From Bacteroides uniformis (GTDB taxonomy: Bacteria; Bacteroidota; Bacteroidia; Bacteroidales; Bacteroidaceae), in the NCBI RefSeq assembly GCF_025147485.1, contig NZ_CP102263.1, positions 4,353,501-4,417,500 on the forward strand: DNA of 64,000 nucleotides. The letters run 5' to 3'. The notes below the pieces were generated by a model. That model worked only from the letters and a program-made list of their open reading frames with translations. It was not told where the DNA came from and searched no databases. Below are positions 1 through 64,000 of this stretch, piece by piece (positions within the stretch are counted from its first letter, which is position 1; each line of letters opens with the position of its first letter). The position numbers and the translations under genes were made by a program.

Positions 1-317
1 CGCATATCTACCTGCAAGGTTATCCGTTTCTCCGGAGTAACCACAATCAGACTCTTTTTATAGGTATCATAACGGAGCTGCAAATCCGAGTAAAGCCATC
101 TGCCATAACAGACAGCCCCCTCGCGAAATTCATCCGTATTCCAATAGGGATGGTTAAGATACTTCTGCTGGTTATAATTTTCCTCTGCCTTACCGGAGTA
201 AAGAGCAGCATAATCTCCTGCCGCTTTTCTGAATTCATCAAAAACGGCTTGTTGTGCACAAACCAAAGATGGAAAACATAGGACGCATAGTAGCGTGTAA
301 AGGTGTGTTTTTCGCAT
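1..317 (-). CDS. Secreted protein of unknown function, N-terminal part only
   Basis: The frame opens with ATG at 317 and stays open to the left edge, so only the first 105 residues are present. It begins MRKTHLYTLL, followed by a hydrophobic stretch and a signal-peptidase-like site (LVCAQQ), so the product is probably exported to the periplasm or outer membrane. The mature part is polar and aromatic-rich (GRWLYSDLQLRYD), but I do not recognise a family. A TAnnTTTG box at 349-356 lies about 30 bases upstream and supports this start. A slightly longer open frame on the same strand has a weaker start context and no signal peptide, and was not chosen. Confidence 0.75.
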   Translation of the reverse strand, partial: MRKTHLYTLLCVLCFPSLVCAQQAVFDEFRKAAGDYAALYSGKAEENYNQQKYLNHPYWNTDEFREGAVCYGRWLYSDLQLRYDTYKKSLIVVTPEKRITLQVDM

Positions 318-348
318 ATATGTGAAGTGTTATAGGTGAGGATAATCA

Positions 349-356
349 CAAATATA
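349..356 (-). promoter_or_regulatory. Bacteroides -7 box
   Basis: Reads TATATTTG on the minus strand, matching TAnnTTTG, about 30 bases before the ATG at 317. Confidence 0.5.
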
Positions 357-558
357 ACATTTCACTTTTAAAAATAAAATTATTATTATATATAATTCAA
401 ATAAAAACAAAAAATAGAGCCATAATCGGATGCTAAACACAAAGCTAAACATTTAGCATGCAAGCAGAAGCACATTACAATAAGATTAAAGCACCATTCA
501 TCCTCCACCATCAATTATACTTACATATATTTATAAAAAAACGATACAGCACAATCGC

Positions 559-933
559 TCAAGCCGCAACAATATCCTTCCCGAAAGGAGTCAATGCCAG
601 CCCTGCCAGCTTAAAGTGTTGGATACCGAAAGGAATGCCTATAATGGTGATGCACAGCAATAACCCGAATCCCAAGTGCGAAAGGCAAATCCAAATGCCG
701 CCCAAGAATATCCAAAGAATATTCATCAGCACATAGAGGCAACCGTTGGAACGTTCCCCGCTACGAACCTCTTTGCCGAAAGGCCACAAGGCAAGGCTTG
801 CCATTTTCAAGGTCTGCATACCGAAAGGGATGCCAATAATGGTGAACATCATCAATAAACTTGCAATAAGATACTCCACAGCAGTGATGATACCTCCAAA
901 CATCAACCACAAAATATTCATAAAACAGCCCAT
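559..933 (-). CDS. YccF-family inner-membrane protein
   Basis: This 124-residue protein holds two copies of the YccF repeat: an N-terminal one ending GIPFGMQTLKMASLALWPFG and a C-terminal one ending GIPFGIQHFKLAGLALTPFG. Each copy has a hydrophobic hairpin, so roughly four membrane segments are expected. The biochemical role of the family is unknown. The ATG at 933 was chosen because the repeat starts there (MGCFMNILW), a purine-rich AAGGAAAG lies just before it, and a TAnnTTTG box sits at 960-967. An upstream in-frame ATG at 1011 would lie inside dinB. No terminator is obvious downstream. Confidence 0.85.
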   Translation of the reverse strand: MGCFMNILWLMFGGIITAVEYLIASLLMMFTIIGIPFGMQTLKMASLALWPFGKEVRSGERSNGCLYVLMNILWIFLGGIWICLSHLGFGLLLCITIIGIPFGIQHFKLAGLALTPFGKDIVAA

Positions 934-959
934 AGCTTTCCTTTTTTTAATACTGAACA

Positions 960-967
960 CAAATATA
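960..967 (-). promoter_or_regulatory. Bacteroides -7 box for the YccF gene
   Basis: Reads TATATTTG on the minus strand. It lies in the short gap between the dinB stop and the YccF start, so the YccF gene can be transcribed separately. Confidence 0.5.
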
Positions 968-970
968 GCA

Positions 971-2074
971 TTATTTATTTGAATGGTCCGTCTCCCAGTC
1001 ACTAAATTCAAAACTCAGTTGTTCCCAGACTCCCTTCTCCTCCTCTTCACGGGGATTGGAAACGGAAAGTCCAATCAAACGGATAGGATGATGTTCATAA
1101 TCCACTTCCTGCAGCAACTGCTTTGCCAAAGGCAGAATCACGTCAAGGGCACCCAGCTCCTTTGTTTGGGTCATACTGCGGGTAATCTGGCTAAAATCAT
1201 GAAACTTGATTTTCAGCGTCAGCGTATTCCCGCGGAAATTGGTGTGCTCCAGTCGCCCCACCAGCTCCACTGCCGCATGGTACAGCTCTATAATGACGGA
1301 TGAACGCTTGCTGATGTCCTTCTCCAACGTATGTTCGCAACCCACAGACTTGCGGATGCGGACAGCCTCTACCGGACGGGTATCGATGCCACGGGCAAAA
1401 TCATAATAGACTGTCCCCACTTTGCCAAATTCGCGGGTCAGCATCTCCAAAGACTGCATACGCAGCTGTTCCCCGTTGTGAATCCCCAAAGTGTGCATCT
1501 TCTTCGCCGTTACCGGTCCCACTCCCCAGAAACTTTCAATGGGCAGCCGGGCAACAAAGTCCAGCGCCTGGGCAGGATGTATGGTGCAAAGCCCGTCCGG
1601 CTTGCGGTAGTCCGAGGCTATCTTGGCAAGAAACTTATTATAGGATATGCCGGCAGAAGCCACCAGATTCAACCTCTCCCGCACCTTCCGCTTTATCTCC
1701 TTCGCGATGTCTACAGCCAATGGAATGCCCGGTTTATTCTCCGTCACATCCAAAAAAGCCTCGTCCAGCGAAATGGGCTCGATGACATCCGTATATTCAT
1801 GAAAGATTTCGTGTATCTGGCGGGAAACGGATTTGTAGACTTCCATCCGTCCCGGGATAAAGATAAGTTGGGGGCACAGCCGCTTTGCCTTCAGTGACGA
1901 CATGGCAGAACGCACCCCGAAACGCCGTGCCTCGTAACTGGCTGCCGCCACCACTCCCCGTTCCTCCGCATGGCCCACGGCAATGGGCTTGCCCCGCAAT
2001 GCAGGATTATCACGCTGTTCTACGGAGGCGTAGAATGCGTCCATATCGATGTGTATAATTTTTCGTCCGGTCAT
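971..2074 (-). CDS. dinB: DNA polymerase IV (Y-family, translesion)
   Basis: A 367-residue Y-family polymerase that extends primers across damaged template at the cost of fidelity. The palm motif HIDMDAFYASVE gives catalytic Asp10, and SLDEAFLDV gives Asp104 and Glu105. Helix-hairpin-helix (FWGVGPVTAKKMHTLGI) and little-finger regions follow. The C-terminus carries QLSFEF, which resembles a beta-clamp-binding peptide. The ATG at 2074 (MTGRKIIHIDMD) was chosen over one eight codons upstream because it gives the usual family N-terminus and follows its own TAnnTTTG box at 2096-2103. The MATE gene lies just upstream on the same strand. Length is normal. Confidence 0.95.
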   Translation of the reverse strand: MTGRKIIHIDMDAFYASVEQRDNPALRGKPIAVGHAEERGVVAAASYEARRFGVRSAMSSLKAKRLCPQLIFIPGRMEVYKSVSRQIHEIFHEYTDVIEPISLDEAFLDVTENKPGIPLAVDIAKEIKRKVRERLNLVASAGISYNKFLAKIASDYRKPDGLCTIHPAQALDFVARLPIESFWGVGPVTAKKMHTLGIHNGEQLRMQSLEMLTREFGKVGTVYYDFARGIDTRPVEAVRIRKSVGCEHTLEKDISKRSSVIIELYHAAVELVGRLEHTNFRGNTLTLKIKFHDFSQITRSMTQTKELGALDVILPLAKQLLQEVDYEHHPIRLIGLSVSNPREEEEKGVWEQLSFEFSDWETDHSNK

Positions 2075-2095
2075 TCTTCTTTCAACTCCCCGATA

Positions 2096-2103
2096 CAAAG
2101 ATA
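2096..2103 (-). promoter_or_regulatory. Bacteroides -7 box for dinB
   Basis: Reads TATCTTTG on the minus strand, in the gap between the MATE stop and the dinB start. dinB may therefore have its own promoter as well as read-through. Confidence 0.5.
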
Positions 2104-2105
2104 CA

Positions 2106-3452
2106 CTAATTTTTCTTCATCCGAAGTATCCGCCGATAGACATAAATGAAGGCTGGTATTAAAAAGGCATCTGCAAAAATCCATGCAGTAGGGTCACCAA
2201 AACACACGGCCAGATAGCCGAAAGCCGGAACAGCCAGCAGGCTGACCAGTATCCGGGCAATCATCTCCGAGACACCGGAAAGCATGGCAAGATTGGTATA
2301 TCCCACCCCCTGGATAGTGTATCGCAGGATGCAGAGCAGTCCCAGAACCGGGAAAAAGGAAACGGAAATGTGCAGGAACAACTCCGTATTCTTTAAAATC
2401 TCCAACTCAGAGGCATCTACAAAGAGCAGGGCAAAAGTCCTGGCACCGAACATCAGTACACAGAAAGTGAACGCCCAATAAACAATCATCATCAGGGTGC
2501 TTGCCTTGACTCCCATCCAGATACGTTCCGGCTTGCCCGCACCGTAGTTTTGCCCGCTATAGGTGGCCATTGCCATGCCCAGACTCTCGAAAGGACACAT
2601 GAAAAACATCTTGATACGCATGGCTGCCGTGAATGCAGCCACACAAGCCGTACCCAAAGCATTATTGGCGCTTTGCAGCATAATGCTGCCAATGGCAGTA
2701 ATGGAAAATTGCAGTCCCATGGGTACGCCGATGTACATCAGTATGCGTGCCAAAGCACCGTCGAATTTCCGCTCGGCTGGCGTTGTCTTCAGAATGTCGA
2801 AACGACGCATCATATAGATGTAGCACAATATGGCCGAGACGCCTTGTGAAAATACGGTAGCGATGGCAGCTCCTGCCACTCCCCAACCCAGTACCAGAAT
2901 GCAGAACAAATCGAGCAGGATATTCAGTACCGTAGAGAGAAGTAGAAACCAAAACGGCGTCTTGCTGTCACCCAATGCACGGATAATACTGGACAGCAGA
3001 TTATAGAAGAAAGTAAAGGGAACCCCGATAAACGTGACAAGCAGGTAATAATAGGCTCCCGTGAATATGTTCTCCGGCGTACTCATCATGTGCAGAATAT
3101 CTGCACAGTAAATGCTGGTAACCACGGCAATGACAACAGACATCACCGCAGCCAGCTGCAGGCTGACAGCCACATAACGGCGCATCGTGACATAATCCCG
3201 CGCACCGAACTTTTGCGCCACGGGAATGCCGAAACCTCCGCAACAGCCATTGCAGAATCCCAGAATAAGAAAAACGACCGAAGTGCTTGCCCCGACTGAA
3301 GCCAAGGCGTTGATACCCAGAAAGCGCCCCACGATAGCTGCATCTACCAATGAATAGGTCTGTTGCAGCAGATTGCCGAGCAGTAAAGGCAAAGTAAAGT
3401 TGAAAATCAACGGAAGAGCCCGTCCTTCCGTCATTTCTCTGGATGTTGCCAT
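2106..3452 (-). CDS. MATE-family multidrug/metabolite exporter
   Basis: A 448-residue polytopic membrane protein with the usual twelve-helix MATE pattern. The N-terminus is typical (LPLIFNFTLPLLLGNLLQQTYSLVD), and AIVGRFLG with a second half-domain from about residue 235 (IGVPMGLQFSITAIGS) shows the internal two-fold repeat. Family members export drugs or cationic metabolites using sodium or proton gradients; the substrate cannot be told from sequence. dinB follows closely, so co-transcription is possible. A TAnnTTTG box lies at 3479-3486. Confidence 0.92.
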   Translation of the reverse strand: MATSREMTEGRALPLIFNFTLPLLLGNLLQQTYSLVDAAIVGRFLGINALASVGASTSVVFLILGFCNGCCGGFGIPVAQKFGARDYVTMRRYVAVSLQLAAVMSVVIAVVTSIYCADILHMMSTPENIFTGAYYYLLVTFIGVPFTFFYNLLSSIIRALGDSKTPFWFLLLSTVLNILLDLFCILVLGWGVAGAAIATVFSQGVSAILCYIYMMRRFDILKTTPAERKFDGALARILMYIGVPMGLQFSITAIGSIMLQSANNALGTACVAAFTAAMRIKMFFMCPFESLGMAMATYSGQNYGAGKPERIWMGVKASTLMMIVYWAFTFCVLMFGARTFALLFVDASELEILKNTELFLHISVSFFPVLGLLCILRYTIQGVGYTNLAMLSGVSEMIARILVSLLAVPAFGYLAVCFGDPTAWIFADAFLIPAFIYVYRRILRMKKN

Positions 3453-3478
3453 AAATCTAATACCTCCGAAATTGGGTG

Positions 3479-3486
3479 CAAAAATA
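3479..3486 (-). promoter_or_regulatory. Bacteroides -7 box for the MATE gene
   Basis: Reads TATTTTTG on the minus strand, 27 bases before the start codon at 3452. Confidence 0.5.
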
Positions 3487-3562
3487 CGAAAAGATAGCGT
3501 TTACAGACTTGACGAAGGTCAAATTTAATAGGGAAGCTTAAGGAGAAGGAAGGCGAAGGACA

Positions 3563-3654
3563 AATCGTTCCATCATGGGGAAAATATTATTCCACCACTA
3601 GGAAAAAATCGTTCCACCATGGTGGAACGATTTTTCCTCCACGATGGAACGATT
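3563..3654. repeat. Tandem palindromic array, four 22-bp units
   Basis: Units start at 3567, 3589, 3611 and 3633, exactly 22 bp apart. The third is the clearest and contains GTTCCACCATGGTGGAAC; with its A and T flanks it forms a perfect 32-bp palindrome at 3604-3635. The others are degenerate versions. The array is bracketed by exact 12-bp inverted arms, AATCGTTCCATC (3563-3574) and GATGGAACGATT (3643-3654). It lies after phnW and before the MATE promoter, so here it could also end transcription. Three other intergenic clusters in the window share the architecture but not the sequence. Confidence 0.85.
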
Positions 3655-3675
3655 AAATCTATGCAGATTCGGAGC

Positions 3676-4764
3676 TTAGTATTTACACTCGCGAATTATC
3701 TCTATCAGCTGCCGGAAATCTTCGGGATGAACATCTCCGATATTGCCGATACGGAAAGTGTCGGCTTGCGAAATCTTTCCCGGATAGATGACAAATCCAC
3801 GTTCTTTCAGTTGTGTGTAGAAAGTTTTGAAGTTGAAATCGGCATAAGGATAGAGGAAAGAAGTAATAACGGGCGATTGAATCTCGTCCGGCAGCAACGT
3901 TTGGAAACCGAGGGAACGCATGCCGTCCACCAGCACGCGGTGGTTCTCGCAATATCTGTTGTGACGGGCCTCCACACCGCCCTCCTCTGCCAGTTCGTCC
4001 ATGGCTTGCTTGAAGGCGCGGACCACGTGTGTGGGAGAAGTAAAACGCCATTTGCCATGTCCTTTCTCCATGGCTTCCCATTGGTCGTAAATGTTGAGAG
4101 AGAGTGACTTGGAGACGCCCTTGCAGTGCAACAGCTCGGAACGGCGGGCGATGATGAAGCCAAACCCCGGAACGCCCTGGATGCACTTGTTGGCACTGCT
4201 GATGAGGAAGTCTATGCCCAGTTCGTGTACATCGAGGGGAACACCGCCGAAGCTGCTCATGGCGTCTACAATCAGTTTCTTGCCGTGCATCTTGACGAGG
4301 TGGGCTATCTCCTTGAGGGGATTGAACACGCCGGTAGTGGTTTCGCAATGCACCACGGCAACGTGGGTGATTTCGGCATTGTGCGAAAGATAGTCGTCGA
4401 CGTAGCTGACGGAGACTTGCTCTGTTTCGTCAAAAGCAAGCATGTCGTACGAGATGCCGTGATACTCGGCGATGTTGCCCATGCGGTCGCCGTAGGCGCC
4501 GTTGCTCAGTATGAGAAGTTTGTCGCCAGGCTTGATGACGCTACCGATGACGGCTTCCACACAGTACGTGCCGCTACCTTGCAGGAGGATGGAAGTATAG
4601 TCGCCGGTATGCTGGGTGGCGAGGGAGACGAGGGACTTGCGGATTTCTTCCACAATGTGGAGGTTGTAGGCTTCGTCCCAAGTACACCAGTCGGTCAGCA
4701 TGGCTTCCTTGACGGTTTGTGAGGTGGTAAGGGGGCTGGGGGTAAGGAGAATGTAGGGTTTCAT
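3676..4764 (-). CDS. phnW: 2-aminoethylphosphonate:pyruvate transaminase
   Basis: A 362-residue class V aminotransferase of the PhnW type, which converts 2-aminoethylphosphonate and pyruvate to phosphonoacetaldehyde and alanine. The N-terminus [21 protein letters not shown] is typical. VDAMSS supplies the Asp (about 167) that contacts the PLP ring nitrogen, and [13 protein letters not shown] supplies the Schiff-base lysine (about 193). The ATG at 4764 was preferred to one two codons upstream. The gene lies 36 bases after phnX on the same strand, so the product of this enzyme is the substrate of its neighbour. Likely cytoplasmic. Confidence 0.96.
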
Positions 4765-4800
4765 ATGCATTGAGTTTTTAAGTTTATACGTTTATAAGGG

Positions 4801-5595
4801 TTACAGAATCTCAAGTTTACGGTTTATCTCGGCGATGACTGCGGGGAGCTCGGCAATGGTATCGACCACATAGTGGGCACCGGCGGCAAGCATGCGGCGG
4901 CGGACATCGGCCTTACGGGCTTCGAGCTCATCGGCAGGCAAGGAGGAGACTTCCTCTTGTGTCAGTCCCAGTTCGTTACTGCCGAGGACTACGCCGACGG
5001 TCCATGCTTTGGCATTGATACCCTCCTTGATGTCGGCGATGGTGTCGCCATACTTCAACACACAATCTACGGAGGGGATGGCGAAGTCTGCCATATTCTT
5101 ATATATCATGTAGGGAGCAGGACGGCCTGCAGGCAACCCGTCGGGAGTGACGCAATTATCTACCGCATAGCCTTTGGCTGTGGCGGCAGGCAGCACAACA
5201 TCCATCATAGAGCGGGTATAGCCGGTGGTGGAGCCAATGCGGATACCTTGCGCACGCAGTGCGGAAATCGTTTCCACCACACCGGGAATAGGGTCGGTAT
5301 AATCTTCGAGCGAGGCAAACAACACCCGTTGGAATTCGGCATAACGTGCCTGCACGTCTTCCTCACCGGCGGGACGGCCGAATTTCCGTTCAAATTCCGC
5401 ACGGACACGCTCTATATTGAACAGTGCACGGATTTCTTCTACTTTGGTCAGCCCCATGTGCGCACGTGTTTCGGCAGCAGTGACGGGAACGCCGATGGCC
5501 CGAAAGCTCTCGACAAAGGCGGCGACGGGAGCAAAACAACCGTAATCGACGGCAGTTCCTGCCCAGTCCATAATGATACATTCAATTCTTTTCAT
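4801..5595 (-). CDS. phnX: Phosphonoacetaldehyde hydrolase
   Basis: A 264-residue HAD-superfamily enzyme that cleaves the C-P bond of phosphonoacetaldehyde to acetaldehyde and phosphate. The N-terminal motif IIMDWAGTAVDYG gives nucleophile Asp10 and general acid/base Ala12-region residues typical of this family. MGLTKVEEI gives Lys51, the lysine that forms the Schiff base and separates this enzyme from ordinary HAD phosphatases. GSTTGYTR and KYGDTIADIKEG are HAD motifs II and IV. It lies between the DUF5690 transporter gene (14-base gap) and phnW, making a complete short AEP-degradation route. Confidence 0.96.
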   Translation of the reverse strand: MKRIECIIMDWAGTAVDYGCFAPVAAFVESFRAIGVPVTAAETRAHMGLTKVEEIRALFNIERVRAEFERKFGRPAGEEDVQARYAEFQRVLFASLEDYTDPIPGVVETISALRAQGIRIGSTTGYTRSMMDVVLPAATAKGYAVDNCVTPDGLPAGRPAPYMIYKNMADFAIPSVDCVLKYGDTIADIKEGINAKAWTVGVVLGSNELGLTQEEVSSLPADELEARKADVRRRMLAAGAHYVVDTIAELPAVIAEINRKLEIL

Positions 5596-5609
5596 ACGAT
5601 ATATTATTA

Positions 5610-6974
5610 TTATTCAGTCTCAAGAAGCAAGGAATTGCCCGGCCGGGACCAACGGCGCAAACGGAAAAGGGAAGAGTCCAACGGTCCCGAAGCATTCTCC
5701 TTGCGATAGCGCTGCACCAGGTAGACAGCCGAGCATAGGAAAGCCACGCTGCACACAATGCCGACATAGCCCGACATCAGGTTATAGAAATCCAGCCAGT
5801 TGATGTCCGGATTGAAGAATTCTTTGAATACCAATACCACCACCGTACCGGTATACCCGATAAAATCGAGTGTGACGATAAAGAACCCCACATTCCCCTT
5901 GATGCGGAAGCAGGCGATGAAACGCTCGAAGAACAACGTCTGGAAGCTGAGGTAAACAGTATAGAGCGACAAACTCTGGAGGAACAGCCACGTCATGGGT
6001 GGCAGTTGCAACCCATCGTAATTGAAGGCCACGAATCCCAAGGTCGCTGTGCCGCACGTCACAAGCACCAGCAGCAGGCACAGCACCTTTATATTACTCC
6101 TCACCGCGGACATCAGCCCGAAAAGCAACAAGATAATCAGTGTCACCACCGCATCTACCTTGGCAAATGCCCACGACGACAGCCCCGCCGCCTCCACATC
6201 CAGAATCTTCACCAGGAAGTCCTCCTTGATGTCCTGCAAGACGGTGATGAACAAGTTTGCCGCAAACAGCATCAGCAATACCGGCATGAAGCTCTTGAAG
6301 AGGTCCGCACGCGCCCTGCCGTCCAGCGTCACCCGTTCCGAGCGCAGTGCCCGGTCTGCCGCGGTAGGTTGCGGCATTCTCGTCATCAGCCAGCCCAGCA
6401 ACGACAGCAGCGGGAAGGCAAAGGCACCGATAAAGGCAGGCATCCAGAACTCACTGATGTGGAGATGCTCCATCACAAACAGCCCGACGGACTTTGCCGT
6501 GCCCGAACTGATGGCAATGCTCAGCCCCATTAGGCTCGCCAGCAGGTCCGTCACCCGCCGCCCCTCGAGGAAACTGAAAATCACTCCCCACATGCATCCC
6601 AACGAAAGCCCGTTGAAGAACAGCGCAAAGACATTCAGCGGCCGGGGCAACGCTCCGAACAGCACCAGCGAAAGCTCGGCCACCGCCACCGAGAGGATGA
6701 TGAACTTCAGACGGTTCTCCTTCTTCAGTTCCGAAATTACCTTGATGCCAATCAGCTTGGAAATAAAATAGCCGGAAATCTGCACGATGCTGGTTGCCGT
6801 CTTGTAATCCATCCCGAAGAAGTCGAGCCCGTCGAAGCCCGCAGCCGTAAACGGCTTGCGCAGCGCATAGACCAGTGAATAGGAGAGCAAAGCCGCTCCA
6901 CCCGCCCAAAGGATGAATAAGGCATCAGCCAGTCTCTTGCTCTGTATTATCTGTTTTTTCTCACCGTTGAACAT
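5610..6974 (-). CDS. DUF5690/MFS-like membrane transporter, probable phosphonate uptake
   Basis: A 454-residue protein with about twelve hydrophobic helices and MFS-like halves, matching DUF5690 as I know it. It is first in the operon with phnX and phnW. No ABC-type phnCDE genes are present, so by context it is the likely carrier for 2-aminoethylphosphonate or a related phosphonate; this is inference. The ATG at 6974 (MFNGEKKQIIQ) was chosen because the TAnnTTTG box at 7010-7017 lies just upstream; a longer reading from 7079 would start upstream of that promoter. The basic C-terminal tail is polar. Confidence 0.85.
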   Translation of the reverse strand: MFNGEKKQIIQSKRLADALFILWAGGAALLSYSLVYALRKPFTAAGFDGLDFFGMDYKTATSIVQISGYFISKLIGIKVISELKKENRLKFIILSVAVAELSLVLFGALPRPLNVFALFFNGLSLGCMWGVIFSFLEGRRVTDLLASLMGLSIAISSGTAKSVGLFVMEHLHISEFWMPAFIGAFAFPLLSLLGWLMTRMPQPTAADRALRSERVTLDGRARADLFKSFMPVLLMLFAANLFITVLQDIKEDFLVKILDVEAAGLSSWAFAKVDAVVTLIILLLFGLMSAVRSNIKVLCLLLVLVTCGTATLGFVAFNYDGLQLPPMTWLFLQSLSLYTVYLSFQTLFFERFIACFRIKGNVGFFIVTLDFIGYTGTVVVLVFKEFFNPDINWLDFYNLMSGYVGIVCSVAFLCSAVYLVQRYRKENASGPLDSSLFRLRRWSRPGNSLLLETE

Positions 6975-7009
6975 AGTGTGTCGTTTAAGTTGGTTCTTGA
7001 TTTCGGCGG

Positions 7010-7038
7010 CAAAGATAGAGGCGGGTGCTGACAGCAAA
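7010..7038 (-). promoter_or_regulatory. Promoter of the phosphonate operon
   Basis: On the minus strand, TATCTTTG (7010-7017) matches the -7 box and TTTG (7035-7038) lies 17 bases upstream as a -33 box. The DUF5690 start at 6974 follows by about 35 bases. Confidence 0.55.
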
Positions 7039-7070
7039 AATGAATTTCCATTATTAATAAACTTCATGAG

Positions 7071-7625
7071 ATGCTCCACTCGGCGCAGGAAGTGTACAAT
7101 TACAGCGGCATCTACATCAGTTACAGCCTCTCTTCCTCCTCCAATGCCTTAAAGGTAGAGCCTTACCTGATAACCCCTGCCGACAGCAACGACCACGTCA
7201 AAGTGGTGCACATGAGCGCCTACAACACCACCCACTTCGGCACTGCTGTCTTCAACAACCACCAGAATGCCTATATCTTCTTCAACGAACGCGAGGCGCC
7301 CCAACTGGCCTTGTTCACCATCTACCTGCAACTGCCCATGTACGACTTTCCCCACCTGCTCAAAGGGCTCTACCTCTGTCTGGACTACAACCGCAACCCC
7401 ATAGCCCGCCGCATCCTCTTCATCAAACACTCGGACAGCACCTCCATGGACGACTTCCTGGAACTGAAAGGCCAGCTCATCCCCCAAGACCAGCTGACCG
7501 ACGAGCAACGCCCCTACTACAACTACACCTGCCAGCCGGGCGACTTCATCAAAACCTGCTCCGTCCCCTCTCCCCTGCTGAACGAGAAAGACCTGGAACG
7601 GGAGAAGCGGATGCTGGAAATCTAA
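7071..7625 (+). CDS. Conserved-looking hypothetical protein, possibly 5'-truncated
   Basis: A 184-residue protein of unknown function. It has ordinary globular composition (NYSGIYISYSLSSSSNALKVEP, LKGLYLCLDYNRNPIARRIL) and no signal peptide, membrane segment or known motif. The frame stays open upstream only to a TGA at 7041. No TAnnTTTG box or ribosome-binding-like sequence was found before the ATG at 7071, which sits right behind the divergent phosphonate promoter. The protein therefore looks as if it begins mid-domain; a gene that lost its 5' part is plausible. A short GC-rich hairpin follows the stop. Confidence 0.6.
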   Translation: MLHSAQEVYNYSGIYISYSLSSSSNALKVEPYLITPADSNDHVKVVHMSAYNTTHFGTAVFNNHQNAYIFFNEREAPQLALFTIYLQLPMYDFPHLLKGLYLCLDYNRNPIARRILFIKHSDSTSMDDFLELKGQLIPQDQLTDEQRPYYNYTCQPGDFIKTCSVPSPLLNEKDLEREKRMLEI

Positions 7626-7630
7626 GACAG

Positions 7631-7651
7631 CCCGGACAGTCCGGGAATTTT
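7631..7651 (+). terminator. Short hairpin after the hypothetical gene
   Basis: CCCGGAC (7631-7637) and GTCCGGG (7639-7645) pair around one base and are followed by AATTTT. The stem is strong and the T-tract weak. Confidence 0.4.
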
Positions 7652-7656
7652 CACTT

Positions 7657-7691
7657 TGCAACCAAGTTGCATCTCCTTTCCGCTACCTTTG
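7657..7691 (+). promoter_or_regulatory. Zur/Fur-like operator and promoter of the metal ATPase operon
   Basis: TGCAAC-CAA-GTTGCA (7657-7671) is a perfect inverted repeat with a 3-base centre. It lies just upstream of TACCTTTG (7684-7691), a -7 box, where a bound repressor would block RNA polymerase. The operon encodes a Fur-family regulator, so autoregulation through this site is a natural inference. Confidence 0.6.
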
Positions 7692-7722
7692 CTGCAGAAA
7701 ATAGAAAATAGGAGGAAACAAT

Positions 7723-9663
7723 ATGAGTTGCAAATGCTGCTGCACACACGGACATACAGCGATACAAGAAAAAAGAAACAGTCTGCTGAAAGATTATTGG
7801 AGAATCATCCTCTCCGCCCTATTGCTCTTCGGAGGGCTCATCCTGAATGCTACTGACACCACCTTCTTCAAGGGAGAGTATGTACCTTTTATATGGTACT
7901 TGCTTGCCTATCTCCCCGTAGGCCTCCCGGTGATGAGGGAAGCCTGGGAAAGCATCCTGCAAAAGGACGTGTTCAGCGAATTCACCCTTATGTCCATCGC
8001 CACCCTCGGCGCCTTCTATATAGGCGAATATCCCGAAGGCGTTGCCGTCATGCTCTTCTACTCCTTGGGAGAGCTCTTTCAGGACAAAGCCGTAGACAAA
8101 GCCAAGCGTAACATCAGCGCCCTGCTCGACGTACGTCCCGAAACGGCAACGGTCATCAGAAACGGCAGTACACTTGTCGAAGCTCCCCAACGTGTGCAGG
8201 TAGGCGAAACCATCGAAGTAAAAGCCGGAGAGCGCGTCCCCCTGGACGGAACGATGCTGGACGAAGTTGCCGCCTTCAACACCTCCGCACTGACGGGAGA
8301 AAGTGTTCCCCGCAACATCCGCCAGGGCGGGGAAGTGCTTGCCGGAATGATTGCGACCGACAAAGTCGTACGCATCCAAGTCACCAAACCCTTCGAGAAA
8401 AGTGCTCTTTCCCGTATATTGGAACTGGTGCAGAATGCCTCCGAGCGCAAAGCGCCGGCAGAACTTTTCATCCGTAAGTTTGCCCGTATCTATACGCCCA
8501 CCGTCACCGGACTGGCGGCATTGATTGTACTGCTCCCCTTCCTCTATTCGCTGGCAGATGCACAATTCTCGTTCATCTTCAATGACTGGCTATACAGGGC
8601 ATTGGTCTTTCTGGTTATCTCCTGCCCGTGCGCCCTCGTCGTAAGCATTCCGTTAGGCTACTTCGGAGGCATCGGCGCCGCCTCCCGCCTGGGTGTCCTC
8701 TTCAAAGGTAGCAACTACCTCGATGCCATCACCCAAGTCGACACGGTGGTATTCGACAAGACGGGTACGCTGACCAAAGGCACCTTCGATGTACAATCCT
8801 GCCAGGCACAACCGGGAGTTACGGAAGAGAAGTTGATACAGCTTGCCGCCTCGGCAGAGCGAAACAGTACGCACCCCATAGCCAAAGCCATCGTAAGCTA
8901 TGCCAAACAAAGAGATATAGAGCTGATTGCCACAACGGACGTTACGGAGATTGCCGGCCACGGACTGCAAGCCACTATGGATGGAACGCGTGTCCTGGTG
9001 GGCAACACCCGCCTGCTGACTAAGTTCGGGATAGAATATCCCGATGAATTGTCATCAATTGTCGATACGATTGTGGCCTGCGCCATCGGAACAAAATATG
9101 CCGGTTATCTGTTGCTATCAGACACATTAAAGGAAGATGCCGTCAACGCCGTCAAAGAATTAAAAGCTTTAAATATCAATAATATTCAGATATTATCGGG
9201 AGACAAACAAGCCATTGTTACTAACTTTGCAGAAAAGCTAGGCATCACCCAGGCATACGGAGACCTGCTGCCGGACGGAAAGGTGAAGCACATCGAGGCA
9301 CTCCGCAGCAACCCTGCCAACCGAATAGCCTTTGTGGGCGACGGCATCAATGATGCCCCGGTTCTTGCCCTTAGCCATGTGGGCATCGCCATGGGCGGAC
9401 TTGGCAGCGATGCCGCCATCGAAACCGCCGATGTAGTGATACAGACAGACCAGCCTTCGAGAGTGGCCACCGCCATTCATGCGGGCAGGCAAACCCGCCG
9501 GATTGTCTGGCAGAACATCTCGCTGGCTTTCGGAGTGAAGCTGCTTGTCCTCATCCTCGGTGCCGGTGGAATCGCCACACTTTGGGAAGCTGTCTTTGCC
9601 GACGTAGGCGTCGCCCTCATTGCGATAGTGAACGCCATACGCATACAGAAACTTATTAAATAG
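7723..9663 (+). CDS. Heavy-metal-translocating P1B-type ATPase (zinc/cadmium/lead-type)
   Basis: A 646-residue ATP-driven metal exporter of the inner membrane. The order is a short Cys/His-rich N-terminus (MSCKCCCTHGH), transmembrane helices, an actuator domain with TGES, the ion-site motif SCPCALVVS (Cys301-Pro302-Cys303), phosphorylation motif DKTGT (Asp345), STHPIAKAI with the P1B His-Pro pair, and GDGINDAP. The CPC form with GYFGGIGAA resembles ZntA/CadA-like Zn/Cd/Pb pumps more than copper pumps. The usual N-terminal HMA domain is absent and a short metal-ligand tail takes its place. The start is supported by a promoter and operator at 7657-7691. Confidence 0.93.
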   Translation: MSCKCCCTHGHTAIQEKRNSLLKDYWRIILSALLLFGGLILNATDTTFFKGEYVPFIWYLLAYLPVGLPVMREAWESILQKDVFSEFTLMSIATLGAFYIGEYPEGVAVMLFYSLGELFQDKAVDKAKRNISALLDVRPETATVIRNGSTLVEAPQRVQVGETIEVKAGERVPLDGTMLDEVAAFNTSALTGESVPRNIRQGGEVLAGMIATDKVVRIQVTKPFEKSALSRILELVQNASERKAPAELFIRKFARIYTPTVTGLAALIVLLPFLYSLADAQFSFIFNDWLYRALVFLVISCPCALVVSIPLGYFGGIGAASRLGVLFKGSNYLDAITQVDTVVFDKTGTLTKGTFDVQSCQAQPGVTEEKLIQLAASAERNSTHPIAKAIVSYAKQRDIELIATTDVTEIAGHGLQATMDGTRVLVGNTRLLTKFGIEYPDELSSIVDTIVACAIGTKYAGYLLLSDTLKEDAVNAVKELKALNINNIQILSGDKQAIVTNFAEKLGITQAYGDLLPDGKVKHIEALRSNPANRIAFVGDGINDAPVLALSHVGIAMGGLGSDAAIETADVVIQTDQPSRVATAIHAGRQTRRIVWQNISLAFGVKLLVLILGAGGIATLWEAVFADVGVALIAIVNAIRIQKLIK

Positions 9664-9668
9664 AAAAA

Positions 9669-10103
9669 ATGGAAGAAAAGAAATATTTGGACCTATTGGC
9701 CAAAAGGGACATACAGCCCACTGCCATCCGCATCCTGGTATTGCGCACCATGATGCAGGCAGGCCGTTCCGTCTCATTGCTCGACCTTGAAACCATGCTG
9801 GATACGGTGGACAAATCCACCATCTTCCGTACCCTTACCCTATTCCTCTCCCATCATCTGATACACAGTATAGATGACGGGACGGGTTCCTTCAAGTATG
9901 CCGTGTGCAGCGACAGTTGCTCTTGCGACGTAAGCGACCTGCACACCCATTTCCATTGCGAGAAATGCAACAAAACCTTCTGCTTCACCAACATTCCCAC
10001 TCCGGTGGTGAAGCTGCCTCAAGGATTTACACTGAACAGCATCAACTATGTACTGAAAGGCATTTGTCCGGACTGTGCAGCAGAAGTCAACCGGGAGGCT
10101 TAG
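9669..10103 (+). CDS. Fur/Zur-family metal-responsive repressor
   Basis: A 144-residue protein with the Fur winged-helix fold (LLAKRDIQPTAIRILVLRTM, STIFRTLTLF) and a dimerisation domain. HTHFHCEKCNKTF and GICPDCA supply the two CxxC pairs of the structural zinc site, and DLHTHFHCE supplies likely sensory His residues. It starts five bases after the P-type ATPase stop, so the two are one transcript. By context it senses zinc or a similar divalent metal and represses the pump or an uptake regulon. The TGCAAC/GTTGCA palindrome upstream of the ATPase is the best candidate site. Confidence 0.9.
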   Translation: MEEKKYLDLLAKRDIQPTAIRILVLRTMMQAGRSVSLLDLETMLDTVDKSTIFRTLTLFLSHHLIHSIDDGTGSFKYAVCSDSCSCDVSDLHTHFHCEKCNKTFCFTNIPTPVVKLPQGFTLNSINYVLKGICPDCAAEVNREA

Positions 10104-10118
10104 TTAAAAAATAAAAAT

Positions 10119-10147
10119 CCATGCAGTCATTCATGTTCTTCTCTATC
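10119..10147 (+). promoter_or_regulatory. Candidate ECF-type promoter of the sigma/barrel fusion gene
   Basis: CCATGCAGTC (10119-10128) and TATC (10144-10147) are separated by 15 bases. The same CCAyGCAGTC-N15-TATC arrangement lies at 11828-11856 before the next gene. The start codon at 10175 follows by 27 bases, a normal leader. No TAnnTTTG box is present. Autoregulation by the sigma factor encoded here is an inference. Confidence 0.45.
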
Positions 10148-10174
10148 CTTAAGAAATAACATTGAGACAAACAC

Positions 10175-11815
10175 ATGGATACAAAAGCTCTTGTCACTTT
10201 ATGCCAGAAGGGAAACGGGCAGGCCTTGAGCCTGCTCTACGAAAACTATTCAGAGAAAATGCTGAAAGTATGCCTACGCTATATTCCCGACCCAACGATA
10301 GCCCAAGATCTTCTTCACGACGGTTTTGTCATCATATTCACTTCCATTCATTCGCTGCGCAACCCGGAGAAACTGGAATACTGGATGAAAAAGATTATGA
10401 GAAACCTGGCACTGCAATACCTCAACCATGCCAATGCCAACCCCACCATCCCATTGACAGATATTCCGGAAGAGGAAGAGCCTGCTGAAAATCCTTTTTG
10501 TCCGGATTTCATTTCGTACGATAAGATGCTGGATATAGTGGAGAGCCTTCCGGAGGGCTACTGCAAGGTATTTAAACTGGCAGTACTGGAAGGATTGTCC
10601 CACAAAGAAATCGGAGATTTACTGGGTATAGCGCCACACTCCTCTTCCTCCCAATTGTTCCGGGCGAAAATTTTACTTAAAAAGATGCTGGCAGGATACC
10701 GTGTATTCATTGTTTTGACAGTATTGCTTCTCTTTCCAACGCTATATGACTATCTGTACAGAGAGAAAAAGAGTATCAGGGAAAACCGTTTGTCCAAAGT
10801 TTCTTCCAGGCAAGCCGGGAGTACGCAACAAACAAAGAAAGCCGATACTCCCCGAACCGACGAACAATGCTATACCAAAGAAAATCTGAACAAAAGGGAA
10901 CGAATCATCCCTCCCGTTCCAGTTTCCACAGAATGGCCCCTTGCCATACCCACAATGAAAGATAGTATCCACAAATATCCCATACCTTCTCCATTCACCG
11001 GACAGACCATCACCAACCGACAGATGGCTTTCGTCTTCTCCCCTTCCCTGATGCCGCCAACCCGCAAGAAGAAATCCGGAAAATGGAAGTTGATGCTGGC
11101 AGGTTCACTCGGACCGCAACTGGCACAGAACTTATATAAGCTGATTGCCACTCCACATACCGACGGCATTTCAAGTGACTTCCCTCAACAAGTCAGCACG
11201 TGGGAAGAGTATTATTCTTATCTGCACACCCGCTATCAGCAGGGTACTCTGGGAAAAGATTCCATCGGACTCATGCAGATTGCCCAGAATAACAGCGGCA
11301 GGATTGTTGAGAACCAGCAACATCATGCCCCCATCGTCGTGGGACTCTCTCTCAGCAAGAAATTGAATGAGCGTTGGAGTCTGGAAACCGGATTGCAATA
11401 TACGCTTCTCAGGTCGGAGTTCACTACCGGCGAAGCATTCCGCATTCAAGACAACCAGAAGTTGCATTATATCGGCATTCCTCTCCGGCTTTCCTACCGT
11501 TTCTGGCATTACAAACGTTTCTCCAGTTATGCCACGGCAGGCATGCAGGTGGATATCCCCATAAAAGGGACACTCCAAAGCTTCCATGTCACGGACAGTA
11601 TTCCACACAAGCTCGACAGCCAGCCGGTAAGTGCTCCCTGGCAGTGGTCGGTCAACACAAGTATAGGCATACAATATCGCCTCACACCCCAGGCAGGCAT
11701 CTATCTGGAGCCGACTGTAAACTATTATATCCCCGACGGCAGCCAACTGCGCACCATCCGAAAGGAACATCCGTTCACATTCACCCTCCCGGTAGGCCTC
11801 CGCATTTCCTGGTAA
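10175..11815 (+). CDS. ECF sigma factor fused to a transmembrane helix and an outer-membrane beta-barrel
   Basis: One 546-residue reading frame joins parts normally found in different compartments. Residues 8-85 are sigma-70 region 2 (NYSEKMLKVCLRYI, DLLHDGFVIIF, YWMKKIMRNLALQYL). Residues 117-172 are region 4 with its HTH (LSHKEIGDLLGIAPHSSSSQ). Residues 176-194 form one hydrophobic helix (FIVLTVLLLFPTLY) followed by a basic stretch. Residues 195-300 are a polar, Pro-rich linker. Residues 301-546 have alternating beta strands and end in GLRISW, an aromatic C-terminus typical of outer-membrane barrels. There is no separate signal peptide; the helix would act as signal anchor. The expected role is envelope sensing with release of the sigma part by proteolysis; this is inference. 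A sequencing frameshift joining two genes is unlikely but not excluded. Confidence 0.88.
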   Translation: MDTKALVTLCQKGNGQALSLLYENYSEKMLKVCLRYIPDPTIAQDLLHDGFVIIFTSIHSLRNPEKLEYWMKKIMRNLALQYLNHANANPTIPLTDIPEEEEPAENPFCPDFISYDKMLDIVESLPEGYCKVFKLAVLEGLSHKEIGDLLGIAPHSSSSQLFRAKILLKKMLAGYRVFIVLTVLLLFPTLYDYLYREKKSIRENRLSKVSSRQAGSTQQTKKADTPRTDEQCYTKENLNKRERIIPPVPVSTEWPLAIPTMKDSIHKYPIPSPFTGQTITNRQMAFVFSPSLMPPTRKKKSGKWKLMLAGSLGPQLAQNLYKLIATPHTDGISSDFPQQVSTWEEYYSYLHTRYQQGTLGKDSIGLMQIAQNNSGRIVENQQHHAPIVVGLSLSKKLNERWSLETGLQYTLLRSEFTTGEAFRIQDNQKLHYIGIPLRLSYRFWHYKRFSSYATAGMQVDIPIKGTLQSFHVTDSIPHKLDSQPVSAPWQWSVNTSIGIQYRLTPQAGIYLEPTVNYYIPDGSQLRTIRKEHPFTFTLPVGLRISW

Positions 11816-11827
11816 AAAAACGATGTG

Positions 11828-11856
11828 CCACGCAGTCTTTTACCCGACTGATTATC
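11828..11856 (+). promoter_or_regulatory. Candidate ECF-type promoter of the methyltransferase gene
   Basis: CCACGCAGTC (11828-11837) and TATC (11853-11856) have the same 15-base spacing as the motif before the sigma/barrel gene. The start it would drive lies near 11863, which favours the ATG at 11897 over the one at 11864. Confidence 0.45.
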
Positions 11857-11896
11857 TATTTATATGGATAATCAAACTCAAGAAGGAACAAAGAAC

Positions 11897-12694
11897 ATGC
11901 AGAAACGACATACCGACCGGGAAAGCTACTTTGGTGAACAGTCACAGACCAGCAAGAACTATTATATCCCCTACATAAAGGAAGTCATCGGACACATCCC
12001 CGATAAAGTGCTGGAAGTGGGCTGTGGAGAGGGAGGCAATCTGCTCCCCTTTGCCGAAGCCGGTTGCCGGGTGATGGGCGTAGACATTGATGCCACGCGA
12101 ATAGAACAAGCCAGAACCTTCTTCGCCCAAAGGCATCAGCAGGGACAGTTCATTGCCACCGACATTTTCCAGCTTAAGGACAAGGCTACGAATTTTCCCC
12201 TAATTCTTCTACACGATGTGATAGAGCATATCAGAGACAAAGAACGGTTCCTCTCCGGCCTACAAAAACATTTGTCTGCCGACGGAGCTATATTTGTAGG
12301 ATTTCCCGCCTGGCAAATGCCATTCGGAGGCCACCAGCAGATAGCACACAGCCACATTGTTTCACATTTCCCTTTTCTCCACCTCCTTCCCCGCACTTTA
12401 TACAGATGGATATTAAGACTATGCGGTGAGCAGGAACGCGTAATCACGGAGCTACTGGATATAAAGAGCACCGGATGCACCATCGAACTGTTCAATCGCA
12501 TCGCCCGGCAAGCCAACTATCAAATCATTGACCGGAGACTGTACCTTATAAACCCACATTATAAAATCAAATTCGGCTTGTCCCCACGAAGGCTCAACGG
12601 AGTTATTGCTGCTATCCCGTACATAAGAAACTTCTTTTGTACAAGTTGCTTTTACATATTAAAGAAAGGGACTAAAACTGTTAATCACTACTGA
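11897..12694 (+). CDS. Class I SAM-dependent methyltransferase
   Basis: A 265-residue methyltransferase of unknown substrate. The glycine-rich SAM motif is VLEVGCGEGGNLLPFA, followed by GVDID (motif II) and LLHDVIEHI (motif III/IV), as in the UbiE/Methyltransf_11 group. The C-terminal half (HFPFLHLLPRTLYRWILRL) is hydrophobic and may contact membrane or lipid substrates. An in-frame ATG at 11864 gives 276 residues. The one at 11897 is preferred because AAGAAGGAAC precedes it and the putative promoter ends at 11856. Its placement behind the sigma/barrel gene with a matching promoter motif suggests it is a target of that system. Confidence 0.85.
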   Translation: MQKRHTDRESYFGEQSQTSKNYYIPYIKEVIGHIPDKVLEVGCGEGGNLLPFAEAGCRVMGVDIDATRIEQARTFFAQRHQQGQFIATDIFQLKDKATNFPLILLHDVIEHIRDKERFLSGLQKHLSADGAIFVGFPAWQMPFGGHQQIAHSHIVSHFPFLHLLPRTLYRWILRLCGEQERVITELLDIKSTGCTIELFNRIARQANYQIIDRRLYLINPHYKIKFGLSPRRLNGVIAAIPYIRNFFCTSCFYILKKGTKTVNHY

Positions 12695-12813
12695 TTTCCC
12701 AGCTTTAGAATTGATTCCGAACCATCAATTTAAGATTATATATTCAGAAGAAACCATTAAATTTCTGAATAGCCCTGATGAAAGAGGGGGTGTAGAAACC
12801 CTCATAAACTAAA

Positions 12814-12853
12814 AAATCACCCTCGCTGCAGATGGTTGTAGCGAAGGTGATTT
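12814..12853. terminator. Bidirectional terminator between converging genes
   Basis: A 17-bp stem with one mismatch (12814-12830 and 12837-12853) around a 6-base loop, with A-tract and T-tract flanks. It lies between the methyltransferase and the HTH gene, which face each other. Confidence 0.8.
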
Positions 12854-12893
12854 CAATAAAAGGGGAACTTGCACTTCCTCCCTTTTAATGTTT

Positions 12894-13379
12894 TTACATC
12901 GTTACTTGGTTCATTACAGCCTCGTCAGGTGTCGTTCCTATTTCATCGGCAAATAATATGTGGGTGATAGACCCTCTCGGGGTCGGAGTTTCGATTTTAA
13001 TTCTTTGACCTTGGTACATCTCCGGAATATCCACCAGCTTACATCTATGGGCTTCGTTATTGCCAAAACTGACATAATAATCTTCCCCTATTACCAGCTT
13101 TACAGGTTTACGTTGAGAGAAATGAGTCGGACAAACAGAGCTATCCACTTTTATATCTATCACAAAACCAAGAGCGGATGTTACCTTAGATAGTATATCA
13201 ATGCTCACATTATAAGCCCCTTTCTCTATCTTGGCTATATTAACACGATTAACGCCACAAAGATTAGCCAATTCCTCTTGGGTCATATTTCTCTTCTTGC
13301 GAAGAATGGCTAACCGGTTACCAATCCGTTCACGTTCTTTCAAAATCTTCTCTGTACATTTTCCTTCGTGAATTTTCAT
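12894..13379 (-). CDS. XRE-family HTH transcriptional regulator
   Basis: A 161-residue protein with a Cro/C1-type helix-turn-helix at about residues 20-75 (LAILRKKRNMTQEELANLCG, VNIAKIEKGAYNVSIDILSK). An unrecognised C-terminal domain of about 85 residues follows (KLVIGEDYYVSFGNNEAHRC), ending in a short acidic stretch. The C-terminal part could bind a ligand or mediate dimerisation. A TACTTTTG -7 box lies at 13442-13449, with a perfect inverted repeat at 13465-13484 over the -33 region, which suggests autoregulation. No toxin gene lies beside it, so a toxin-antitoxin role is not supported. Confidence 0.88.
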   Translation of the reverse strand: MKIHEGKCTEKILKERERIGNRLAILRKKRNMTQEELANLCGVNRVNIAKIEKGAYNVSIDILSKVTSALGFVIDIKVDSSVCPTHFSQRKPVKLVIGEDYYVSFGNNEAHRCKLVDIPEMYQGQRIKIETPTPRGSITHILFADEIGTTPDEAVMNQVTM

Positions 13380-13441
13380 AAATCTGTTGCAGAATTTAAA
13401 GTGTTGCCCCCACTTCTAATAGTTATTGGTTTTTGAACAGA

Positions 13442-13484
13442 CAAAAGTAGATATTAATTTTGAATTGTAGCACATTTACTACAA
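13442..13484 (-). promoter_or_regulatory. Promoter with putative operator for the XRE regulator
   Basis: CAAAAGTA (13442-13449) is TACTTTTG on the minus strand. TTGTAG (13465-13470) and CTACAA (13479-13484) form a perfect inverted repeat at the -33 position, a typical site for an autorepressor dimer. Confidence 0.5.
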
Positions 13485-13528
13485 CTGTTTTCTAAATGAA
13501 TATAAAAGGTAGGGGGAGTAGAAGAAAA

Positions 13529-13559
13529 GAAAAAGCCCCTGAATTACTGGAATTCAAGG
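13529..13559 (-). terminator. tmRNA terminator
   Basis: On the minus strand, CCTTGAATT and AATTCAGGGG pair around CCAGT, followed by CTTTTTCTTTTC. It begins about 30 bases beyond the tmRNA 3' end. Confidence 0.7.
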
Positions 13560-13587
13560 ACTTACAAACTTCTTTTTACTATTTCCG

Positions 13588-13983
13588 TGGAGCTGGAGGG
13601 AATCGAACCCTCGTCCAAACGAGGAAATCATAAGCTTTCTACATGCTTATCTTTGCCTAAATTTTCGTGCAGCGGCAGAACCAAAGCCATCAACCGTTGC
13701 CTTATCCTCTAAATTTTCACCCGCGCCACGAGGCTGACACGAACTATCCCCGATTTGACTGCACCACTTTATCGGAATGCTTCGGAGCAACAGCTTCCGA
13801 GTGATGTCACGTCCCAGCACCTGGTGCCGGGATTAAGCTTCAATCTACTATACTTCGATTAAGCAGCGAGAGCGTAACGAGTTTCGCCAGATAAAATTTT
13901 GAGGACTGAGATTAAAGTGCAAATCAACGACGCACTGCATGCTTACTTACCATTTCTGCCCGCTGTCAAATCCAGTCAACCCC
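13588..13983 (-). ncRNA. ssrA: Transfer-messenger RNA
   Basis: The 5' end GGGGTTGACTGGATTTGACA (from 13983) and the 3' T-arm/acceptor GGTTCGATTCCCTCCAGCTC (ending near 13588) are the tRNA-like parts. Seven acceptor pairs form with two G-U pairs. The internal tag frame (13888 to 13859) reads GETRYALAA then TAA, a Bacteroides-type degradation tag. The RNA rescues stalled ribosomes with SmpB. The 3' CCA is not encoded (the genome reads CGG after the discriminator A), so it must be added after processing. The body is about 396 bases. Confidence 0.96.
13859..13888 (-). other. tmRNA tag-peptide reading frame
   Basis: Nine codons and TAA inside ssrA encode GETRYALAA, with the hydrophobic ALAA end recognised by Clp proteases. 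Confidence 0.88.
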
Positions 13984-14383
13984 ATGACTTTGTAACGGTC
14001 TGAAATTTAAAAGATTGCGTAACTCATTGCTAAGTAGGGAGGGTGAAAAAGGGATAAATGCTACTTTATTTTTCATCCTCTACCGCTTTCTTTGGCCCAA
14101 AGATACATATTCTTTTATTAGCAATCACCATATATTTACAAATATTAGCTAATACTGACTTTTCGTGATAAAAACAATAATCTTCCATACATAGAATATG
14201 TGCACCCCATTGTCATCAATGTTCAAACAGCTACCAAAGCCAGTATCCGTTGACGGAATTACCCCCTGCAAGAGGGAATATCTATCTTCTGTAATGGATA
14301 TTTGCACAAAAGAGATGGGAAGTTAACGGAAAAAGTCTCTGAAGTTAACTGAAAAACCGGAAAGAATTAAGGAAGCAATCTAT

Positions 14384-14456
14384 CCCAAACTTTGGTTTTT
14401 CCATACCCAACCTTGGGATGTCTAAACCAAGGTTGGGTTTAGACATCCCAAGGTTG
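14384..14456. repeat. Palindromic repeat cluster with about 22-bp periodicity
   Basis: Units beginning CCCAAACTTTGG (14384), CCCAACCTTGGG (14406), CCAAGGTTGGG (14427) and CCAAGGTTG (14448) recur every 20-22 bp, in both orientations. Units two and three form an uninterrupted 21-bp stem (14408-14428 with 14436-14456) around a 7-base loop. The cluster sits between divergent units, so a terminator role is unlikely. Architecture resembles the arrays at 3563, 35979 and 58689. Confidence 0.8.
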
Positions 14457-14750
14457 AAAAGAAAGTTCTTCCGTACAAGCAACAATTCCGCCAACAGATT
14501 CCTATTATATAAATACACCCTCGTTTAACAGATGTAGCCGTAATACTTGTATACACCGCGATTGCATCTACTTTTCAGGTTATTATAGTGTTCTCTCTTT
14601 CTTTTTAAAAGTGAATGATATGTTTCGTCTAATAATGATTTGAATTCCCCGGTAGCGTCTTGGAGGATATTTTTAGTAAGAGGAAGACCCTTCGGACAAT
14701 AAAAGCCGATACTTCGGACTATTTTATCCCTTTATTTCACACATTAGCCG

Positions 14751-14758
14751 TATTTTTG
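14751..14758 (+). promoter_or_regulatory. Bacteroides -7 box for the GH3 gene
   Basis: TATTTTTG matches TAnnTTTG, about 45 bases before the ATG at 14804. Confidence 0.5.
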
Positions 14759-14803
14759 TCAACAAAAGAAACAATAATAACCAAGAGATTTTTAGAACAT
14801 ATC

Positions 14804-17632
14804 ATGAAGAACCTTATTGCCCTAACCCTGCTGCTTGGAGGAAGCACACTGCTCTGCGCACAAAAGCCTGCCAAAACACCGGCAACCTACAAGCCGGTGA
14901 AAAGTGAAATGTACCGCAAAGGTTGGATAGACTTCAACAAAAACGGAGTGAAAGACGTGTACGAAGACCCCTCCGCCCCGCTCGAAGCACGCATCGAAAA
15001 CCTGCTGCAACAGATGACGCTGGACGAAAAGACCTGCCAAATGGTCACCCTCTACGGCTACAAACGCGTACTGAAAGACGACCTCCCCACCCCCGAATGG
15101 AAAGAGCTGCTCTGGAAAGACGGTATCGGCGCCATCGACGAACACCTGAACGGCTTCCAGCAATGGGGGCTGCCTCCCTCGGACAATGCCTACGTCTGGC
15201 CCGCCTCGCGCCACGCCTGGGCACTGAACGAGGTGCAACGGTTCTTTGTGGAAGATACCCGTCTCGGCATCCCCGTAGACTTTACCAACGAAGGCATACG
15301 CGGCGTGGAAAGCTACCGCGCCACCAACTTCCCCACCCAACTGGGACTGGGACATACCTGGAACCGTGAACTGATTCGCCAAGTAGGACTCATCACCGGA
15401 CGCGAAGCCCGCATGCTGGGCTACACCAACGTCTACGCCCCCATCCTCGACGTAGGACGCGACCAGCGCTGGGGACGCTACGAAGAAGTTTACGGCGAAT
15501 CTCCCTACCTCGTAGCCGAACTGGGCATCGAAATGGTGCGCGGCTTGCAGCACAACCACCAAGTGGCCGCCACCGGCAAGCACTTTGCCGCTTACAGTAA
15601 CAACAAAGGCGCCCGCGAAGGCATGGCACGCGTGGACCCGCAAATGTCGCCGCGCGAAGTGGAAAACATACACATCTACCCCTTCAAACGCGTCATCCGG
15701 GAAGCTGGCATGCTGGGCGTAATGAGTTCGTACAACGATTACGACGGCATCCCCGTGCAGGGCAGCTACTACTGGCTCACCACCCGCCTGCGTGGCGAAA
15801 TGGGATTCCGTGGCTACGTCGTATCCGACAGTGACGCCGTAGAATACCTCTACACCAAGCACGGCACCGCCAAAGACATGAAAGAAGCCGTCCGCCAAAG
15901 CGTGGAAGCCGGACTGAACGTACGCTGCACCTTCCGCTCGCCCGACTCCTTCGTCCTTCCCCTCCGCGAACTGGTGAAGGAAGGCGGACTGAGCGAAGAA
16001 GTCATCAACGACCGCGTGCGCGACATCCTTCGGGTAAAGTTCCTCATCGGTCTGTTCGATGCCCCCTATCAGACAGACCTTGCCGATGCCGACCGTGAAG
16101 TGGAAAAAGAAGAGAACGAAGCCATTGCCTTGCAGGCATCCCGCGAGTCCATCGTTCTGCTGAAGAATGCCGGTGAACTATTGCCCTTAGACATCAACTC
16201 CACCAAGAAGATTGCCGTCTGTGGTCCCAATGCCAATGAAGAAGGCTACGCGCTGACCCATTACGGCCCACTTGCCGTAGAAGTGACCACTGTGCTGGAA
16301 GGCATTCAAGAAAAGACAAAAGGCAAGGCAGAGGTGCTCTACACCAAAGGCTGCGACCTGGTGGACGCCCACTGGCCCGAAAGTGAAATCATAGACTATC
16401 CGCTGACCGACGACGAACAAGCCGAGATAGACAAAGCCGTAGAAAATGCCCGTCAAGCTGATGTTGCCATCGTAGTATTGGGCGGCGGACAACGCACCTG
16501 CGGCGAAAACAAATCGCGCACCAGCCTCGACCTGCCCGGTCGGCAGTTGCAACTGCTTCAAGCCATACAAGCCACGGGCAAGCCCGTCGTACTGATACTC
16601 ATCAACGGACGCCCGCTCTCCATCAACTGGGCAGACAAGTTCGTCCCCGCTATCCTCGAAGCCTGGTATCCCGGCTCCAAAGGCGGAACAGCCCTGGCCG
16701 ACATCCTCTTCGGCGACTACAACCCCGGTGGAAAGCTGACGGTGACCTTCCCCAAGACCGTAGGGCAAATCCCCTTCAACTTCCCCTGCAAACCTTCTTC
16801 ACAGATAGACGGCGGTAAGAATCCGGGACCTACGGGCAACATGTCACGCATCAACGGAGCACTCTACCCCTTCGGTTACGGCTTGAGCTACACCACCTTC
16901 GAGTACTCCGACCTCGACATCACCCCCCGAGTCATCACCCCGAACGAGTCTGCCACCGTCCGCCTGAAGGTGACCAACACCGGCAAACGTGCCGGAGATG
17001 AAGTAGTGCAGCTCTATATCCGCGACGTACTGAGCAGCATCACCACCTACGAAAAGAATCTTGCAGGCTTCCAGCGCATCCACCTCGAACCGGGCGAAGC
17101 CCAGGAGCTGTCCTTCACCATCGACCGCAAGCACCTGGAGCTTCTGGACGCTGACATGAAATGGGTGGTGGAACCCGGCGACTTCGTGCTCATGGCCGGC
17201 GCCTCTTCCGAAGACATCCGCCTGAACGGAACGCTGACCGTAGAAGACTACCAGACCCGTGCCAAAGCCATTGAAGCCCAAAAACCAGCAAAGCGTGTGA
17301 GTGCCAGCACCAACCCAGAGGATGCCGAAAACGTGCTCGACGAAAAAATCAATACCGCATGGCAAGGAAATAAGGGAGATTATATTACCTTTGCCTTAAA
17401 GAACGGAGCCAAGGTAGATAAAGTTGCCATTGCCTTTACACGTGACAACAACCTGCCGGCAACCTTCGAAATCCAGCTCTCGGGCGGTGGCGGACAGTTC
17501 CTCACCGTATATTCGGGCACCGTCAGCGAATACGGCAAACTGATTTCCTATCCGTTCAAAGGCACTACCGCCAGCGACCTCCGCATCGTGCTGAACGATG
17601 ACCGCGTCAGTATTGCCGAAGTTAAATTTTAA
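14804..17632 (+). CDS. Glycoside hydrolase family 3 beta-glycosidase with C-terminal sugar-binding-like domain
   Basis: A 942-residue secreted enzyme. It has a signal peptide (MKNLIALTLLLGGSTLLCAQ), then FNKNGVKDVYED, a calcium-loop-like segment common in this subgroup. The GH3 N-terminal barrel carries GKHFAAYS and GYVVSDSDAV, giving nucleophile Asp342. A GH3 C-terminal alpha/beta sandwich and a fibronectin-III-like domain (LKVTNTGKRAGDEVVQLYI) follow. The last 140 residues resemble an F5/8-type (discoidin) domain (VLDEKINTAWQGNKGDYITF). It removes terminal beta-linked glucose or xylose; the exact sugar is not known. The ATG at 14804 is chosen for the signal peptide. A lactonase-type gene follows. 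Confidence 0.93.
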   Translation: MKNLIALTLLLGGSTLLCAQKPAKTPATYKPVKSEMYRKGWIDFNKNGVKDVYEDPSAPLEARIENLLQQMTLDEKTCQMVTLYGYKRVLKDDLPTPEWKELLWKDGIGAIDEHLNGFQQWGLPPSDNAYVWPASRHAWALNEVQRFFVEDTRLGIPVDFTNEGIRGVESYRATNFPTQLGLGHTWNRELIRQVGLITGREARMLGYTNVYAPILDVGRDQRWGRYEEVYGESPYLVAELGIEMVRGLQHNHQVAATGKHFAAYSNNKGAREGMARVDPQMSPREVENIHIYPFKRVIREAGMLGVMSSYNDYDGIPVQGSYYWLTTRLRGEMGFRGYVVSDSDAVEYLYTKHGTAKDMKEAVRQSVEAGLNVRCTFRSPDSFVLPLRELVKEGGLSEEVINDRVRDILRVKFLIGLFDAPYQTDLADADREVEKEENEAIALQASRESIVLLKNAGELLPLDINSTKKIAVCGPNANEEGYALTHYGPLAVEVTTVLEGIQEKTKGKAEVLYTKGCDLVDAHWPESEIIDYPLTDDEQAEIDKAVENARQADVAIVVLGGGQRTCGENKSRTSLDLPGRQLQLLQAIQATGKPVVLILINGRPLSINWADKFVPAILEAWYPGSKGGTALADILFGDYNPGGKLTVTFPKTVGQIPFNFPCKPSSQIDGGKNPGPTGNMSRINGALYPFGYGLSYTTFEYSDLDITPRVITPNESATVRLKVTNTGKRAGDEVVQLYIRDVLSSITTYEKNLAGFQRIHLEPGEAQELSFTIDRKHLELLDADMKWVVEPGDFVLMAGASSEDIRLNGTLTVEDYQTRAKAIEAQKPAKRVSASTNPEDAENVLDEKINTAWQGNKGDYITFALKNGAKVDKVAIAFTRDNNLPATFEIQLSGGGGQFLTVYSGTVSEYGKLISYPFKGTTASDLRIVLNDDRVSIAEVKF

Positions 17633-17728
17633 TGTGCTAATGTGCCAATATGCTAATGTACCAATGACCATGCAGCATATACAGCGCAGCCAATTAGCAC
17701 ATTAGCATATTGGCACATTAACACATTA
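17630..17728. repeat. Long imperfect inverted repeat built from 8-bp units
   Basis: The left arm (17630-17666) is made of successive octamers TAATGTGC, TAATGTGC, CAATATGC and TAATGTAC. The right arm (17692-17728) is its near-exact reverse complement, giving a stem of about 35 bp. The left arm includes the GH3 stop codon and the right arm ends six bases before the next start. It may end or attenuate transcription between the two genes. A similar octamer-built structure lies at 42511-42567. Confidence 0.8.
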
Positions 17729-17733
17729 AATTA

Positions 17734-18861
17734 ATGAAAACACTTCTTTTCTGTATGCTCGGATTAGGTTTGACAGCATGTGGCTCTTCTCCAAAGGGCA
17801 CTAACGGTGACCAGGACGAACTCGCCATGCTAATAGGTACTTACACGAATGGCTCAAGCAAGGGTATCTATACCTTCCGCTTTAATCAGGAGACGGGAAC
17901 AGCCGTTCCGCTCAGTTCAGCGGCATTGCCCAATCCCTCCTACCTCGTCCCCTCGGAAGATGGCGAATTTGTCTATGCCGTCAGTGAAATGAACGACAGC
18001 ACAGCAGCCCTCAGCTCCCTTGCCTTCGACCGGGAAACGGGAGAACTGCGCCTGCTGAACACCGTTCCCACCTTCGGCGCCGACCCCTGCTACGTGGCCA
18101 CCAATGGCCGGGAAGTGTTGACTGCCAACTACAGCGGTGGAACCATGTCCGTCTTTCCTTTACAGAAAGACGGCACTTTGGCTCCTGCAGACACGCTCTT
18201 TCAAGGCTCTGCCACCGGTCCCGACGCCATACGGCAAGCCACTCCCCACATCCATTGCACGGTCTTTTCACCGGACGGAAAGTATATCTTCGCCACCGAC
18301 TTCAGTGCCGACCGCATCCTGCGCTTTGTGATGCACCCCGACAACCCTATTCCTCATGCTTCTCTGGAAGCCGTTGGCATTGAGGCAGATTCCGGCCCGC
18401 GCCATCTGACATTCAGCCCTAACGGGAAGTTTGCCTATCTCATCACCGAACTGTCCGGTAAGGTCATTGCCTTCAGTTACGACGACGGCTGCCTGGAACA
18501 GATACAGACTATCACAGCCGACACCGTAGCCGCCCGTGGAAGTGCAGACATCCACCTCAGTCCGGATGGGAAATACCTCTACGCCAGCAACCGTCTGAAA
18601 GAAGACGGCATCGCCATCTTTGCCGTGAATCCCGAAAATGGGACCTTGGCAAAGGTAGGTTATCAGCCCACCGGCATCCATCCCCGCAACTTCAACATCA
18701 CGCCCAACGGTAAATACTTGCTTGCCGCCTGCCGCGACAGCAATGTCATTCAGGTATACAAACGAAACGAAGTTACCGGACTCTTGGAAGATACTCATCA
18801 GGACATTGTAGTCGACATGCCGGTTTGCGTACAGTTCGTCAGCTCTGTTAATAATTTATAA
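17734..18861 (+). CDS. Lactonase-family seven-bladed propeller lipoprotein
   Basis: A 375-residue protein of the 6-phosphogluconolactonase-like Lactonase family (YbhE/Pgl type). It has a lipoprotein signal with lipobox LTAC (Cys16), so it is anchored in a membrane rather than cytosolic. Propeller blades recur as FSPDGKYIFATDF, FSPNGKFAYLITE, LSPDGKYLYASNR and TPNGKYLLAACR. In context behind a GH3 glycosidase it may act on an oxidised sugar lactone; activity cannot be shown from sequence. The start is 101 bases after the GH3 stop, across the long inverted repeat. Confidence 0.88.
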   Translation: MKTLLFCMLGLGLTACGSSPKGTNGDQDELAMLIGTYTNGSSKGIYTFRFNQETGTAVPLSSAALPNPSYLVPSEDGEFVYAVSEMNDSTAALSSLAFDRETGELRLLNTVPTFGADPCYVATNGREVLTANYSGGTMSVFPLQKDGTLAPADTLFQGSATGPDAIRQATPHIHCTVFSPDGKYIFATDFSADRILRFVMHPDNPIPHASLEAVGIEADSGPRHLTFSPNGKFAYLITELSGKVIAFSYDDGCLEQIQTITADTVAARGSADIHLSPDGKYLYASNRLKEDGIAIFAVNPENGTLAKVGYQPTGIHPRNFNITPNGKYLLAACRDSNVIQVYKRNEVTGLLEDTHQDIVVDMPVCVQFVSSVNNL

Positions 18862-18888
18862 AGCAATATTTAGCAAAGATAACTTCAT

Positions 18889-18896
18889 TAACTTTG
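18889..18896 (+). promoter_or_regulatory. Bacteroides -7 box for the DUF4831 gene
   Basis: TAACTTTG matches TAnnTTTG, 35 bases before the ATG at 18932. Confidence 0.5.
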
Positions 18897-18931
18897 TCCC
18901 TTAGCTAAATCAGTCTAAACGAATGTACATT

Positions 18932-19981
18932 ATGAAGAAGAATATATTGATGCTCTCAGCTCTGTTCTTGTCTATCACTGCCATGGCGCAAACAGACGTA
19001 ACCACCGGTGTGATGCGTGGCAAAGACTACGGAGTGACTTATATGTTACCCAAAACAGAAATAGAAATCGTATTGCAAGCCACCAAGCATACCTACACTC
19101 CCGGAGAATTTTGCAGATATGCCGACCGCTATCTGCGTCTCAACAACGTGTCTGCCGAACCCGAGGAGTTCTGGACACTGGATAAGATAGAAACCCGCAT
19201 AGCCGGTGTACCGGATAAGGACAACGTCTATTTCGTGAAGATGAAAGACAAGACCGTAGCACCCCTTATGGAGCTTACCGAAGACGGAATTGTCCGCTCC
19301 ATCAACATTCCGTTCAGCGGTAAGCCTGCTGCCAAGACGCCCGAAGCCAAAGCCACCGAAAGCAGCATTGACCCACGCAGTTTTCTGACGGAAGAAATAC
19401 TGATGTCCAACTCCAGTGCCAAGATGGCCGAGCTGGTGGCTAAGGAAATATACAGCATCCGCGAAAGCAAGAATGCCCTCCTGCGCGGCGAAGCAGACAA
19501 TATGCCCAAGGACGGCGCCCAACTCAAGCTGATGCTTGACAATCTGAACCAGCAGGAAACGGCTATGACGGAAATGTTCTCGGGCAAAATAAAGAAAGAA
19601 CCCAAGACATTCACCATCCGGCTGACGCCTAAAGAGATGAAAGATGAGGTGGCTTTCCGTTTTTCCCGAAAGCTGGGAGTGGTGGCCAATAATGACCTTG
19701 CCGGTGAACCGTATTATATCAGCGTCACCGACCTCAAAAGTCCCGATGTATCTGCCACCGAGGAAGGCAAAAAGAAAGTGGACGGTGTAGCCTATAACCT
19801 TCCGGGCAAGGCACAAGTGACATTGATGTATAACAATAAGAAATTGTTTGACGACCAACTTCCCATTACCCAATTCGGCACCGTAGAATACCTCGCACCG
19901 GTACTGTTCAACAAGAATTCTACCATCAAAGTGCTGTTTGATACGGCAACGGGAGGATTGATAAAAGTGGATAGGGAATAA
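18932..19981 (+). CDS. DUF4831-family secreted protein
   Basis: A 349-residue protein of unknown function with a signal peptide (MKKNILMLSALFLSITAMAQ). The order of motifs (YMLPKTEIEIVLQATKHTYT, PGEFCRYADRYL, FRFSRKLGVV, GTVEYLAPVLFN) matches the Bacteroidales family DUF4831. The product is predicted periplasmic or outer-membrane-facing. The ATG at 18932 was preferred to one three codons upstream because the signal peptide starts there. It has its own promoter and converges on the PqqD gene. Confidence 0.85.
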   Translation: MKKNILMLSALFLSITAMAQTDVTTGVMRGKDYGVTYMLPKTEIEIVLQATKHTYTPGEFCRYADRYLRLNNVSAEPEEFWTLDKIETRIAGVPDKDNVYFVKMKDKTVAPLMELTEDGIVRSINIPFSGKPAAKTPEAKATESSIDPRSFLTEEILMSNSSAKMAELVAKEIYSIRESKNALLRGEADNMPKDGAQLKLMLDNLNQQETAMTEMFSGKIKKEPKTFTIRLTPKEMKDEVAFRFSRKLGVVANNDLAGEPYYISVTDLKSPDVSATEEGKKKVDGVAYNLPGKAQVTLMYNNKKLFDDQLPITQFGTVEYLAPVLFNKNSTIKVLFDTATGGLIKVDRE

Positions 19982-19988
19982 AGGAATT

Positions 19989-20342
19989 CTAATTCCGGAT
20001 TGTCAACTGGATAAATCCATCCTTACGCAACTGCATTACGTAGGCGGTGACCCGGGGAATATAATTCTCTTCCTCCCCAAAGTGCCTGGCAAGTAGAGAG
20101 ATGATTTCGCGCACGGTACGATGTCCATCTATCAGATTCCAGACAGCTGTACCGTGTTCTTCCAGCCTCACATGGATGTCAGGAGACATCCCCTTCGGCA
20201 ATAAAAAACGACGCATCCATTCGTATTTAAACCGTGGGTAGGCGAGTACGGCGCACTCACCTTCCCATTCGGTTGTTATATGTCCACAGCGGACCGGAAC
20301 AGCGTCCAACAGACTTACTTTTCCTTCGGGTATTTCCATCAT
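19989..20342 (-). CDS. Orphan PqqD-family (RiPP recognition element-like) protein
   Basis: A 117-residue protein whose second half matches the PqqD fold (LEEHGTAVWNLIDGHRTVREI, LARHFGEEENYIPRVTAYVM, LRKDGFIQL). PqqD domains bind precursor peptides for radical-SAM maturases, but no radical-SAM enzyme or precursor gene is near. The first half (CGHITTEWEGECAVLAYPRFKYEW) is outside the PqqD fold. It starts 20 bases after the MFS stop on the same strand, so the two genes form a unit. The start could be either of two adjacent ATGs (20342 or 20339). Confidence 0.82.
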   Translation of the reverse strand: MMEIPEGKVSLLDAVPVRCGHITTEWEGECAVLAYPRFKYEWMRRFLLPKGMSPDIHVRLEEHGTAVWNLIDGHRTVREIISLLARHFGEEENYIPRVTAYVMQLRKDGFIQLTIRN

Positions 20343-20361
20343 ACGGTATCCGCTTTTCCTA

Positions 20362-21753
20362 TTATTTCTGAATATTAGGCTCTTCCAGCTTATAACCATA
20401 CTTCTTGTCTGCCTTCTTCAGCAGTAGAGCCACTATAAGGGACAAGCAGGCAATACCGGTAAAAATGCACATAGGCACCGTATAGTCATACATATTCGTT
20501 CCATCTGGTTTCTTGCCGGATATACAATAGGCATCAAGCACCCACCCTATCAATGTAGGAATACCCCAAAGACCGATATTCTGGATAAAGAAAATCAATG
20601 CGTATGCCGTACCCAACTGGCTTACCGGGAATATCTTGGCCACAGCCGGCCACATGGCAGAAGGTACCAGCGAGAAAGCGATACCCAAAATTATCATCAG
20701 CACAATAGCTACCAGCCAATAGTTTATATCGGGAATAGCATAAATGAAATGCACACATATCAGCATGGCCGAGCCCAGCAGCATGATAGATGCGGACTTG
20801 CCCCGCTTGTCAATGAAACCACCAAAGACCGGAGTCAGAATCAGCGCTCCCAATGCCGGAAGTCCGGCAAATGTACCGGCCACATTCTCATTGATACCGT
20901 ATTTGATAATCATCAACTCGGAAGCAAACTTCTGGAATGGGAATACACAAGAGTAGAACAATACACACAGCAATGCTATCAGCCAGAAACCGGGATTGAC
21001 CAGAATATTCTTCACATCCTTAAAAGAGAACTTCTCTTCCTCATCTTCCGTACCGGCAGCAATGGCAGCAGCTTCCATCTGTTTGTCCAGCTTCTTGTCC
21101 ATCACTGCAAAGACGAAGAAAGCAATCATACCGCCCAACAACAGAACCAAACCCAACAACACCGGTGTGGAAATACCGAAAGCGCGGGCCAAAGGAATGG
21201 CTACGGCATAACCGGCTTGCGAACCGATACGTGCTAAAGCGACTTGTACCCCCATAGCCGTGGCAAGCTCTTTCCCCTTAAACCACTTGGCTATGATTTT
21301 GGAAACTGTAATACCGGCGACCTCCGCTCCTACTCCAAAAATGGAATAACCGGCAAAAGCAACAAACACACCCGTTTTATAGCCAAATATTTCATTGATT
21401 CCGAATAAAGTCGCGTCGGCACCGGCAAGTCCCGTCATTGCATAGTATTCAAGTGCTGTACCACCTACCATCAGGATAGTTGCCAGCTTTCCGGTGAAAC
21501 GGATACCAAAGCGGTCGAGGATTAATCCTCCCCAAATCAACATCAGGAAAAAAACATTCAGAAAACTATAACCACCGGTAAAGAATCCGAAATCGGTACT
21601 CGACCAAGCCAAGTCCGTTTCCAACATTGTCTTCAACGGTGCTACCACGTCGTTTACATAATAAGCTGCCATCATCGTGAAGGCAACAATCACCAATGCC
21701 CCCCAACGGGTAGCCTTGGAATCATTCAATTTAAGTTTGAGTTGTTCTGTCAT
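20362..21753 (-). CDS. Major facilitator superfamily transporter, MFSD1-like
   Basis: A 463-residue protein with about twelve membrane helices and a cytoplasmic acidic loop at the middle (GTEDEEEKFSFKDVKN). DRFGIRFTGK between helices 2 and 3 is the MFS motif A form, and FGGFIDKRGKSASIML is its counterpart in the second half. Overall sequence suggests the MFSD1/oxalate-formate-antiporter-like group; substrate unknown, peptides or organic acids are possible. Its promoter is at 21802-21809. The PqqD gene is downstream in the same unit. Confidence 0.88.
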   Translation of the reverse strand: MTEQLKLKLNDSKATRWGALVIVAFTMMAAYYVNDVVAPLKTMLETDLAWSSTDFGFFTGGYSFLNVFFLMLIWGGLILDRFGIRFTGKLATILMVGGTALEYYAMTGLAGADATLFGINEIFGYKTGVFVAFAGYSIFGVGAEVAGITVSKIIAKWFKGKELATAMGVQVALARIGSQAGYAVAIPLARAFGISTPVLLGLVLLLGGMIAFFVFAVMDKKLDKQMEAAAIAAGTEDEEEKFSFKDVKNILVNPGFWLIALLCVLFYSCVFPFQKFASELMIIKYGINENVAGTFAGLPALGALILTPVFGGFIDKRGKSASIMLLGSAMLICVHFIYAIPDINYWLVAIVLMIILGIAFSLVPSAMWPAVAKIFPVSQLGTAYALIFFIQNIGLWGIPTLIGWVLDAYCISGKKPDGTNMYDYTVPMCIFTGIACLSLIVALLLKKADKKYGYKLEEPNIQK

Positions 21754-21801
21754 TGTACTATTTGGATTTCAATTTATTAATCAGATTGCATAAATTGCTG
21801 A

Positions 21802-21809
21802 CAAAGGTA
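21802..21809 (-). promoter_or_regulatory. Bacteroides -7 box for the MFS gene
   Basis: TACCTTTG on the minus strand, about 50 bases before the ATG at 21753. Confidence 0.45.
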
Positions 21810-21830
21810 AATAAATACTTCATCAAAACG

Positions 21831-21864
21831 AAAAAAGGCTGACACCTTTTCAGTATCAACCTTT
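21831..21864 (-). terminator. Terminator after secG
   Basis: On the minus strand, AAAGGTTGATAC and GTGTCAGCCTTT form a 12-bp stem with two or three G-U pairs, followed by TTT. It closes the rlmN-to-secG unit. Confidence 0.7.
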
Positions 21865-21906
21865 CTCTTATTTTTCCAAGCGGGAGTCATCCGCAATATC
21901 CTTATC

Positions 21907-22296
21907 TTATTCTGCTGCAGGGGCTTCTGCTGCAGGAGCAGGAGTTTCAGCCGGAGTTGTAGCTGCAGGGGCCTCCGATTGCGGAGCTTCTGTACCTACG
22001 GGCATGTTATAAGGATTAGTTTTTTCTTCTTGTTGCGCCTGTTCCAGAATCACATCACCGCCCTTGCCTGTGGAAGAAGGAATAGTGTAAGCAGAAACAA
22101 TACTGAAGACTACCATGACAGCTGCCAGAGTCCAGGTTGCTTTTTCCAAAAAGTCCGTAGTCTTGCGCACACCCATAATTTGGTTGGATGATGAAAAGCC
22201 TGATGCCAGACCACCTCCTTTAGAATTTTGAATCAATACAATGAAGCACATCAGCACAGATGCAATCAGCATTAAGATAACTAATAATAAATACAT
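21907..22296 (-). CDS. secG: Preprotein translocase subunit SecG
   Basis: A 129-residue protein with two membrane helices (YLLLVILMLIASVLMCFIVL and the segment TWTLAAVMVVFSIVSAYTI) around the SecG signature QNSKGGGLASGFSSSNQ. It stimulates SecYEG-dependent export. The C-terminal tail is long, Ala/Pro/Glu-rich (PAATTPAETPAPAAEAP) and typical of Bacteroidetes. It is last in a seven-gene unit and four bases after the TPR-like gene. Confidence 0.95.
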   Translation of the reverse strand: MYLLLVILMLIASVLMCFIVLIQNSKGGGLASGFSSSNQIMGVRKTTDFLEKATWTLAAVMVVFSIVSAYTIPSSTGKGGDVILEQAQQEEKTNPYNMPVGTEAPQSEAPAATTPAETPAPAAEAPAAE

Positions 22297-22300
22297 TTTG

Positions 22301-23074
22301 TTATTTTGATTTAGCGTTAATAATCAATTTCTCCAAAAATCTGATTTGGTCTGCAAAGTAAGCATTTTTTTTTGGATAATTCAAACTTAATTTTTTAATA
22401 ATTTCAAGCGCCTTGTCATATCGGTGCTGTTTTATATAGATTTTGGCTAAAGTTTCCGTAAAACAGCTATCGTCCAACTCTTCCGTTACCGGCGATACTG
22501 AGGGTTCTTCCTCTTCTTCAGTCTCTTCCTCCTTCTCTACAAGAAACTCCCTTCTCGTATCCGAGGCATCCGAAGACTCACTCTTTTGGATAAAGTCATC
22601 TATCAATTCATGCCCGCGCAGTTTAGGCACTTCCGACTCATCTTCTGCATCCACACCGGGTTCTTCCTGCATTAAATAGGCCGTATAATCCACCGCATAA
22701 TCCAGCTCCGTATGCTGTGAATGCTCTTCGGGAACAGTAGCCAGAAATGCGTCAATCAAGGAAAGGGTACGGTCCACACTCGGCTCTTTCTCCAAATCGC
22801 CGGAAAACAGCGACGAGACCTTCCGGGATTTCAAAGTATAGCGGTCACCCTCTATAAAGTAAAACAGCACACGACGGTCTGCCACATACAACACAGCCTT
22901 GCGCAACTCCGCGCCAAAGTTGATGTCGTGCAGCAGATAGAGGTTTTTCAGATAGAGCAAACGGAGCGACTGGAAATAAGGATAGCGTGCCACCAATGTG
23001 CGAAGCTCGTACAAAGTATCCCTATTCAGCGTCTCGGGATGCTGAATCCATTGTTGCAAATGGGTAGGCGTCAT
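22301..23074 (-). CDS. TPR-like protein of unknown function
   Basis: A 257-residue protein without a signal peptide. The N-terminal half is helical (LRTLVARYPYFQSLRLLYLKN). A Glu/Ser-rich linker (EKEEETEEEEEPSVSPVTEE) follows, then one clear tetratricopeptide-like helix pair near the C-terminus (TLAKIYIKQHRYDKALEIIK). It lies between lptE and secG, both export-related, which suggests an envelope-assembly role, but no activity can be assigned. Confidence 0.8.
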   Translation of the reverse strand: MTPTHLQQWIQHPETLNRDTLYELRTLVARYPYFQSLRLLYLKNLYLLHDINFGAELRKAVLYVADRRVLFYFIEGDRYTLKSRKVSSLFSGDLEKEPSVDRTLSLIDAFLATVPEEHSQHTELDYAVDYTAYLMQEEPGVDAEDESEVPKLRGHELIDDFIQKSESSDASDTRREFLVEKEEETEEEEEPSVSPVTEELDDSCFTETLAKIYIKQHRYDKALEIIKKLSLNYPKKNAYFADQIRFLEKLIINAKSK

Positions 23075-23078
23075 GAGT

Positions 23079-23603
23079 TTACCAGTTAGCTACAGTTGCA
23101 TTGAAAATCTGTTCGGCAATGTCTTTCACCATCAAGGTTATCAGCTGGTCCTGCACTTCGGTCAGCAATTTTGAGGAATCATAGGTCTGGAAAGCCGAGA
23201 ACTGCTGTTCAAAGTCCTCCTCATGGTTCGTGTTATTGGTGTAGCGCACGTTGACAGTCAGCGTCACCTTCACCTTCGAAGAGTAGCCGCTGGCATCCAC
23301 CGATTCATTATATTGATTGTAGCCGGTTATTTCTCCGTCTATTTCCAGGTCTCCTCCGGAATTCACCAGTTGCAGGCGAGTCTGCTGAATGAACATATCC
23401 TTCATTTTCTGGTTAAATTCTGTTGCCAGCGGTGCATATACATACTCTGCCCGGTTCTGGAAATCGGCAATGGAAATCGTTTTTACCTTTGTATAGTCGA
23501 TAGAGCTTATCGGAGCAAGTCCCAACTTCATACTACATGAATTCACCAGAAATAACAAGCTTACCAACAAGGAAGCAAATGCCGCTTTTTTAATCCAATC
23601 CAT
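23079..23603 (-). CDS. lptE: LPS-assembly lipoprotein LptE
   Basis: A 174-residue lipoprotein (lipobox LVNSC) that partners LptD to insert lipopolysaccharide into the outer leaflet. The family pattern is clear (SIADFQNRAEYVYAPLATEF, DGEITGYNQYN, VKVTLTVNVRYTNNTN). Its start overlaps the end of the sigma-54 activator gene by 14 bases, so translation is probably coupled. lptC lies in the next unit upstream. Confidence 0.92.
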   Translation of the reverse strand: MDWIKKAAFASLLVSLLFLVNSCSMKLGLAPISSIDYTKVKTISIADFQNRAEYVYAPLATEFNQKMKDMFIQQTRLQLVNSGGDLEIDGEITGYNQYNESVDASGYSSKVKVTLTVNVRYTNNTNHEEDFEQQFSAFQTYDSSKLLTEVQDQLITLMVKDIAEQIFNATVANW

Positions 23604-24840
23604 ATTCTTTTATCTTTCTGTATAACGTACGCTCAGAGATATTCAAATCCTGAGCCGCACTCTTACGCTTGCCGTGATGTTTTTCAAGCGCCTTACGTAT
23701 CATTTCTTTCTCCACTTCATCCAGGGAGAGTGACTCCTCCACATATTCTTCCGTATCCTGGAAATCATCGTCCACCGGAGTAACCGGCTTTACCGAAGGA
23801 TGTATAATGGTGGGGACACTGGATGTTACCGGAGGTACCACCGCCGGAGTAGCCGGCGTATAGTAGGCCGATGTGGCAACCGCCGGATTGGCTACCGTTC
23901 CCCTTTCAGCCATAATCTCATGCACCAGCTTTTTCAAGTCCGTTACATCCTGGCGCATATCAAACAGAACCTGGTAGAGAATTTCCCGTTCACTCCCGAA
24001 GCTCTTGTCCTCCTTCACTCCAAACAAGGCAGGCAGGCGCTGCATATTGTTCTGCTCAGGCAGATAGCCCTTCAGTATGGATGCATTGATTTCACGATTG
24101 GTCTCAATGATGGATATCTGCTCGGTGATATTCTTCAACTGGCGCACATTACCCGGCCATGAGTAGCCCAGCAACACTTGCTTGCCGTCTTCCGTCAGCT
24201 GAATGGCAGGCATACGGTACTTTTCTGCAAAGTCCGAAGCAAACTTTCGGAACAGCAGCACCACGTCTTCACCGCGTTCGCGCAATGGAGGGACCTGAAT
24301 AGGAACTGTGTTCAAACGGTAATACAAGTCTTCACGAAAACGTCCGTCAGCAATGGCTTGTGTCAAGTTTACATTGGTAGCGGCAACAATACGCACATCG
24401 GTCTTTTCCACCTTAGAAGAACCTACTTTGATGAATTCACCGCTCTCGAGCACACGCAACAAGCGTGCCTGGGTAGGCAAAGGCAATTCGCCGACTTCAT
24501 CAAGGAAGATTGTTCCGCCGTTGGCCTCACCGAAATACCCCTTCCGTTCGCCGATAGCCCCGGTAAATGCGCCCTTCTCATGACCGAACAGTTCCGAGTC
24601 AATCGTCCCTTCGGGAATGGCTCCACAGTTCACGGCAATGTACTGTCCATGCTTGCGCCGGCTGTACTGGTGTATTATCTGCGGAAAGCTCTCCTTTCCC
24701 ACACCACTCTCTCCGGTAATCAGTACAGACAAGTCGGTGGGCGCTACCTGGATAGCGATATCAATGGCACGCATCAGCGCTTCATTGTTGCCGATAATGC
24801 CGAAACGTAATTTTACTTGTTGTATTTCCGCTTTTGTCAT
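23590..24840 (-). CDS. Sigma-54-dependent transcriptional activator (AAA+ and Fis HTH, no receiver domain)
   Basis: A 416-residue enhancer-binding protein. The AAA+ domain covers roughly residues 10-245: Walker A GESGVGKE (43-50), GAFTGA loop (90-95) that contacts sigma-54, Walker B IFLDE (111-115) and the arginine-finger region FREDLYYRLN. A Thr/Pro/Val-rich linker follows and the C-terminus is a Fis-type HTH (RKSAAQDLNISERTLYRKIK). It lacks an N-terminal receiver or sensory domain, so its activation may depend on abundance or a partner. Its place between pdxA and lptE is in the envelope unit. Confidence 0.93.
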   Translation of the reverse strand: MTKAEIQQVKLRFGIIGNNEALMRAIDIAIQVAPTDLSVLITGESGVGKESFPQIIHQYSRRKHGQYIAVNCGAIPEGTIDSELFGHEKGAFTGAIGERKGYFGEANGGTIFLDEVGELPLPTQARLLRVLESGEFIKVGSSKVEKTDVRIVAATNVNLTQAIADGRFREDLYYRLNTVPIQVPPLRERGEDVVLLFRKFASDFAEKYRMPAIQLTEDGKQVLLGYSWPGNVRQLKNITEQISIIETNREINASILKGYLPEQNNMQRLPALFGVKEDKSFGSEREILYQVLFDMRQDVTDLKKLVHEIMAERGTVANPAVATSAYYTPATPAVVPPVTSSVPTIIHPSVKPVTPVDDDFQDTEEYVEESLSLDEVEKEMIRKALEKHHGKRKSAAQDLNISERTLYRKIKEYGLD

Positions 24841-24841
24841 T

Positions 24842-25939
24842 CTACAAATCTTCTTCTACACTATCGAGTTTCAGTTTGTCGCTATCGTCACGTTTCTCGT
24901 AATATTGCTTGCGCAGCGGATTTGCATGTGCCTCTTTCTCACGCTGGCGGTTACGGAACACATCTATTGCCACATAGATAGCCTGCCGGAATGAATCTTC
25001 AGAGGCGATTCCTTTCCCGGCAATATCGTAGGCCGTGCCATGAGCAGGCGAAGTGCGTATCACCGGCAAGCCGGCAGTATAGTTCACGCCCTCGTCCATA
25101 GCCAATGCCTTGAACGGTGCCAGCCCCTGGTCGTGATACATGGCCAGGATACCATCAAAATGGGTAAAGTTATCTGAGCCCATAAACCCGTCTGCCGGAT
25201 AAGGACCATAGCAAAGCATACCCTTAGCAGCCATTTCGTTGATGGCCGGAATGATAATCTCCTGCTCTTCAGTTCCCAGCAATCCGCCGTCTCCTGCATG
25301 CGGATTCAGCGAAAGCACTGCAATACGCGGTGCGCTGATAGCAAAATCCTGCTTCAAGGAGCGGTTGAATATCTTCAGTTTTTCTTGTATCAGTTCTTTG
25401 GTGATGCTTCCGGCTATCTCTTTAACGGGAATATGTCCGGTCACCAATGCTACCCGGAAGTCATCTTTCATCAGAATCATAAGGGCCTTCTCGCCATCTC
25501 CCAATTTTTGCTCTATATACTCCGTATGTCCGGGGAAGGCAAACTCCTCCGACTGGATGGTATGCTTGTTGATGGGAGCTGTGACAATCACGTCTATCAT
25601 TCCCTCCTTATATTCCTCAATGGCTTTTTCCAGTGCACCAAGTGCAGCTTTACCAGCTTCAACGTCAGGTTTAGAGAACTCAACCTTTACTTCATCATCC
25701 GTACAGTTCACTACACTCAAGCGATTGGGAACCGCTTCGGAGGCGGAGTTGACGATACTGAAGTTGGTAGGCAAGTCCAATGATTTACGATGATAAGCTG
25801 CCACTTTAGGCGAACCGTAGATAATCGGCGTGCACAATTCCAGCATCACCGGGTCTGCAAACGTCTTTAAAATCACTTCATACCCTACACCATTAATGTC
25901 GCCTTGTGTAATGCCGACTCTTATTTTGTTGTCTTCCAT
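24842..25939 (-). CDS. pdxA: 4-hydroxythreonine-4-phosphate dehydrogenase
   Basis: A 365-residue enzyme of the DXP-dependent vitamin B6 pathway that oxidises 4-phosphohydroxythreonine with NAD+. Signatures are GITQGDINGVGYEV, TAPINKHTIQ, GHTEYIEQ (metal His), SLNPHAGDGG (metal His) and YHDQGLAPFKAL (metal His). The C-terminal tail (EKRDDSDKLKLDSVEEDL) is a charged extension. It starts five bases after the DUF4837 gene stop and overlaps nothing. Confidence 0.96.
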   Translation of the reverse strand: MEDNKIRVGITQGDINGVGYEVILKTFADPVMLELCTPIIYGSPKVAAYHRKSLDLPTNFSIVNSASEAVPNRLSVVNCTDDEVKVEFSKPDVEAGKAALGALEKAIEEYKEGMIDVIVTAPINKHTIQSEEFAFPGHTEYIEQKLGDGEKALMILMKDDFRVALVTGHIPVKEIAGSITKELIQEKLKIFNRSLKQDFAISAPRIAVLSLNPHAGDGGLLGTEEQEIIIPAINEMAAKGMLCYGPYPADGFMGSDNFTHFDGILAMYHDQGLAPFKALAMDEGVNYTAGLPVIRTSPAHGTAYDIAGKGIASEDSFRQAIYVAIDVFRNRQREKEAHANPLRKQYYEKRDDSDKLKLDSVEEDL

Positions 25940-25944
25940 TTTTA

Positions 25945-27000
25945 TTACTTATTATTAGTAGTATCTTTTGAGGTTACGCCTACCGGAATTTCCGCACCTT
26001 CCTGCTTGCTGCCGGGCAGTTTCAAGGTATAGAGCGAAGCCTCCATCTGACGTACCAGATTACGTTTCATTTTATCAGGTGAATAAATAAATATTTCAGA
26101 TACGATAATACGCTGATTGGCCTTGTCCAAACGTACATGCGATACGAACGGACCGCCCATGAAGTCACCCTTTATGCGCCACAAGCCGCGGGCCTCCAGT
26201 GCATAGTCTCCCTGCACACTGATGGGGCGTACATCGGTCATCAGAGAATCCGTCGACATATACATGCCTTCACGGGCACCAGGGATATTAATCTTCATCA
26301 CGGAATCGCGTTTATGAACAAAATATTCTTTAGTAAACGTATCCTTATCCGTATAAGGATAAGAGTAGATTACAAAGTTCTGGTCGCCGGTAGCTGCATT
26401 CGTACCTGCCCAGAAGAAGTTCTCACCCTCCTTGGTAGATGTCAGTTCGCCCGGCACCCATACATCGCAATCGAACTGGCTTTTCACCTTCGTTGCTATA
26501 TAGTCGCTATGCTTGTCCTTCAATACTGAAATCTGACGATTCATTTCCGCATGGGTAAAGAAATCGATGATTACCTGCCTATTCTCCTCCACAAATTTCT
26601 CGAACGAAGCCTCGTCCGGTGCCTGAATAGTGAGAATAGACTGAGGAGCAGCATATACATTCCTTGCATACTTGAATTTAGGCTGGGTATAGAGGTCCTT
26701 GTTCACATCGACAATAATGATATTGCGAATCAGTTTTAAAGTGGCATCATAATTGGAAGGGGCAGTATACATGATTCGGAATGAACGTTCTGACTGGGGA
26801 AGCCCCGGAACATCAGAATCAAGCACATCGAAAAGCGCCCTACCGGCAGGACGTTCCCACAAGCCGGGCTCCACCACTACCAGAACTTCATACGCACGAC
26901 CGCTGGAGGTCGGAGTAAACACACCCTTTTTACCACCACCGCAAGCGGAAAAAAGCGTCAGTACGAGAACCATACTCAAATAAAACAAGTGCTTTCTCAT
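25945..27000 (-). CDS. DUF4837-family lipoprotein
   Basis: A 351-residue predicted lipoprotein (lipobox LFSAC, Cys20) of unknown function, matching the Bacteroidetes family DUF4837. Typical segments are GRAYEVLVVVEPGLWERPAG, FRIMYTAPSNYDATLK and GEREGMYM-like (PGAREGMYMSTDS). Gene order with rlmN upstream and pdxA downstream is the basis for treating it as one unit. Confidence 0.87.
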   Translation of the reverse strand: MRKHLFYLSMVLVLTLFSACGGGKKGVFTPTSSGRAYEVLVVVEPGLWERPAGRALFDVLDSDVPGLPQSERSFRIMYTAPSNYDATLKLIRNIIIVDVNKDLYTQPKFKYARNVYAAPQSILTIQAPDEASFEKFVEENRQVIIDFFTHAEMNRQISVLKDKHSDYIATKVKSQFDCDVWVPGELTSTKEGENFFWAGTNAATGDQNFVIYSYPYTDKDTFTKEYFVHKRDSVMKINIPGAREGMYMSTDSLMTDVRPISVQGDYALEARGLWRIKGDFMGGPFVSHVRLDKANQRIIVSEIFIYSPDKMKRNLVRQMEASLYTLKLPGSKQEGAEIPVGVTSKDTTNNK

Positions 27001-27070
27001 ATCTCTATCATTTTAGTTTTTCACAAAGCTACGAAGAATGCGTAATATCCTCCCTACCTAAGTTAATAAT

Positions 27071-28123
27071 TTATATTAATTCTTCTTTATTCTCCTCCTG
27101 CTTGGCAGTGGACAACATGCCACAAGCAGCAAATATATCCTCTCCACGCGATGACCGTATAGTGGTAAACAGACCGTGCGAAGTCAGATAATCACGGAAC
27201 GCAGTCATGGTTTCCATATCAGCCCCTTCAAGATTCACTCCAGGTATGGCATGAAAACGAATCAGGTTAATCCGGCAGTCCAGCCCACGTAGCAACTTCA
27301 GAAGTTCCTTTGCATACGGTAACGAGTCATTCACTCCTTTGAAAACAATATATTCAAAAGATAGTCTGCGCTGTTTGCTAAAATCATAGTTTCTTAACAA
27401 TTCAACAATCTCCGTGATGGAGAAGGCCTTCTCTGCCGGCATCAGCTCGCGACGTTGCAAAGGTATCGGCGAATGAAGGCTGATAGCCAGATGGCAGTCC
27501 GATTCCCCAATAAAACGCTGCAAGCCCTTCTTCAATCCCACTGAAGAAAGGGTGACACGCTTGGGACTCCACGCATATCCATAAGAGGCGGTCATTATTT
27601 CCAGCGCTTTCAATACCTCGTCCAGATTATCAAGTGGTTCGCCCATGCCCATCATTACCACATTGGTCAGCTTGTCCCTTTCGGGCAACGAACTGATTTG
27701 GTTGATAATCTGGTTGGATGTCAGATTGGCGGTAAAGCCCTGCTTGCCGGTCATACAGAATTTGCAGTTCATCTTACAGCCCACCTGAGAGGAGACACAA
27801 AGCGTAGCCCGGTCTTCGTCGGGTATATAGACAGCTTCCACGAAATGTCCCTCGCCTGCCCGGTATAAGTATTTCACCGTACCGTCTACAGAGCGCATGG
27901 CATCTACCGGCGCTTCGGCACCTACCTCATAGATTTCTTTCAGCAATTCCCGATGCTTCAACGAAAGATTGCTCATTTCGTCTATAGAAGCCACCTTCTT
28001 GTCATACAGCCAGGAAGCTATCTGCTTGGCAGAGAAACCGGGCATTCCCAAATTCTTCACCACATTCTGCAATTCAGCGAGCGTCAAGCCCAATAGAGGT
28101 CGTTTCTGCATATCGTTTTTCAT
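27071..28123 (-). CDS. rlmN: 23S rRNA (adenine-2503-C2)-methyltransferase RlmN
   Basis: A 350-residue radical-SAM enzyme that methylates C2 of A2503 in 23S rRNA and A37 in some tRNAs. The radical-SAM cluster motif is CKMNCKFC (Cys116, 120, 123), MGMGEPLDN binds SAM, and the C-terminal AACGM cysteine (about 334) carries the transient methyl. It is first in the leftward unit and has a TACCTTTG box at 28148-28155. An ATG four codons in is an alternative start. Confidence 0.96.
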   Translation of the reverse strand: MKNDMQKRPLLGLTLAELQNVVKNLGMPGFSAKQIASWLYDKKVASIDEMSNLSLKHRELLKEIYEVGAEAPVDAMRSVDGTVKYLYRAGEGHFVEAVYIPDEDRATLCVSSQVGCKMNCKFCMTGKQGFTANLTSNQIINQISSLPERDKLTNVVMMGMGEPLDNLDEVLKALEIMTASYGYAWSPKRVTLSSVGLKKGLQRFIGESDCHLAISLHSPIPLQRRELMPAEKAFSITEIVELLRNYDFSKQRRLSFEYIVFKGVNDSLPYAKELLKLLRGLDCRINLIRFHAIPGVNLEGADMETMTAFRDYLTSHGLFTTIRSSRGEDIFAACGMLSTAKQEENKEELI

Positions 28124-28147
28124 TAAAACAAAACTCTTTCAAAAATG

Positions 28148-28155
28148 CAAAGGTA
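28148..28155 (-). promoter_or_regulatory. Bacteroides -7 box for rlmN
   Basis: TACCTTTG on the minus strand, 25 bases before the start codon. Confidence 0.5.
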
Positions 28156-28213
28156 GGAATAAAGTTGCACAAAGACAACGGAGAGTGTAGAAAATGAAAT
28201 GTACAGACAATGA

Positions 28214-28244
28214 AAAAGCCGCCCGGAAGTACCGGACGGCTTTT
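28214..28244 (-). terminator. Terminator after the PpiD-like gene
   Basis: AAAAGCCGCCCGG (28214-28226) pairs with CCGGACGGCTTTT (28232-28244) with one mismatch and a 5-base loop. It separates the two envelope units. Confidence 0.85.
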
Positions 28245-28263
28245 CAATATGGGTTTTCTATTC

Positions 28264-30402
28264 TTAGAAGAATAAATAACGTTGGTCTTTTACGTTGGCT
28301 TTCATATACAAGTCACTGATGAACTGGCTTGCCATACGTGCATGCATGTTAGCCAAGTTAGCCTCTTCAGTTTCCTTGTTGAATGTTTCGTTCAGCTTCT
28401 CTTTTGCATATGGTTGCAGAACGAATACACCACCGTTACCCTTGATAGGAGCACTCAGCTTGTTCACTTCAGCAATAGAAGCGTACGCGCCTACCAGAGG
28501 TTCGCTACTACGCAATGCCGGGATATAGGCAGGAGCAGAGAAAGTAACGTGCTTTACAGAATCACTGACAGCATTTGCCATATTCTTGTACTGCTCGAAC
28601 GAAGTTGCATTGGCAGCCTTCATATCAGCCATAATCTTCTCTGCTTTCTTGTCACGGAGAATTTCAGCTCTCAACTGGTCCTTTACCAAAGCCAGTGGGC
28701 GATAACCTTCAGGAACAATACTTGCAACACCTACTACCAGCATACGGTCGCTCTCGCCACATTCGTACAAACCAGAAACTTCACCGGCTTTTGCCTCAAA
28801 CGCCCATTTCAAAGCATCTTTGGTTCCTCTGATACCACCGATACCATGTTCAGAGCTGTACAAATCGGCTCTATCCAGCAACTTGTAACCAGCATCTTCC
28901 GCATTGGCAATCATTTTCTCTAAAGTATTGTTTGCAGCGATGAACTGGCTGAACTCATTGTATGCCTTGCTGTAAGTTTCCTTGCTGAATTCTACCGGAC
29001 GCTTGATAACGGCTACCTTATATTTATCCTTGACAGCCTTCTTGTTGGTTACTTGCAAAATGACATTTGCTTGTCCCAACGCCAGATTGGTCAGTTCGTT
29101 CTGTCCCAAAGTTGTGACAGCGGTAATGTATTTCAAGTTGTCACCGTCAATCTGTGCGCCTTCGTAGTTAGCAGAAGAAATCCAGGTAGGCTCACCGGTC
29201 TGACCGTACTTCTTCGCAACTTCAGCAAAGCTGGCACCACCCTTAATAGCATTGTAGATGCTGTCGGCCAAAGTCTTCGTCTTTTCAGCATCTTCGGCAA
29301 CTACCTGAATCTGACGGAACTCGATAGAGTCCGGCATGGCAGCAGTAGCCAATTTCTTGAAAGAGTTGAGGGTATTGTCAGATACGTTATAATAAGGCCC
29401 GAACACACCACCCACCGCAACAGAGTCCAAACGGGCTGTCACATCAGCAGGCAGAGACTTAGTAGTGTAGAACAAGTCTGTATAAGGAGCTTCGGAACCG
29501 GTAGAACGGATGAAGGTAGTATAGTCAGAAGGATTGGCAGTAAGTTGTTCGGTGTATTCTTCCATTTCCTTCTGGAGAGCAGCTCTGTCTTCTGCACTTG
29601 CAGTAACTTGCACATCAATGAACTTGATATTGCGAGTTTCCACATATTGCTTGAACTGTTCTTTCTTCTTGTCGTATGCAGCTTTCAAATCGGAATCCTT
29701 GATAACGATGGTAGAGTCAACGATAGAAGAATAGGGAACTGCAGCAAGCAGCAGGTCTGACTGCTCTACTCTTGCATCAAAAGCGTCCTGAGCTTCTACC
29801 GGGTTGGAGAAAAGAGATTTTGTAATCAAAGCCTGATACTTCTCCTGAAGACGTGCCTGGATAAGGGACTTTTCGAGGAAAGACCAGAACTTGTACATGG
29901 ATTCATAGTATTCTGCATATTGTGAAGGCATCTGTGCCTTATTCATTTTTGAATAGTCCACCAAGAACTTCTTCAACATATCCTTATCAAACGCACCGGT
30001 CTGAGGATTACGGAACGGAGTCTGTTGCAGCATCGGATGCACACCGGCATTAATGATAGCCTGAATCTCAGCCTTCGATACAACCAGACCGAGTTTCTTT
30101 GCTTCCTTTTCAATCAGCTTATTATTGACGTATGTTCTCCATACTTCATCTTTGATTTGGTTTGTCTGCTCATCGCTCAATGCACTGTTGCCACTGGAGA
30201 ACTTGATGACTTCTGTATATTCTTCTACCAATGCTTGAAAATCCTGAGCGGAAATTGATTCCCCGTTCACTTCACCTACGTCTTGTGACTGGTGTGGCTG
30301 AAGCACTTTCCACGCGTCACCTGCGATGAAAGCAAACAGCGCCAAACCAATAACAATCACCAATAAAGGTCCTTTAGACCGAATGTTTTGTAATGTTGCC
30401 AT
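28264..30402 (-). CDS. PpiD/SurA-like periplasmic peptidyl-prolyl isomerase, membrane anchored
   Basis: A 712-residue chaperone. An N-terminal membrane anchor (LLVIVIGLALFAFIAGDAW) precedes a SurA_N-like helical region (about 40-200) and a parvulin-type PPIase domain (about 355-465, with GASFAEVAKKYGQ). A second, degenerate region follows. It assists folding of exported and outer-membrane proteins. The C-terminus DQRYLFF is aromatic. It is last in the upper envelope unit. A one-mismatch -7-like box (TATCTTCG) lies at 30462-30469. Confidence 0.9.
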   Translation of the reverse strand: MATLQNIRSKGPLLVIVIGLALFAFIAGDAWKVLQPHQSQDVGEVNGESISAQDFQALVEEYTEVIKFSSGNSALSDEQTNQIKDEVWRTYVNNKLIEKEAKKLGLVVSKAEIQAIINAGVHPMLQQTPFRNPQTGAFDKDMLKKFLVDYSKMNKAQMPSQYAEYYESMYKFWSFLEKSLIQARLQEKYQALITKSLFSNPVEAQDAFDARVEQSDLLLAAVPYSSIVDSTIVIKDSDLKAAYDKKKEQFKQYVETRNIKFIDVQVTASAEDRAALQKEMEEYTEQLTANPSDYTTFIRSTGSEAPYTDLFYTTKSLPADVTARLDSVAVGGVFGPYYNVSDNTLNSFKKLATAAMPDSIEFRQIQVVAEDAEKTKTLADSIYNAIKGGASFAEVAKKYGQTGEPTWISSANYEGAQIDGDNLKYITAVTTLGQNELTNLALGQANVILQVTNKKAVKDKYKVAVIKRPVEFSKETYSKAYNEFSQFIAANNTLEKMIANAEDAGYKLLDRADLYSSEHGIGGIRGTKDALKWAFEAKAGEVSGLYECGESDRMLVVGVASIVPEGYRPLALVKDQLRAEILRDKKAEKIMADMKAANATSFEQYKNMANAVSDSVKHVTFSAPAYIPALRSSEPLVGAYASIAEVNKLSAPIKGNGGVFVLQPYAKEKLNETFNKETEEANLANMHARMASQFISDLYMKANVKDQRYLFF

Positions 30403-30524
30403 TTTAGTTAATATGATTTATTTGTTTATTATTATTTTCCTAACATGTTCATTTTAGCGCACGAAGATACAAAAAATGCTAATACGCATCCATTTATTCT
30501 TTAAAAAATTACGCCTAAATGAAA

Positions 30525-31781
30525 TTATTCAATGACTTTCAGTCTTACCAACTCAATTTTAGTGGCTGTTACCTTGATTATTTTAAACTGATAATTATCC
30601 ACTTCAATCACTTCATGCAGTTTCGGGAAACTTTGATAACGGTTCAAAATCAGACCGCCCACTGTCAGATAATCATCCGATTCCGGCAGGTCGAGCCCGA
30701 AAGTCTCATTTACCTTTTCTATTTCCAGACGGGCCGAAAGCACATATTCACGTTCACCCAACTGCTTACACACATAGGATGTGTTATCATGCTCATCCTC
30801 AATATCGCCAAAAATTTCTTCCACCAAATCCTCTAAAGAGACGATACCCGCCGTACCACCGAATTCGTCCACCACTACAGCAATCGTTTTTTTCTGTTGC
30901 ATGAACAGTTTCATCAGTTTGTGGGCCGACATCGTTTCGGGTACAATAGGCACTTCCTTCACGTTATTCCTCCAGTCCACCGGATTCCTGAACATCTCCG
31001 ACGAGTGAATATATCCCACCACATTATCTATATTTCCATCATATACTATGATTTTGGAAATACCCGACTCCACAAAAAGACATTTCAATTCTTCCAATGT
31101 AGTGGTCAGATCTACAGCTACCACCTCTGTACGCGGTACAATACAGTCGCGTATCTTTATATTCGAAAAGTCAAGCGCATTTTGGAATATCTTTACCTCT
31201 GCATCCAGTTCTTCTTCACTTTCCGCATTCTCTATGCTCGACTGGATGAAGTAATCCAAATCCACTTTGCCAAAAGCCTTGGCCGACGCCTCCTTGTTTA
31301 CTTTCATCCCAAATATCCGAAGGAACAGATACGACAATCCCGATGCAAACTTTGAAACAGGAAACAGAATGACATAACATATGAATAAAGGAATGGCACA
31401 TACCCTCAGCATCAGATTGGGATTGATTTTAAACAAAGTCTTCGGCAAGAACTCACCGGTTACCAAAATAATAAGAGTGGAAATTACAGTCTGCACCAAC
31501 ACCATTACAAAATGATTGGAAATAATTCCGGCAAGAAGATTCACCTCTATGATTTGTGCCATCAAGATACCATAAATGACAAGCGCGATGTTATTACCCA
31601 CCAGCATGGTCGAGATGAAGTTATTCGGGTTGCGAAGGAAATAGGAAATGATACCGGAAGTGACGCCTGACTTCCTTTCCATCTCAAAGCGCAGTTTATC
31701 TACGGAAACAAAGGCAATCTCCATTCCTGAAAAGAAAGCAGAGAAAGCCATGGTTATCAATAAAAAAATAACGGTATCCAT
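30525..31781 (-). CDS. CNNM/CorC-family membrane protein (GldE-like)
   Basis: A 418-residue protein with a DUF21/CNNM membrane domain (about 1-180: MAFSAFFSGMEIAFVSVDKL, VGNNIALVIYG), a CBS pair (about 200-325: RDCIVPRTEVVAVDL, AVVVDEFGGTAGIVSLEDLV) and a C-terminal CorC_HlyC domain. The family includes magnesium transporters and the gliding-motility protein GldE; Bacteroides do not glide, so magnesium or envelope homeostasis is more likely. It starts four bases after the lptC stop. Confidence 0.92.
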   Translation of the reverse strand: MDTVIFLLITMAFSAFFSGMEIAFVSVDKLRFEMERKSGVTSGIISYFLRNPNNFISTMLVGNNIALVIYGILMAQIIEVNLLAGIISNHFVMVLVQTVISTLIILVTGEFLPKTLFKINPNLMLRVCAIPLFICYVILFPVSKFASGLSYLFLRIFGMKVNKEASAKAFGKVDLDYFIQSSIENAESEEELDAEVKIFQNALDFSNIKIRDCIVPRTEVVAVDLTTTLEELKCLFVESGISKIIVYDGNIDNVVGYIHSSEMFRNPVDWRNNVKEVPIVPETMSAHKLMKLFMQQKKTIAVVVDEFGGTAGIVSLEDLVEEIFGDIEDEHDNTSYVCKQLGEREYVLSARLEIEKVNETFGLDLPESDDYLTVGGLILNRYQSFPKLHEVIEVDNYQFKIIKVTATKIELVRLKVIE

Positions 31782-31785
31782 TTTA

Positions 31786-32412
31786 TCAATTTATGGTATC
31801 AGTCTGCAAGCTGTCTGCTGCGGCAGTCTCCTCGTCAACATAGAAGATACCCTCCGGCTTGCGAATCGTGTAAACAGTCATCTGCTGATTGGATTCAAAG
31901 CCATGTCCCGTAATGATACGGTCAGGCTGCTCGATACGGATAAACTCATCCGAATAAATTCTTTGTGCCCGCTGGTCCCAATACAGCAGCTCTGTATCAA
32001 ACTGCTCACCTTTCAAATTCTGTATATGCACATTCCCCATCAGTTTCCACAACTCCTCCTTATTAAAGAAGTAGGCTGTATCAGCCTTGATACTTGCCTC
32101 CACTTGGAAGATAGAGTCGAACTTCTCCAAATAGACCCCCTTTTCAAAAGCCCAGTAAGGAGGATTCTTCCGGTCAAAGACCAGCCACTCTTCCGTATTG
32201 ATGCGGTAACGCGTTACACCGGAATCAGAAACCAGTGTAGTCACCCCGCGGGTATCCATCACTGCCATAGAGTCACGCTCGGTAATGGCATCTCCCAGCT
32301 CCTTCTTCTTCCCGGAACACGAAGAAAATAAAAGAAGCATAACCATTGCCCCAAGGACAATGGTTATGCTCGCATTTTTATGATAAACAATGTTGATGGG
32401 TTGTAGCAACAT
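31786..32412 (-). CDS. lptC: LPS-export periplasmic protein LptC
   Basis: A 208-residue protein with a lipobox-like LLFSSC after an N-terminal hydrophobic helix (NASITIVLGAMVMLLL), and the LptC/OstA beta-jellyroll region (TRYRINTEEWLVFDRKNPPY, LYWDQRAQRIYSDEFIRIEQ, GHGFESNQQMTVYTIRKPEG). It bridges the inner-membrane LptBFG pump to LptA in lipopolysaccharide transport. An upstream ATG at 32439 would overlap the TPR gene; the one at 32412 gives a cleaner signal. lptE lies in the next unit. Confidence 0.9.
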   Translation of the reverse strand: MLLQPINIVYHKNASITIVLGAMVMLLLFSSCSGKKKELGDAITERDSMAVMDTRGVTTLVSDSGVTRYRINTEEWLVFDRKNPPYWAFEKGVYLEKFDSIFQVEASIKADTAYFFNKEELWKLMGNVHIQNLKGEQFDTELLYWDQRAQRIYSDEFIRIEQPDRIITGHGFESNQQMTVYTIRKPEGIFYVDEETAAADSLQTDTIN

Positions 32413-32416
32413 GATT

Positions 32417-33742
32417 TTATCTGATAGTTGTAGATTCACCTATCCATCCACCGATAGTGATACGGTCACCAGCTTTGTAACCCAACATAAAGAGGTCTTT
32501 AGCCTGGGGAGTGTGGCGGGAATAAGTACTAATCAATTCGTTAGCACGTTCTGTAACTGAAGGATCTACAGCTTTAGCTCTCTGCAGCTTGTCAATTACT
32601 ACAAAGTAAGTACACTTATTCAGAGCAGGCTCATCGGTCCAGTTAGGATTGGAGCCGTAAAGCTGTGCCAGTAAAATATAAGGCTCTCCATAGTTCTCCT
32701 TAAAGCTCATAGCCTTTTGGCAGTAGCTTCTTGCCTGAGAGAGTTTCTTGGCCTGCATCAAGGCTGCGGCAGTAGCGTATGCCATTTCAGCCTTCTTGTC
32801 ATTATCAGTTTCTTTAGCCAATGCTTCATCAAAATACTTCACGGCATTGTCATAGTCACCTTTCTTATAGTACATGTATGCTACACCTACAGCTGCATCG
32901 GCAGTCGGGTCAATCTGATACATGTACTCAGATGCCTTGAAGTAAACTTCGCTTTCGTTGCACTTCATCAATTTCAGGATGTTCAATGCCTTCTTCAAGA
33001 AAGCGGAGTCAGTCTTGCTTGCTTCCACCTTAGGACCATAGATATTCTGCAAAGATTCACAATCAGCTACACCACTCTGAATGAACATGGCCACGAGGTT
33101 ATCCTTGATAGCTTGCAAGTTAGCCTTCTTAGCTTCCTTGGTTTCAGCAGCAAGTGCGTCATCTGCATACTTGGAAGCATCAATATAATCCTGGAAAAAC
33201 TGGTCGGTATGATTATCATCAGCCTTTACCTTCTGCATGGAAGTATCCAGGAAATAGTGCAACACCGCACCTTTGGAACCACCCTTTTCAGCATGAACAG
33301 ATTCTTTCAGCCAATTATAAGCCGTATTAAGGTCCGGAGCAGGAGCGAACTGAAGATAATCCACAGCTTTGGCACCCAAGGCATCAGCCACACTCGGCAC
33401 ACCCTTCATTCCCTTACCAATGAATTCAGGAATGTACTTCATTCTCAAATCATATACATCCATCAACTCATCAAAATACTTCTTGTAATCAGCAGAATTT
33501 CTATCCTTAATCTGACTCAAGAAACCCACTAAAATCTTCTGAGCATCTGTAAATGTGTAATACCGCAGTGTAGGACAATCCTTCAATACAGCCATACAAG
33601 GAGCGTATGCATCCTTAAAGTTACCAGCTCTCACTGCTTCATGAGAGATACTACTGTTCGAATTACAATTTTCAGTCTGTGCGAAAGTGCTGGTCACTCC
33701 ACCCGAAAGGAGCAAGACAGCCACAAGCGTCTTAATTTTCAT
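32417..33742 (-). CDS. Tetratricopeptide-repeat secreted protein
   Basis: A 441-residue exported protein (signal MKIKTLVAVLLLSGGVTSTFAQ). An N-terminal region of about 100 residues is helical. TPR motifs cluster toward the C-terminus (AAVGVAYMYYKKGDYDNAVKYF, AEMAYATAAALMQAKKLSQA, GEPYILLAQLYGSNP). It probably scaffolds periplasmic complexes. Its position between lptC and an outer-membrane protein gene supports an envelope role. The C-terminal 20 residues (GDRITIGGWIGESTTIR) are beta-like and unlike TPRs. Confidence 0.86.
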   Translation of the reverse strand: MKIKTLVAVLLLSGGVTSTFAQTENCNSNSSISHEAVRAGNFKDAYAPCMAVLKDCPTLRYYTFTDAQKILVGFLSQIKDRNSADYKKYFDELMDVYDLRMKYIPEFIGKGMKGVPSVADALGAKAVDYLQFAPAPDLNTAYNWLKESVHAEKGGSKGAVLHYFLDTSMQKVKADDNHTDQFFQDYIDASKYADDALAAETKEAKKANLQAIKDNLVAMFIQSGVADCESLQNIYGPKVEASKTDSAFLKKALNILKLMKCNESEVYFKASEYMYQIDPTADAAVGVAYMYYKKGDYDNAVKYFDEALAKETDNDKKAEMAYATAAALMQAKKLSQARSYCQKAMSFKENYGEPYILLAQLYGSNPNWTDEPALNKCTYFVVIDKLQRAKAVDPSVTERANELISTYSRHTPQAKDLFMLGYKAGDRITIGGWIGESTTIR

Positions 33743-33787
33743 TGTATTTAAATTTTAGTTGTTATATTTTTGTCTATTCAATTTCCA

Positions 33788-35050
33788 TTAATCCACTTTA
33801 CGCTTGAAGAACCAACGTTCGTTAAAGGTTACTCCGATACAAATGCGCAATGTATTTTCGTTCAAGAACGCTGCTTGGGTTCCTTTGGTTCGCACGTATT
33901 GTGCAGAAAGACTCAATACGGAACGGGTTCTCGGTATGGGCAATCCAAAACCGGCAGTAACGCCATATTCATCAGCGGCACGTACACCGTCTATCTTATA
34001 ATAAGGTTTGGAATAATAAGCTCCCAAACGATACTTCACATGAGACAAATAACTTCGTCCCATAGGATTCGGCAGATACTCTGCACCAACGGATATTCTT
34101 CCACGGTCGCAAAACGCCTCGTCATTGTTCATATAACTCACTTTACTCCAATTCTGGAACATTACATCCGCGCCTACAGTCAGTCGGTTGTCGTACACGT
34201 AGGTCACACCTGCGCCAAATGTTGTCGGAATGCCACAAGTAACGACAGTATCCCTTGTTACCGAAGTAGCTCCCGTATTGCTATTACCAGTCTGCGTAAC
34301 TTCGTACGCATCGTTACTCAGATCATGCCCCGGAGAAAAGACAACTCCCAACGTTGCAACATGTTTTTTCCCAAACTGGTGAGTGTACTGCGCTCCAAAA
34401 TCCAACTTATAACTCTTTACAGCCACATTAGACTGTATTGTAATAGGAAATACACTTGAACTGGACGGAAAGGTCTCCGCAGCGGTTCTTGTTATATCTC
34501 CCCAAAGATACGAAAAATTCGCACCGACAGAAAGATTTTTAATTATTTTAAAACCGGCACCTAAATAAAGCTGGTGCAAGCCTCCTTCTCCCGAATAGCT
34601 TACCGTAGTAGATTTGTCTGGAAATTCCGTATCTTCCCGATATTCTCCCATACTGTATCCAACGTTTGAATAAGGCAGCAACCCCAAGCTTATGGCAGCC
34701 CATTTACTTGCACGAAACTGCATCGTGATATAGTCAAAACTGGAATTCTTGGCATTTCGTTTCAGAGTACCGTTACTGAGATTTGTATTCTGTAGAGAGA
34801 CTGCTCCATCGAAGATAAAAGTCAGCGAATCTACCGCCGTATAGGATGCAGGATTAGCAAAGTTAGTCTGATACTTGTCCCGTAAACCATAGGCAATACC
34901 ACCCATCGCCCTACTGTTGCTCGAGCCTTGTTCAGATAACTGTCCATATCCATATCGTGTATAGGGAGAATTTGTATTATTTTGAGCGACTGCCGCTCCT
35001 GATAATATCGTGAGCAAGAGCACTAACAGTGTTTGTCTATAGCCTGTCAT
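33788..35050 (-). CDS. Outer-membrane beta-barrel protein (FadL/PorV-like), function unknown
   Basis: A 420-residue protein with a signal peptide ([15 protein letters not shown]). The mature part opens with [16 protein letters not shown] and continues with alternating strands typical of large outer-membrane barrels ([44 protein letters not shown]). Early [20 protein letters not shown] resembles the FadL/PorV/PorQ start. It overlaps coaX by 14 bases. The C-terminus is charged (RWFFKRKVD) rather than ending in an aromatic residue. Confidence 0.85.
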
Positions 35051-35768
35051 TATTATAGTTTAAAATTCTATTTAATCCTTTCAACACTAAAAATCTGTCT
35101 GCAAAGATGATACTTTTTAAGTTTGTATCAAAAGAAAAATCATCCCCGCCCGTTAAAAAAACCAAAAGTTCAGGATATTTATGCTTCATAACCGTAATGT
35201 AACCTGAAATTTCATATTCAATACCCTTCAGTACTCCGGCACGGATAGCCGTATCGGTATCCTTCCCCATGGGCACCATCCGCCCCTCAAGAGCCACCAT
35301 TGGAAGCCGTCCGGTAAACTGATGAAGCGCCTTGAAACGCATCTGCAGGCCGGGAGAGATATTCCCGCCATGATAGCGGGCAGCAGCATCGACAAACTCA
35401 TAAGTGATACAGGTACCGGCATCAATCACCAGTATATCCCTGCCAGGAAATTGCTCATTGGCTCCTACCACCGCCGCCATACGATCATACCCCAGCGTCC
35501 GGGGAGTTTCATAGAGGTTTTCTACCGGAAGAGAAGTCTTTTCATTGAGCCACAGAATGGGGACAGCCATATCTTCCAGTTGCGACAACACCTCTCTACT
35601 CAAATCAATGACAGTAGCCACTATCGCTTTTTCAATCGTATATGTACGGCATACTTCAGGCAACCGTTCCAACGTCAGATTGGAGTCATACACCACCTCC
35701 ACGATACGTCCACCATCAAACACCGCCATCTTGGCGATTGTATTTCCTATATCAATAATGAGATTCAC
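35037..35768 (-). CDS. coaX: Type III pantothenate kinase
   Basis: A 243-residue enzyme for the first step of coenzyme A synthesis. The N-terminal phosphate-binding motif is [25 protein letters not shown] and [14 protein letters not shown] are the pantothenate and ATP loops, and [19 protein letters not shown] is the family block. Type III kinases need a monovalent cation and are not feedback-inhibited by CoA. It is first in the leftward unit, behind a TATCTTTG box at 35792-35799, and overlaps the next gene by 14 bases. Confidence 0.95.
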
Positions 35769-35791
35769 CGTATTGCATAAATTTAGCGGCG

Positions 35792-35799
35792 CAAAGATA
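35792..35799 (-). promoter_or_regulatory. Bacteroides -7 box for coaX
   Basis: TATCTTTG on the minus strand, 24 bases before the ATG at 35768. Confidence 0.5.
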
Positions 35800-35978
35800 T
35801 AACATTAATATTGAAATTCAGCAGAAACCATCTCTTTATTAGAAGAACAACTGCACAAGAATTCTTATTCACATCCACACCAAACAACCACAATGCCACT
35901 TCTACATTCTGTTGAGATTTATTAAAGCCGCAACATCATACCACAACCACCTGATTATCAATACAGCTAAATGCGCTA

Positions 35979-36066
35979 CATTCAGTATACGACTGAGCCC
36001 TATTCAGTATACGATTGAATGGCATTCAGTATACGACTGAATCAGGTTCAATATACCACTATTTCT
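35979..36066. repeat. Tandem palindromic array, four 22-bp units
   Basis: Units start at 35979, 36001, 36023 and 36045, exactly 22 bp apart. The best-matching unit holds ATTCAGTATACGACTGAAT, a 7-bp inverted repeat around ATACG. Units one and two differ at one or two bases and the fourth is degenerate. The array lies between divergently transcribed genes, about 200 bases from each promoter, so it is not a terminator for either. Confidence 0.9.
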
Positions 36067-36261
36067 TGCACCCGTATCGTTTGTAAATAGAAAATACCTA
36101 CCACTCGTACTCGACAGTTGATTCAAAACAACCAATAATGCGAATTAAGAATTGTATCAAGTTCATAATTAAAAAAGATTCTTCGGACACAGATGACCGG
36201 GATAACGCGAATAACCGCTTTAGTTCCTAATCACAAATTGGGATAATATTAGTTTTTTCCG

Positions 36262-36269
36262 TAAGTTTG
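36262..36269 (+). promoter_or_regulatory. Bacteroides -7 box abutting the DUF4105 start
   Basis: TAAGTTTG ends only four bases before the ATG at 36274, and TTG at 36238-36240 lies 21 bases upstream. The transcript would begin at or very near the start codon. Confidence 0.5.
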
Positions 36270-36273
36270 CAGC

Positions 36274-37494
36274 ATGAAACGAAGCCTACTTATACATATA
36301 TATATAGCAATCTTTTTCTTCTGTTTGCCTTCAGCAAATGCCCAGGTGACACAACAGCAAAAGACTGCTGCAACAGACTCCGTACGCGTCAGCCTACTGA
36401 CTTGCGCTGCAGGAGGAGAGATTTATTCCCTATTCGGACACACTGCCATACGGTACGAGAACTATACACGTGGCATTGACGCCGTCTTCAATTACGGCAT
36501 GTTCAACTTCAACGCCCCTAACTTCATCTTCCGTTTTGCCTTGGGAGAAACGGATTATCAACTTGGAGTAACCGATTATGAGCATTTCGCCGCCGAATAC
36601 AACTATCTGGGACGCGATGTCTGGCAACAAACGTTAAACCTAACAGAAGAGGAAAAAGAACGCCTGATAGCACTATTGACAGAGAACTACCGCCCTGAAA
36701 ACCGAGTATACCGCTACAATTTTTTCTACGACAATTGTGCCACCCGCCCGCGGGACCAGATAGAGCGTGCCATCAACGGCACTCTGCAATACGCTGACAA
36801 TATGACTGCTAACAGTACGGGAATCTCTTTCAGGGATTTGCTGCATAAATACAGTGAAGGCCATTTGTGGTCACGTTTCGGCATGGACCTATGCATGGGC
36901 AGCAAAGCAGACGAACCCATCAACCGGCGGCTGGTAATGTTCGTCCCCTTCTACATGCAGGAGTATTTCAATAAAGCGCAGATTGTGGACAAAGAAGGAC
37001 AAACACGGCCACTGGTTGCTAAAGAAGAAAAAATCGTAATAACGGGTAAAACACCAGCCGACTTCGTCAGCAGAGGCATCACACCGATGCAGTCGGCTTC
37101 GCTATTACTGATACTTGTAGCAGGCATCAGCATTTACGGCATACGAAGAGGGAAGACTCTTTGGGGCATAGACCTCATACTCTTCTTGGTTGCCGGAATG
37201 GCTGGATGTATACTGGCATTTTTAGCACTATTCTCACAGCATCCGGCAGTAAGTCCCAATTATATATTATTTGTATTCCATCCATTTCACCTTTTCTGCC
37301 TTCCATTCATGCTATCCAGGGTACGAAAAAGGGAAATAAGCCGCTATATGCTGGTTAATTTTGCAGTTTTAACACTTTTTATAGGGCTTTGGACAATAAT
37401 TCCGCAGAGAATTCCGCCAGCAGTATTACCTTTGGCACTGTGTTTGCTGATACGTTCTGCAAGCAACCTCATTCTAACATACAAACGAAAGTAA
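36274..37494 (+). CDS. DUF4105 membrane protein, Lnb-like lipoprotein N-acyltransferase candidate
   Basis: A 406-residue protein. After a signal segment (IAIFFFCLPSANAQ) comes a periplasmic DUF4105 domain with conserved GHTAIR (His56) and FYDNCATRPRD (Cys155), a His/Cys pair suited to a papain-like acyl transfer. Four or five membrane helices follow from about residue 272 (SASLLLILVAGISIYGI, LILFLVAGMAGCILAFLALF). From memory, Bacteroides proteins of this family (Lnb) were reported to N-acylate lipoproteins; that assignment here is by family only. The stop overlaps the next start (TAATG), so the downstream phosphatase gene is translationally coupled. Confidence 0.85.
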   Translation: MKRSLLIHIYIAIFFFCLPSANAQVTQQQKTAATDSVRVSLLTCAAGGEIYSLFGHTAIRYENYTRGIDAVFNYGMFNFNAPNFIFRFALGETDYQLGVTDYEHFAAEYNYLGRDVWQQTLNLTEEEKERLIALLTENYRPENRVYRYNFFYDNCATRPRDQIERAINGTLQYADNMTANSTGISFRDLLHKYSEGHLWSRFGMDLCMGSKADEPINRRLVMFVPFYMQEYFNKAQIVDKEGQTRPLVAKEEKIVITGKTPADFVSRGITPMQSASLLLILVAGISIYGIRRGKTLWGIDLILFLVAGMAGCILAFLALFSQHPAVSPNYILFVFHPFHLFCLPFMLSRVRKREISRYMLVNFAVLTLFIGLWTIIPQRIPPAVLPLALCLLIRSASNLILTYKRK

Positions 37495-39062
37495 TGAAAA
37501 AAGGACTGATAACTTCCATACTCGCACTTACATTCAGTGGTCTGCAAGCCCAACCGCTGCCTGCCTCCCCAAAGCTGGTGGTAACATTGACCATTGACCA
37601 GTTGCGTACAGACTATATGGAAGCATTTTCGTCCTTATACGGAGAAAAGGGGTTTAAGCGCTTACTGCGTGAAGGTAAAGTATTCCGTCAAGCAGAATTT
37701 CCTTTTTGCGGAACGGACCGAGCCTCGGCCATTGCCGCCATCTATACCGGGACAACACCGTCCATGAACGGCATCATTGCAGAGCAGTGGCTGGATGCAG
37801 GTACACTACGCCCCATAAACTGTGTAGAAGACCCCAACTTCATGGGCAACTATACCGACGAAAGCACTTCCCCCTCCCAATTACTGACCTCTACTATTGC
37901 CGACGAGCTGAAAATAGCTACCCGCAACAAAGGTCTGGTCTATGCCATCGCGCCTTTCCGCGATGCCGCCATATTGGGTGCCGGGCACGCGGGGAACGGT
38001 GCTTTCTGGCTTAATAACAATACCGGAAAATGGTGCAGTACGACTTATTATAATGAATTTCCGTGGTGGCTGAGCCAATACAACGACCGGAAATCTCCTG
38101 ACTACCGTATCAAGGATATGGTATGGACACCTGCACTTCCTTTTACCAACTATACATTTCTGCCCGAATGGCGCAACGAGCCATTCAAATACAAGCTGGA
38201 TGGTGAACGGACAAACAAGTTCCGCCGCTTGATAACCAGCCCTTTCATCAATGAGGAAGTCAACCTGCTGACCGAAGAGCTGCTAAATAAGAGCACTATC
38301 GGACAAGATGACGTGCCCGACCTATTATCGCTGACTTACTACGCAGGAAATTATAACCACCGAAGTACGCAGGAATGTGCCATGGAAATGCAAGACACCT
38401 ACGTGCGACTGGACCGTAGTATAGCTTCCTTATTAGAGCTCATAGAACGTAAAGTTGGGCTCCACAACGTACTTTTCTGCATCACCTCCACCGGCTATGC
38501 CGACCCGGAAGCAGCCGACCCGGGCGTATACCGGATACCGGGTGGTGAATTCTACCTGAACCGCTGTGCCGCCCTGCTAAACATGTACCTCATGGCATCC
38601 TATGGCGAGGGACAATATGTGGAAGCTTATTATGACCAACAAATCTATCTCAACCATAAACTTATTGAGAACAAGCAGTTGAGCCTGACTGAAATTCAAG
38701 AAAAATCTGCCGAATTTCTGGTTCAGTTTAGTGGCGTGAGCGAAGTATATTCAGCTCATCGCCTGCTTTTGGGCCCCTGGTCACCGCAAATAGAACGTAT
38801 ACGCAATAGTTTTCATCGCAAGCGCTCTGGCGATTTGCTCATTGAAATACTCCCGGGCTGGACTATCATGCAGGAAAATAGTACTGATAACCGTGTAGTA
38901 CGTACGGCCGATATTCCTGCTCCCCTCATTTTATTGGGAGGAGGAATGAAGGCTGAAACCATCCGTACCCCCATCAGTATTGACCGCATTGCCCCTACCT
39001 TGGCAAGTGTAATGCGCATCCGCGCCCCTAATGCAAGTACAGCATCTCCCCTTGACTTTTGA
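37494..39062 (+). CDS. Alkaline phosphatase/phosphodiesterase-superfamily secreted enzyme
   Basis: A 522-residue protein with a signal peptide (MKKGLITSILALTFSGLQAQ) and the type I phosphodiesterase/alkaline phosphatase fold. TIDQLRTDY gives metal ligand Asp35. FCGTDRASAIAAIYTGTTPS gives the likely nucleophile Thr74 by family position; the usual GHASI is changed here to DRASAI. Later metal-site residues appear less clear, so activity should not be assumed. It could release phosphate from periplasmic esters. It starts within the DUF4105 stop. Confidence 0.87.
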   Translation: MKKGLITSILALTFSGLQAQPLPASPKLVVTLTIDQLRTDYMEAFSSLYGEKGFKRLLREGKVFRQAEFPFCGTDRASAIAAIYTGTTPSMNGIIAEQWLDAGTLRPINCVEDPNFMGNYTDESTSPSQLLTSTIADELKIATRNKGLVYAIAPFRDAAILGAGHAGNGAFWLNNNTGKWCSTTYYNEFPWWLSQYNDRKSPDYRIKDMVWTPALPFTNYTFLPEWRNEPFKYKLDGERTNKFRRLITSPFINEEVNLLTEELLNKSTIGQDDVPDLLSLTYYAGNYNHRSTQECAMEMQDTYVRLDRSIASLLELIERKVGLHNVLFCITSTGYADPEAADPGVYRIPGGEFYLNRCAALLNMYLMASYGEGQYVEAYYDQQIYLNHKLIENKQLSLTEIQEKSAEFLVQFSGVSEVYSAHRLLLGPWSPQIERIRNSFHRKRSGDLLIEILPGWTIMQENSTDNRVVRTADIPAPLILLGGGMKAETIRTPISIDRIAPTLASVMRIRAPNASTASPLDF

Positions 39063-39108
39063 TTCTAAAATAATCTGTGCAAATCTGGATAATCTGTATA
39101 GAAATCAG

Positions 39109-39116
39109 TAACTTTG
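39109..39116 (+). promoter_or_regulatory. Bacteroides -7 box for secA
   Basis: TAACTTTG, 44 bases before the ATG at 39160. Confidence 0.5.
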
Positions 39117-39159
39117 CACGCTCAACTAACTCAGCAATAATAATAAAAACAAATATATA

Positions 39160-42100
39160 ATGGGATTTAATGAATTTTTAAGCTCGATTTTCGGCAACAA
39201 ATCCACACGCGACATGAAAGAAATACAACCGTGGGTGGAGAAAATCAAAGCCGCTTACCCGGAAGTAGCCAAACTCGACAACGACGCCCTACGCGCCAAG
39301 ACAGAAGAACTGAAAGCCTACATCCACGATTCGGCAGCCGAACAACGCGCCAAAGTGGAAGAACTGAAAGCCAGCGTTGAAGATACCGAACTGGAAAAAC
39401 GCGAAGACCTCTTCAACCAAATCGACAAAATCGAGAAAGAGATATTGGAGATTTATGAAAAAGCGCTGGACGAAGTATTACCCACCGCTTTCTCTATTGT
39501 AAAGGAAACAGCCAAACGATTCTCTGAAAATGAAGAAATAGTGGTTACAGCTACCGATTTTGACCGCCAACTGGCTGCCACTAAAGACTTTGTACGCATC
39601 GAAGGCGATAAAGCCATCTACCAGAACCATTGGATAGCAGGTGGTAACGATACTGTATGGAACATGGTACATTATGATGTACAGCTATTCGGTGGTGTGG
39701 TTCTACATAAAGGTAAGATTGCCGAAATGGCAACCGGTGAAGGTAAGACATTGGTAGCTACCCTACCGGTATTCCTCAATGCCCTGACTGGTAACGGCGT
39801 GCACGTGGTAACAGTGAACGACTATCTGGCAAAACGTGACTCCGAATGGATGGGTCCTCTTTACATGTTCCACGGTTTGAGTGTAGATTGCATCGACAAG
39901 CACCAGCCCAACTCTGATGCCCGTCGCAAAGCTTATCTGGCAGATATCACGTTCGGTACAAACAATGAATTCGGTTTCGACTACCTGCGTGACAACATGG
40001 CTATCAGCCCCAAAGACCTGGTACAACGCCAACATAATTATGCCATTGTCGATGAGGTGGACTCAGTATTGATTGATGATGCCCGTACTCCGCTGATTAT
40101 CTCCGGACCGGTTCCCAAAGGCGATGACCAACTCTTCGAACAGCTCCGCCCGCAAGTGGAACGTCTGGTAGAAGCTCAGAAAAAACTGGCTACCCAATAC
40201 CTGGCCGATGCCAAGCGCCTGATTGCATCAAACGATAAGAAAGACCAGGAAGAAGGCTTCCTCGCTTTGTACCGCAGTCACAAGTGCCTGCCCAAGAACA
40301 AGGCACTCATCAAGTTCCTCAGCGAACAAGGCATCAAGGCCGGTATGCTGAAGACCGAAGAAATCTACATGGAGCAGAACAACAAGCGCATGCACGAGGT
40401 GACTGACCCGCTGTACTTCGTTATCGAAGAGAAAATGAACAGCGTGGATTTGACGGACAAGGGCGTAGACTTGATTAGTAGCAATGTAGAGGACCCCACT
40501 TTCTTCGTACTCCCCGATATCACAGCGCAACTCTCTGCCTTGGAAAACGAAACAGAGCTGACAGACGAACAGCGCCTTGAAAAGAAGGATGCCCTGATGA
40601 CCAACTATGCCATCAAAAGCGAACGTGTGCATACCATCAACCAACTGTTGAAGGCATACACCATGTTCGAGAAAGATGACGAATATGTGGTAATTGACGG
40701 CCAAGTGAAGATTGTGGATGAGCAGACGGGACGTATCATGGAAGGACGTCGTTATTCTGACGGTTTGCACCAAGCCATCGAAGCCAAAGAAGGCGTGAAA
40801 GTAGAAGCTGCCACCCAGACTTTTGCCACCATTACATTACAGAACTATTTCCGTATGTACCACAAACTATCCGGTATGACCGGTACGGCAGAAACAGAAG
40901 CCGGCGAGTTGTGGGACATCTACAAACTGGATGTAGTGGTTATTCCGACTAACCGCCCCATTGCCCGTAATGACATGAATGACCGCGTTTACAAGACAAA
41001 ACGTGAAAAATATAAAGCAGTCATCGAAGAGATAGAAAAAATGGTGGCAGCAGGACGCCCCGTACTGGTGGGTACCACTTCTGTTGAAATCTCTGAAATG
41101 TTGAGCAAAATGCTTACCATGCGTAAGATTGAACATAGTGTATTGAATGCCAAACTGCATCAGAAGGAAGCGGATATTGTGGCTACTGCCGGTTTGAAAT
41201 GTGCTGTAACCATCGCTACCAATATGGCCGGCCGTGGTACCGACATCAAGCTGAGTCCGGAAGTGAAAGCTGCAGGCGGTCTTGCCATCATCGGTACAGA
41301 ACGCCACGAATCACGCCGTGTGGACCGTCAGTTACGTGGTCGTGCAGGACGTCAAGGCGACCCGGGTTCTTCTGTATTCTTCGTATCTTTGGAAGATGAC
41401 CTGATGCGTTTGTTCTCCAGTGACCGCATTGCCAGTGTAATGGACAAACTGGGTTTCAAAGAAGGTGAAATGATTGAACACGGCATGATTTCCAAGTCCA
41501 TTGAACGTGCACAAAAGAAAGTTGAGGAAAACAACTTCGGCATCCGTAAGCGTCTGTTGGAATATGACGACGTGATGAACAAGCAACGTACAGTAGTCTA
41601 CACCAAACGCCGCCACGCTTTGATGGGCGAACGTATCGGCATGGATATCGTGAACATGATTTGGGACCGTTGTGCCAATGCCATTGAAGCGCCCGACTAC
41701 GAAAACTGCAAGATGGATGTGCTCCAGACACTTGCCATGGAAGTACCTTTCACCGAAGAGGAATTCCGTAATGAGAAGAAAGAAAAACTGGCAGACAGAA
41801 CTTTTGACGCTGCCATGGAACTCTTCAAACGCAAGACAGAACGTATGGCACAGATAGCCTATCCGGTCATCAAACAAGTATACGAAACGCAGGGACACAT
41901 GTACGAAAACATACTTATCCCCATCACAGACGGAAAACGTATGTATAACATCTCCTGCAACCTGAAGAGAGCTTATGAGACAGAATGTAAGGAGGTGGTG
42001 AAGTCATTCGAGAAATCCATCTTGCTGCACGTCATCGACGAAGCATGGAAAGAAAACCTGCGCGAGCTGGACGAGCTGAAACACTCCGTGCAGAATGCAA

Positions 42101-42495
42101 GTTACGAGCAGAAAGACCCGCTGCTGATTTACAAGCTGGAATCTGTGAACTTGTTTGATGCCATGGTGAATAAGATTAATAATCAGACTATCTCTATCTT
42201 AATGCGTGGACAAATCCCGGTACAAGAGGCTCCGGCTGAAGCCCCTGAGGCTCCCCAGGCTCCCCGCCAAGTAGAGGTGCGCCAGGCTGCTCCGGAACAA
42301 CGCCAGGATATGAGCAAGTATCGCGAACAGAAGGTTGATTTGAATGACCCGAACCAGCAGGCCGCTGCGGCACAAGATACACGTGAACAACCAAGACGCG
42401 AACCTATCCGTGCCGAGAAGACCGTAGGACGCAATGATCCTTGTCCTTGCGGAAGCGGTAAGAAATACAAAAACTGCCACGGACGGAATGCATAA
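39160..42495 (+). CDS. secA: Preprotein translocase ATPase SecA
   Basis: A 1111-residue motor that drives unfolded proteins through SecYEG. Walker A GEGKT is at 193-197, [20 protein letters not shown] is Walker B, and [12 protein letters not shown] is the helicase motif VI region. It is longer than the E. coli protein, with inserted segments around residues 330-460 that I regard as usual for Bacteroidetes. A Pro/Ala/Gln-rich linker leads to a C-terminal zinc-binding SEC-C motif ([17 protein letters not shown]) that binds SecB or ribosomes in other bacteria. Its own promoter lies at 39109. Confidence 0.98.
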
Positions 42496-42510
42496 AGCAA
42501 AGCTATAAAA

Positions 42511-42567
42511 TGATAAGGCGATAGGGTGATAAGATGATACCGTCAGGTATCTTTTATCACCCTATCA
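42511..42567. repeat. Octamer-built inverted repeat downstream of secA
   Basis: The left arm is a run of related octamers (ATGATAAG, GCGATAGG, GTGATAAG, ATGATACC). GATAGGGTGATAAGATGATA plus CC (42520-42541) pairs with GGTATC...CACCCTATC (42546-42567) with a small bulge, followed by ACTTTTTCT. It probably ends secA transcription. The same construction principle is seen at 17630-17728. Confidence 0.8.
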
Positions 42568-42611
42568 CTTTTTCTCCTACCACATTATCACATTTTTTAT
42601 TCGTTCCAGCT

Positions 42612-42641
42612 TTTGAATATTCAGCTAAAAGAGTACTTTTG
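42612..42641 (+). promoter_or_regulatory. Promoter of the DUF6340-like lipoprotein gene
   Basis: TTTG (42612-42615) and TACTTTTG (42634-42641) are spaced 18 bases, a near-ideal Bacteroides -33/-7 pair. The start codon lies at 42666. Confidence 0.6.
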
Positions 42642-42665
42642 CTCCAAAGAACAAAACCAAAGACT

Positions 42666-43766
42666 ATGACCAAATATCACTATTGTCTGTTATTGATGGG
42701 GTCTCTGCTGTTAGGCAGCTGCCAGAGTGTAGAACAACTGTCCATTGATTATATGCTTCCGGCAGAAGTCAGTTTCCCGGCAACACTGAAACGTGTGGCT
42801 GTTGTCAACAACATGCCAAACGTACCGGACAACAAACTCATCATCACTGAGGAAGAACAGAAAAAAAGCGAGAATGAGGTGGCACGCCTCACCAACTACT
42901 ACAATGGAGACGCCGCAATAACAACCGAATCCCTTGCAGAGGCCCTTGCCAACGAAAACTACTTTGAAGAGGTTGTGATATGCGACTCTGCCCTCCGGAG
43001 TAAAGACATCAATCCCCGCGAAAGCACATTATCGAGAGATGAAGTACTGGAACTTACACAGAATTTGGACGTAGATTTCCTGATAGCCCTGGAAAACATA
43101 CAAATGCGTTCCAATCGCAAGATAAGTTATATGCCCGACTGGGGTGTGTTCCTCGGCACAGTGGATGTAAAGGTATATACTACCGTCAGAATATATTTAC
43201 CTAACCGCAAAGGTCCTATGGTGACCGTCAACAGCAATGACAGTATTTTCTGGGAAGAGGCAGGAAATGGTGAAGCGTCAGTACGTTCCCGCCTCATCAG
43301 CGAAGAAGACATGGTGAAGCAAGCATCTGAATTTGCAGGAACGGTTCCGGTAAGACATCTACTCCCCTATTGGAAAACCAGTAACCGCTATCTCTTCAGT
43401 GGTGGTTCTGTAAATATGCGTGACGCAGCCGTATATGCCAAAGAAGAAAATTGGAGTAAAGCAGTAGAGCTCTGGAAGCAGACCTACGAAACAAAAAAAG
43501 GAAAACAGAAAATGTATGCAGCCTATAACACCGCTTTGGGCTACGAAATGCAAGACAGCATAGATACTGCCTTGGAATGGGCATTAAAAGCGCAAACCCT
43601 TGCCCGTGAGAAAAGCAAGACAGACAAAAAAGAGACAGGCGAAATACATGATGGAACCATCTCCTATTATATCTTTATCAGCATGTATGTAGACGAATTG
43701 GAGAAACGAAAAGAGGGAATGGCACGCCTGAACATGCAAATGAACAGATTTGATGATGATTTTTAG
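42666..43766 (+). CDS. Putative lipoprotein with C-terminal TPR-like helices (DUF6340-like)
   Basis: A 366-residue lipoprotein (lipobox LLGSC). The N-terminal domain (LSIDYMLPAEVSFPATLKRV, VAVVNNMP) and middle (LDVDFLIALENIQMRS, VDVKVYTTVRIYLP) match what I know of DUF6340. Two TPR-like helix pairs close the protein (RDAAVYAKEENWSKAVELWK, MYAAYNTALGYEMQDSIDTA). Role unknown. The ATG at 42666 fits the lipoprotein signal and the promoter at 42612; an earlier in-frame ATG at 42534 lies inside the hairpin after secA. Confidence 0.82.
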   Translation: MTKYHYCLLLMGSLLLGSCQSVEQLSIDYMLPAEVSFPATLKRVAVVNNMPNVPDNKLIITEEEQKKSENEVARLTNYYNGDAAITTESLAEALANENYFEEVVICDSALRSKDINPRESTLSRDEVLELTQNLDVDFLIALENIQMRSNRKISYMPDWGVFLGTVDVKVYTTVRIYLPNRKGPMVTVNSNDSIFWEEAGNGEASVRSRLISEEDMVKQASEFAGTVPVRHLLPYWKTSNRYLFSGGSVNMRDAAVYAKEENWSKAVELWKQTYETKKGKQKMYAAYNTALGYEMQDSIDTALEWALKAQTLAREKSKTDKKETGEIHDGTISYYIFISMYVDELEKRKEGMARLNMQMNRFDDDF

Positions 43767-43797
43767 TCAAATGATGCAGAGATAACCGTTTTTTTTA

Positions 43798-43805
43798 TAC
43801 CTTTG
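43798..43805 (+). promoter_or_regulatory. Bacteroides -7 box for the acidic hypothetical gene
   Basis: TACCTTTG, 27 bases before the ATG at 43833. Confidence 0.5.
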
Positions 43806-43832
43806 AACAACCATTAAGAAAAGAAAGTTATT

Positions 43833-44279
43833 ATGAAGCTCAGTCAATCGTCATTAGCACTCTTGGAGGACACTCTTAAAAAAGCAATCGGCAAATACAC
43901 CTGCGGTTGCGAACAGACTATCGTTACAGACATTCATCTGCAACCGAATCAGAATTCGGGCGAACTGTCTATCTTTGATGATGAAGATGAAGAGCTTGCC
44001 AATACTTCCATTGAAGAATGGATGACATACGAGGGGGATGATTTCTACGAAAATGTAGAGCGTATCTTGTCCTCACTGCTCTGCAACATGAAAAATGAAG
44101 GAAAGTTCGACAAGCTGACTATTCTGAAACCATTCTCTTTTGTACTGGTGGATGATGATAGAGAAACAATAGCAGAACTGTTGCTGATGGATGATGATAC
44201 TCTATTGGTCAATGAAGAGCTACTGAAAGGATTGGATGAGGAACTGGATTCTTTTCTGAAAGAGCTGCTGGAAAAATAA
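43833..44279 (+). CDS. Acidic hypothetical protein
   Basis: A 148-residue cytoplasmic-looking protein with no signal peptide or membrane helix. It is strongly acidic, with runs such as DDEDEELANTSIEE and LDEELDSFLKELLEK, and two cysteines close together (YTCGCEQT) that could bind metal or form a disulfide. No family is recognised. It has its own promoter and converges on the beta-helix gene across a terminator. Confidence 0.72.
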   Translation: MKLSQSSLALLEDTLKKAIGKYTCGCEQTIVTDIHLQPNQNSGELSIFDDEDEELANTSIEEWMTYEGDDFYENVERILSSLLCNMKNEGKFDKLTILKPFSFVLVDDDRETIAELLLMDDDTLLVNEELLKGLDEELDSFLKELLEK

Positions 44280-44325
44280 TATTCCAAACAATCAGCCTAT
44301 AAGGAAAAGAGACCTTCTTATAATA

Positions 44326-44365
44326 AATTAGCCCCTGCGATATAAAACGACCGCAGGGGCTAATT
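44326..44365. terminator. Bidirectional terminator
   Basis: AATTAGCCCCTGCG (44326-44339) and CGCAGGGGCTAATT (44352-44365) are a perfect 14-bp stem with a 12-base loop and a T-tract on the plus strand. It separates the converging acidic hypothetical gene and the polysaccharide locus. Confidence 0.9.
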
Positions 44366-44385
44366 CTTTTTTACCTATACAATAC

Positions 44386-47300
44386 CTAACGTATCTTAAT
44401 TCCATAGAAAGAACTTGAGGTGGTAACAAAAAGCATATCCTTCTGCCTTCCACCAATTGCCAAGGAAATCGGGCGTTCTTCTATCTGAATACGTCTCTGC
44501 TCTTTACCAGATTTGTCATAGACAAATATTTCACCATCAGCAACATAAACATTCCCGTCAGCATCAGTCACATTACTGTATTGGCCATAAGGACATATTA
44601 TTCCTTGTTCTGTCAAACGGCCATCCACACCAACAGAAAGTTGTACTGTCGTTTTATTCATCTCATTTACAATATAAACCGGTTCTGACTGACCGGGCAC
44701 TGTAACAGTCAAAGCACAAGAACGCCCCAAATCATAGGTATCCGGAATAATTGTCACGCCATCCGGAGCGACAAAACTATACTCAGGCATACTGGCAACC
44801 ACCTTGTCAAAGTCACCTCTCCAACGACTGGAAGGGTGAATGACTTTCTGTATATTCTTCATACTGGCTGTAACGACACGTGGCATAGGCTTCATCGTAG
44901 CATCCACGTTATCCGGATTAAAAGAATACCCCCAAGCACTCCAGCCACTGTTACCCCAACCACTGTACATCGGATTATCATCCGGCAAGCGCACTACCGT
45001 TTCCTGCTTGCCGTTCACCAGATAACCCGGCTGAGGGTCATAGCGGAAAATAACCAGTAGATTGTCTTGCGTATCAGTAGCCAATGTAAAAGGCTTCCAG
45101 GGATAATCGGCTATCAAAGTAATCTGCTCCGTGTCTGCCGACCATTTATAGATTTTCTTCAGACGGTTTTCACAGAAGTAGATATTTCCTTTACTGTCGG
45201 TAGTAGCTCCGGAGGCTAGTTCAAAACCGGTAGCCAGCTTCACTGGCTTGTCCATGACCGTGCAGGAAGGGCGAAGGCTCTTCTCGCTACCCGAAACAGT
45301 GAGACGGGCAAAGTCCCACGAATAAACGGGCAACTTCTTATTCATATCATATATAGGAAACTCTATGACTGGTAATATCTGCGTATAATTGTGCATATTA
45401 CGGAAAGTGATATTCTTGCAATCCCATATGCGGAAACCTATCCTCTTCGGCATAAAGGCACGGATAACGCGATACATCCACACATTTACCATTTCGATAT
45501 TTTGACAATTGGACATTTCTGCCATATAACAATCAGGCCCTTCACGACCTTCTTCCTCAAACTGGAAAGCATAAATTTTCCAGTTGGCCACATTATGGAA
45601 ACGGGCTTCAGTACGGACATGATGCTCCAAAGACATGGCATAAATACGTCCCGGAGTCTTCGTTTCGCTAATATAAAGCCCACTGGCAGCATACGTACTG
45701 GCTGTCCAAACATCCTTAATTGTCCCGCCGCCATTGTTTGTAATCCACAAACTCCAATACTGGTTGTCCCAAGCCATATCCTTACCGGTTTCCATGACCG
45801 GAGAAGACGGGGAACTAATCCGACGCTCGTCCCTGCGGTAAGACGACTGTCCGGAAGCATTCGGAGCAGGTTTGCGCAAGGTACCGTGCCCGCCTACAAA
45901 CTTCACATCATTCAAGTACGAGCGCTCACCCGCCATCCATTTACAGCCGACAGCACGGTAATTATACGCACCGGTATTAATACCTATGCCATTCAGCATG
46001 TCGTCGCCACCTTCGGAAGATTCAACCAAAGGCACAGGCACGCCGAAACCACTGAATGCAGGCTCGCTTTCCTTCAACAGAAATTGAGTCCCAAAAGGAT
46101 GCAGCCCAATCAGCTTAGTACCGGGAGACAGCTTCAACGTTCTCGTCAGGCGATACCAACCCTGGGGCACATAGATGTTTTTATGCAAAGAGACAGCTTT
46201 CTCAAAAACTTCCGTATCATCAGTCTCGCCATCACCTTTTGCCCCTAAGTCTCGGATATTGACCCATGTCTCCATTGCCGGAAGAACCGGAAGGTCCTTG
46301 CCAAGTGTAACCGGCAGTTTTGCCACCGGCTCTATTTCACATATTTCCCTGAAAGAAGAAGCATCATTCAAATCCTGATACACCAGACCGTAAGTAAACT
46401 CCTTGACTCTGTACATTTTTGCTTTTCCGGCAACTTTCTTTCCACTTTGAGCATAGCCCACCAGTACGGGAACATTCCTGCAATCCACATTCACCAGATT
46501 CAATTGCGAAAAAGTATTTCCCTCTACGCTCACCCTGACACCGGCTTCCGAAATATTCTCCCACAACGAATTCTCCACATGAAGACGGTCTGCCAGATTC
46601 TCTGCCATTTCAAAGGCAACGGGCGTATTCTTCACATGCATATTGACGATGGCAAACCCCACCTCTTTTGAATAGACAGCCGCCTTTCTCTGCCCCTCAA
46701 AGTAAGTATCGACCATCATCATAGGCCATCCCGGAGAAGTCCTGGAGGAAATTATCCCATATTCACCGCCATAAAACCTGACGTCTTCCAGTTCATTGCC
46801 AACATCATACATGCCGGCTTTCCCCGAACCAATCCGAATGTCGCAATGATTGATAAATCCATGCTGGGCAAAATGCGCACGAATGGCGACGGCTTGAGGA
46901 TTACCTTTGTCTATACGGAAATCCACATTGGACACCGCACTATAGAAAGTACCTGCACCGGCATCCGAAGGCTTCCTGCCCTCTTGTGCCAGCCCTCCCG
47001 TAAACCATATCATATAATTTTGAGTAGTCTGGAAACCGGGTGTATCGGCTCCCAAATAAATCACCGGCCGTTTCTTCCCATAACCAATCAGCCGAATGGA
47101 TGAGGGAATTTGAATCGTCTTGCTAATACGATAATTTCCTTCCGGCAGAAACAGTATCCCAAAGTTCTTTTCGCGCTTCACCTGATTGATTGCCTCTTGA
47201 AGTGCATCGGTCACGTCGGACTTTCCATCAGCCTTGAAGCCGTAATTCTCCGGGGTAAAGTAGAATGCTTCCGGATCGTCCGGTCTTTGCGTATAGGTGG

Positions 47301-47388
47301 AACCACCCTCTGCCGCCCACCCGGACGGCATATTACCGATAATCCAACAGACTATCAGCAGGTATCTCATTATTTGATAATTTCTCAT
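44386..47388 (-). CDS. Secreted double beta-helix and propeller protein, paralogue 1 (pectate_lyase_3/GH28-related)
   Basis: A 1000-residue secreted protein (hydrophobic YLLIVCWIIGNMPSGWA near the N-terminus). Two right-handed beta-helix domains start with near-identical cores: YGFKADGKSDVTDALQEAIN (about 48) and LGAKGDGETDDTEVFEKAV (about 380). The last 300 residues are an NHL/SMP-30-like propeller (ASGATTDSKGNIYFCENRLK, VTDADGNVYVADGEIFVYD). Tandem beta-helices recall GH55 exo-1,3-glucanases, but no catalytic residues could be confirmed. It lies last in the leftward arm, 29 bases after paralogue 2. Confidence 0.85.
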   Translation of the reverse strand: MRNYQIMRYLLIVCWIIGNMPSGWAAEGGSTYTQRPDDPEAFYFTPENYGFKADGKSDVTDALQEAINQVKREKNFGILFLPEGNYRISKTIQIPSSIRLIGYGKKRPVIYLGADTPGFQTTQNYMIWFTGGLAQEGRKPSDAGAGTFYSAVSNVDFRIDKGNPQAVAIRAHFAQHGFINHCDIRIGSGKAGMYDVGNELEDVRFYGGEYGIISSRTSPGWPMMMVDTYFEGQRKAAVYSKEVGFAIVNMHVKNTPVAFEMAENLADRLHVENSLWENISEAGVRVSVEGNTFSQLNLVNVDCRNVPVLVGYAQSGKKVAGKAKMYRVKEFTYGLVYQDLNDASSFREICEIEPVAKLPVTLGKDLPVLPAMETWVNIRDLGAKGDGETDDTEVFEKAVSLHKNIYVPQGWYRLTRTLKLSPGTKLIGLHPFGTQFLLKESEPAFSGFGVPVPLVESSEGGDDMLNGIGINTGAYNYRAVGCKWMAGERSYLNDVKFVGGHGTLRKPAPNASGQSSYRRDERRISSPSSPVMETGKDMAWDNQYWSLWITNNGGGTIKDVWTASTYAASGLYISETKTPGRIYAMSLEHHVRTEARFHNVANWKIYAFQFEEEGREGPDCYMAEMSNCQNIEMVNVWMYRVIRAFMPKRIGFRIWDCKNITFRNMHNYTQILPVIEFPIYDMNKKLPVYSWDFARLTVSGSEKSLRPSCTVMDKPVKLATGFELASGATTDSKGNIYFCENRLKKIYKWSADTEQITLIADYPWKPFTLATDTQDNLLVIFRYDPQPGYLVNGKQETVVRLPDDNPMYSGWGNSGWSAWGYSFNPDNVDATMKPMPRVVTASMKNIQKVIHPSSRWRGDFDKVVASMPEYSFVAPDGVTIIPDTYDLGRSCALTVTVPGQSEPVYIVNEMNKTTVQLSVGVDGRLTEQGIICPYGQYSNVTDADGNVYVADGEIFVYDKSGKEQRRIQIEERPISLAIGGRQKDMLFVTTSSSFYGIKIR

Positions 47389-47417
47389 TACACAGATTGT
47401 TTTAATATGGATTTTCC

Positions 47418-50400
47418 TTATTTAATACGTACACCAAAGAACTTGGAACGGCCTGTGACAAACAATGTATTGCCATCCTTACCGCCAAACTGTAATGTGG
47501 ACGGACGTTCGGGAACACGAATCATCCCTTTCTTCTTGCCATCCTTATCAAATACATATATTTCTCCGTCAGCCACATACAAGTTCCCTTCCTTATCTAC
47601 AGCAGAACCAAATTCGCCCTGCTCCACAAAATAGCTCAAGTTGGAGAGCGTGCCGTCATTGGCCACATCCATCTTCACCATTCTGCGGTCATATTCATCA
47701 GATGTATAGAAAGGCTTTCCCGGATAGGCTTCCAGCAGGGAAGAACTACGTGACAAGTCGAAATAATGAGGAATGATAGTTTTTCCATCCGGTGCCAGGA
47801 AGCACATTTCAGGAACATAGACCGACACCGCATTGAAATCGTGGAAGTCTCTCCAACGGTTAGAAGGATAAAGAGCCTTATACACGTTCTTCACTTGACC
47901 CATCGGAACACGCGGCAACAGTTTGATGGTCTCTTCCGGATTTTCCGGGTCAATGGAGTAGACTCTCATTGTATATGCGGAATTACCATATCCGCTGAAA
48001 GAAGTACCTTTTGTATCAGGCATTACCGGCATTTCCTCCGGCTTACCATTAATCAGATATCCCGGCTGCGCATCATATCTGAACAATACCAATAGATTAT
48101 CTTCTGAATCAAAAGCCAGGTTGGAGGGTTTCCACGGGAAATCTGCCAGCAGCGACAAGCTGTTTGTCTCTACCGACCACTTAAAGATACGACGCATCCG
48201 ATGGTCGCAGAAGTAAATGTTACCTTTACTGTCGCGCGCAATGCCTTCGGCAAATTCCAAATCGGAAGCCAATTGGTTCACCTTACCTATTTCATTGCCT
48301 AACGATTGCTGATGAGGTTCTTTTCCGGTTACAATCAAGCGAGAAAGTTCCCACGGGCGGATGTCAATGTCTTTGTTGACATCGAACACTGCAATGTTAT
48401 TCGTATATTTAATCTGAGAATAGTTATGCAGGTTCAGAAATGCGATGTTCTCGCAATTGCGGATACGTACAGAACTGTGATACGGTTCATTGACACGGAT
48501 AACGCGGAACATATACAAGTTTGCAAAGGTCACATCTTTGCAGTCGTCCATCTCTATCGGTTGGCAATCGGTACTTTCGCGGCTCTCTTCCTCGGTTTGC
48601 ATGCAATACACCTTCCAGTTGGACACCTTGCTGAAACGTACTTCATTTCTTACATGATGCTCGATGGACATGGCATAGATACGCCCCGGAGTAGAAGTAT
48701 TGTTGGCATAGAAACCATTGGTGGCATATGTGCTTGCTGTCCAGATATCTTTAAAGGTGCCACCACCGTTGTTGGTCACCCACAGACTCCAATACTGGTT
48801 GTCCCAAGCAAGATCCATGCCCGAAGCCGCTACCGGATTATCGGGAGAACTGATACGAGCCGGTCTGTTCCACCGGCCACGTGGTTCCTCAACACCCGGT
48901 TTAGGTTTCCATAAACCGCCATGCCCGCCTACAAACTTCACGTCATTCATATAAGAATCTGCATTTGCCATCCACTTCACACCTACAGCACGATAGTTAT
49001 AACCGCCGGTATTGATACCAATGCCCATCAGCATATTTGCACCGCCTTCCGAAGATTCCACCATCGCTTTCGGACCGCCAAAACCACTGAATGCAGCAGT
49101 ACTTTCGTCCAGCCGGAACTGAGTGCCAAAAGGATGCAGGCCTATCAACTTGGTATCGGGCTTCATCTTCAAAGTTTCGGTAATGCGATACCAGCCCTGG
49201 GGCACATAGATATTATCGTACTTGTCAATAGCCTCCTGGATGGCCTTCGTATCATCCGTTTCCCCATCTCCCTTTGCACCGAATTCGCGCAGATTTACCC
49301 ATGTTGCCATTGCAGGCAGTGCAGGGATGTCCATCAGTTGGGCAACCGGCATCTTCTGTATCGGTTCAATATCAACCAACGTTTCATATTCCGGCATATC
49401 CACCATGTCATCCATCTGCAAGCCGTGGTCGTATGACTTTACCTTATAGATTTTATGAGAAACATGGGTGGCCGTATTGCTACGGGTATATTTCGCCAAG
49501 GTCGGTACATTCTTACAATATACATTGCGAAAGGTTATCTGATTGTTGCTGTTGTTCTCGTTGGTAATCACCACTGCCGGACCACTTACATTTTCAAAAT
49601 AGCTGTTTTCCAAAAATAACTTGTCGCAATAATTAGGGTCAATATCAAATACAGCCGGAACATTCTTGGCATACAGATTCACCATTGCCAAACCGGACTC
49701 CTGACAACGAAGAGCAGCTACACGTTGTCCCTCAAAATAAGAGTCGACCATCATTACCGGCCATCCGGGAGAAGCTTTTGTCGTATAAATGCCATAATCT
49801 CCCCCGTAAAAAGCAACGTTTTCCAACTCATTGCCCACATCGAACAGACCAGCCTTGCCTTTACCTATGTATACGGCCACATAACTGATAAAACTGTGTT
49901 GGGCAAAGTGTGTGCGTAGCGCCACTGCATGCGGATTACCATCTTCTATGCGCAAGTTGATATTCGACATGGCACTGTAGAACGTACTGGCACCGGCATC
50001 ACGGGGTTTCTCACCTTCCTTGACAACGGCTCCCGTAAACCAGAACATGTATTTAGCTTTTCCTTTATCATCAGCTACTTCCTCCTGAAAACCCGGAGAA
50101 TTCTTAGCCAGAATAAATTCCGGGCGATTCTTTCCATAGCCAATCAAACGAATAGCCGTAGGAATATAAATGGTCTTGCTGATTTTATATTTACCTTCAG
50201 GGATAAAAAGGATTCCGAAATTCTTTTCTTTCTTCACTTGATTAATCGCTGCCTGCAAAGCATCCGATACATCCATCTTTCCATCCGCCTTTATAGGATA
50301 GTTCTCGGGAGTGAAATAAAAAGCTTCGGAGTCATTGGGTTTTAGAGGATAAATCGAATTCAATTGTACAGCATACAACTGAGTACATATCATCCCCAGC

Positions 50401-50432
50401 AAAATTAAAATAATCGTGTTCAATTTCTTCAT
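47418..50432 (-). CDS. Secreted double beta-helix and propeller protein, paralogue 2
   Basis: A 1004-residue protein with a signal peptide (TIILILLGMICTQLYA) and the same three-part plan as its neighbour: beta-helix one (YPIKADGKMDVSDALQAAIN), beta-helix two (FGAKGDGETDDTKAIQEAID) and a propeller (EGIARDSKGNIYFCDHRMRR, VDKEGNLYVADGEIYVFDKD). Long identical stretches (FGTQF, YNYRAVG.KWMA, WDNQYWSLWVTNNGGG) show recent tandem duplication followed by divergence. It probably attacks or binds the same glycan as the SusC/SusD pair. It begins after a terminator behind the DUF3823 gene. Confidence 0.85.
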   Translation of the reverse strand: MKKLNTIILILLGMICTQLYAVQLNSIYPLKPNDSEAFYFTPENYPIKADGKMDVSDALQAAINQVKKEKNFGILFIPEGKYKISKTIYIPTAIRLIGYGKNRPEFILAKNSPGFQEEVADDKGKAKYMFWFTGAVVKEGEKPRDAGASTFYSAMSNINLRIEDGNPHAVALRTHFAQHSFISYVAVYIGKGKAGLFDVGNELENVAFYGGDYGIYTTKASPGWPVMMVDSYFEGQRVAALRCQESGLAMVNLYAKNVPAVFDIDPNYCDKLFLENSYFENVSGPAVVITNENNSNNQITFRNVYCKNVPTLAKYTRSNTATHVSHKIYKVKSYDHGLQMDDMVDMPEYETLVDIEPIQKMPVAQLMDIPALPAMATWVNLREFGAKGDGETDDTKAIQEAIDKYDNIYVPQGWYRITETLKMKPDTKLIGLHPFGTQFRLDESTAAFSGFGGPKAMVESSEGGANMLMGIGINTGGYNYRAVGVKWMANADSYMNDVKFVGGHGGLWKPKPGVEEPRGRWNRPARISSPDNPVAASGMDLAWDNQYWSLWVTNNGGGTFKDIWTASTYATNGFYANNTSTPGRIYAMSIEHHVRNEVRFSKVSNWKVYCMQTEEESRESTDCQPIEMDDCKDVTFANLYMFRVIRVNEPYHSSVRIRNCENIAFLNLHNYSQIKYTNNIAVFDVNKDIDIRPWELSRLIVTGKEPHQQSLGNEIGKVNQLASDLEFAEGIARDSKGNIYFCDHRMRRIFKWSVETNSLSLLADFPWKPSNLAFDSEDNLLVLFRYDAQPGYLINGKPEEMPVMPDTKGTSFSGYGNSAYTMRVYSIDPENPEETIKLLPRVPMGQVKNVYKALYPSNRWRDFHDFNAVSVYVPEMCFLAPDGKTIIPHYFDLSRSSSLLEAYPGKPFYTSDEYDRRMVKMDVANDGTLSNLSYFVEQGEFGSAVDKEGNLYVADGEIYVFDKDGKKKGMIRVPERPSTLQFGGKDGNTLFVTGRSKFFGVRIK

Positions 50433-50455
50433 GGTCTTATTTTTAATGTATGGAT

Positions 50456-50489
50456 AAAAAAAGACGTTCTGCCGTCAAGCAGAACGTCT
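50456..50489 (-). terminator. Intrinsic terminator inside the leftward polysaccharide arm
   Basis: AGACGTTCTGC (50462-50472) and GCAGAACGTCT (50479-50489) pair around CGTCAA. On the minus strand a run of seven T follows. It lies between the DUF3823 gene and the beta-helix genes, so the latter are probably expressed at a lower level by read-through. Confidence 0.85.
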
Positions 50490-50503
50490 CCCTCTGCTAT
50501 AAA

Positions 50504-51220
50504 TTACAATTTTATAACTACTACCGGCGCATAATTATGCCGTACAGTGCCCACACCCGAAACATCAGCCAGAGCGCCAATACGGAAATAATAATTCTTG
50601 CTGTATTTCAAGACATCAGCATTTTGTCCCAGATCGATGGACAATGTATAAATATCAGCGCTATTTATAGCAGTACTCGGACTAAACACTTGCTTATCAG
50701 TCCCTCCATTCAACGTCAATTTCACATTGTTACCTACCCACATATCTGAAAAAGCAAACAACTGAATCTCTTTCAATTTCACTTCTTGTTTACCAGCTTC
50801 CAACGAGAATGTAGCAGTAATTACATTGCCATTCTTTTCTACTTTTGGACTTTTGACGCGAATATAAGGAATAACCTTGAAATCATACACATTATCCCCT
50901 GACTTAACAACAAAATCCTTCACTTCAAATGGATAAAAATTCCCATTTTCAAAACGAACATCATAAGTGGCAGCAAAAACCATATTGTTACGATATTCTC
51001 CGGTATTTGTGATATACCAGGTTTGATCCGTAGCATTAGTAAATCCATGCTCCCTCACTTTAATTGCATTACCGTTTTCCATATCGGAACCTACAAGTTC
51101 ACCTGTCTGTTCGTCAAGGATAGAACCATGTATGGAAGCATCCGGTCCCTCATAATTATCAATTTCACAAGATGTCAATGCAAATAAGAAGCATGACACA
51201 AATAACAATATCTTTTTCAT
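50504..51220 (-). CDS. DUF3823-family surface lipoprotein (SusE-position)
   Basis: A 238-residue lipoprotein (lipobox ALTSC) with an N-terminal Ig/carboxypeptidase-regulatory-like domain (DASIHGSILDEQTGELVGSD) and a second beta domain, matching DUF3823. It sits directly after susD, the usual place for SusE/SusF-like glycan-binding surface proteins. It is expected on the cell surface near SusCD. It starts 25 bases after the susD stop. A terminator follows. Confidence 0.87.
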   Translation of the reverse strand: MKKILLFVSCFLFALTSCEIDNYEGPDASIHGSILDEQTGELVGSDMENGNAIKVREHGFTNATDQTWYITNTGEYRNNMVFAATYDVRFENGNFYPFEVKDFVVKSGDNVYDFKVIPYIRVKSPKVEKNGNVITATFSLEAGKQEVKLKEIQLFAFSDMWVGNNVKLTLNGGTDKQVFSPSTAINSADIYTLSIDLGQNADVLKYSKNYYFRIGALADVSGVGTVRHNYAPVVVIKL

Positions 51221-51245
51221 AACTTTCTACTTAATATTATTCAAA

Positions 51246-53237
51246 TTAATGACCTGGATTCTGAACTAAACCATTCGTGGCAATATTAGGTATGCCCCTA
51301 TAGTAGTTGATGTTCTGGAAAGTACGCCCTCCTCTTGTTTCGTCACCAAAGTAGTTCACCCTTGCAAAGACATATTTAGGCTCTGCACCACGCAAGTCAA
51401 GCATCGGCACCAAAGCTTTACGAATTCTATTATTGCTGAACTCAGTATGGAATTCCCTACGACGATTCATATCCCAAAAACGCTTTCCTTCAAACGCCAT
51501 CTCCACACGACGTTCCTTCAAAACACTCTCTAATGTCAAAGATATCCGGTCGGTATGTCCGGCTCTACGTCGCAAAGCATTCAAATAGTTCTCAGCCAAT
51601 TCCTTATCGCCAAATCCACTACCATTTTCCACAACAGCCTCAGCATAATTCAGGTAGACTTCTGCCAAACGCATATCAATATAAGAGGTAGTGGACGAAA
51701 GACGGTCGGGAGACATGCTCTCGCCCTCGGGCATATACTTACGAACTCCAAAACCTGTAGCAGTCCAATTAGCATCCTCACCACTGTTCACATTATTAAA
51801 TCCAGAGAACATGGTTTCACCTTCGGCTCCTAAAGCATAATATGTTGTTCCATTTTTCTGAGTAGACTCGTTTGAATAAGCCACATAGCTATTATTGTCC
51901 TTAATAAATCCGCCCTGGATAATAATCTCAGTGCCGGCATAAGATGAACCCGGCACAACCACACTTGCCAACAGACGTGCATCCTTGTTGGCAAACGGTT
52001 CATACAAATCGTTATATTTAACAAAAGGTACCGACATCAAGGTGTTCACTACAGAAGCATTATTCATATTATGGAAATTAGGGATATAAGCATCTTCATT
52101 CCCATCCGTACGAGTTACAATCTTTGCACTTTTTCCCGTGCCGTCATCCGTATAATCTTCAAACAAATCAACGATTTCCAACATCGGATTGAAACGTCCA
52201 TATTTCAGAGCGCCCGGATTGACTTGAGGAAGGATATTAAACTGAGCATAGCTATGTCCCTGATTAGTATTGGTTGTTCCATTAAGATACGCTTTACTGA
52301 AAATGACCTCTTCATTCTGGTCATTCAGGAACAAGGCCTGGAAGTTTGATGCAGCCTCCTTAACAGTAGCCGGAGCAGGCTTATAAAGAGATTTACCGGA
52401 ATTCTCTATAAGGGACTTAGATGCTTCAATACATTCTTTATAGAATGCATCGGCATCGGCAGAAGTCATTCCACCCACCAGTTTCTGAGTGACAGCTTCA
52501 CCAGCCAAAGGTGCCAGATTCCAATACTTGGCTACAGAAGCTGCATGAAGTGCAACTCTTGACTTCAACGCATAAGCTGCCCACTTGGTTACGCGATACA
52601 AATCCGAACCAGAAGTCGCATCGGGCAAAGTAGCAGCAGCAAGGGTGCACTCATTCAATACAAATTTCCAAGTATCCAACTCTGTACTGCGGGGAACTGC
52701 CACAGCGCCCGGTCCACCATCGGCATAATCATCGTCCTGCACTTTGTCAATCAGAGGAACGCCTCCATATCTTTTTACAAGCCCATAATACATATAAGCA
52801 CGTGCAAAATGGGCTTCACCAGTCATACGATCCGCATCTGCAACAGAAATTGTTCCTGCTTCTTTGGCTTTTTCTACATTTTGCATAAAAATATTCACTT
52901 GACGAATATCTCCATAGGGCCAATAATTGAATCCTTCATAACCTATATCCACTCCTCCGTCACTACGGGTAGCTTCGTCGGTAAGAAATGCTAAATTAGT
53001 AGTTTCATTCACACCATCATAACCGCGTTGATTAAAACCAGCATTCGGACGATAATTAAAATCTTCCATAGGAATCATGGTATATATGTTTGCCAATAGT
53101 GCCTTTACACCACCTTCTGTCTCCAATAACTGATCGGGAGACACTTTATCCAGCGGTTCAAGTTCCAAGAAGGCATTACAACCGGACAATCCCATCAATG
53201 CACATAACGAGAATATCGATAAAATATTTTTTTTCAT
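51246..53237 (-). CDS. SusD/RagB-family outer-membrane glycan-binding lipoprotein
   Basis: A 663-residue lipoprotein (lipobox LSGC) that closes over the SusC pore and delivers glycan. SusD hallmarks are the N-terminal FLELEPLDKVSPDQLLETEGG, TPR-like helices (EAHFARAYMYYGLVKRYGGVPL) and the C-terminal block LKERRVEMAFEGKRFWDMNR. It begins 12 bases after the susC stop. Length is at the large end of the family. Confidence 0.96.
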   Translation of the reverse strand: MKKNILSIFSLCALMGLSGCNAFLELEPLDKVSPDQLLETEGGVKALLANIYTMIPMEDFNYRPNAGFNQRGYDGVNETTNLAFLTDEATRSDGGVDIGYEGFNYWPYGDIRQVNIFMQNVEKAKEAGTISVADADRMTGEAHFARAYMYYGLVKRYGGVPLIDKVQDDDYADGGPGAVAVPRSTELDTWKFVLNECTLAAATLPDATSGSDLYRVTKWAAYALKSRVALHAASVAKYWNLAPLAGEAVTQKLVGGMTSADADAFYKECIEASKSLIENSGKSLYKPAPATVKEAASNFQALFLNDQNEEVIFSKAYLNGTTNTNQGHSYAQFNILPQVNPGALKYGRFNPMLEIVDLFEDYTDDGTGKSAKIVTRTDGNEDAYIPNFHNMNNASVVNTLMSVPFVKYNDLYEPFANKDARLLASVVVPGSSYAGTEIIIQGGFIKDNNSYVAYSNESTQKNGTTYYALGAEGETMFSGFNNVNSGEDANWTATGFGVRKYMPEGESMSPDRLSSTTSYIDMRLAEVYLNYAEAVVENGSGFGDKELAENYLNALRRRAGHTDRISLTLESVLKERRVEMAFEGKRFWDMNRRREFHTEFSNNRIRKALVPMLDLRGAEPKYVFARVNYFGDETRGGRTFQNINYYRGIPNIATNGLVQNPGH

Positions 53238-53249
53238 GGTATTTCAGAA

Positions 53250-56200
53250 TTAAAAGTTTATGTTTAACCCAAAGTTATAAGTTCTCATCAACGGATATGC
53301 CAGGTTGGCTCCCCAATCCCTTTCCTCACGTTCGGGGTCAGCATCCTTCAAAGCCTTGTTACAGAACGTAAGCAGATTTGAACCATTGACAAAGATACGG
53401 GCACTGTTCAACCCGATTCTTTTCATAAATGATTTTGGCAGATTGTAACCGATCTCCATACTCTTCAAACGGAGATAAGTAGCTTGCGGAAGCCAAACGG
53501 AAATACCATAATTCCATCTACTACCATTATCCGAAGTATTAGAGAAATTGTGGCGTAATGCCGGATAATAGCCGGCTACCCATTGTGTGGCAGGATTATA
53601 CGGATCATCTGTTATATTTGCAGGATGCCAACGATCTACATATTTCGCAATTAAATAAGATTTATTTGTCTTGCCACCATATCCCCAAACATCATCATTG
53701 GCATATCCGATGGAATAACCGGAAGCTCCTTGAAACAGCATATTGAGATCAAAATTCTTATAAGAAGCCGCCAAAGTCAACCCATACTGGATAGGAGGAT
53801 TTGCACCGGTTGCCCAAAACTCCGGAACACGGTCACTGCTGTTAATTCTACCATCACCATTCAGGTCAAGCAATCTGTAACTACCCGGAAGCATCTTAGA
53901 GTTACCCAAGTTCCCACCAATCAAAGGAGCCGTTTCATACTGTTCCAAAGAAGTATATTGGCCATCGTATTTATACAACCACATCACATTACTGTTACGG
54001 TTTTCCTTTCCATTCAGCCATCTATCCATAGAACTGGTATATTCTGCATGTTCCACATGCAGACTTCTTTCACGGGCATACGTAAAATTAGCACTTACTG
54101 AATATGAGAAGTCCTTACCGATTTGTCCTCTGTGTCCCAATTCAATCTCAAAACCCCGGTTCCGGTTAGAATTCAGATTTTCCTTCGGGAAACTTGCACC
54201 AAATGTATCAGGAGCAGATTGTGCACGGTCGGCCAAAATGCCTTCATTCTTACGATTGAACCACTCGATAGTACCACTCAACTTACCGTTCCATAAGTCA
54301 AAATCCAGACCTACATTGGAAATAGAAGATGTAACCCAAGAAAGCCGGTCAGTCACTACACCAGGAGCTACCATACCCATAATCTGGCTGGCACCATCAA
54401 AAACATAACCATTAGAAGCCGAATTATAAGCAGATACATATTGGAAAGGATCACCGGCATCATATCCACTTTGTCCAAAAGAACCCCTGATTTTCAAATT
54501 AGTAATAAACGGCAAATTGTCCTTGATGAAACTTTCTTCCGAAAGTCGCCATCCGGCACTTACCGACGGGAAGAACGTCCAACGCTTAGAAGGAGCATAA
54601 CGATAAGAACCATCATAACGCCCTACTACTTCCAACAAGTATTTACCGGCATAATCATAGTTCGCACGCATCAGATAGGCTGCCAAACGGCCAAAACTAC
54701 GATACCCTGAATTGGTAGCTGTACCCGGACTTGCCTGATTCAAAATATCATTAGTAAACAACTCTGAATATTGCCGGGAACCGGATAATTCATCGCGTCG
54801 TGTACTGTTCAACTCTGCCACAGCTGTCACATTCAAATTGTGCTGATTGAAAGAACGCATATAATTAGCCTGCAACCTGCCATAAATCTTCTGATATATT
54901 CTCATCGTATTGGAATAAGCATCAGTACTACCTCCCGTACCGGCAGGCGCATCTGTATAATAATCATACAACGGATAAGAACGATTTAAAGAAGAGTTGT
55001 TACGATTGTTACCGTCAAATGACCCCAAAAGACTCAATGCCAACCCTTTTACAAAAGGAACTTGCCAATTCAATTCCACATCGGCAGAATACGTCAGGCC
55101 TCTGTTCTTGCGATAACCGTCTATATCCGGATCAACCAACGCAAAAGGATTCTTGTTTTCAGGACCGATTGCAGACAAATGATTGGGATTATTAATCGTA
55201 TGAGTACCGATACCACGGTCATTAACCATCAAAGTCTTAAAAGTCCACATAAAATCCTCTCTCGGCCTTTGGGTTTCATCCCAACGCCCGGACAGATTCA
55301 CATTCAGTTTCAGCCCTTTCGTAAGCTCTGCAGTCAGGTTACTTCTCAGATTATATCTATGATAGTATTGGATACCACTCTTCAGCAAACCATTATCGCC
55401 ATTATAGCCGAAGCTCACATAATATTTCACCTTATCCGTTCCACCTCTCACAGAAACAGTATGCGATTGCTGGAACGCCAGTTTATTCATAAACATGTCA
55501 ATCCAGTTATTGTCTGTATAACCCTTAGCCCCGGTTCTATACAGTTCCAGAATATCGTCAGTGTATTCAGGGGCAGCCTGGTCATTACGTGCCCTTTCAT
55601 TGGCCAACATGCGATAAGTATAAGCATCTACCGTTTCTTCCATACCCGTGGCATTCTTCATACCGAACAATGCCGAGTAAGATACTCTGGTCTTTTCGGC
55701 CACACCTTTTTTGGTAGTAACAATGATTACGCCATTAGCCGCATTCATACCATAAATAGCGGCAGAAGCATCTTTCAAAATAGAGATACTTTCTATATCC
55801 TCAGAATTCAGCTGTGCAAGTTCTTCAGTACCTTCACGCGTGATACCATCAATTACCACCAACGGGTCACCATAACCGCGAATGCTCACCATATTGTCGA
55901 AAGTTCCCGGCTCTCCGGTTTTCTGGCGAATCAATAGTCCCGGCATCTTACCTTGAATATTGCTAATCAGATTCTCGGTCTTGGTCGTAGCTATTTCATC
56001 AGCACCAATGGCTGCAATGGCACCGGTCAGTGATTCTTTCTTCTGTACACCATATCCTACAACAACCACTTCATCCAATATCTCAGCATCTTCTACCAAA
56101 ACTATCTTGAACGAATTTCGGCCTGCAACCTTTATGTTTTGTGTCTTATAACCTACATAGCTTATTATAAGAGTAGCATCAGAGCCCACATTGGTCAGAA

Positions 56201-56729
56201 TGAAATTACCGTCAATGTCTGTTATGACACCGTTGGTAGTTCCCTGCACCAAGATACTGGCACCAATCACCGGTTCACCGGTTGCATCGACCACAGAACC
56301 TTTCACCGTCGCAGCCTGCAAAGCCATCTGTACCCCATCAGCTCCTACAGCTTTATCATAAAGGATTATATTACGGTCCAATACCTTATAGCCTATATTG
56401 GTTCCTTTGAATACATCGTTCAGAACCTTGAATATGGTTTTGTTATTTGCCCGGACCGATACACGGCGCTTAACGTCAATCTGCTTGTTGTTGTAGAAGA
56501 AAACAAATTCGGTACCTTGTTCCAGCTCCGTCAGTACTTCATCAACAGTCTTGTTCTCAAGAGCAATGTTTACCATTGTCTTTTGAGCATAACCTTCATT
56601 GGCAAAAGTCATACCAACCAAACAAAACAACATAAATAATGTGCATCTCATAGCAAGAGGAATTTTTTTCATGCATCTCATCAGGACACTTTTTTCCCTA
56701 AATGATTGGATACAATAGTGTTTTTTCAT
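53250..56729 (-). CDS. SusC/RagA-family TonB-dependent receptor with STN signalling domain
   Basis: A 1159-residue outer-membrane importer. A signal sequence ends near ANEGYAQ (about residue 48). An STN domain (about 55-125: LENKTVDEVLTELEQGTEFV) follows, then a carboxypeptidase-regulatory domain (VKGSVVDATGEPVIGASILV), the TonB-box/plug region (EVVVVGYGVQKKESLTGAI) and a long barrel ending FGLNINF. The STN domain is the part that signals through a FecR-type anti-sigma factor, and the fecR gene lies just upstream. A start at one of the inner Mets (MKKIPLAMRC) is possible. Confidence 0.96.
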   Translation of the reverse strand: MKKHYCIQSFREKSVLMRCMKKIPLAMRCTLFMLFCLVGMTFANEGYAQKTMVNIALENKTVDEVLTELEQGTEFVFFYNNKQIDVKRRVSVRANNKTIFKVLNDVFKGTNIGYKVLDRNIILYDKAVGADGVQMALQAATVKGSVVDATGEPVIGASILVQGTTNGVITDIDGNFILTNVGSDATLIISYVGYKTQNIKVAGRNSFKIVLVEDAEILDEVVVVGYGVQKKESLTGAIAAIGADEIATTKTENLISNIQGKMPGLLIRQKTGEPGTFDNMVSIRGYGDPLVVIDGITREGTEELAQLNSEDIESISILKDASAAIYGMNAANGVIIVTTKKGVAEKTRVSYSALFGMKNATGMEETVDAYTYRMLANERARNDQAAPEYTDDILELYRTGAKGYTDNNWIDMFMNKLAFQQSHTVSVRGGTDKVKYYVSFGYNGDNGLLKSGIQYYHRYNLRSNLTAELTKGLKLNVNLSGRWDETQRPREDFMWTFKTLMVNDRGIGTHTINNPNHLSAIGPENKNPFALVDPDIDGYRKNRGLTYSADVELNWQVPFVKGLALSLLGSFDGNNRNNSSLNRSYPLYDYYTDAPAGTGGSTDAYSNTMRIYQKIYGRLQANYMRSFNQHNLNVTAVAELNSTRRDELSGSRQYSELFTNDILNQASPGTATNSGYRSFGRLAAYLMRANYDYAGKYLLEVVGRYDGSYRYAPSKRWTFFPSVSAGWRLSEESFIKDNLPFITNLKIRGSFGQSGYDAGDPFQYVSAYNSASNGYVFDGASQIMGMVAPGVVTDRLSWVTSSISNVGLDFDLWNGKLSGTIEWFNRKNEGILADRAQSAPDTFGASFPKENLNSNRNRGFEIELGHRGQIGKDFSYSVSANFTYARERSLHVEHAEYTSSMDRWLNGKENRNSNVMWLYKYDGQYTSLEQYETAPLIGGNLGNSKMLPGSYRLLDLNGDGRINSSDRVPEFWATGANPPIQYGLTLAASYKNFDLNMLFQGASGYSIGYANDDVWGYGGKTNKSYLIAKYVDRWHPANITDDPYNPATQWVAGYYPALRHNFSNTSDNGSRWNYGISVWLPQATYLRLKSMEIGYNLPKSFMKRIGLNSARIFVNGSNLLTFCNKALKDADPEREERDWGANLAYPLMRTYNFGLNINF

Positions 56730-56768
56730 AATTTTGTATTGATTTCTAGTGAAAAAATAAAGTTACTT

Positions 56769-56788
56769 TATCTGTCGCCAAACAGATA
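56769..56788 (-). promoter_or_regulatory. Inverted repeat upstream of susC
   Basis: TATCTGT/ACAGATA arms (7 bp) around a 6-base loop, 40 bases before the susC start. It may be a regulator site or a leader hairpin. No TAnnTTTG box was found here, which fits an alternative (ECF) promoter. Confidence 0.4.
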
Positions 56789-56807
56789 TTTAAAAGTTAC
56801 TGTGTTT

Positions 56808-56841
56808 CATGCAGGAAAATGCGCCAACATTTTCCTGCATG
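56808..56841. terminator. Perfect 14-bp hairpin between fecR and susC
   Basis: CATGCAGGAAAATG (56808-56821) and CATTTTCCTGCATG (56828-56841) are exact complements with a 6-base loop. The T-tract follows on the plus strand, not on the minus strand that both flanking genes use. It is classed as a terminator only tentatively; an mRNA-stability or attenuation role is equally possible. Confidence 0.5.
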
Positions 56842-56886
56842 TTTTTCTAAACGGACTTGTGTTTCATCATACTACTTTTTAAAGGG

Positions 56887-57900
56887 TTAATAAACTTCTA
56901 TTACCTGTCTCTCGGCATCCACATCACCATCTTCAACAAACTTGAAATGAATATTCGAGGATATTCGGAAGTGCTCCAATATTCGCTCCAAACGTTGTTT
57001 GGTAAATGTAGCCGTAAAGGAATTCTGCTTCAATGAAGCCTTTTTCAGAATGAATTCCACATTATATCTTTTGCTCAAACTCTTCAATATATCTTCAAAC
57101 GGAGTGTTCCTGAAAATCAAACGTCCGTCCTTCCAACATGTTTCCACGTCTACATTGACTTCTTTCACAACGACCTTTTCCCGCACTATATCATAAATAA
57201 CCTTTTGCCCCGGTATCATCATTACATTATTTCTCCTGCCGTTATTCACATAGGAGAAACTGACTTTACCCGAAACCAAAGTGGTCTGTACCGTCCTGCT
57301 CCCTTTGTAAGCCTCTACGTTGAACTCCGTTCCATGTACTACTATCTTGGAATTGTTCAGCGTGCCGACAATGAACATCTTTTCATCTTTTGCGACAGAA
57401 AAGAATGCTTCACCCACCAACTTCACTTCCCTTTTATCATCGGCAAATCGGGAAGGATAGCGCAACGACGACGACGAGTTCAGAACGACTTCCGTTCCAT
57501 CCGGCAATTCGACAGAAGTAGTCATTCCCGGATTTGTCCTGACTTCCATCATATGTATCTCTTCTTTATCCTTGTCCCAATAAAGGATAGACCACGATAC
57601 CATCAAAGGGATGAATAAAATGGCGGCCGCCCGTTGCATCCCTCTAAATAATACCTGATACCTATTGACCTTTTTCTGTTTCATCTTACGATGTACATCC
57701 TCCAAGGCCTTCTTTACATCCAGCCTGGATGAAATCTGCGCCATGTCCGCCGCCAGACCGAGTGTCTGAACCTGGCGGGCTGTCCTGCGGTTCTCTTCCG
57801 ATGCTTCCAGCCACTCCTCTACCAGAGCAGTTTCATCCTCCGTTGTCTCTCCTTCATAATAGCTGAGAAGCAGGTTCTCCATTCCCTCTCTTTTTACCAT
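56887..57900 (-). CDS. FecR-family anti-sigma factor
   Basis: A 337-residue inner-membrane regulator. The cytoplasmic N-terminus (LLLSYYEGETTEDETALVEEWL) should bind the sigma factor, one membrane helix is RAAAILFIPLMVSWSILYW, and the periplasmic FecR domain (NPGMTTSVELPDGTEVVLNS, FFSVAKDEKMFIV, HGTEFNVEAY) leads to a C-terminal STN-contacting part (NTPFEDILKSLSKRYNVEFI). It holds the ECF sigma inactive until the SusC STN domain reports glycan. The ATG at 57900 was chosen; Met at 57882 is an alternative. The partner sigma gene is divergent. Confidence 0.93.
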   Translation of the reverse strand: MVKREGMENLLLSYYEGETTEDETALVEEWLEASEENRRTARQVQTLGLAADMAQISSRLDVKKALEDVHRKMKQKKVNRYQVLFRGMQRAAAILFIPLMVSWSILYWDKDKEEIHMMEVRTNPGMTTSVELPDGTEVVLNSSSSLRYPSRFADDKREVKLVGEAFFSVAKDEKMFIVGTLNNSKIVVHGTEFNVEAYKGSRTVQTTLVSGKVSFSYVNNGRRNNVMMIPGQKVIYDIVREKVVVKEVNVDVETCWKDGRLIFRNTPFEDILKSLSKRYNVEFILKKASLKQNSFTATFTKQRLERILEHFRISSNIHFKFVEDGDVDAERQVIEVY

Positions 57901-58004
57901 AATTTTTATTGCTAGCTTTAATCTAAAGACAAACGGGTGAAAAGAACTCCTAAACAAAAAGCTAAAAATATTTTATATACTTAGATTATAATGGGAAAAA
58001 AAGC

Positions 58005-58012
58005 TATTTTTG
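58005..58012 (+). promoter_or_regulatory. Bacteroides -7 box for the ECF sigma gene
   Basis: TATTTTTG ends 10 bases before the first ATG (58023), giving a leader of only a few bases; a second in-frame ATG at 58038 would have a normal leader. Confidence 0.5.
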
Positions 58013-58022
58013 CCCAACAATA

Positions 58023-58616
58023 ATGAACCCCCACCCTATGAGAAACATACCATTAGAAGATACATCTTTATTATCCGCCATACAAAAAGGAGATAGAAGT
58101 GCTTTTGATGTGTTATTTCAAAAGTACTATTCTGTGCTCTGCACCTACTGCTATCGTTTTGTCCGGCTGGAAGATGCAGAAGAGATTGTTCAGGACGTCA
58201 TGCTATGGCTTTGGGAAAACCGCGAAAGACCCGTTATCGAATATTCGCTCAAGCAATATCTGTTCAAGGCTGTCTACCATCGTTGCATGACCCGGATTGC
58301 CCAAAATGAAGTGAAGCAACGGGCAGACACCGCTTACTATGAACGAATGTTCACCATGCTGCAGGAGGTGGATATCTATCAAATCAACGAATTAAGCAAG
58401 CATATACAAAGGGCCATCAACGAACTGCCGCCTACTTATAGGGAAGCTTTCATCATGCATCGTTTCCAGAATCTGAGTTACAAGGAAGCTGCCGAACTAC
58501 TCAACGTTTCCCCAAAAACGGTAGACTACCGCATTCAGCAGGCTTTGAAGATTTTAAGGGTCAAGCTGAAAGATTATCTGCCACTGATATTGATGCACCT
58601 GCTCACCTCGCATTAA
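58023..58616 (+). CDS. ECF sigma factor of the polysaccharide locus
   Basis: A 197-residue sigma-70 family protein: region 2 (AFDVLFQKYYSVLCTYCYRF, DAEEIVQDVMLWLWENRER) and region 4 (ELPPTYREAFIMHRFQNLSY, KEAAELLNVSPKTVDYRIQQ). It should activate susC and the rest of the locus when released from FecR. It faces away from fecR, with 122 bases between them, whereas such pairs are most often in one operon. The start at 58023 is nearly leaderless; the ATG at 58038 (MRNIPLEDTS) is a good alternative. Confidence 0.94.
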   Translation: MNPHPMRNIPLEDTSLLSAIQKGDRSAFDVLFQKYYSVLCTYCYRFVRLEDAEEIVQDVMLWLWENRERPVIEYSLKQYLFKAVYHRCMTRIAQNEVKQRADTAYYERMFTMLQEVDIYQINELSKHIQRAINELPPTYREAFIMHRFQNLSYKEAAELLNVSPKTVDYRIQQALKILRVKLKDYLPLILMHLLTSH

Positions 58617-58979
58617 GACCATACAAAAGCAGAACGTCCCCTATACCTTGCCGGCTACACACCGGGACTTAGCCCTAAAGAGTATAGAACTGAGAGGTCA
58701 AAACATCCGGATGTTTTACCCCAATACATGGGGATGTTTTCACCCAAAACACCCGGATGTATTACCCCAAAACATCCGGGTGTATTAATGGAAAGGATGC
58801 GGATGTTATGACCTCTCAGTATACGGGTCAGACTGGTTCAGTCCTGATGGGAGAGGCACTAAGTCCCTATACATCCCGTATTCATTAATTATTCTAAAAA
58901 AAGTTAGGGAAAACTCCGGGCCACCGGTCATATAAGCAAGAAGCAACCCTATTATTATCATAACCTCAAAATGCACGCA
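58617..58979. other. 363-base intergenic region holding a 23-bp repeat array
   Basis: Between the ECF sigma gene and the small secreted-protein gene, both rightward. It contains the array at 58689-58820 and a GC-rich hairpin-like stretch near 58917-58931. No TAnnTTTG box precedes the next operon, so its promoter may be ECF-dependent. No further gene was found. Confidence 0.6.
58689..58820. repeat. Tandem palindromic array, five 23-bp units within 12-bp inverted arms
   Basis: Units start at 58700, 58723, 58746, 58769 and 58792, exactly 23 bp apart. The first holds AAAACATCCGGATGTTTT, a perfect palindrome, followed by ACCCC; GGATGT recurs at 58709, 58732, 58755 and 58801, with GGGTGT at 58778. 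The array lies between exact inverted arms ACTGAGAGGTCA (58689-58700) and TGACCTCTCAGT (58809-58820). There are no unique spacers, so it is not CRISPR. Confidence 0.93.
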
Positions 58980-59465
58980 ATGAGAAAACTGATTATCCTA
59001 TTGTCGGCGCTGGTGTACGTCATCCATGCACAAGCGCAATTTTCAGTGACAGCCCATCAGGAAGGATGGGACAATATTCCTCCACAAGTACAAAAACCGG
59101 GATTTTCCTTTCAGCAATCCGTATTTGCCAATATGGACGGGGACGATGCCCTTGAAGAAGTAATGCTTTTCGGACGTGACAACGGACACTACCCCACTTT
59201 CGACCTTTTCAAGGCCTACTATGCAATCGTAGACAACTATACCAAAGAAGTACAATACATTTCCGACGAGATTTATGTCACCGACAAGTACAATCTCCTT
59301 GTAGAAGACCGCAACAAGGACGGCATCTCCGAGCTCTACATATCCTACTTCAAAGACGGAAAGTTCAGCGTAGACGAACAAGGTTACAATCTGCGCACCA
59401 CACGCTGCTACGACCGTATAGAATGGAACCCTACTGGCAAAAACTTTAAATCTTCCGGAAAATGA
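58980..59465 (+). CDS. Small secreted protein with calcium-loop-like motifs
   Basis: A 161-residue exported protein (signal MRKLIILLSALVYVIHAQAQ). Two Asp-rich loops, NMDGDDALEEVMLFG and DRNKDGISELYISYFK, resemble the FG-GAP/VCBS calcium-binding repeats of beta-propellers, but the protein is too short for a full propeller. It starts the rightward arm and overlaps the ThuA gene by four bases (ATGA), so translation is coupled. An ATG three codons earlier (58971) is possible. Function unknown. Confidence 0.8.
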   Translation: MRKLIILLSALVYVIHAQAQFSVTAHQEGWDNIPPQVQKPGFSFQQSVFANMDGDDALEEVMLFGRDNGHYPTFDLFKAYYAIVDNYTKEVQYISDEIYVTDKYNLLVEDRNKDGISELYISYFKDGKFSVDEQGYNLRTTRCYDRIEWNPTGKNFKSSGK

Positions 59466-60391
59466 AAACAAGACTGACACTTATCCTGGTACTCCTTATT
59501 TATATAGGAGCTGCCTCGCACACACACGCACAGCAAAAGAAAGTAATCAAAACCATGATGATAGCCGGGCAGGACGGCAGCCATTACTGGCAAGGCGCCT
59601 GCGAAGCCATGAAGCAGATATTGGAAAACAGCGGAATGTTCAAAGTGGACTTCGCCTTTACACCCGACTTTGGTGGAGACATCGCTACCTTCAAACCCGA
59701 TTTCCACCAATATGATTTAATCGTCATCAACTACGGCGGAGCTACATGGACAGAGCCCGTACGCAAGAATTTCGAGAAATACGTTGCCGATGGAGGCGGT
59801 GTGGTAGTGATACATTCTTCCGTCGTCCCGATGGCCGACTGGAAAGAATACAACGAGATAATAGGCATGGGGGCATGGGACGGACGAAACGAAAAGGACG
59901 GTCCGTATCTGTACTGGAAAGACGGACAATACGTCTACGACTACTCTCCGGGGTATGCCGGCTACCACGGCTTGCAGCACGAAACCGTCATAGAACACCG
60001 CGCCCCCCATCATCCTATCCTGCAAGGATTGCCTCCTCAATGGAAACACTTCAAGGACGAGATATATACCCGCCTACGCGGTCCGGTAAGAAACATGGAA
60101 ATATTGGCAACCGCCTACGAACGCGGACGGCATGAACCGTTGATGTGGACAGTAAGCTACGGGAAAGGGCGCATATTCGTCGACCTCCTGGGGCACTGCG
60201 GCAACGACCCGAACATGACTTACTCCATGCGCTGCACCGGTTTCCAGGTGACTTTACTCCGGGGATGCGAATGGGCTGCCACCGGCGCCGTCACCCAAGA
60301 AGTTCCCGCAGATTTCCCACTGAAGGATACTTATACATTACGTCCGGAGTTCAAGGCTCCTTTTCATGCTTACCCTAAAACCAAACACTGA
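59462..60391 (+). CDS. ThuA-domain secreted protein
   Basis: A 309-residue exported protein (signal LILVLLIYIGAASHTHA) with a class I glutamine amidotransferase-like ThuA fold (IAGQDGSHYWQGACEAMKQI, YDLIVINYGGATW, GGGVVVIHSS, PLMWTVSYGKGRIFVDLLGH). ThuA proteins take part in disaccharide catabolism, possibly as hydrolases or isomerases, with no fixed reaction. It lies between the small secreted protein and GH9. The expected work is on oligosaccharides released by the locus. Confidence 0.88.
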   Translation: MKTRLTLILVLLIYIGAASHTHAQQKKVIKTMMIAGQDGSHYWQGACEAMKQILENSGMFKVDFAFTPDFGGDIATFKPDFHQYDLIVINYGGATWTEPVRKNFEKYVADGGGVVVIHSSVVPMADWKEYNEIIGMGAWDGRNEKDGPYLYWKDGQYVYDYSPGYAGYHGLQHETVIEHRAPHHPILQGLPPQWKHFKDEIYTRLRGPVRNMEILATAYERGRHEPLMWTVSYGKGRIFVDLLGHCGNDPNMTYSMRCTGFQVTLLRGCEWAATGAVTQEVPADFPLKDTYTLRPEFKAPFHAYPKTKH

Positions 60392-60396
60392 ATACC

Positions 60397-62811
60397 ATGA
60401 AATACATCATCCGAACACTACTGCTGGCATGCTGCTGCATGCAGGCACAAGCACAAGCTCCGTGGAAACCCGATACGGAACTGGAGAAACAATTACAGCA
60501 AAGCAATCATGTGCACCGCATAATGAAAGCTAATCCCGCACACGCCGGACTGACGCGGTGGGAAAAGAAAGAGGTATTGAAAAGCAGGGTACTCCCTCTG
60601 GCCGAAGATTTCGGTGCTCTGCGCCATACCGGACCCGGAACCATACATGTAGACCGTAAAGTCACTGTCTCAGGCAAAGGAAGTGTCCGTCTGGACACTC
60701 CTGCCTCCTTGGGCAAGAAGAATCCAACAAACCGGAATTACGCCACCCCGGAGATTATCCGTCCCCTCGACCGGGAAGACTTGCGGGAATACAACCGCTT
60801 TTCCGTTTGGGTATATGTGGATGCACCGGGCGTTTATCTGACCTTTGCCGGATTCACCCTATACAATGAAGGAGAGAAAATCATGCCGACTCCCGGACGC
60901 TTTGAAGGACAACACTTCGAGACTGTCTATCCCAACAAATGGCAGCACATCATATGGGAGATACCGGACCTATACCGTGACTGTGTCACCGGCTTTTCGG
61001 TAAACATCATGCTGGCAGGTGCTCCTGCAGGAGCCAGCGAACGCATGAGCCTATACATAGACGACATGCGCATCGAAAAGGTAGAAGCGGAAAACAGCCG
61101 GGGATTCGACCTGCGAAAAGATGCAATGGCCTACTGCCACAGCGGATACAAGCCTGGAGCACGCAAGCAGGCTTTGGTGCAGCACATGCCGGAAAGGACT
61201 TTCAGCCTGCACGATGCCGCCACGGGACAAACCGTTTATCAAGGTACGGCCAGTCCTCTGAATCAGGACAAGAAGCTGGACAAAGGATTTCTTGTACTGG
61301 ACTTCAGCAGTTTCAATACGCCCGGACAATACTTCCTCTCCATCGGTGATGTACAATCAAAGCCTTTCCCCATCGGAAATGATGCCTACCTGTCTACCGC
61401 CTGGCACACGCTGAACTTCTTCTTTTCCGAACGTTGCGGTTTCGACCAGCCCGGCATTCATCAGGAATGCCATCAGGATGTATTCGCCTATCATCCCGAC
61501 GGACGGAGCATGAGCATTGCCGGAGGATGGCACGATGCAGCCGACCTGACTCAAGGAACGGGAAATACAGCCGAATCGTGCATCGCCCTCCTCGAAATGG
61601 CCGGTGCCGTACAAAGCAAAGACAGTATCTTCTACGAACGCCTGCTGGAAGAGGCACGCTGGGGAGTGAACTGGATTCTGCGTACCCGCTTCGGTGACGG
61701 CTACCGACTGGGTGGACTGATTATCGGCATTTGGACAAAGAATATCCGTGGTGACAAAGACGACATGCAGACAGAAGCACGAAATACGCCTACGGACAAT
61801 CTGAAAGCCGCTTCCAGTTGCGCACTCGCCGCCCCTCATTTTGAAAAGAAAGACCCAGTGTTTGCACGGTGGTGCCGGAACAGTGCCATTGAGGACTTCC
61901 AATTCGCCATCGACCTGCTGGATACACAAAGGACGGAACAGAACGAAACAGAACTTTATGCCCTTGCCACCGTCACAGCCATGCGTTTGTACCGCCTTAC
62001 ACAAGATGTTTACTATCTGGACTGGGCAACCCGGCTGGCACGTACCGTCATGGCGGGCCAACAGTTGGAAAAGCGTACCGACTGGAAAATCCCCCTACGA
62101 GGTTTCTTCTATGAATCTTCCCGGAAAAAACGTATTCTGGCCTATTATCACCAAAGCCAAGAGCACTTGATGGCTGAAGGACTCTCGATGCTACTGACAG
62201 ATGCCCCTACCCATCCGGACGCCCCGTTGTGGAAGGCATCCTGTGAAGCCTATGCAGACTATCTACGCGGGATTTCACAACTGATTGAGCCGTACGGCAT
62301 ACTGCCAAGCGCCGTATACGAGGTGGATAATACCGATTATAAGAATCTGTACCACGAAGGAGAGCAGGTAGGACTTCCCAGCCTGGAAGAATACAATGCG
62401 CAAGTACGCAACGGCATCCCTCTCTCGAAGGATTTCTATCTGCGCCGTTTCCCCGTCGCCTATCAGTTCAGGGGATTCCACGCCATTGTCATGGGCAAAG
62501 CCAAGGCTGCCTTTATCCTTGCACGCCTATTCAATGATAAAGCGTTAAGGGATATTGCAACCCGCCAGGTAGAATACATATTAGGCTACAACCCGTTTGC
62601 CATGAGTACCGTTTATGGAGACGGATATGACTATCCGCCGCTTTACGGGGCATACGCCGGAAATGTTGTGGGAGCCGTGCCCGTAGGAATCGAAACATTC
62701 GAAAATGAGGACGAACCCTACTTCCCGATGCAAAATAACTGCACTTACAAGGAAATCTGGACACACACCACCGCACGCCTGATGTGGTGCGTAGCAGAAC
62801 TGTTCAAATAA
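60397..62811 (+). CDS. Glycoside hydrolase family 9 enzyme with N-terminal accessory region
   Basis: An 804-residue exported protein (signal LLLACCCMQAQAQA). Residues 30-240 form an unassigned beta-rich region that could bind carbohydrate (YNRFSVWVYVDAPGVYLTFA). A cellulase-Ig-like domain follows (about 245-330). The GH9 alpha/alpha-barrel has GGWHDAADLTQGTGN, giving Asp380 and Asp383 (water-activating pair), and YKEIWTHTTARLMW gives Glu786, the likely acid. Family members cleave beta-1,4-glucans or exo-act on glucosamine or glucose chains. The motif GGWHDAAD differs from the common GGWYDAGD, so the substrate may not be cellulose. Confidence 0.9.
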   Translation: MKYIIRTLLLACCCMQAQAQAPWKPDTELEKQLQQSNHVHRIMKANPAHAGLTRWEKKEVLKSRVLPLAEDFGALRHTGPGTIHVDRKVTVSGKGSVRLDTPASLGKKNPTNRNYATPEIIRPLDREDLREYNRFSVWVYVDAPGVYLTFAGFTLYNEGEKIMPTPGRFEGQHFETVYPNKWQHIIWEIPDLYRDCVTGFSVNIMLAGAPAGASERMSLYIDDMRIEKVEAENSRGFDLRKDAMAYCHSGYKPGARKQALVQHMPERTFSLHDAATGQTVYQGTASPLNQDKKLDKGFLVLDFSSFNTPGQYFLSIGDVQSKPFPIGNDAYLSTAWHTLNFFFSERCGFDQPGIHQECHQDVFAYHPDGRSMSIAGGWHDAADLTQGTGNTAESCIALLEMAGAVQSKDSIFYERLLEEARWGVNWILRTRFGDGYRLGGLIIGIWTKNIRGDKDDMQTEARNTPTDNLKAASSCALAAPHFEKKDPVFARWCRNSAIEDFQFAIDLLDTQRTEQNETELYALATVTAMRLYRLTQDVYYLDWATRLARTVMAGQQLEKRTDWKIPLRGFFYESSRKKRILAYYHQSQEHLMAEGLSMLLTDAPTHPDAPLWKASCEAYADYLRGISQLIEPYGILPSAVYEVDNTDYKNLYHEGEQVGLPSLEEYNAQVRNGIPLSKDFYLRRFPVAYQFRGFHAIVMGKAKAAFILARLFNDKALRDIATRQVEYILGYNPFAMSTVYGDGYDYPPLYGAYAGNVVGAVPVGIETFENEDEPYFPMQNNCTYKEIWTHTTARLMWCVAELFK

Positions 62812-62831
62812 ACAGTTCATTATACCGCTAA

Positions 62832-62866
62832 AAAAAGCTCCGGAGTTGAAGGTTCCGGAGCTTTTT
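62832..62866. terminator. Bidirectional terminator between GH9 and valS
   Basis: AAAAAGCTCCGGA (62832-62844) and TCCGGAGCTTTTT (62854-62866) are a perfect 13-bp stem with T-tracts on both strands. Confidence 0.92.
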
Positions 62867-62888
62867 CTCTGTTTTATGTGATGGACAG

Positions 62889-64000
62889 TTATGCCTTTTT
62901 CAATGCTGCAATACTTTCCTTGAGAGATTTGATGATACTTTCAGCATCTGCCTGCTTCTTGCGTTCCATCTCAAGAACGGCGGCAGGAGCATTATTCACA
63001 AACTTCTCGTTACCCAGTTTCTTCAGCACACCCTGCAAGAATCCTTCCTTATGCTTCAGTTCGGCCTCCATACGGGCTATCTCGGCTTCCACGTCAATCA
63101 TATTACCCAAAGGTACGGCATATTCCGTAGTACCTACCATGAAGGAAGCAGCACCGTCGGCCTTGTTCTCCACTATATTGATGGAGGAAAGGTTACACAT
63201 TTTCATGATAACCGCGTTGAATGCCACAACCGGATTCTCACCGATAACCTGCAACTCAAGTGTCTCTTTTTGGGCGATGTTCTTCTGCAAACGGATGGAA
63301 CGGATATTGCTGATAACCTCTTTCACCACTTCAAACTCCCGGATGATATCCTCATCTACCAATGCCGACATTGACAACGGGCTTACCATCAAGCTCTCAC
63401 CGTCTGTACGGTCGCAAAGATGCTGCCACAACTCCTCTGTAATAAATGGCATGAACGGATGGAGCAGATGCAACAAGTTATCAAAGAAACCGATAGTTGC
63501 TTCATACACTTTCCGGTTGATGGGCTGGCCGTATGCCGGTTTAATCATTTCCAGATACCAGGAAGAGAATTCGTCCCAGAACAGTTTGTAAACAGCCATC
63601 AGCGCTTCACTCAAACGGTACTTGCTGAACAAATCAGCCACTTCGGCAGCCACTTCATTCTGCTTGGCCTCAAACCAGCGTATTGCCAGTTCTGAAGCTT
63701 CCGGTACCGGAACTTCCGCACTGACTTCCCAACCTTTAATCAGACGGAAAGCGTTCCATATCTTATTATTGAAGTTACGTCCTTGCTCACACAGTGCATC
63801 GTCAAAGAGGATGTCATTGCCAGCAGGAGCTGAAAGCATCATGCCCATACGTACACCATCGGCACCGTATTTCTCAATCAAATCCAGCGGGTCGGGAGAA
63901 TTACCCAACGACTTGGACATCTTACGTCCCAGCTTGTCACGGACAATACCCGTAAAATAAACATTCTGGAACGGCATCTTACCTTCATATTCATAGCCTG
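62889..64000 (-). CDS. valS: Valyl-tRNA synthetase, C-terminal part
   Basis: The frame is open to the right edge, so the N-terminal catalytic part is outside the window. The visible 370 residues begin [19 protein letters not shown] and contain the class I KMSKS motif ([10 protein letters not shown]), the tRNA-anticodon-binding helical domain ([26 protein letters not shown]) and the valyl-specific C-terminal coiled coil ([20 protein letters not shown]). It charges tRNA-Val. The coiled-coil end gives the stop at 62889. Confidence 0.96.

Follow-up and report, generated by a model that had tools for sequence, protein, structure and literature searches.

In Bacteroides uniformis, sequence comparison and structural modelling support a single protein in which an ECF sigma factor is tied by its region-4 end to a predicted membrane helix, beyond which come a disordered tether and then an 8-stranded barrel of the outer-membrane type. 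Sequence analysis also supports the view that this protein has no anti-sigma stretch, and that copies of a promoter-like element, conserved with the sigma family, stand before both its gene and that of the adjacent enzyme. We propose, with a probability of roughly 0.6, that the protein is a single-polypeptide trans-envelope regulator, that is, a tethered sigma factor which would be released by a signal at the barrel and would then drive its own gene and that of the adjacent enzyme. The gene lies in the window, by which we mean the whole stretch of 64,000 nucleotides analyzed (contig NZ_CP102263.1, positions 4,353,501 to 4,417,500); its features are collected in Table 1.

The order of the domains is already in print. 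Among the papers listed by our literature searches, one was found to describe a fused sigma-barrel protein, namely Dma3 of Bacteroides thetaiotaomicron (PMC13088901), and the preliminary description of this DNA, which knew of no characterized example, is corrected on this point. According to the excerpts of PMC13088901, the cognate sigma factor of Dma3 is its N-terminal domain, and very little is known about the protein. The dma3 locus (bt_2778-2779) has no adjacent ECF21 sigma gene and is induced on deletion of dma1 or dma2; the vesicle phenotype of dma1 and dma2 mutants persisted when dma3 itself was deleted (excerpts of PMC13088901), which counts against our best explanation. BT2778 is annotated as a sigma-70 family sigma factor and showed a 2.3-fold change in an iron comparison (excerpt of PMC10434189). 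The protein examined here likewise has its sigma factor at the N terminus of the same chain and no adjacent sigma gene, and it is likened to Dma3 by description; no sequence labelled B. thetaiotaomicron is among the best 80 loci or the 120 proteins listed in our searches. New here are the lack of an anti-sigma stretch, a predicted promoter with its regulon of two genes, and an enzyme partner that can be exchanged; promoter, targets and a missing anti-sigma stretch do not figure in the excerpted description of Dma3 (PMC13088901).

Table 1. Features of the fused gene and its surroundings (positions in the window)
Feature	Position	Strand	Basis or detail
Predicted autoregulatory promoter: -35-like TGCAGTC (10122-10128), -10-like TATC (10144-10147)	10122..10147	+	Motif conservation
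Fused sigma factor, membrane helix, linker and outer-membrane barrel	10175..11815	+	546 aa, uninterrupted frame
ECF sigma regions 2 and 4, residues 1-172	10175..10690	+	Pfam, NCBIfam, fold match to sigmaE/SigW
Membrane helix, about residues 174-192, proline at 188	10694..10750	+	Hydropathy, model
Polar Pro-rich disordered linker, about residues 196-300, presumably periplasmic	10760..11074	+	pLDDT, composition, conservation
8-stranded OmpA/OprF-like barrel, residues 301-546, with conserved long loop region at about 340-384	11075..11812	+	Pfam, model, fold match
Predicted second promoter copy, CGCAGTC-N15-TATC, before the methyltransferase gene	11831..11856	+	Whole-genome pattern scan
SAM-dependent methyltransferase	11897..12694	+	Pfam Methyltransf_12/25/11

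Architecture of the fused protein

Pfam matches above the curated cut-offs place Sigma70_r2 at residues 21-85, Sigma70_r4_2 at residues 117-165 and OMP_b-brl_2 at residues 374-510, and the general sigma70-ECF model of NCBIfam covers residues 17-172. Regions 2 and 4 are present without region 3, as in ECF sigma factors. An AlphaFold2 model built on a 39-sequence alignment has a mean pLDDT of 68.2 and a pTM of 0.42, and the relative placement of its domains is untrustworthy. Region 2 is modelled confidently, residues 158-213 form one continuous helix that takes in both the recognition helix of region 4 and the membrane segment, residues 210-300 are disordered (pLDDT below 50), and beta strands span residues 304-545. 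Confidence at the helix junction is modest (pLDDT about 50-70), which speaks against our best explanation. Among Foldseek candidates, residues 1-154 align structurally with sigmaE, AlgU and SigW, and residues 301-546 with the barrels of OprF, OmpA, NspA and OmpW; the barrel has the 8 strands and the C-terminal aromatic residue of the OmpA/OprF-like fold. The preliminary description had read sigma regions 2 and 4, one membrane helix and a polar Pro-rich linker of about 100 residues in a single 546-codon frame, and had left the barrel in residues 301-546 to be confirmed by structure prediction; these results bear it out, barrel included.

The linker contains 12 Pro, 21 K/R and 9 D/E in 105 residues, and its mean column conservation is 0.26, compared with 0.75 for region 4, 0.68 for the barrel and 0.65 for the loop region at residues 340-384. 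A tether so long, disordered and poorly conserved would suit a protein whose barrel is an anchor, the signal being periplasmic (stretching or clipping of the linker, for example) rather than sensed at the surface. This we judge improbable: the loop region is conserved about as well as the barrel, suggesting a specific contact, an argument qualified by P0120 (501 aa), which lacks much of that loop region.

A 12-bp direct repeat, GATGCTGGCAGG, is present at 10684-10695 and 11092-11103, 408 bp apart, and flanks the membrane helix and linker. P0009 and P0010 (410 aa, one member each) lack the 136-codon stretch between the repeats; its loss would leave an untethered sigma factor fused to the barrel.

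The Dma family (dual membrane-spanning anti-sigma) is defined in PMC13088901. With it the fused protein shares the membrane helix, the long disordered tether and the C-terminal barrel of outer-membrane type; unlike Dma proteins, it has no adjacent separate ECF21 sigma gene, its neighbours being a Fur-family gene and a methyltransferase gene, and the N-terminal cytosolic anti-sigma (sigma-binding) domain is absent, the helix coming straight after region 4. The scan for the helix was anchored on the HSSSS motif of region 4, called starts being short in 5 of 77 rows (L043, L051, L053, L057 and L079); in every one of the 78 fused proteins (77 loci plus the window), the helix begins 16-22 residues beyond this motif. 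The fused protein is thus not a sigma factor and an anti-sigma factor joined end to end; the brake would be missing or replaced by the tether. Across 27 split pairs, about 40-64 residues precede the helix of the Dma barrel protein, and 17 of the 27 have a P...W..hydrophobic pattern before it; this agrees with the excerpted Dma description (PMC13088901). Dma1/Das1, Dma2/Das2 and EcfO/Reo, the last a split pair thought to sense outer-membrane stress (excerpts of PMC9308784 and PMC13114119), have the same tether and barrel topology, and their sigma factors and barrels are homologous to those of the fused protein but encoded by separate genes.

Could the fused protein then be mainly a Dma-type anti-sigma factor, its sigma-like domain acting as a decoy or titrating another sigma factor or RNA polymerase? 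Its tether and barrel type are those of Dma, and Dma3 is grouped with the Dma anti-sigma factors in the excerpts of PMC13088901. However, residues of regions 2 and 4 are conserved (D45, D49, F51 and HSSSSQL are invariant across 39 homologues), and the promoter family described below tracks the fused proteins, which would fit an active sigma factor. We consider a decoy quite improbable.

The preliminary description had likened the protein to FecR/SusC systems. Its view of one chain doing the work of several proteins is a fair reading; FecR/SusC as the closest analogue was rejected, as Dma proteins are closer. In FecR/FecA-type signalling an outer-membrane event controls an ECF sigma factor, but through several proteins and a TonB-dependent receptor, whereas here there is one chain, in which Pfam found no TonB-dependent receptor domain. 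The extension of ECF41-type sigma factors is soluble and cytosolic, whereas that of the fused protein is predicted to cross the envelope. ECF41-type proteins also have a regulatory domain fused to the sigma factor (excerpt of PMC3426412).

Occurrence and descent

A homologue search returned 1983 proteins at E ≤ 1e-3. The preliminary description had called for a count of homologues with the same architecture; region 2, region 4 and barrel are found together, at a query coverage of at least 95%, in 107 among the 120 matches listed of these 1983. Scanning genome records yielded 404 relatives, and the 80 best of them serve as our loci. These 80 span Bacteroides, Parabacteroides, Phocaeicola, Prevotella and relatives, Paraprevotella, Alloprevotella and Muribaculaceae (L064, whose record bears the title Roseburia, is a metagenome bin), and the closest titled record among them is B. 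rodentium, at 97%. In an even draw of the phylum, the fused protein is present in 3 of 395 genomes, this one included, all of one family; within the genus, 13 of 158 genomes match it at E ≤ 1e-60. No relative was confirmed in viral contigs in a single-protein scan.

The fused frame is intact in 77 of the best 80 loci, which are kin to one another, so that counts across loci are not independent; L042 is frame-broken in the linker, and L046 and L087 gave no fused frame. A frameshift artefact was rejected on the strength of these intact loci. More broadly, a frameshift, a misassembly or a decaying, functionless fusion is extremely improbable, being largely refuted by conservation across families. 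Broken copies in 3 of the 13 genus genomes (G034, G075 and G097) and in B. rodentium L042, together with truncated clusters such as P0060 and P0012, would be in keeping with decay; against it stand the intact loci, the single clade formed by 25 of the 77 fused loci and the window (SH-aLRT 99), and the promoter motif retained in 67 of 72 loci.

That clade comes from a sigma-domain tree of 58 rows, comprising 25 hand-picked fused loci of the 77, the window, 29 split sigma factors and 3 other ECF sigma factors, in which the 26 fused rows fall on one side of the branch. Among the fused sigma factors, Parabacteroides rows are interspersed with Bacteroides rows. The tree fits one fusion origin, followed by patchy loss and perhaps transfer.

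Several near-identical relatives (P0003, P0008, P0020, P0060 and P0012) have a truncated or frame-shifted barrel or no sigma part, with P0060 representing 270 and P0012 417 member sequences; they may be alleles that are broken, phase variants or fragments from assembly. In B. rodentium (L042, 5001-6640; G097/L121), the frame is broken in the linker and both promoter copies are kept.

This genome also has two split pairs, L002 (sigma factor of 187 aa, barrel protein of 441 aa) and L005 (202 and 366 aa). A frame of 632 codons was considered as a second fused paralogue and rejected, as it is a split pair with a stop codon followed directly by an ATG. In L002, the stop codon of the sigma gene is followed at once, in the same frame, by the ATG of the barrel-protein gene (1464-1467).

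Promoter-like elements and neighbouring genes

The heptamer TGCAGTC lies upstream of the fused gene in 67 of the 72 usable loci (of 78), compared with a Markov-shuffle mean of 0.92 of 72 and with 0 on the reverse strand. Its distance to the ATG is 41-84 nt in 65 of the 67, and 112 and 220 nt in the other two; with a loose definition, a -10-like element follows 14-16 nt beyond it in 66 of the 67. It is missing upstream of 5 of the 72 genes, two of which have CGCAGTC, a point against our best explanation.

The window contains 2 matches to the pattern where 0.07 were expected, and a fuller pattern has exactly 2 sites in the 4.63-Mb genome, at 10122 and 11831 of the window (control 0). With one mismatch allowed, 19 sites are found (control 10), of which 16 lie inside reading frames of at least 80 codons and 3 are intergenic; among these 3, only the 2 exact ones directly precede a gene. 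The exact pattern stands directly beside the fused gene in 10 of the 13 genus genomes with the protein, by comparison of coordinates, while G001 and G137 have TGCAGTC with another spacing or -10 sequence and none was seen in G034. On its own the pattern is not diagnostic, which also counts against our best explanation: 64 of the 158 genus genomes have at least one match, sporadically without the fused gene. Given these sporadic matches, the promoter claim rests on the position of the motif and its uniqueness within the genome. From the sequence, the fused sigma factor of this genome appears to read a private promoter that would control only its own gene and one adjacent enzyme gene.

Split sigma genes carry a different heptamer. 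TGCAGTA, not TGCAGTC, is found 50-57 nt upstream of 18 of 22 distinct split sigma genes (from 30 rows, leaving out 3 fused genes, 3 unrelated ECF genes and the duplicate rows of two genes), usually followed by GCATTTA; in the second split pair of this genome (L004/L005) it lies 175 nt upstream and was not counted as a promoter. The recognition helix of the split sigma factors mostly reads KSSASQL (also KSSSSQL, RSSASQL and HSSTSQL), compared with HSSSSQL in the fused proteins. To judge from these motifs, fused/TGCAGTC and split/TGCAGTA look like two insulated sigma-promoter pairs; the matches to the promoter pattern in 64 of the 158 genus genomes speak against this view. A literature search for the motif gave no Bacteroides sigma paper among the matches listed. 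The recognition motif of B. fragilis EcfO has already been published, according to an excerpt of PMC7366714, so TGCAGTA-type motifs may be partly known.

A second motif copy follows the fused gene in 63 of the 77 loci. In the window, the methyltransferase ATG at 11897 is preferred over that at 11864 because a -10-like element occupies 11853-11856 and relatives begin with MQxRH. Across the 78 loci, 144 of 195 motif occurrences lie in promoter position on the same strand, whereas 60 permuted motifs gave a mean of 1.5 and a maximum of 11. These occurrences precede 68 fused genes, 24 methyltransferases, 24 radical SAM proteins, 16 lipoproteins, 5 CotH proteins and 7 other genes, one of the 7, an open frame truncated at the edge of the window excerpt, being probably spurious.

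Near the fused gene, a methyltransferase is found in 27 of the 78 loci (window included), a radical SAM/SPASM protein in 32, a Gfo/Idh/MocA oxidoreductase in 30 and a small lipoprotein, without Pfam match and named from its N terminus, in 18; domains of these families were checked on one or two members each. In B. salyersiae (L039) the motif precedes a family-2 glycosyltransferase, followed by a PMT-like enzyme. In 6 loci the methyltransferase is encoded on the other strand; 4 of these (L072, L089, L101 and L115) have the motif on that strand too, spaced in keeping with the methyltransferase's own start. The neighbouring enzymes could modify glycans or lipids, a hint that they may have a role in envelope remodelling. 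As to substrate, the methyltransferase gave generic matches only, and the radical SAM protein of L064 has no solved relative by sequence at E ≤ 1e-3.

Other features of these neighbourhoods were recorded. A family of 924-948 aa in L084, L086 and L089 (with LTD and CotH domains in L084) has the motif upstream in 5 loci. Immediately before the fused gene come genes for a P-type metal ATPase and a Fur-family regulator (window 7723-10103), an order kept in B. rodentium; no upstream gene family is common to at least 6 of the 78 loci at a fixed place. A subfamily of 503 aa (L133, 526-2037; L132; L134) occurs in these three loci alongside an MQxRH-type gene of 260 aa, with the motif present twice. 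This pair resembles the two-gene locus of Dma3, and the subfamily is possibly the Dma3 subtype of B. thetaiotaomicron.

Signalling across the envelope

In our preferred reading, the sigma factor would reside in the cytoplasm, kept inactive by the tether. A signal at the barrel, be it a ligand, the state of the lipopolysaccharide or failed barrel assembly, would cause the chain to be cut within the membrane helix or next to it. Once free, the sigma factor would transcribe its own gene, providing positive feedback, and one enzyme gene, here that of the methyltransferase, whose product would modify an envelope or surface component. We therefore read the locus, on its predicted promoters, as a self-contained two-gene circuit made of the fused gene and one modifying enzyme.

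Regulated cleavage near the helix is a step that we infer, and two features hint at it. One is the missing anti-sigma stretch; the other is a proline that lies within the membrane helix of 68 of the 78 fused proteins, compared with 1 of 28 rows assigned to split Dma proteins, among them one misfiled fused protein (L119). Absence of the proline from the other 10 of the 78 helices argues against our best explanation. A site-2 protease (PF02163) is present in this genome and also in all 14 control genomes, hence it lends weak support.

Membrane-bound activators such as CadC and ToxR offer a different precedent, in which the sigma factor would work while tethered: a barrel signal would shift the helix and expose region 4, with no cleavage. 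The missing anti-sigma stretch fits this alternative, as does the predicted regulon, which is very small and strictly local, with two sites beside the gene itself; insertion of the protein into the membrane while it is being made could draw these sites close to it. However, the modelled recognition helix runs on into the membrane helix, a geometry that would be poor for promoter binding, and a proline in a membrane helix, as in most of the fused proteins, is commoner in helices that are cleaved. We regard action without release as unlikely.

A more specific version of release by cleavage, to which we give somewhat less than even odds, is a one-protein system spanning three compartments, a sigma factor without anti-sigma factor and covalently bound to both membranes. 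It would be cut loose on encounter of its barrel with a particular outer-membrane or glycan state and would then, from a promoter exclusive to it in the genome, drive its own gene and that of a single envelope-modifying enzyme, swapped between lineages. The swapped enzymes would be a methyltransferase; a radical SAM protein with a Gfo/Idh/MocA oxidoreductase; or a glycosyltransferase with a PMT-like enzyme.

Should the circuit prove to work in this way, few routes from the outer membrane to transcription would be simpler. The predicted promoter, the two-gene regulon and the named candidate targets make the function of an orphan regulator testable, and the pairing of the sigma clade with its promoter, which differs in one base of the -35-like element from the promoter found with most split paralogues, points to a possible insulated expression part. 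The family is found widely, if patchily, across Bacteroidales, so the circuit would have a bearing on surface sensing and remodelling in these bacteria.
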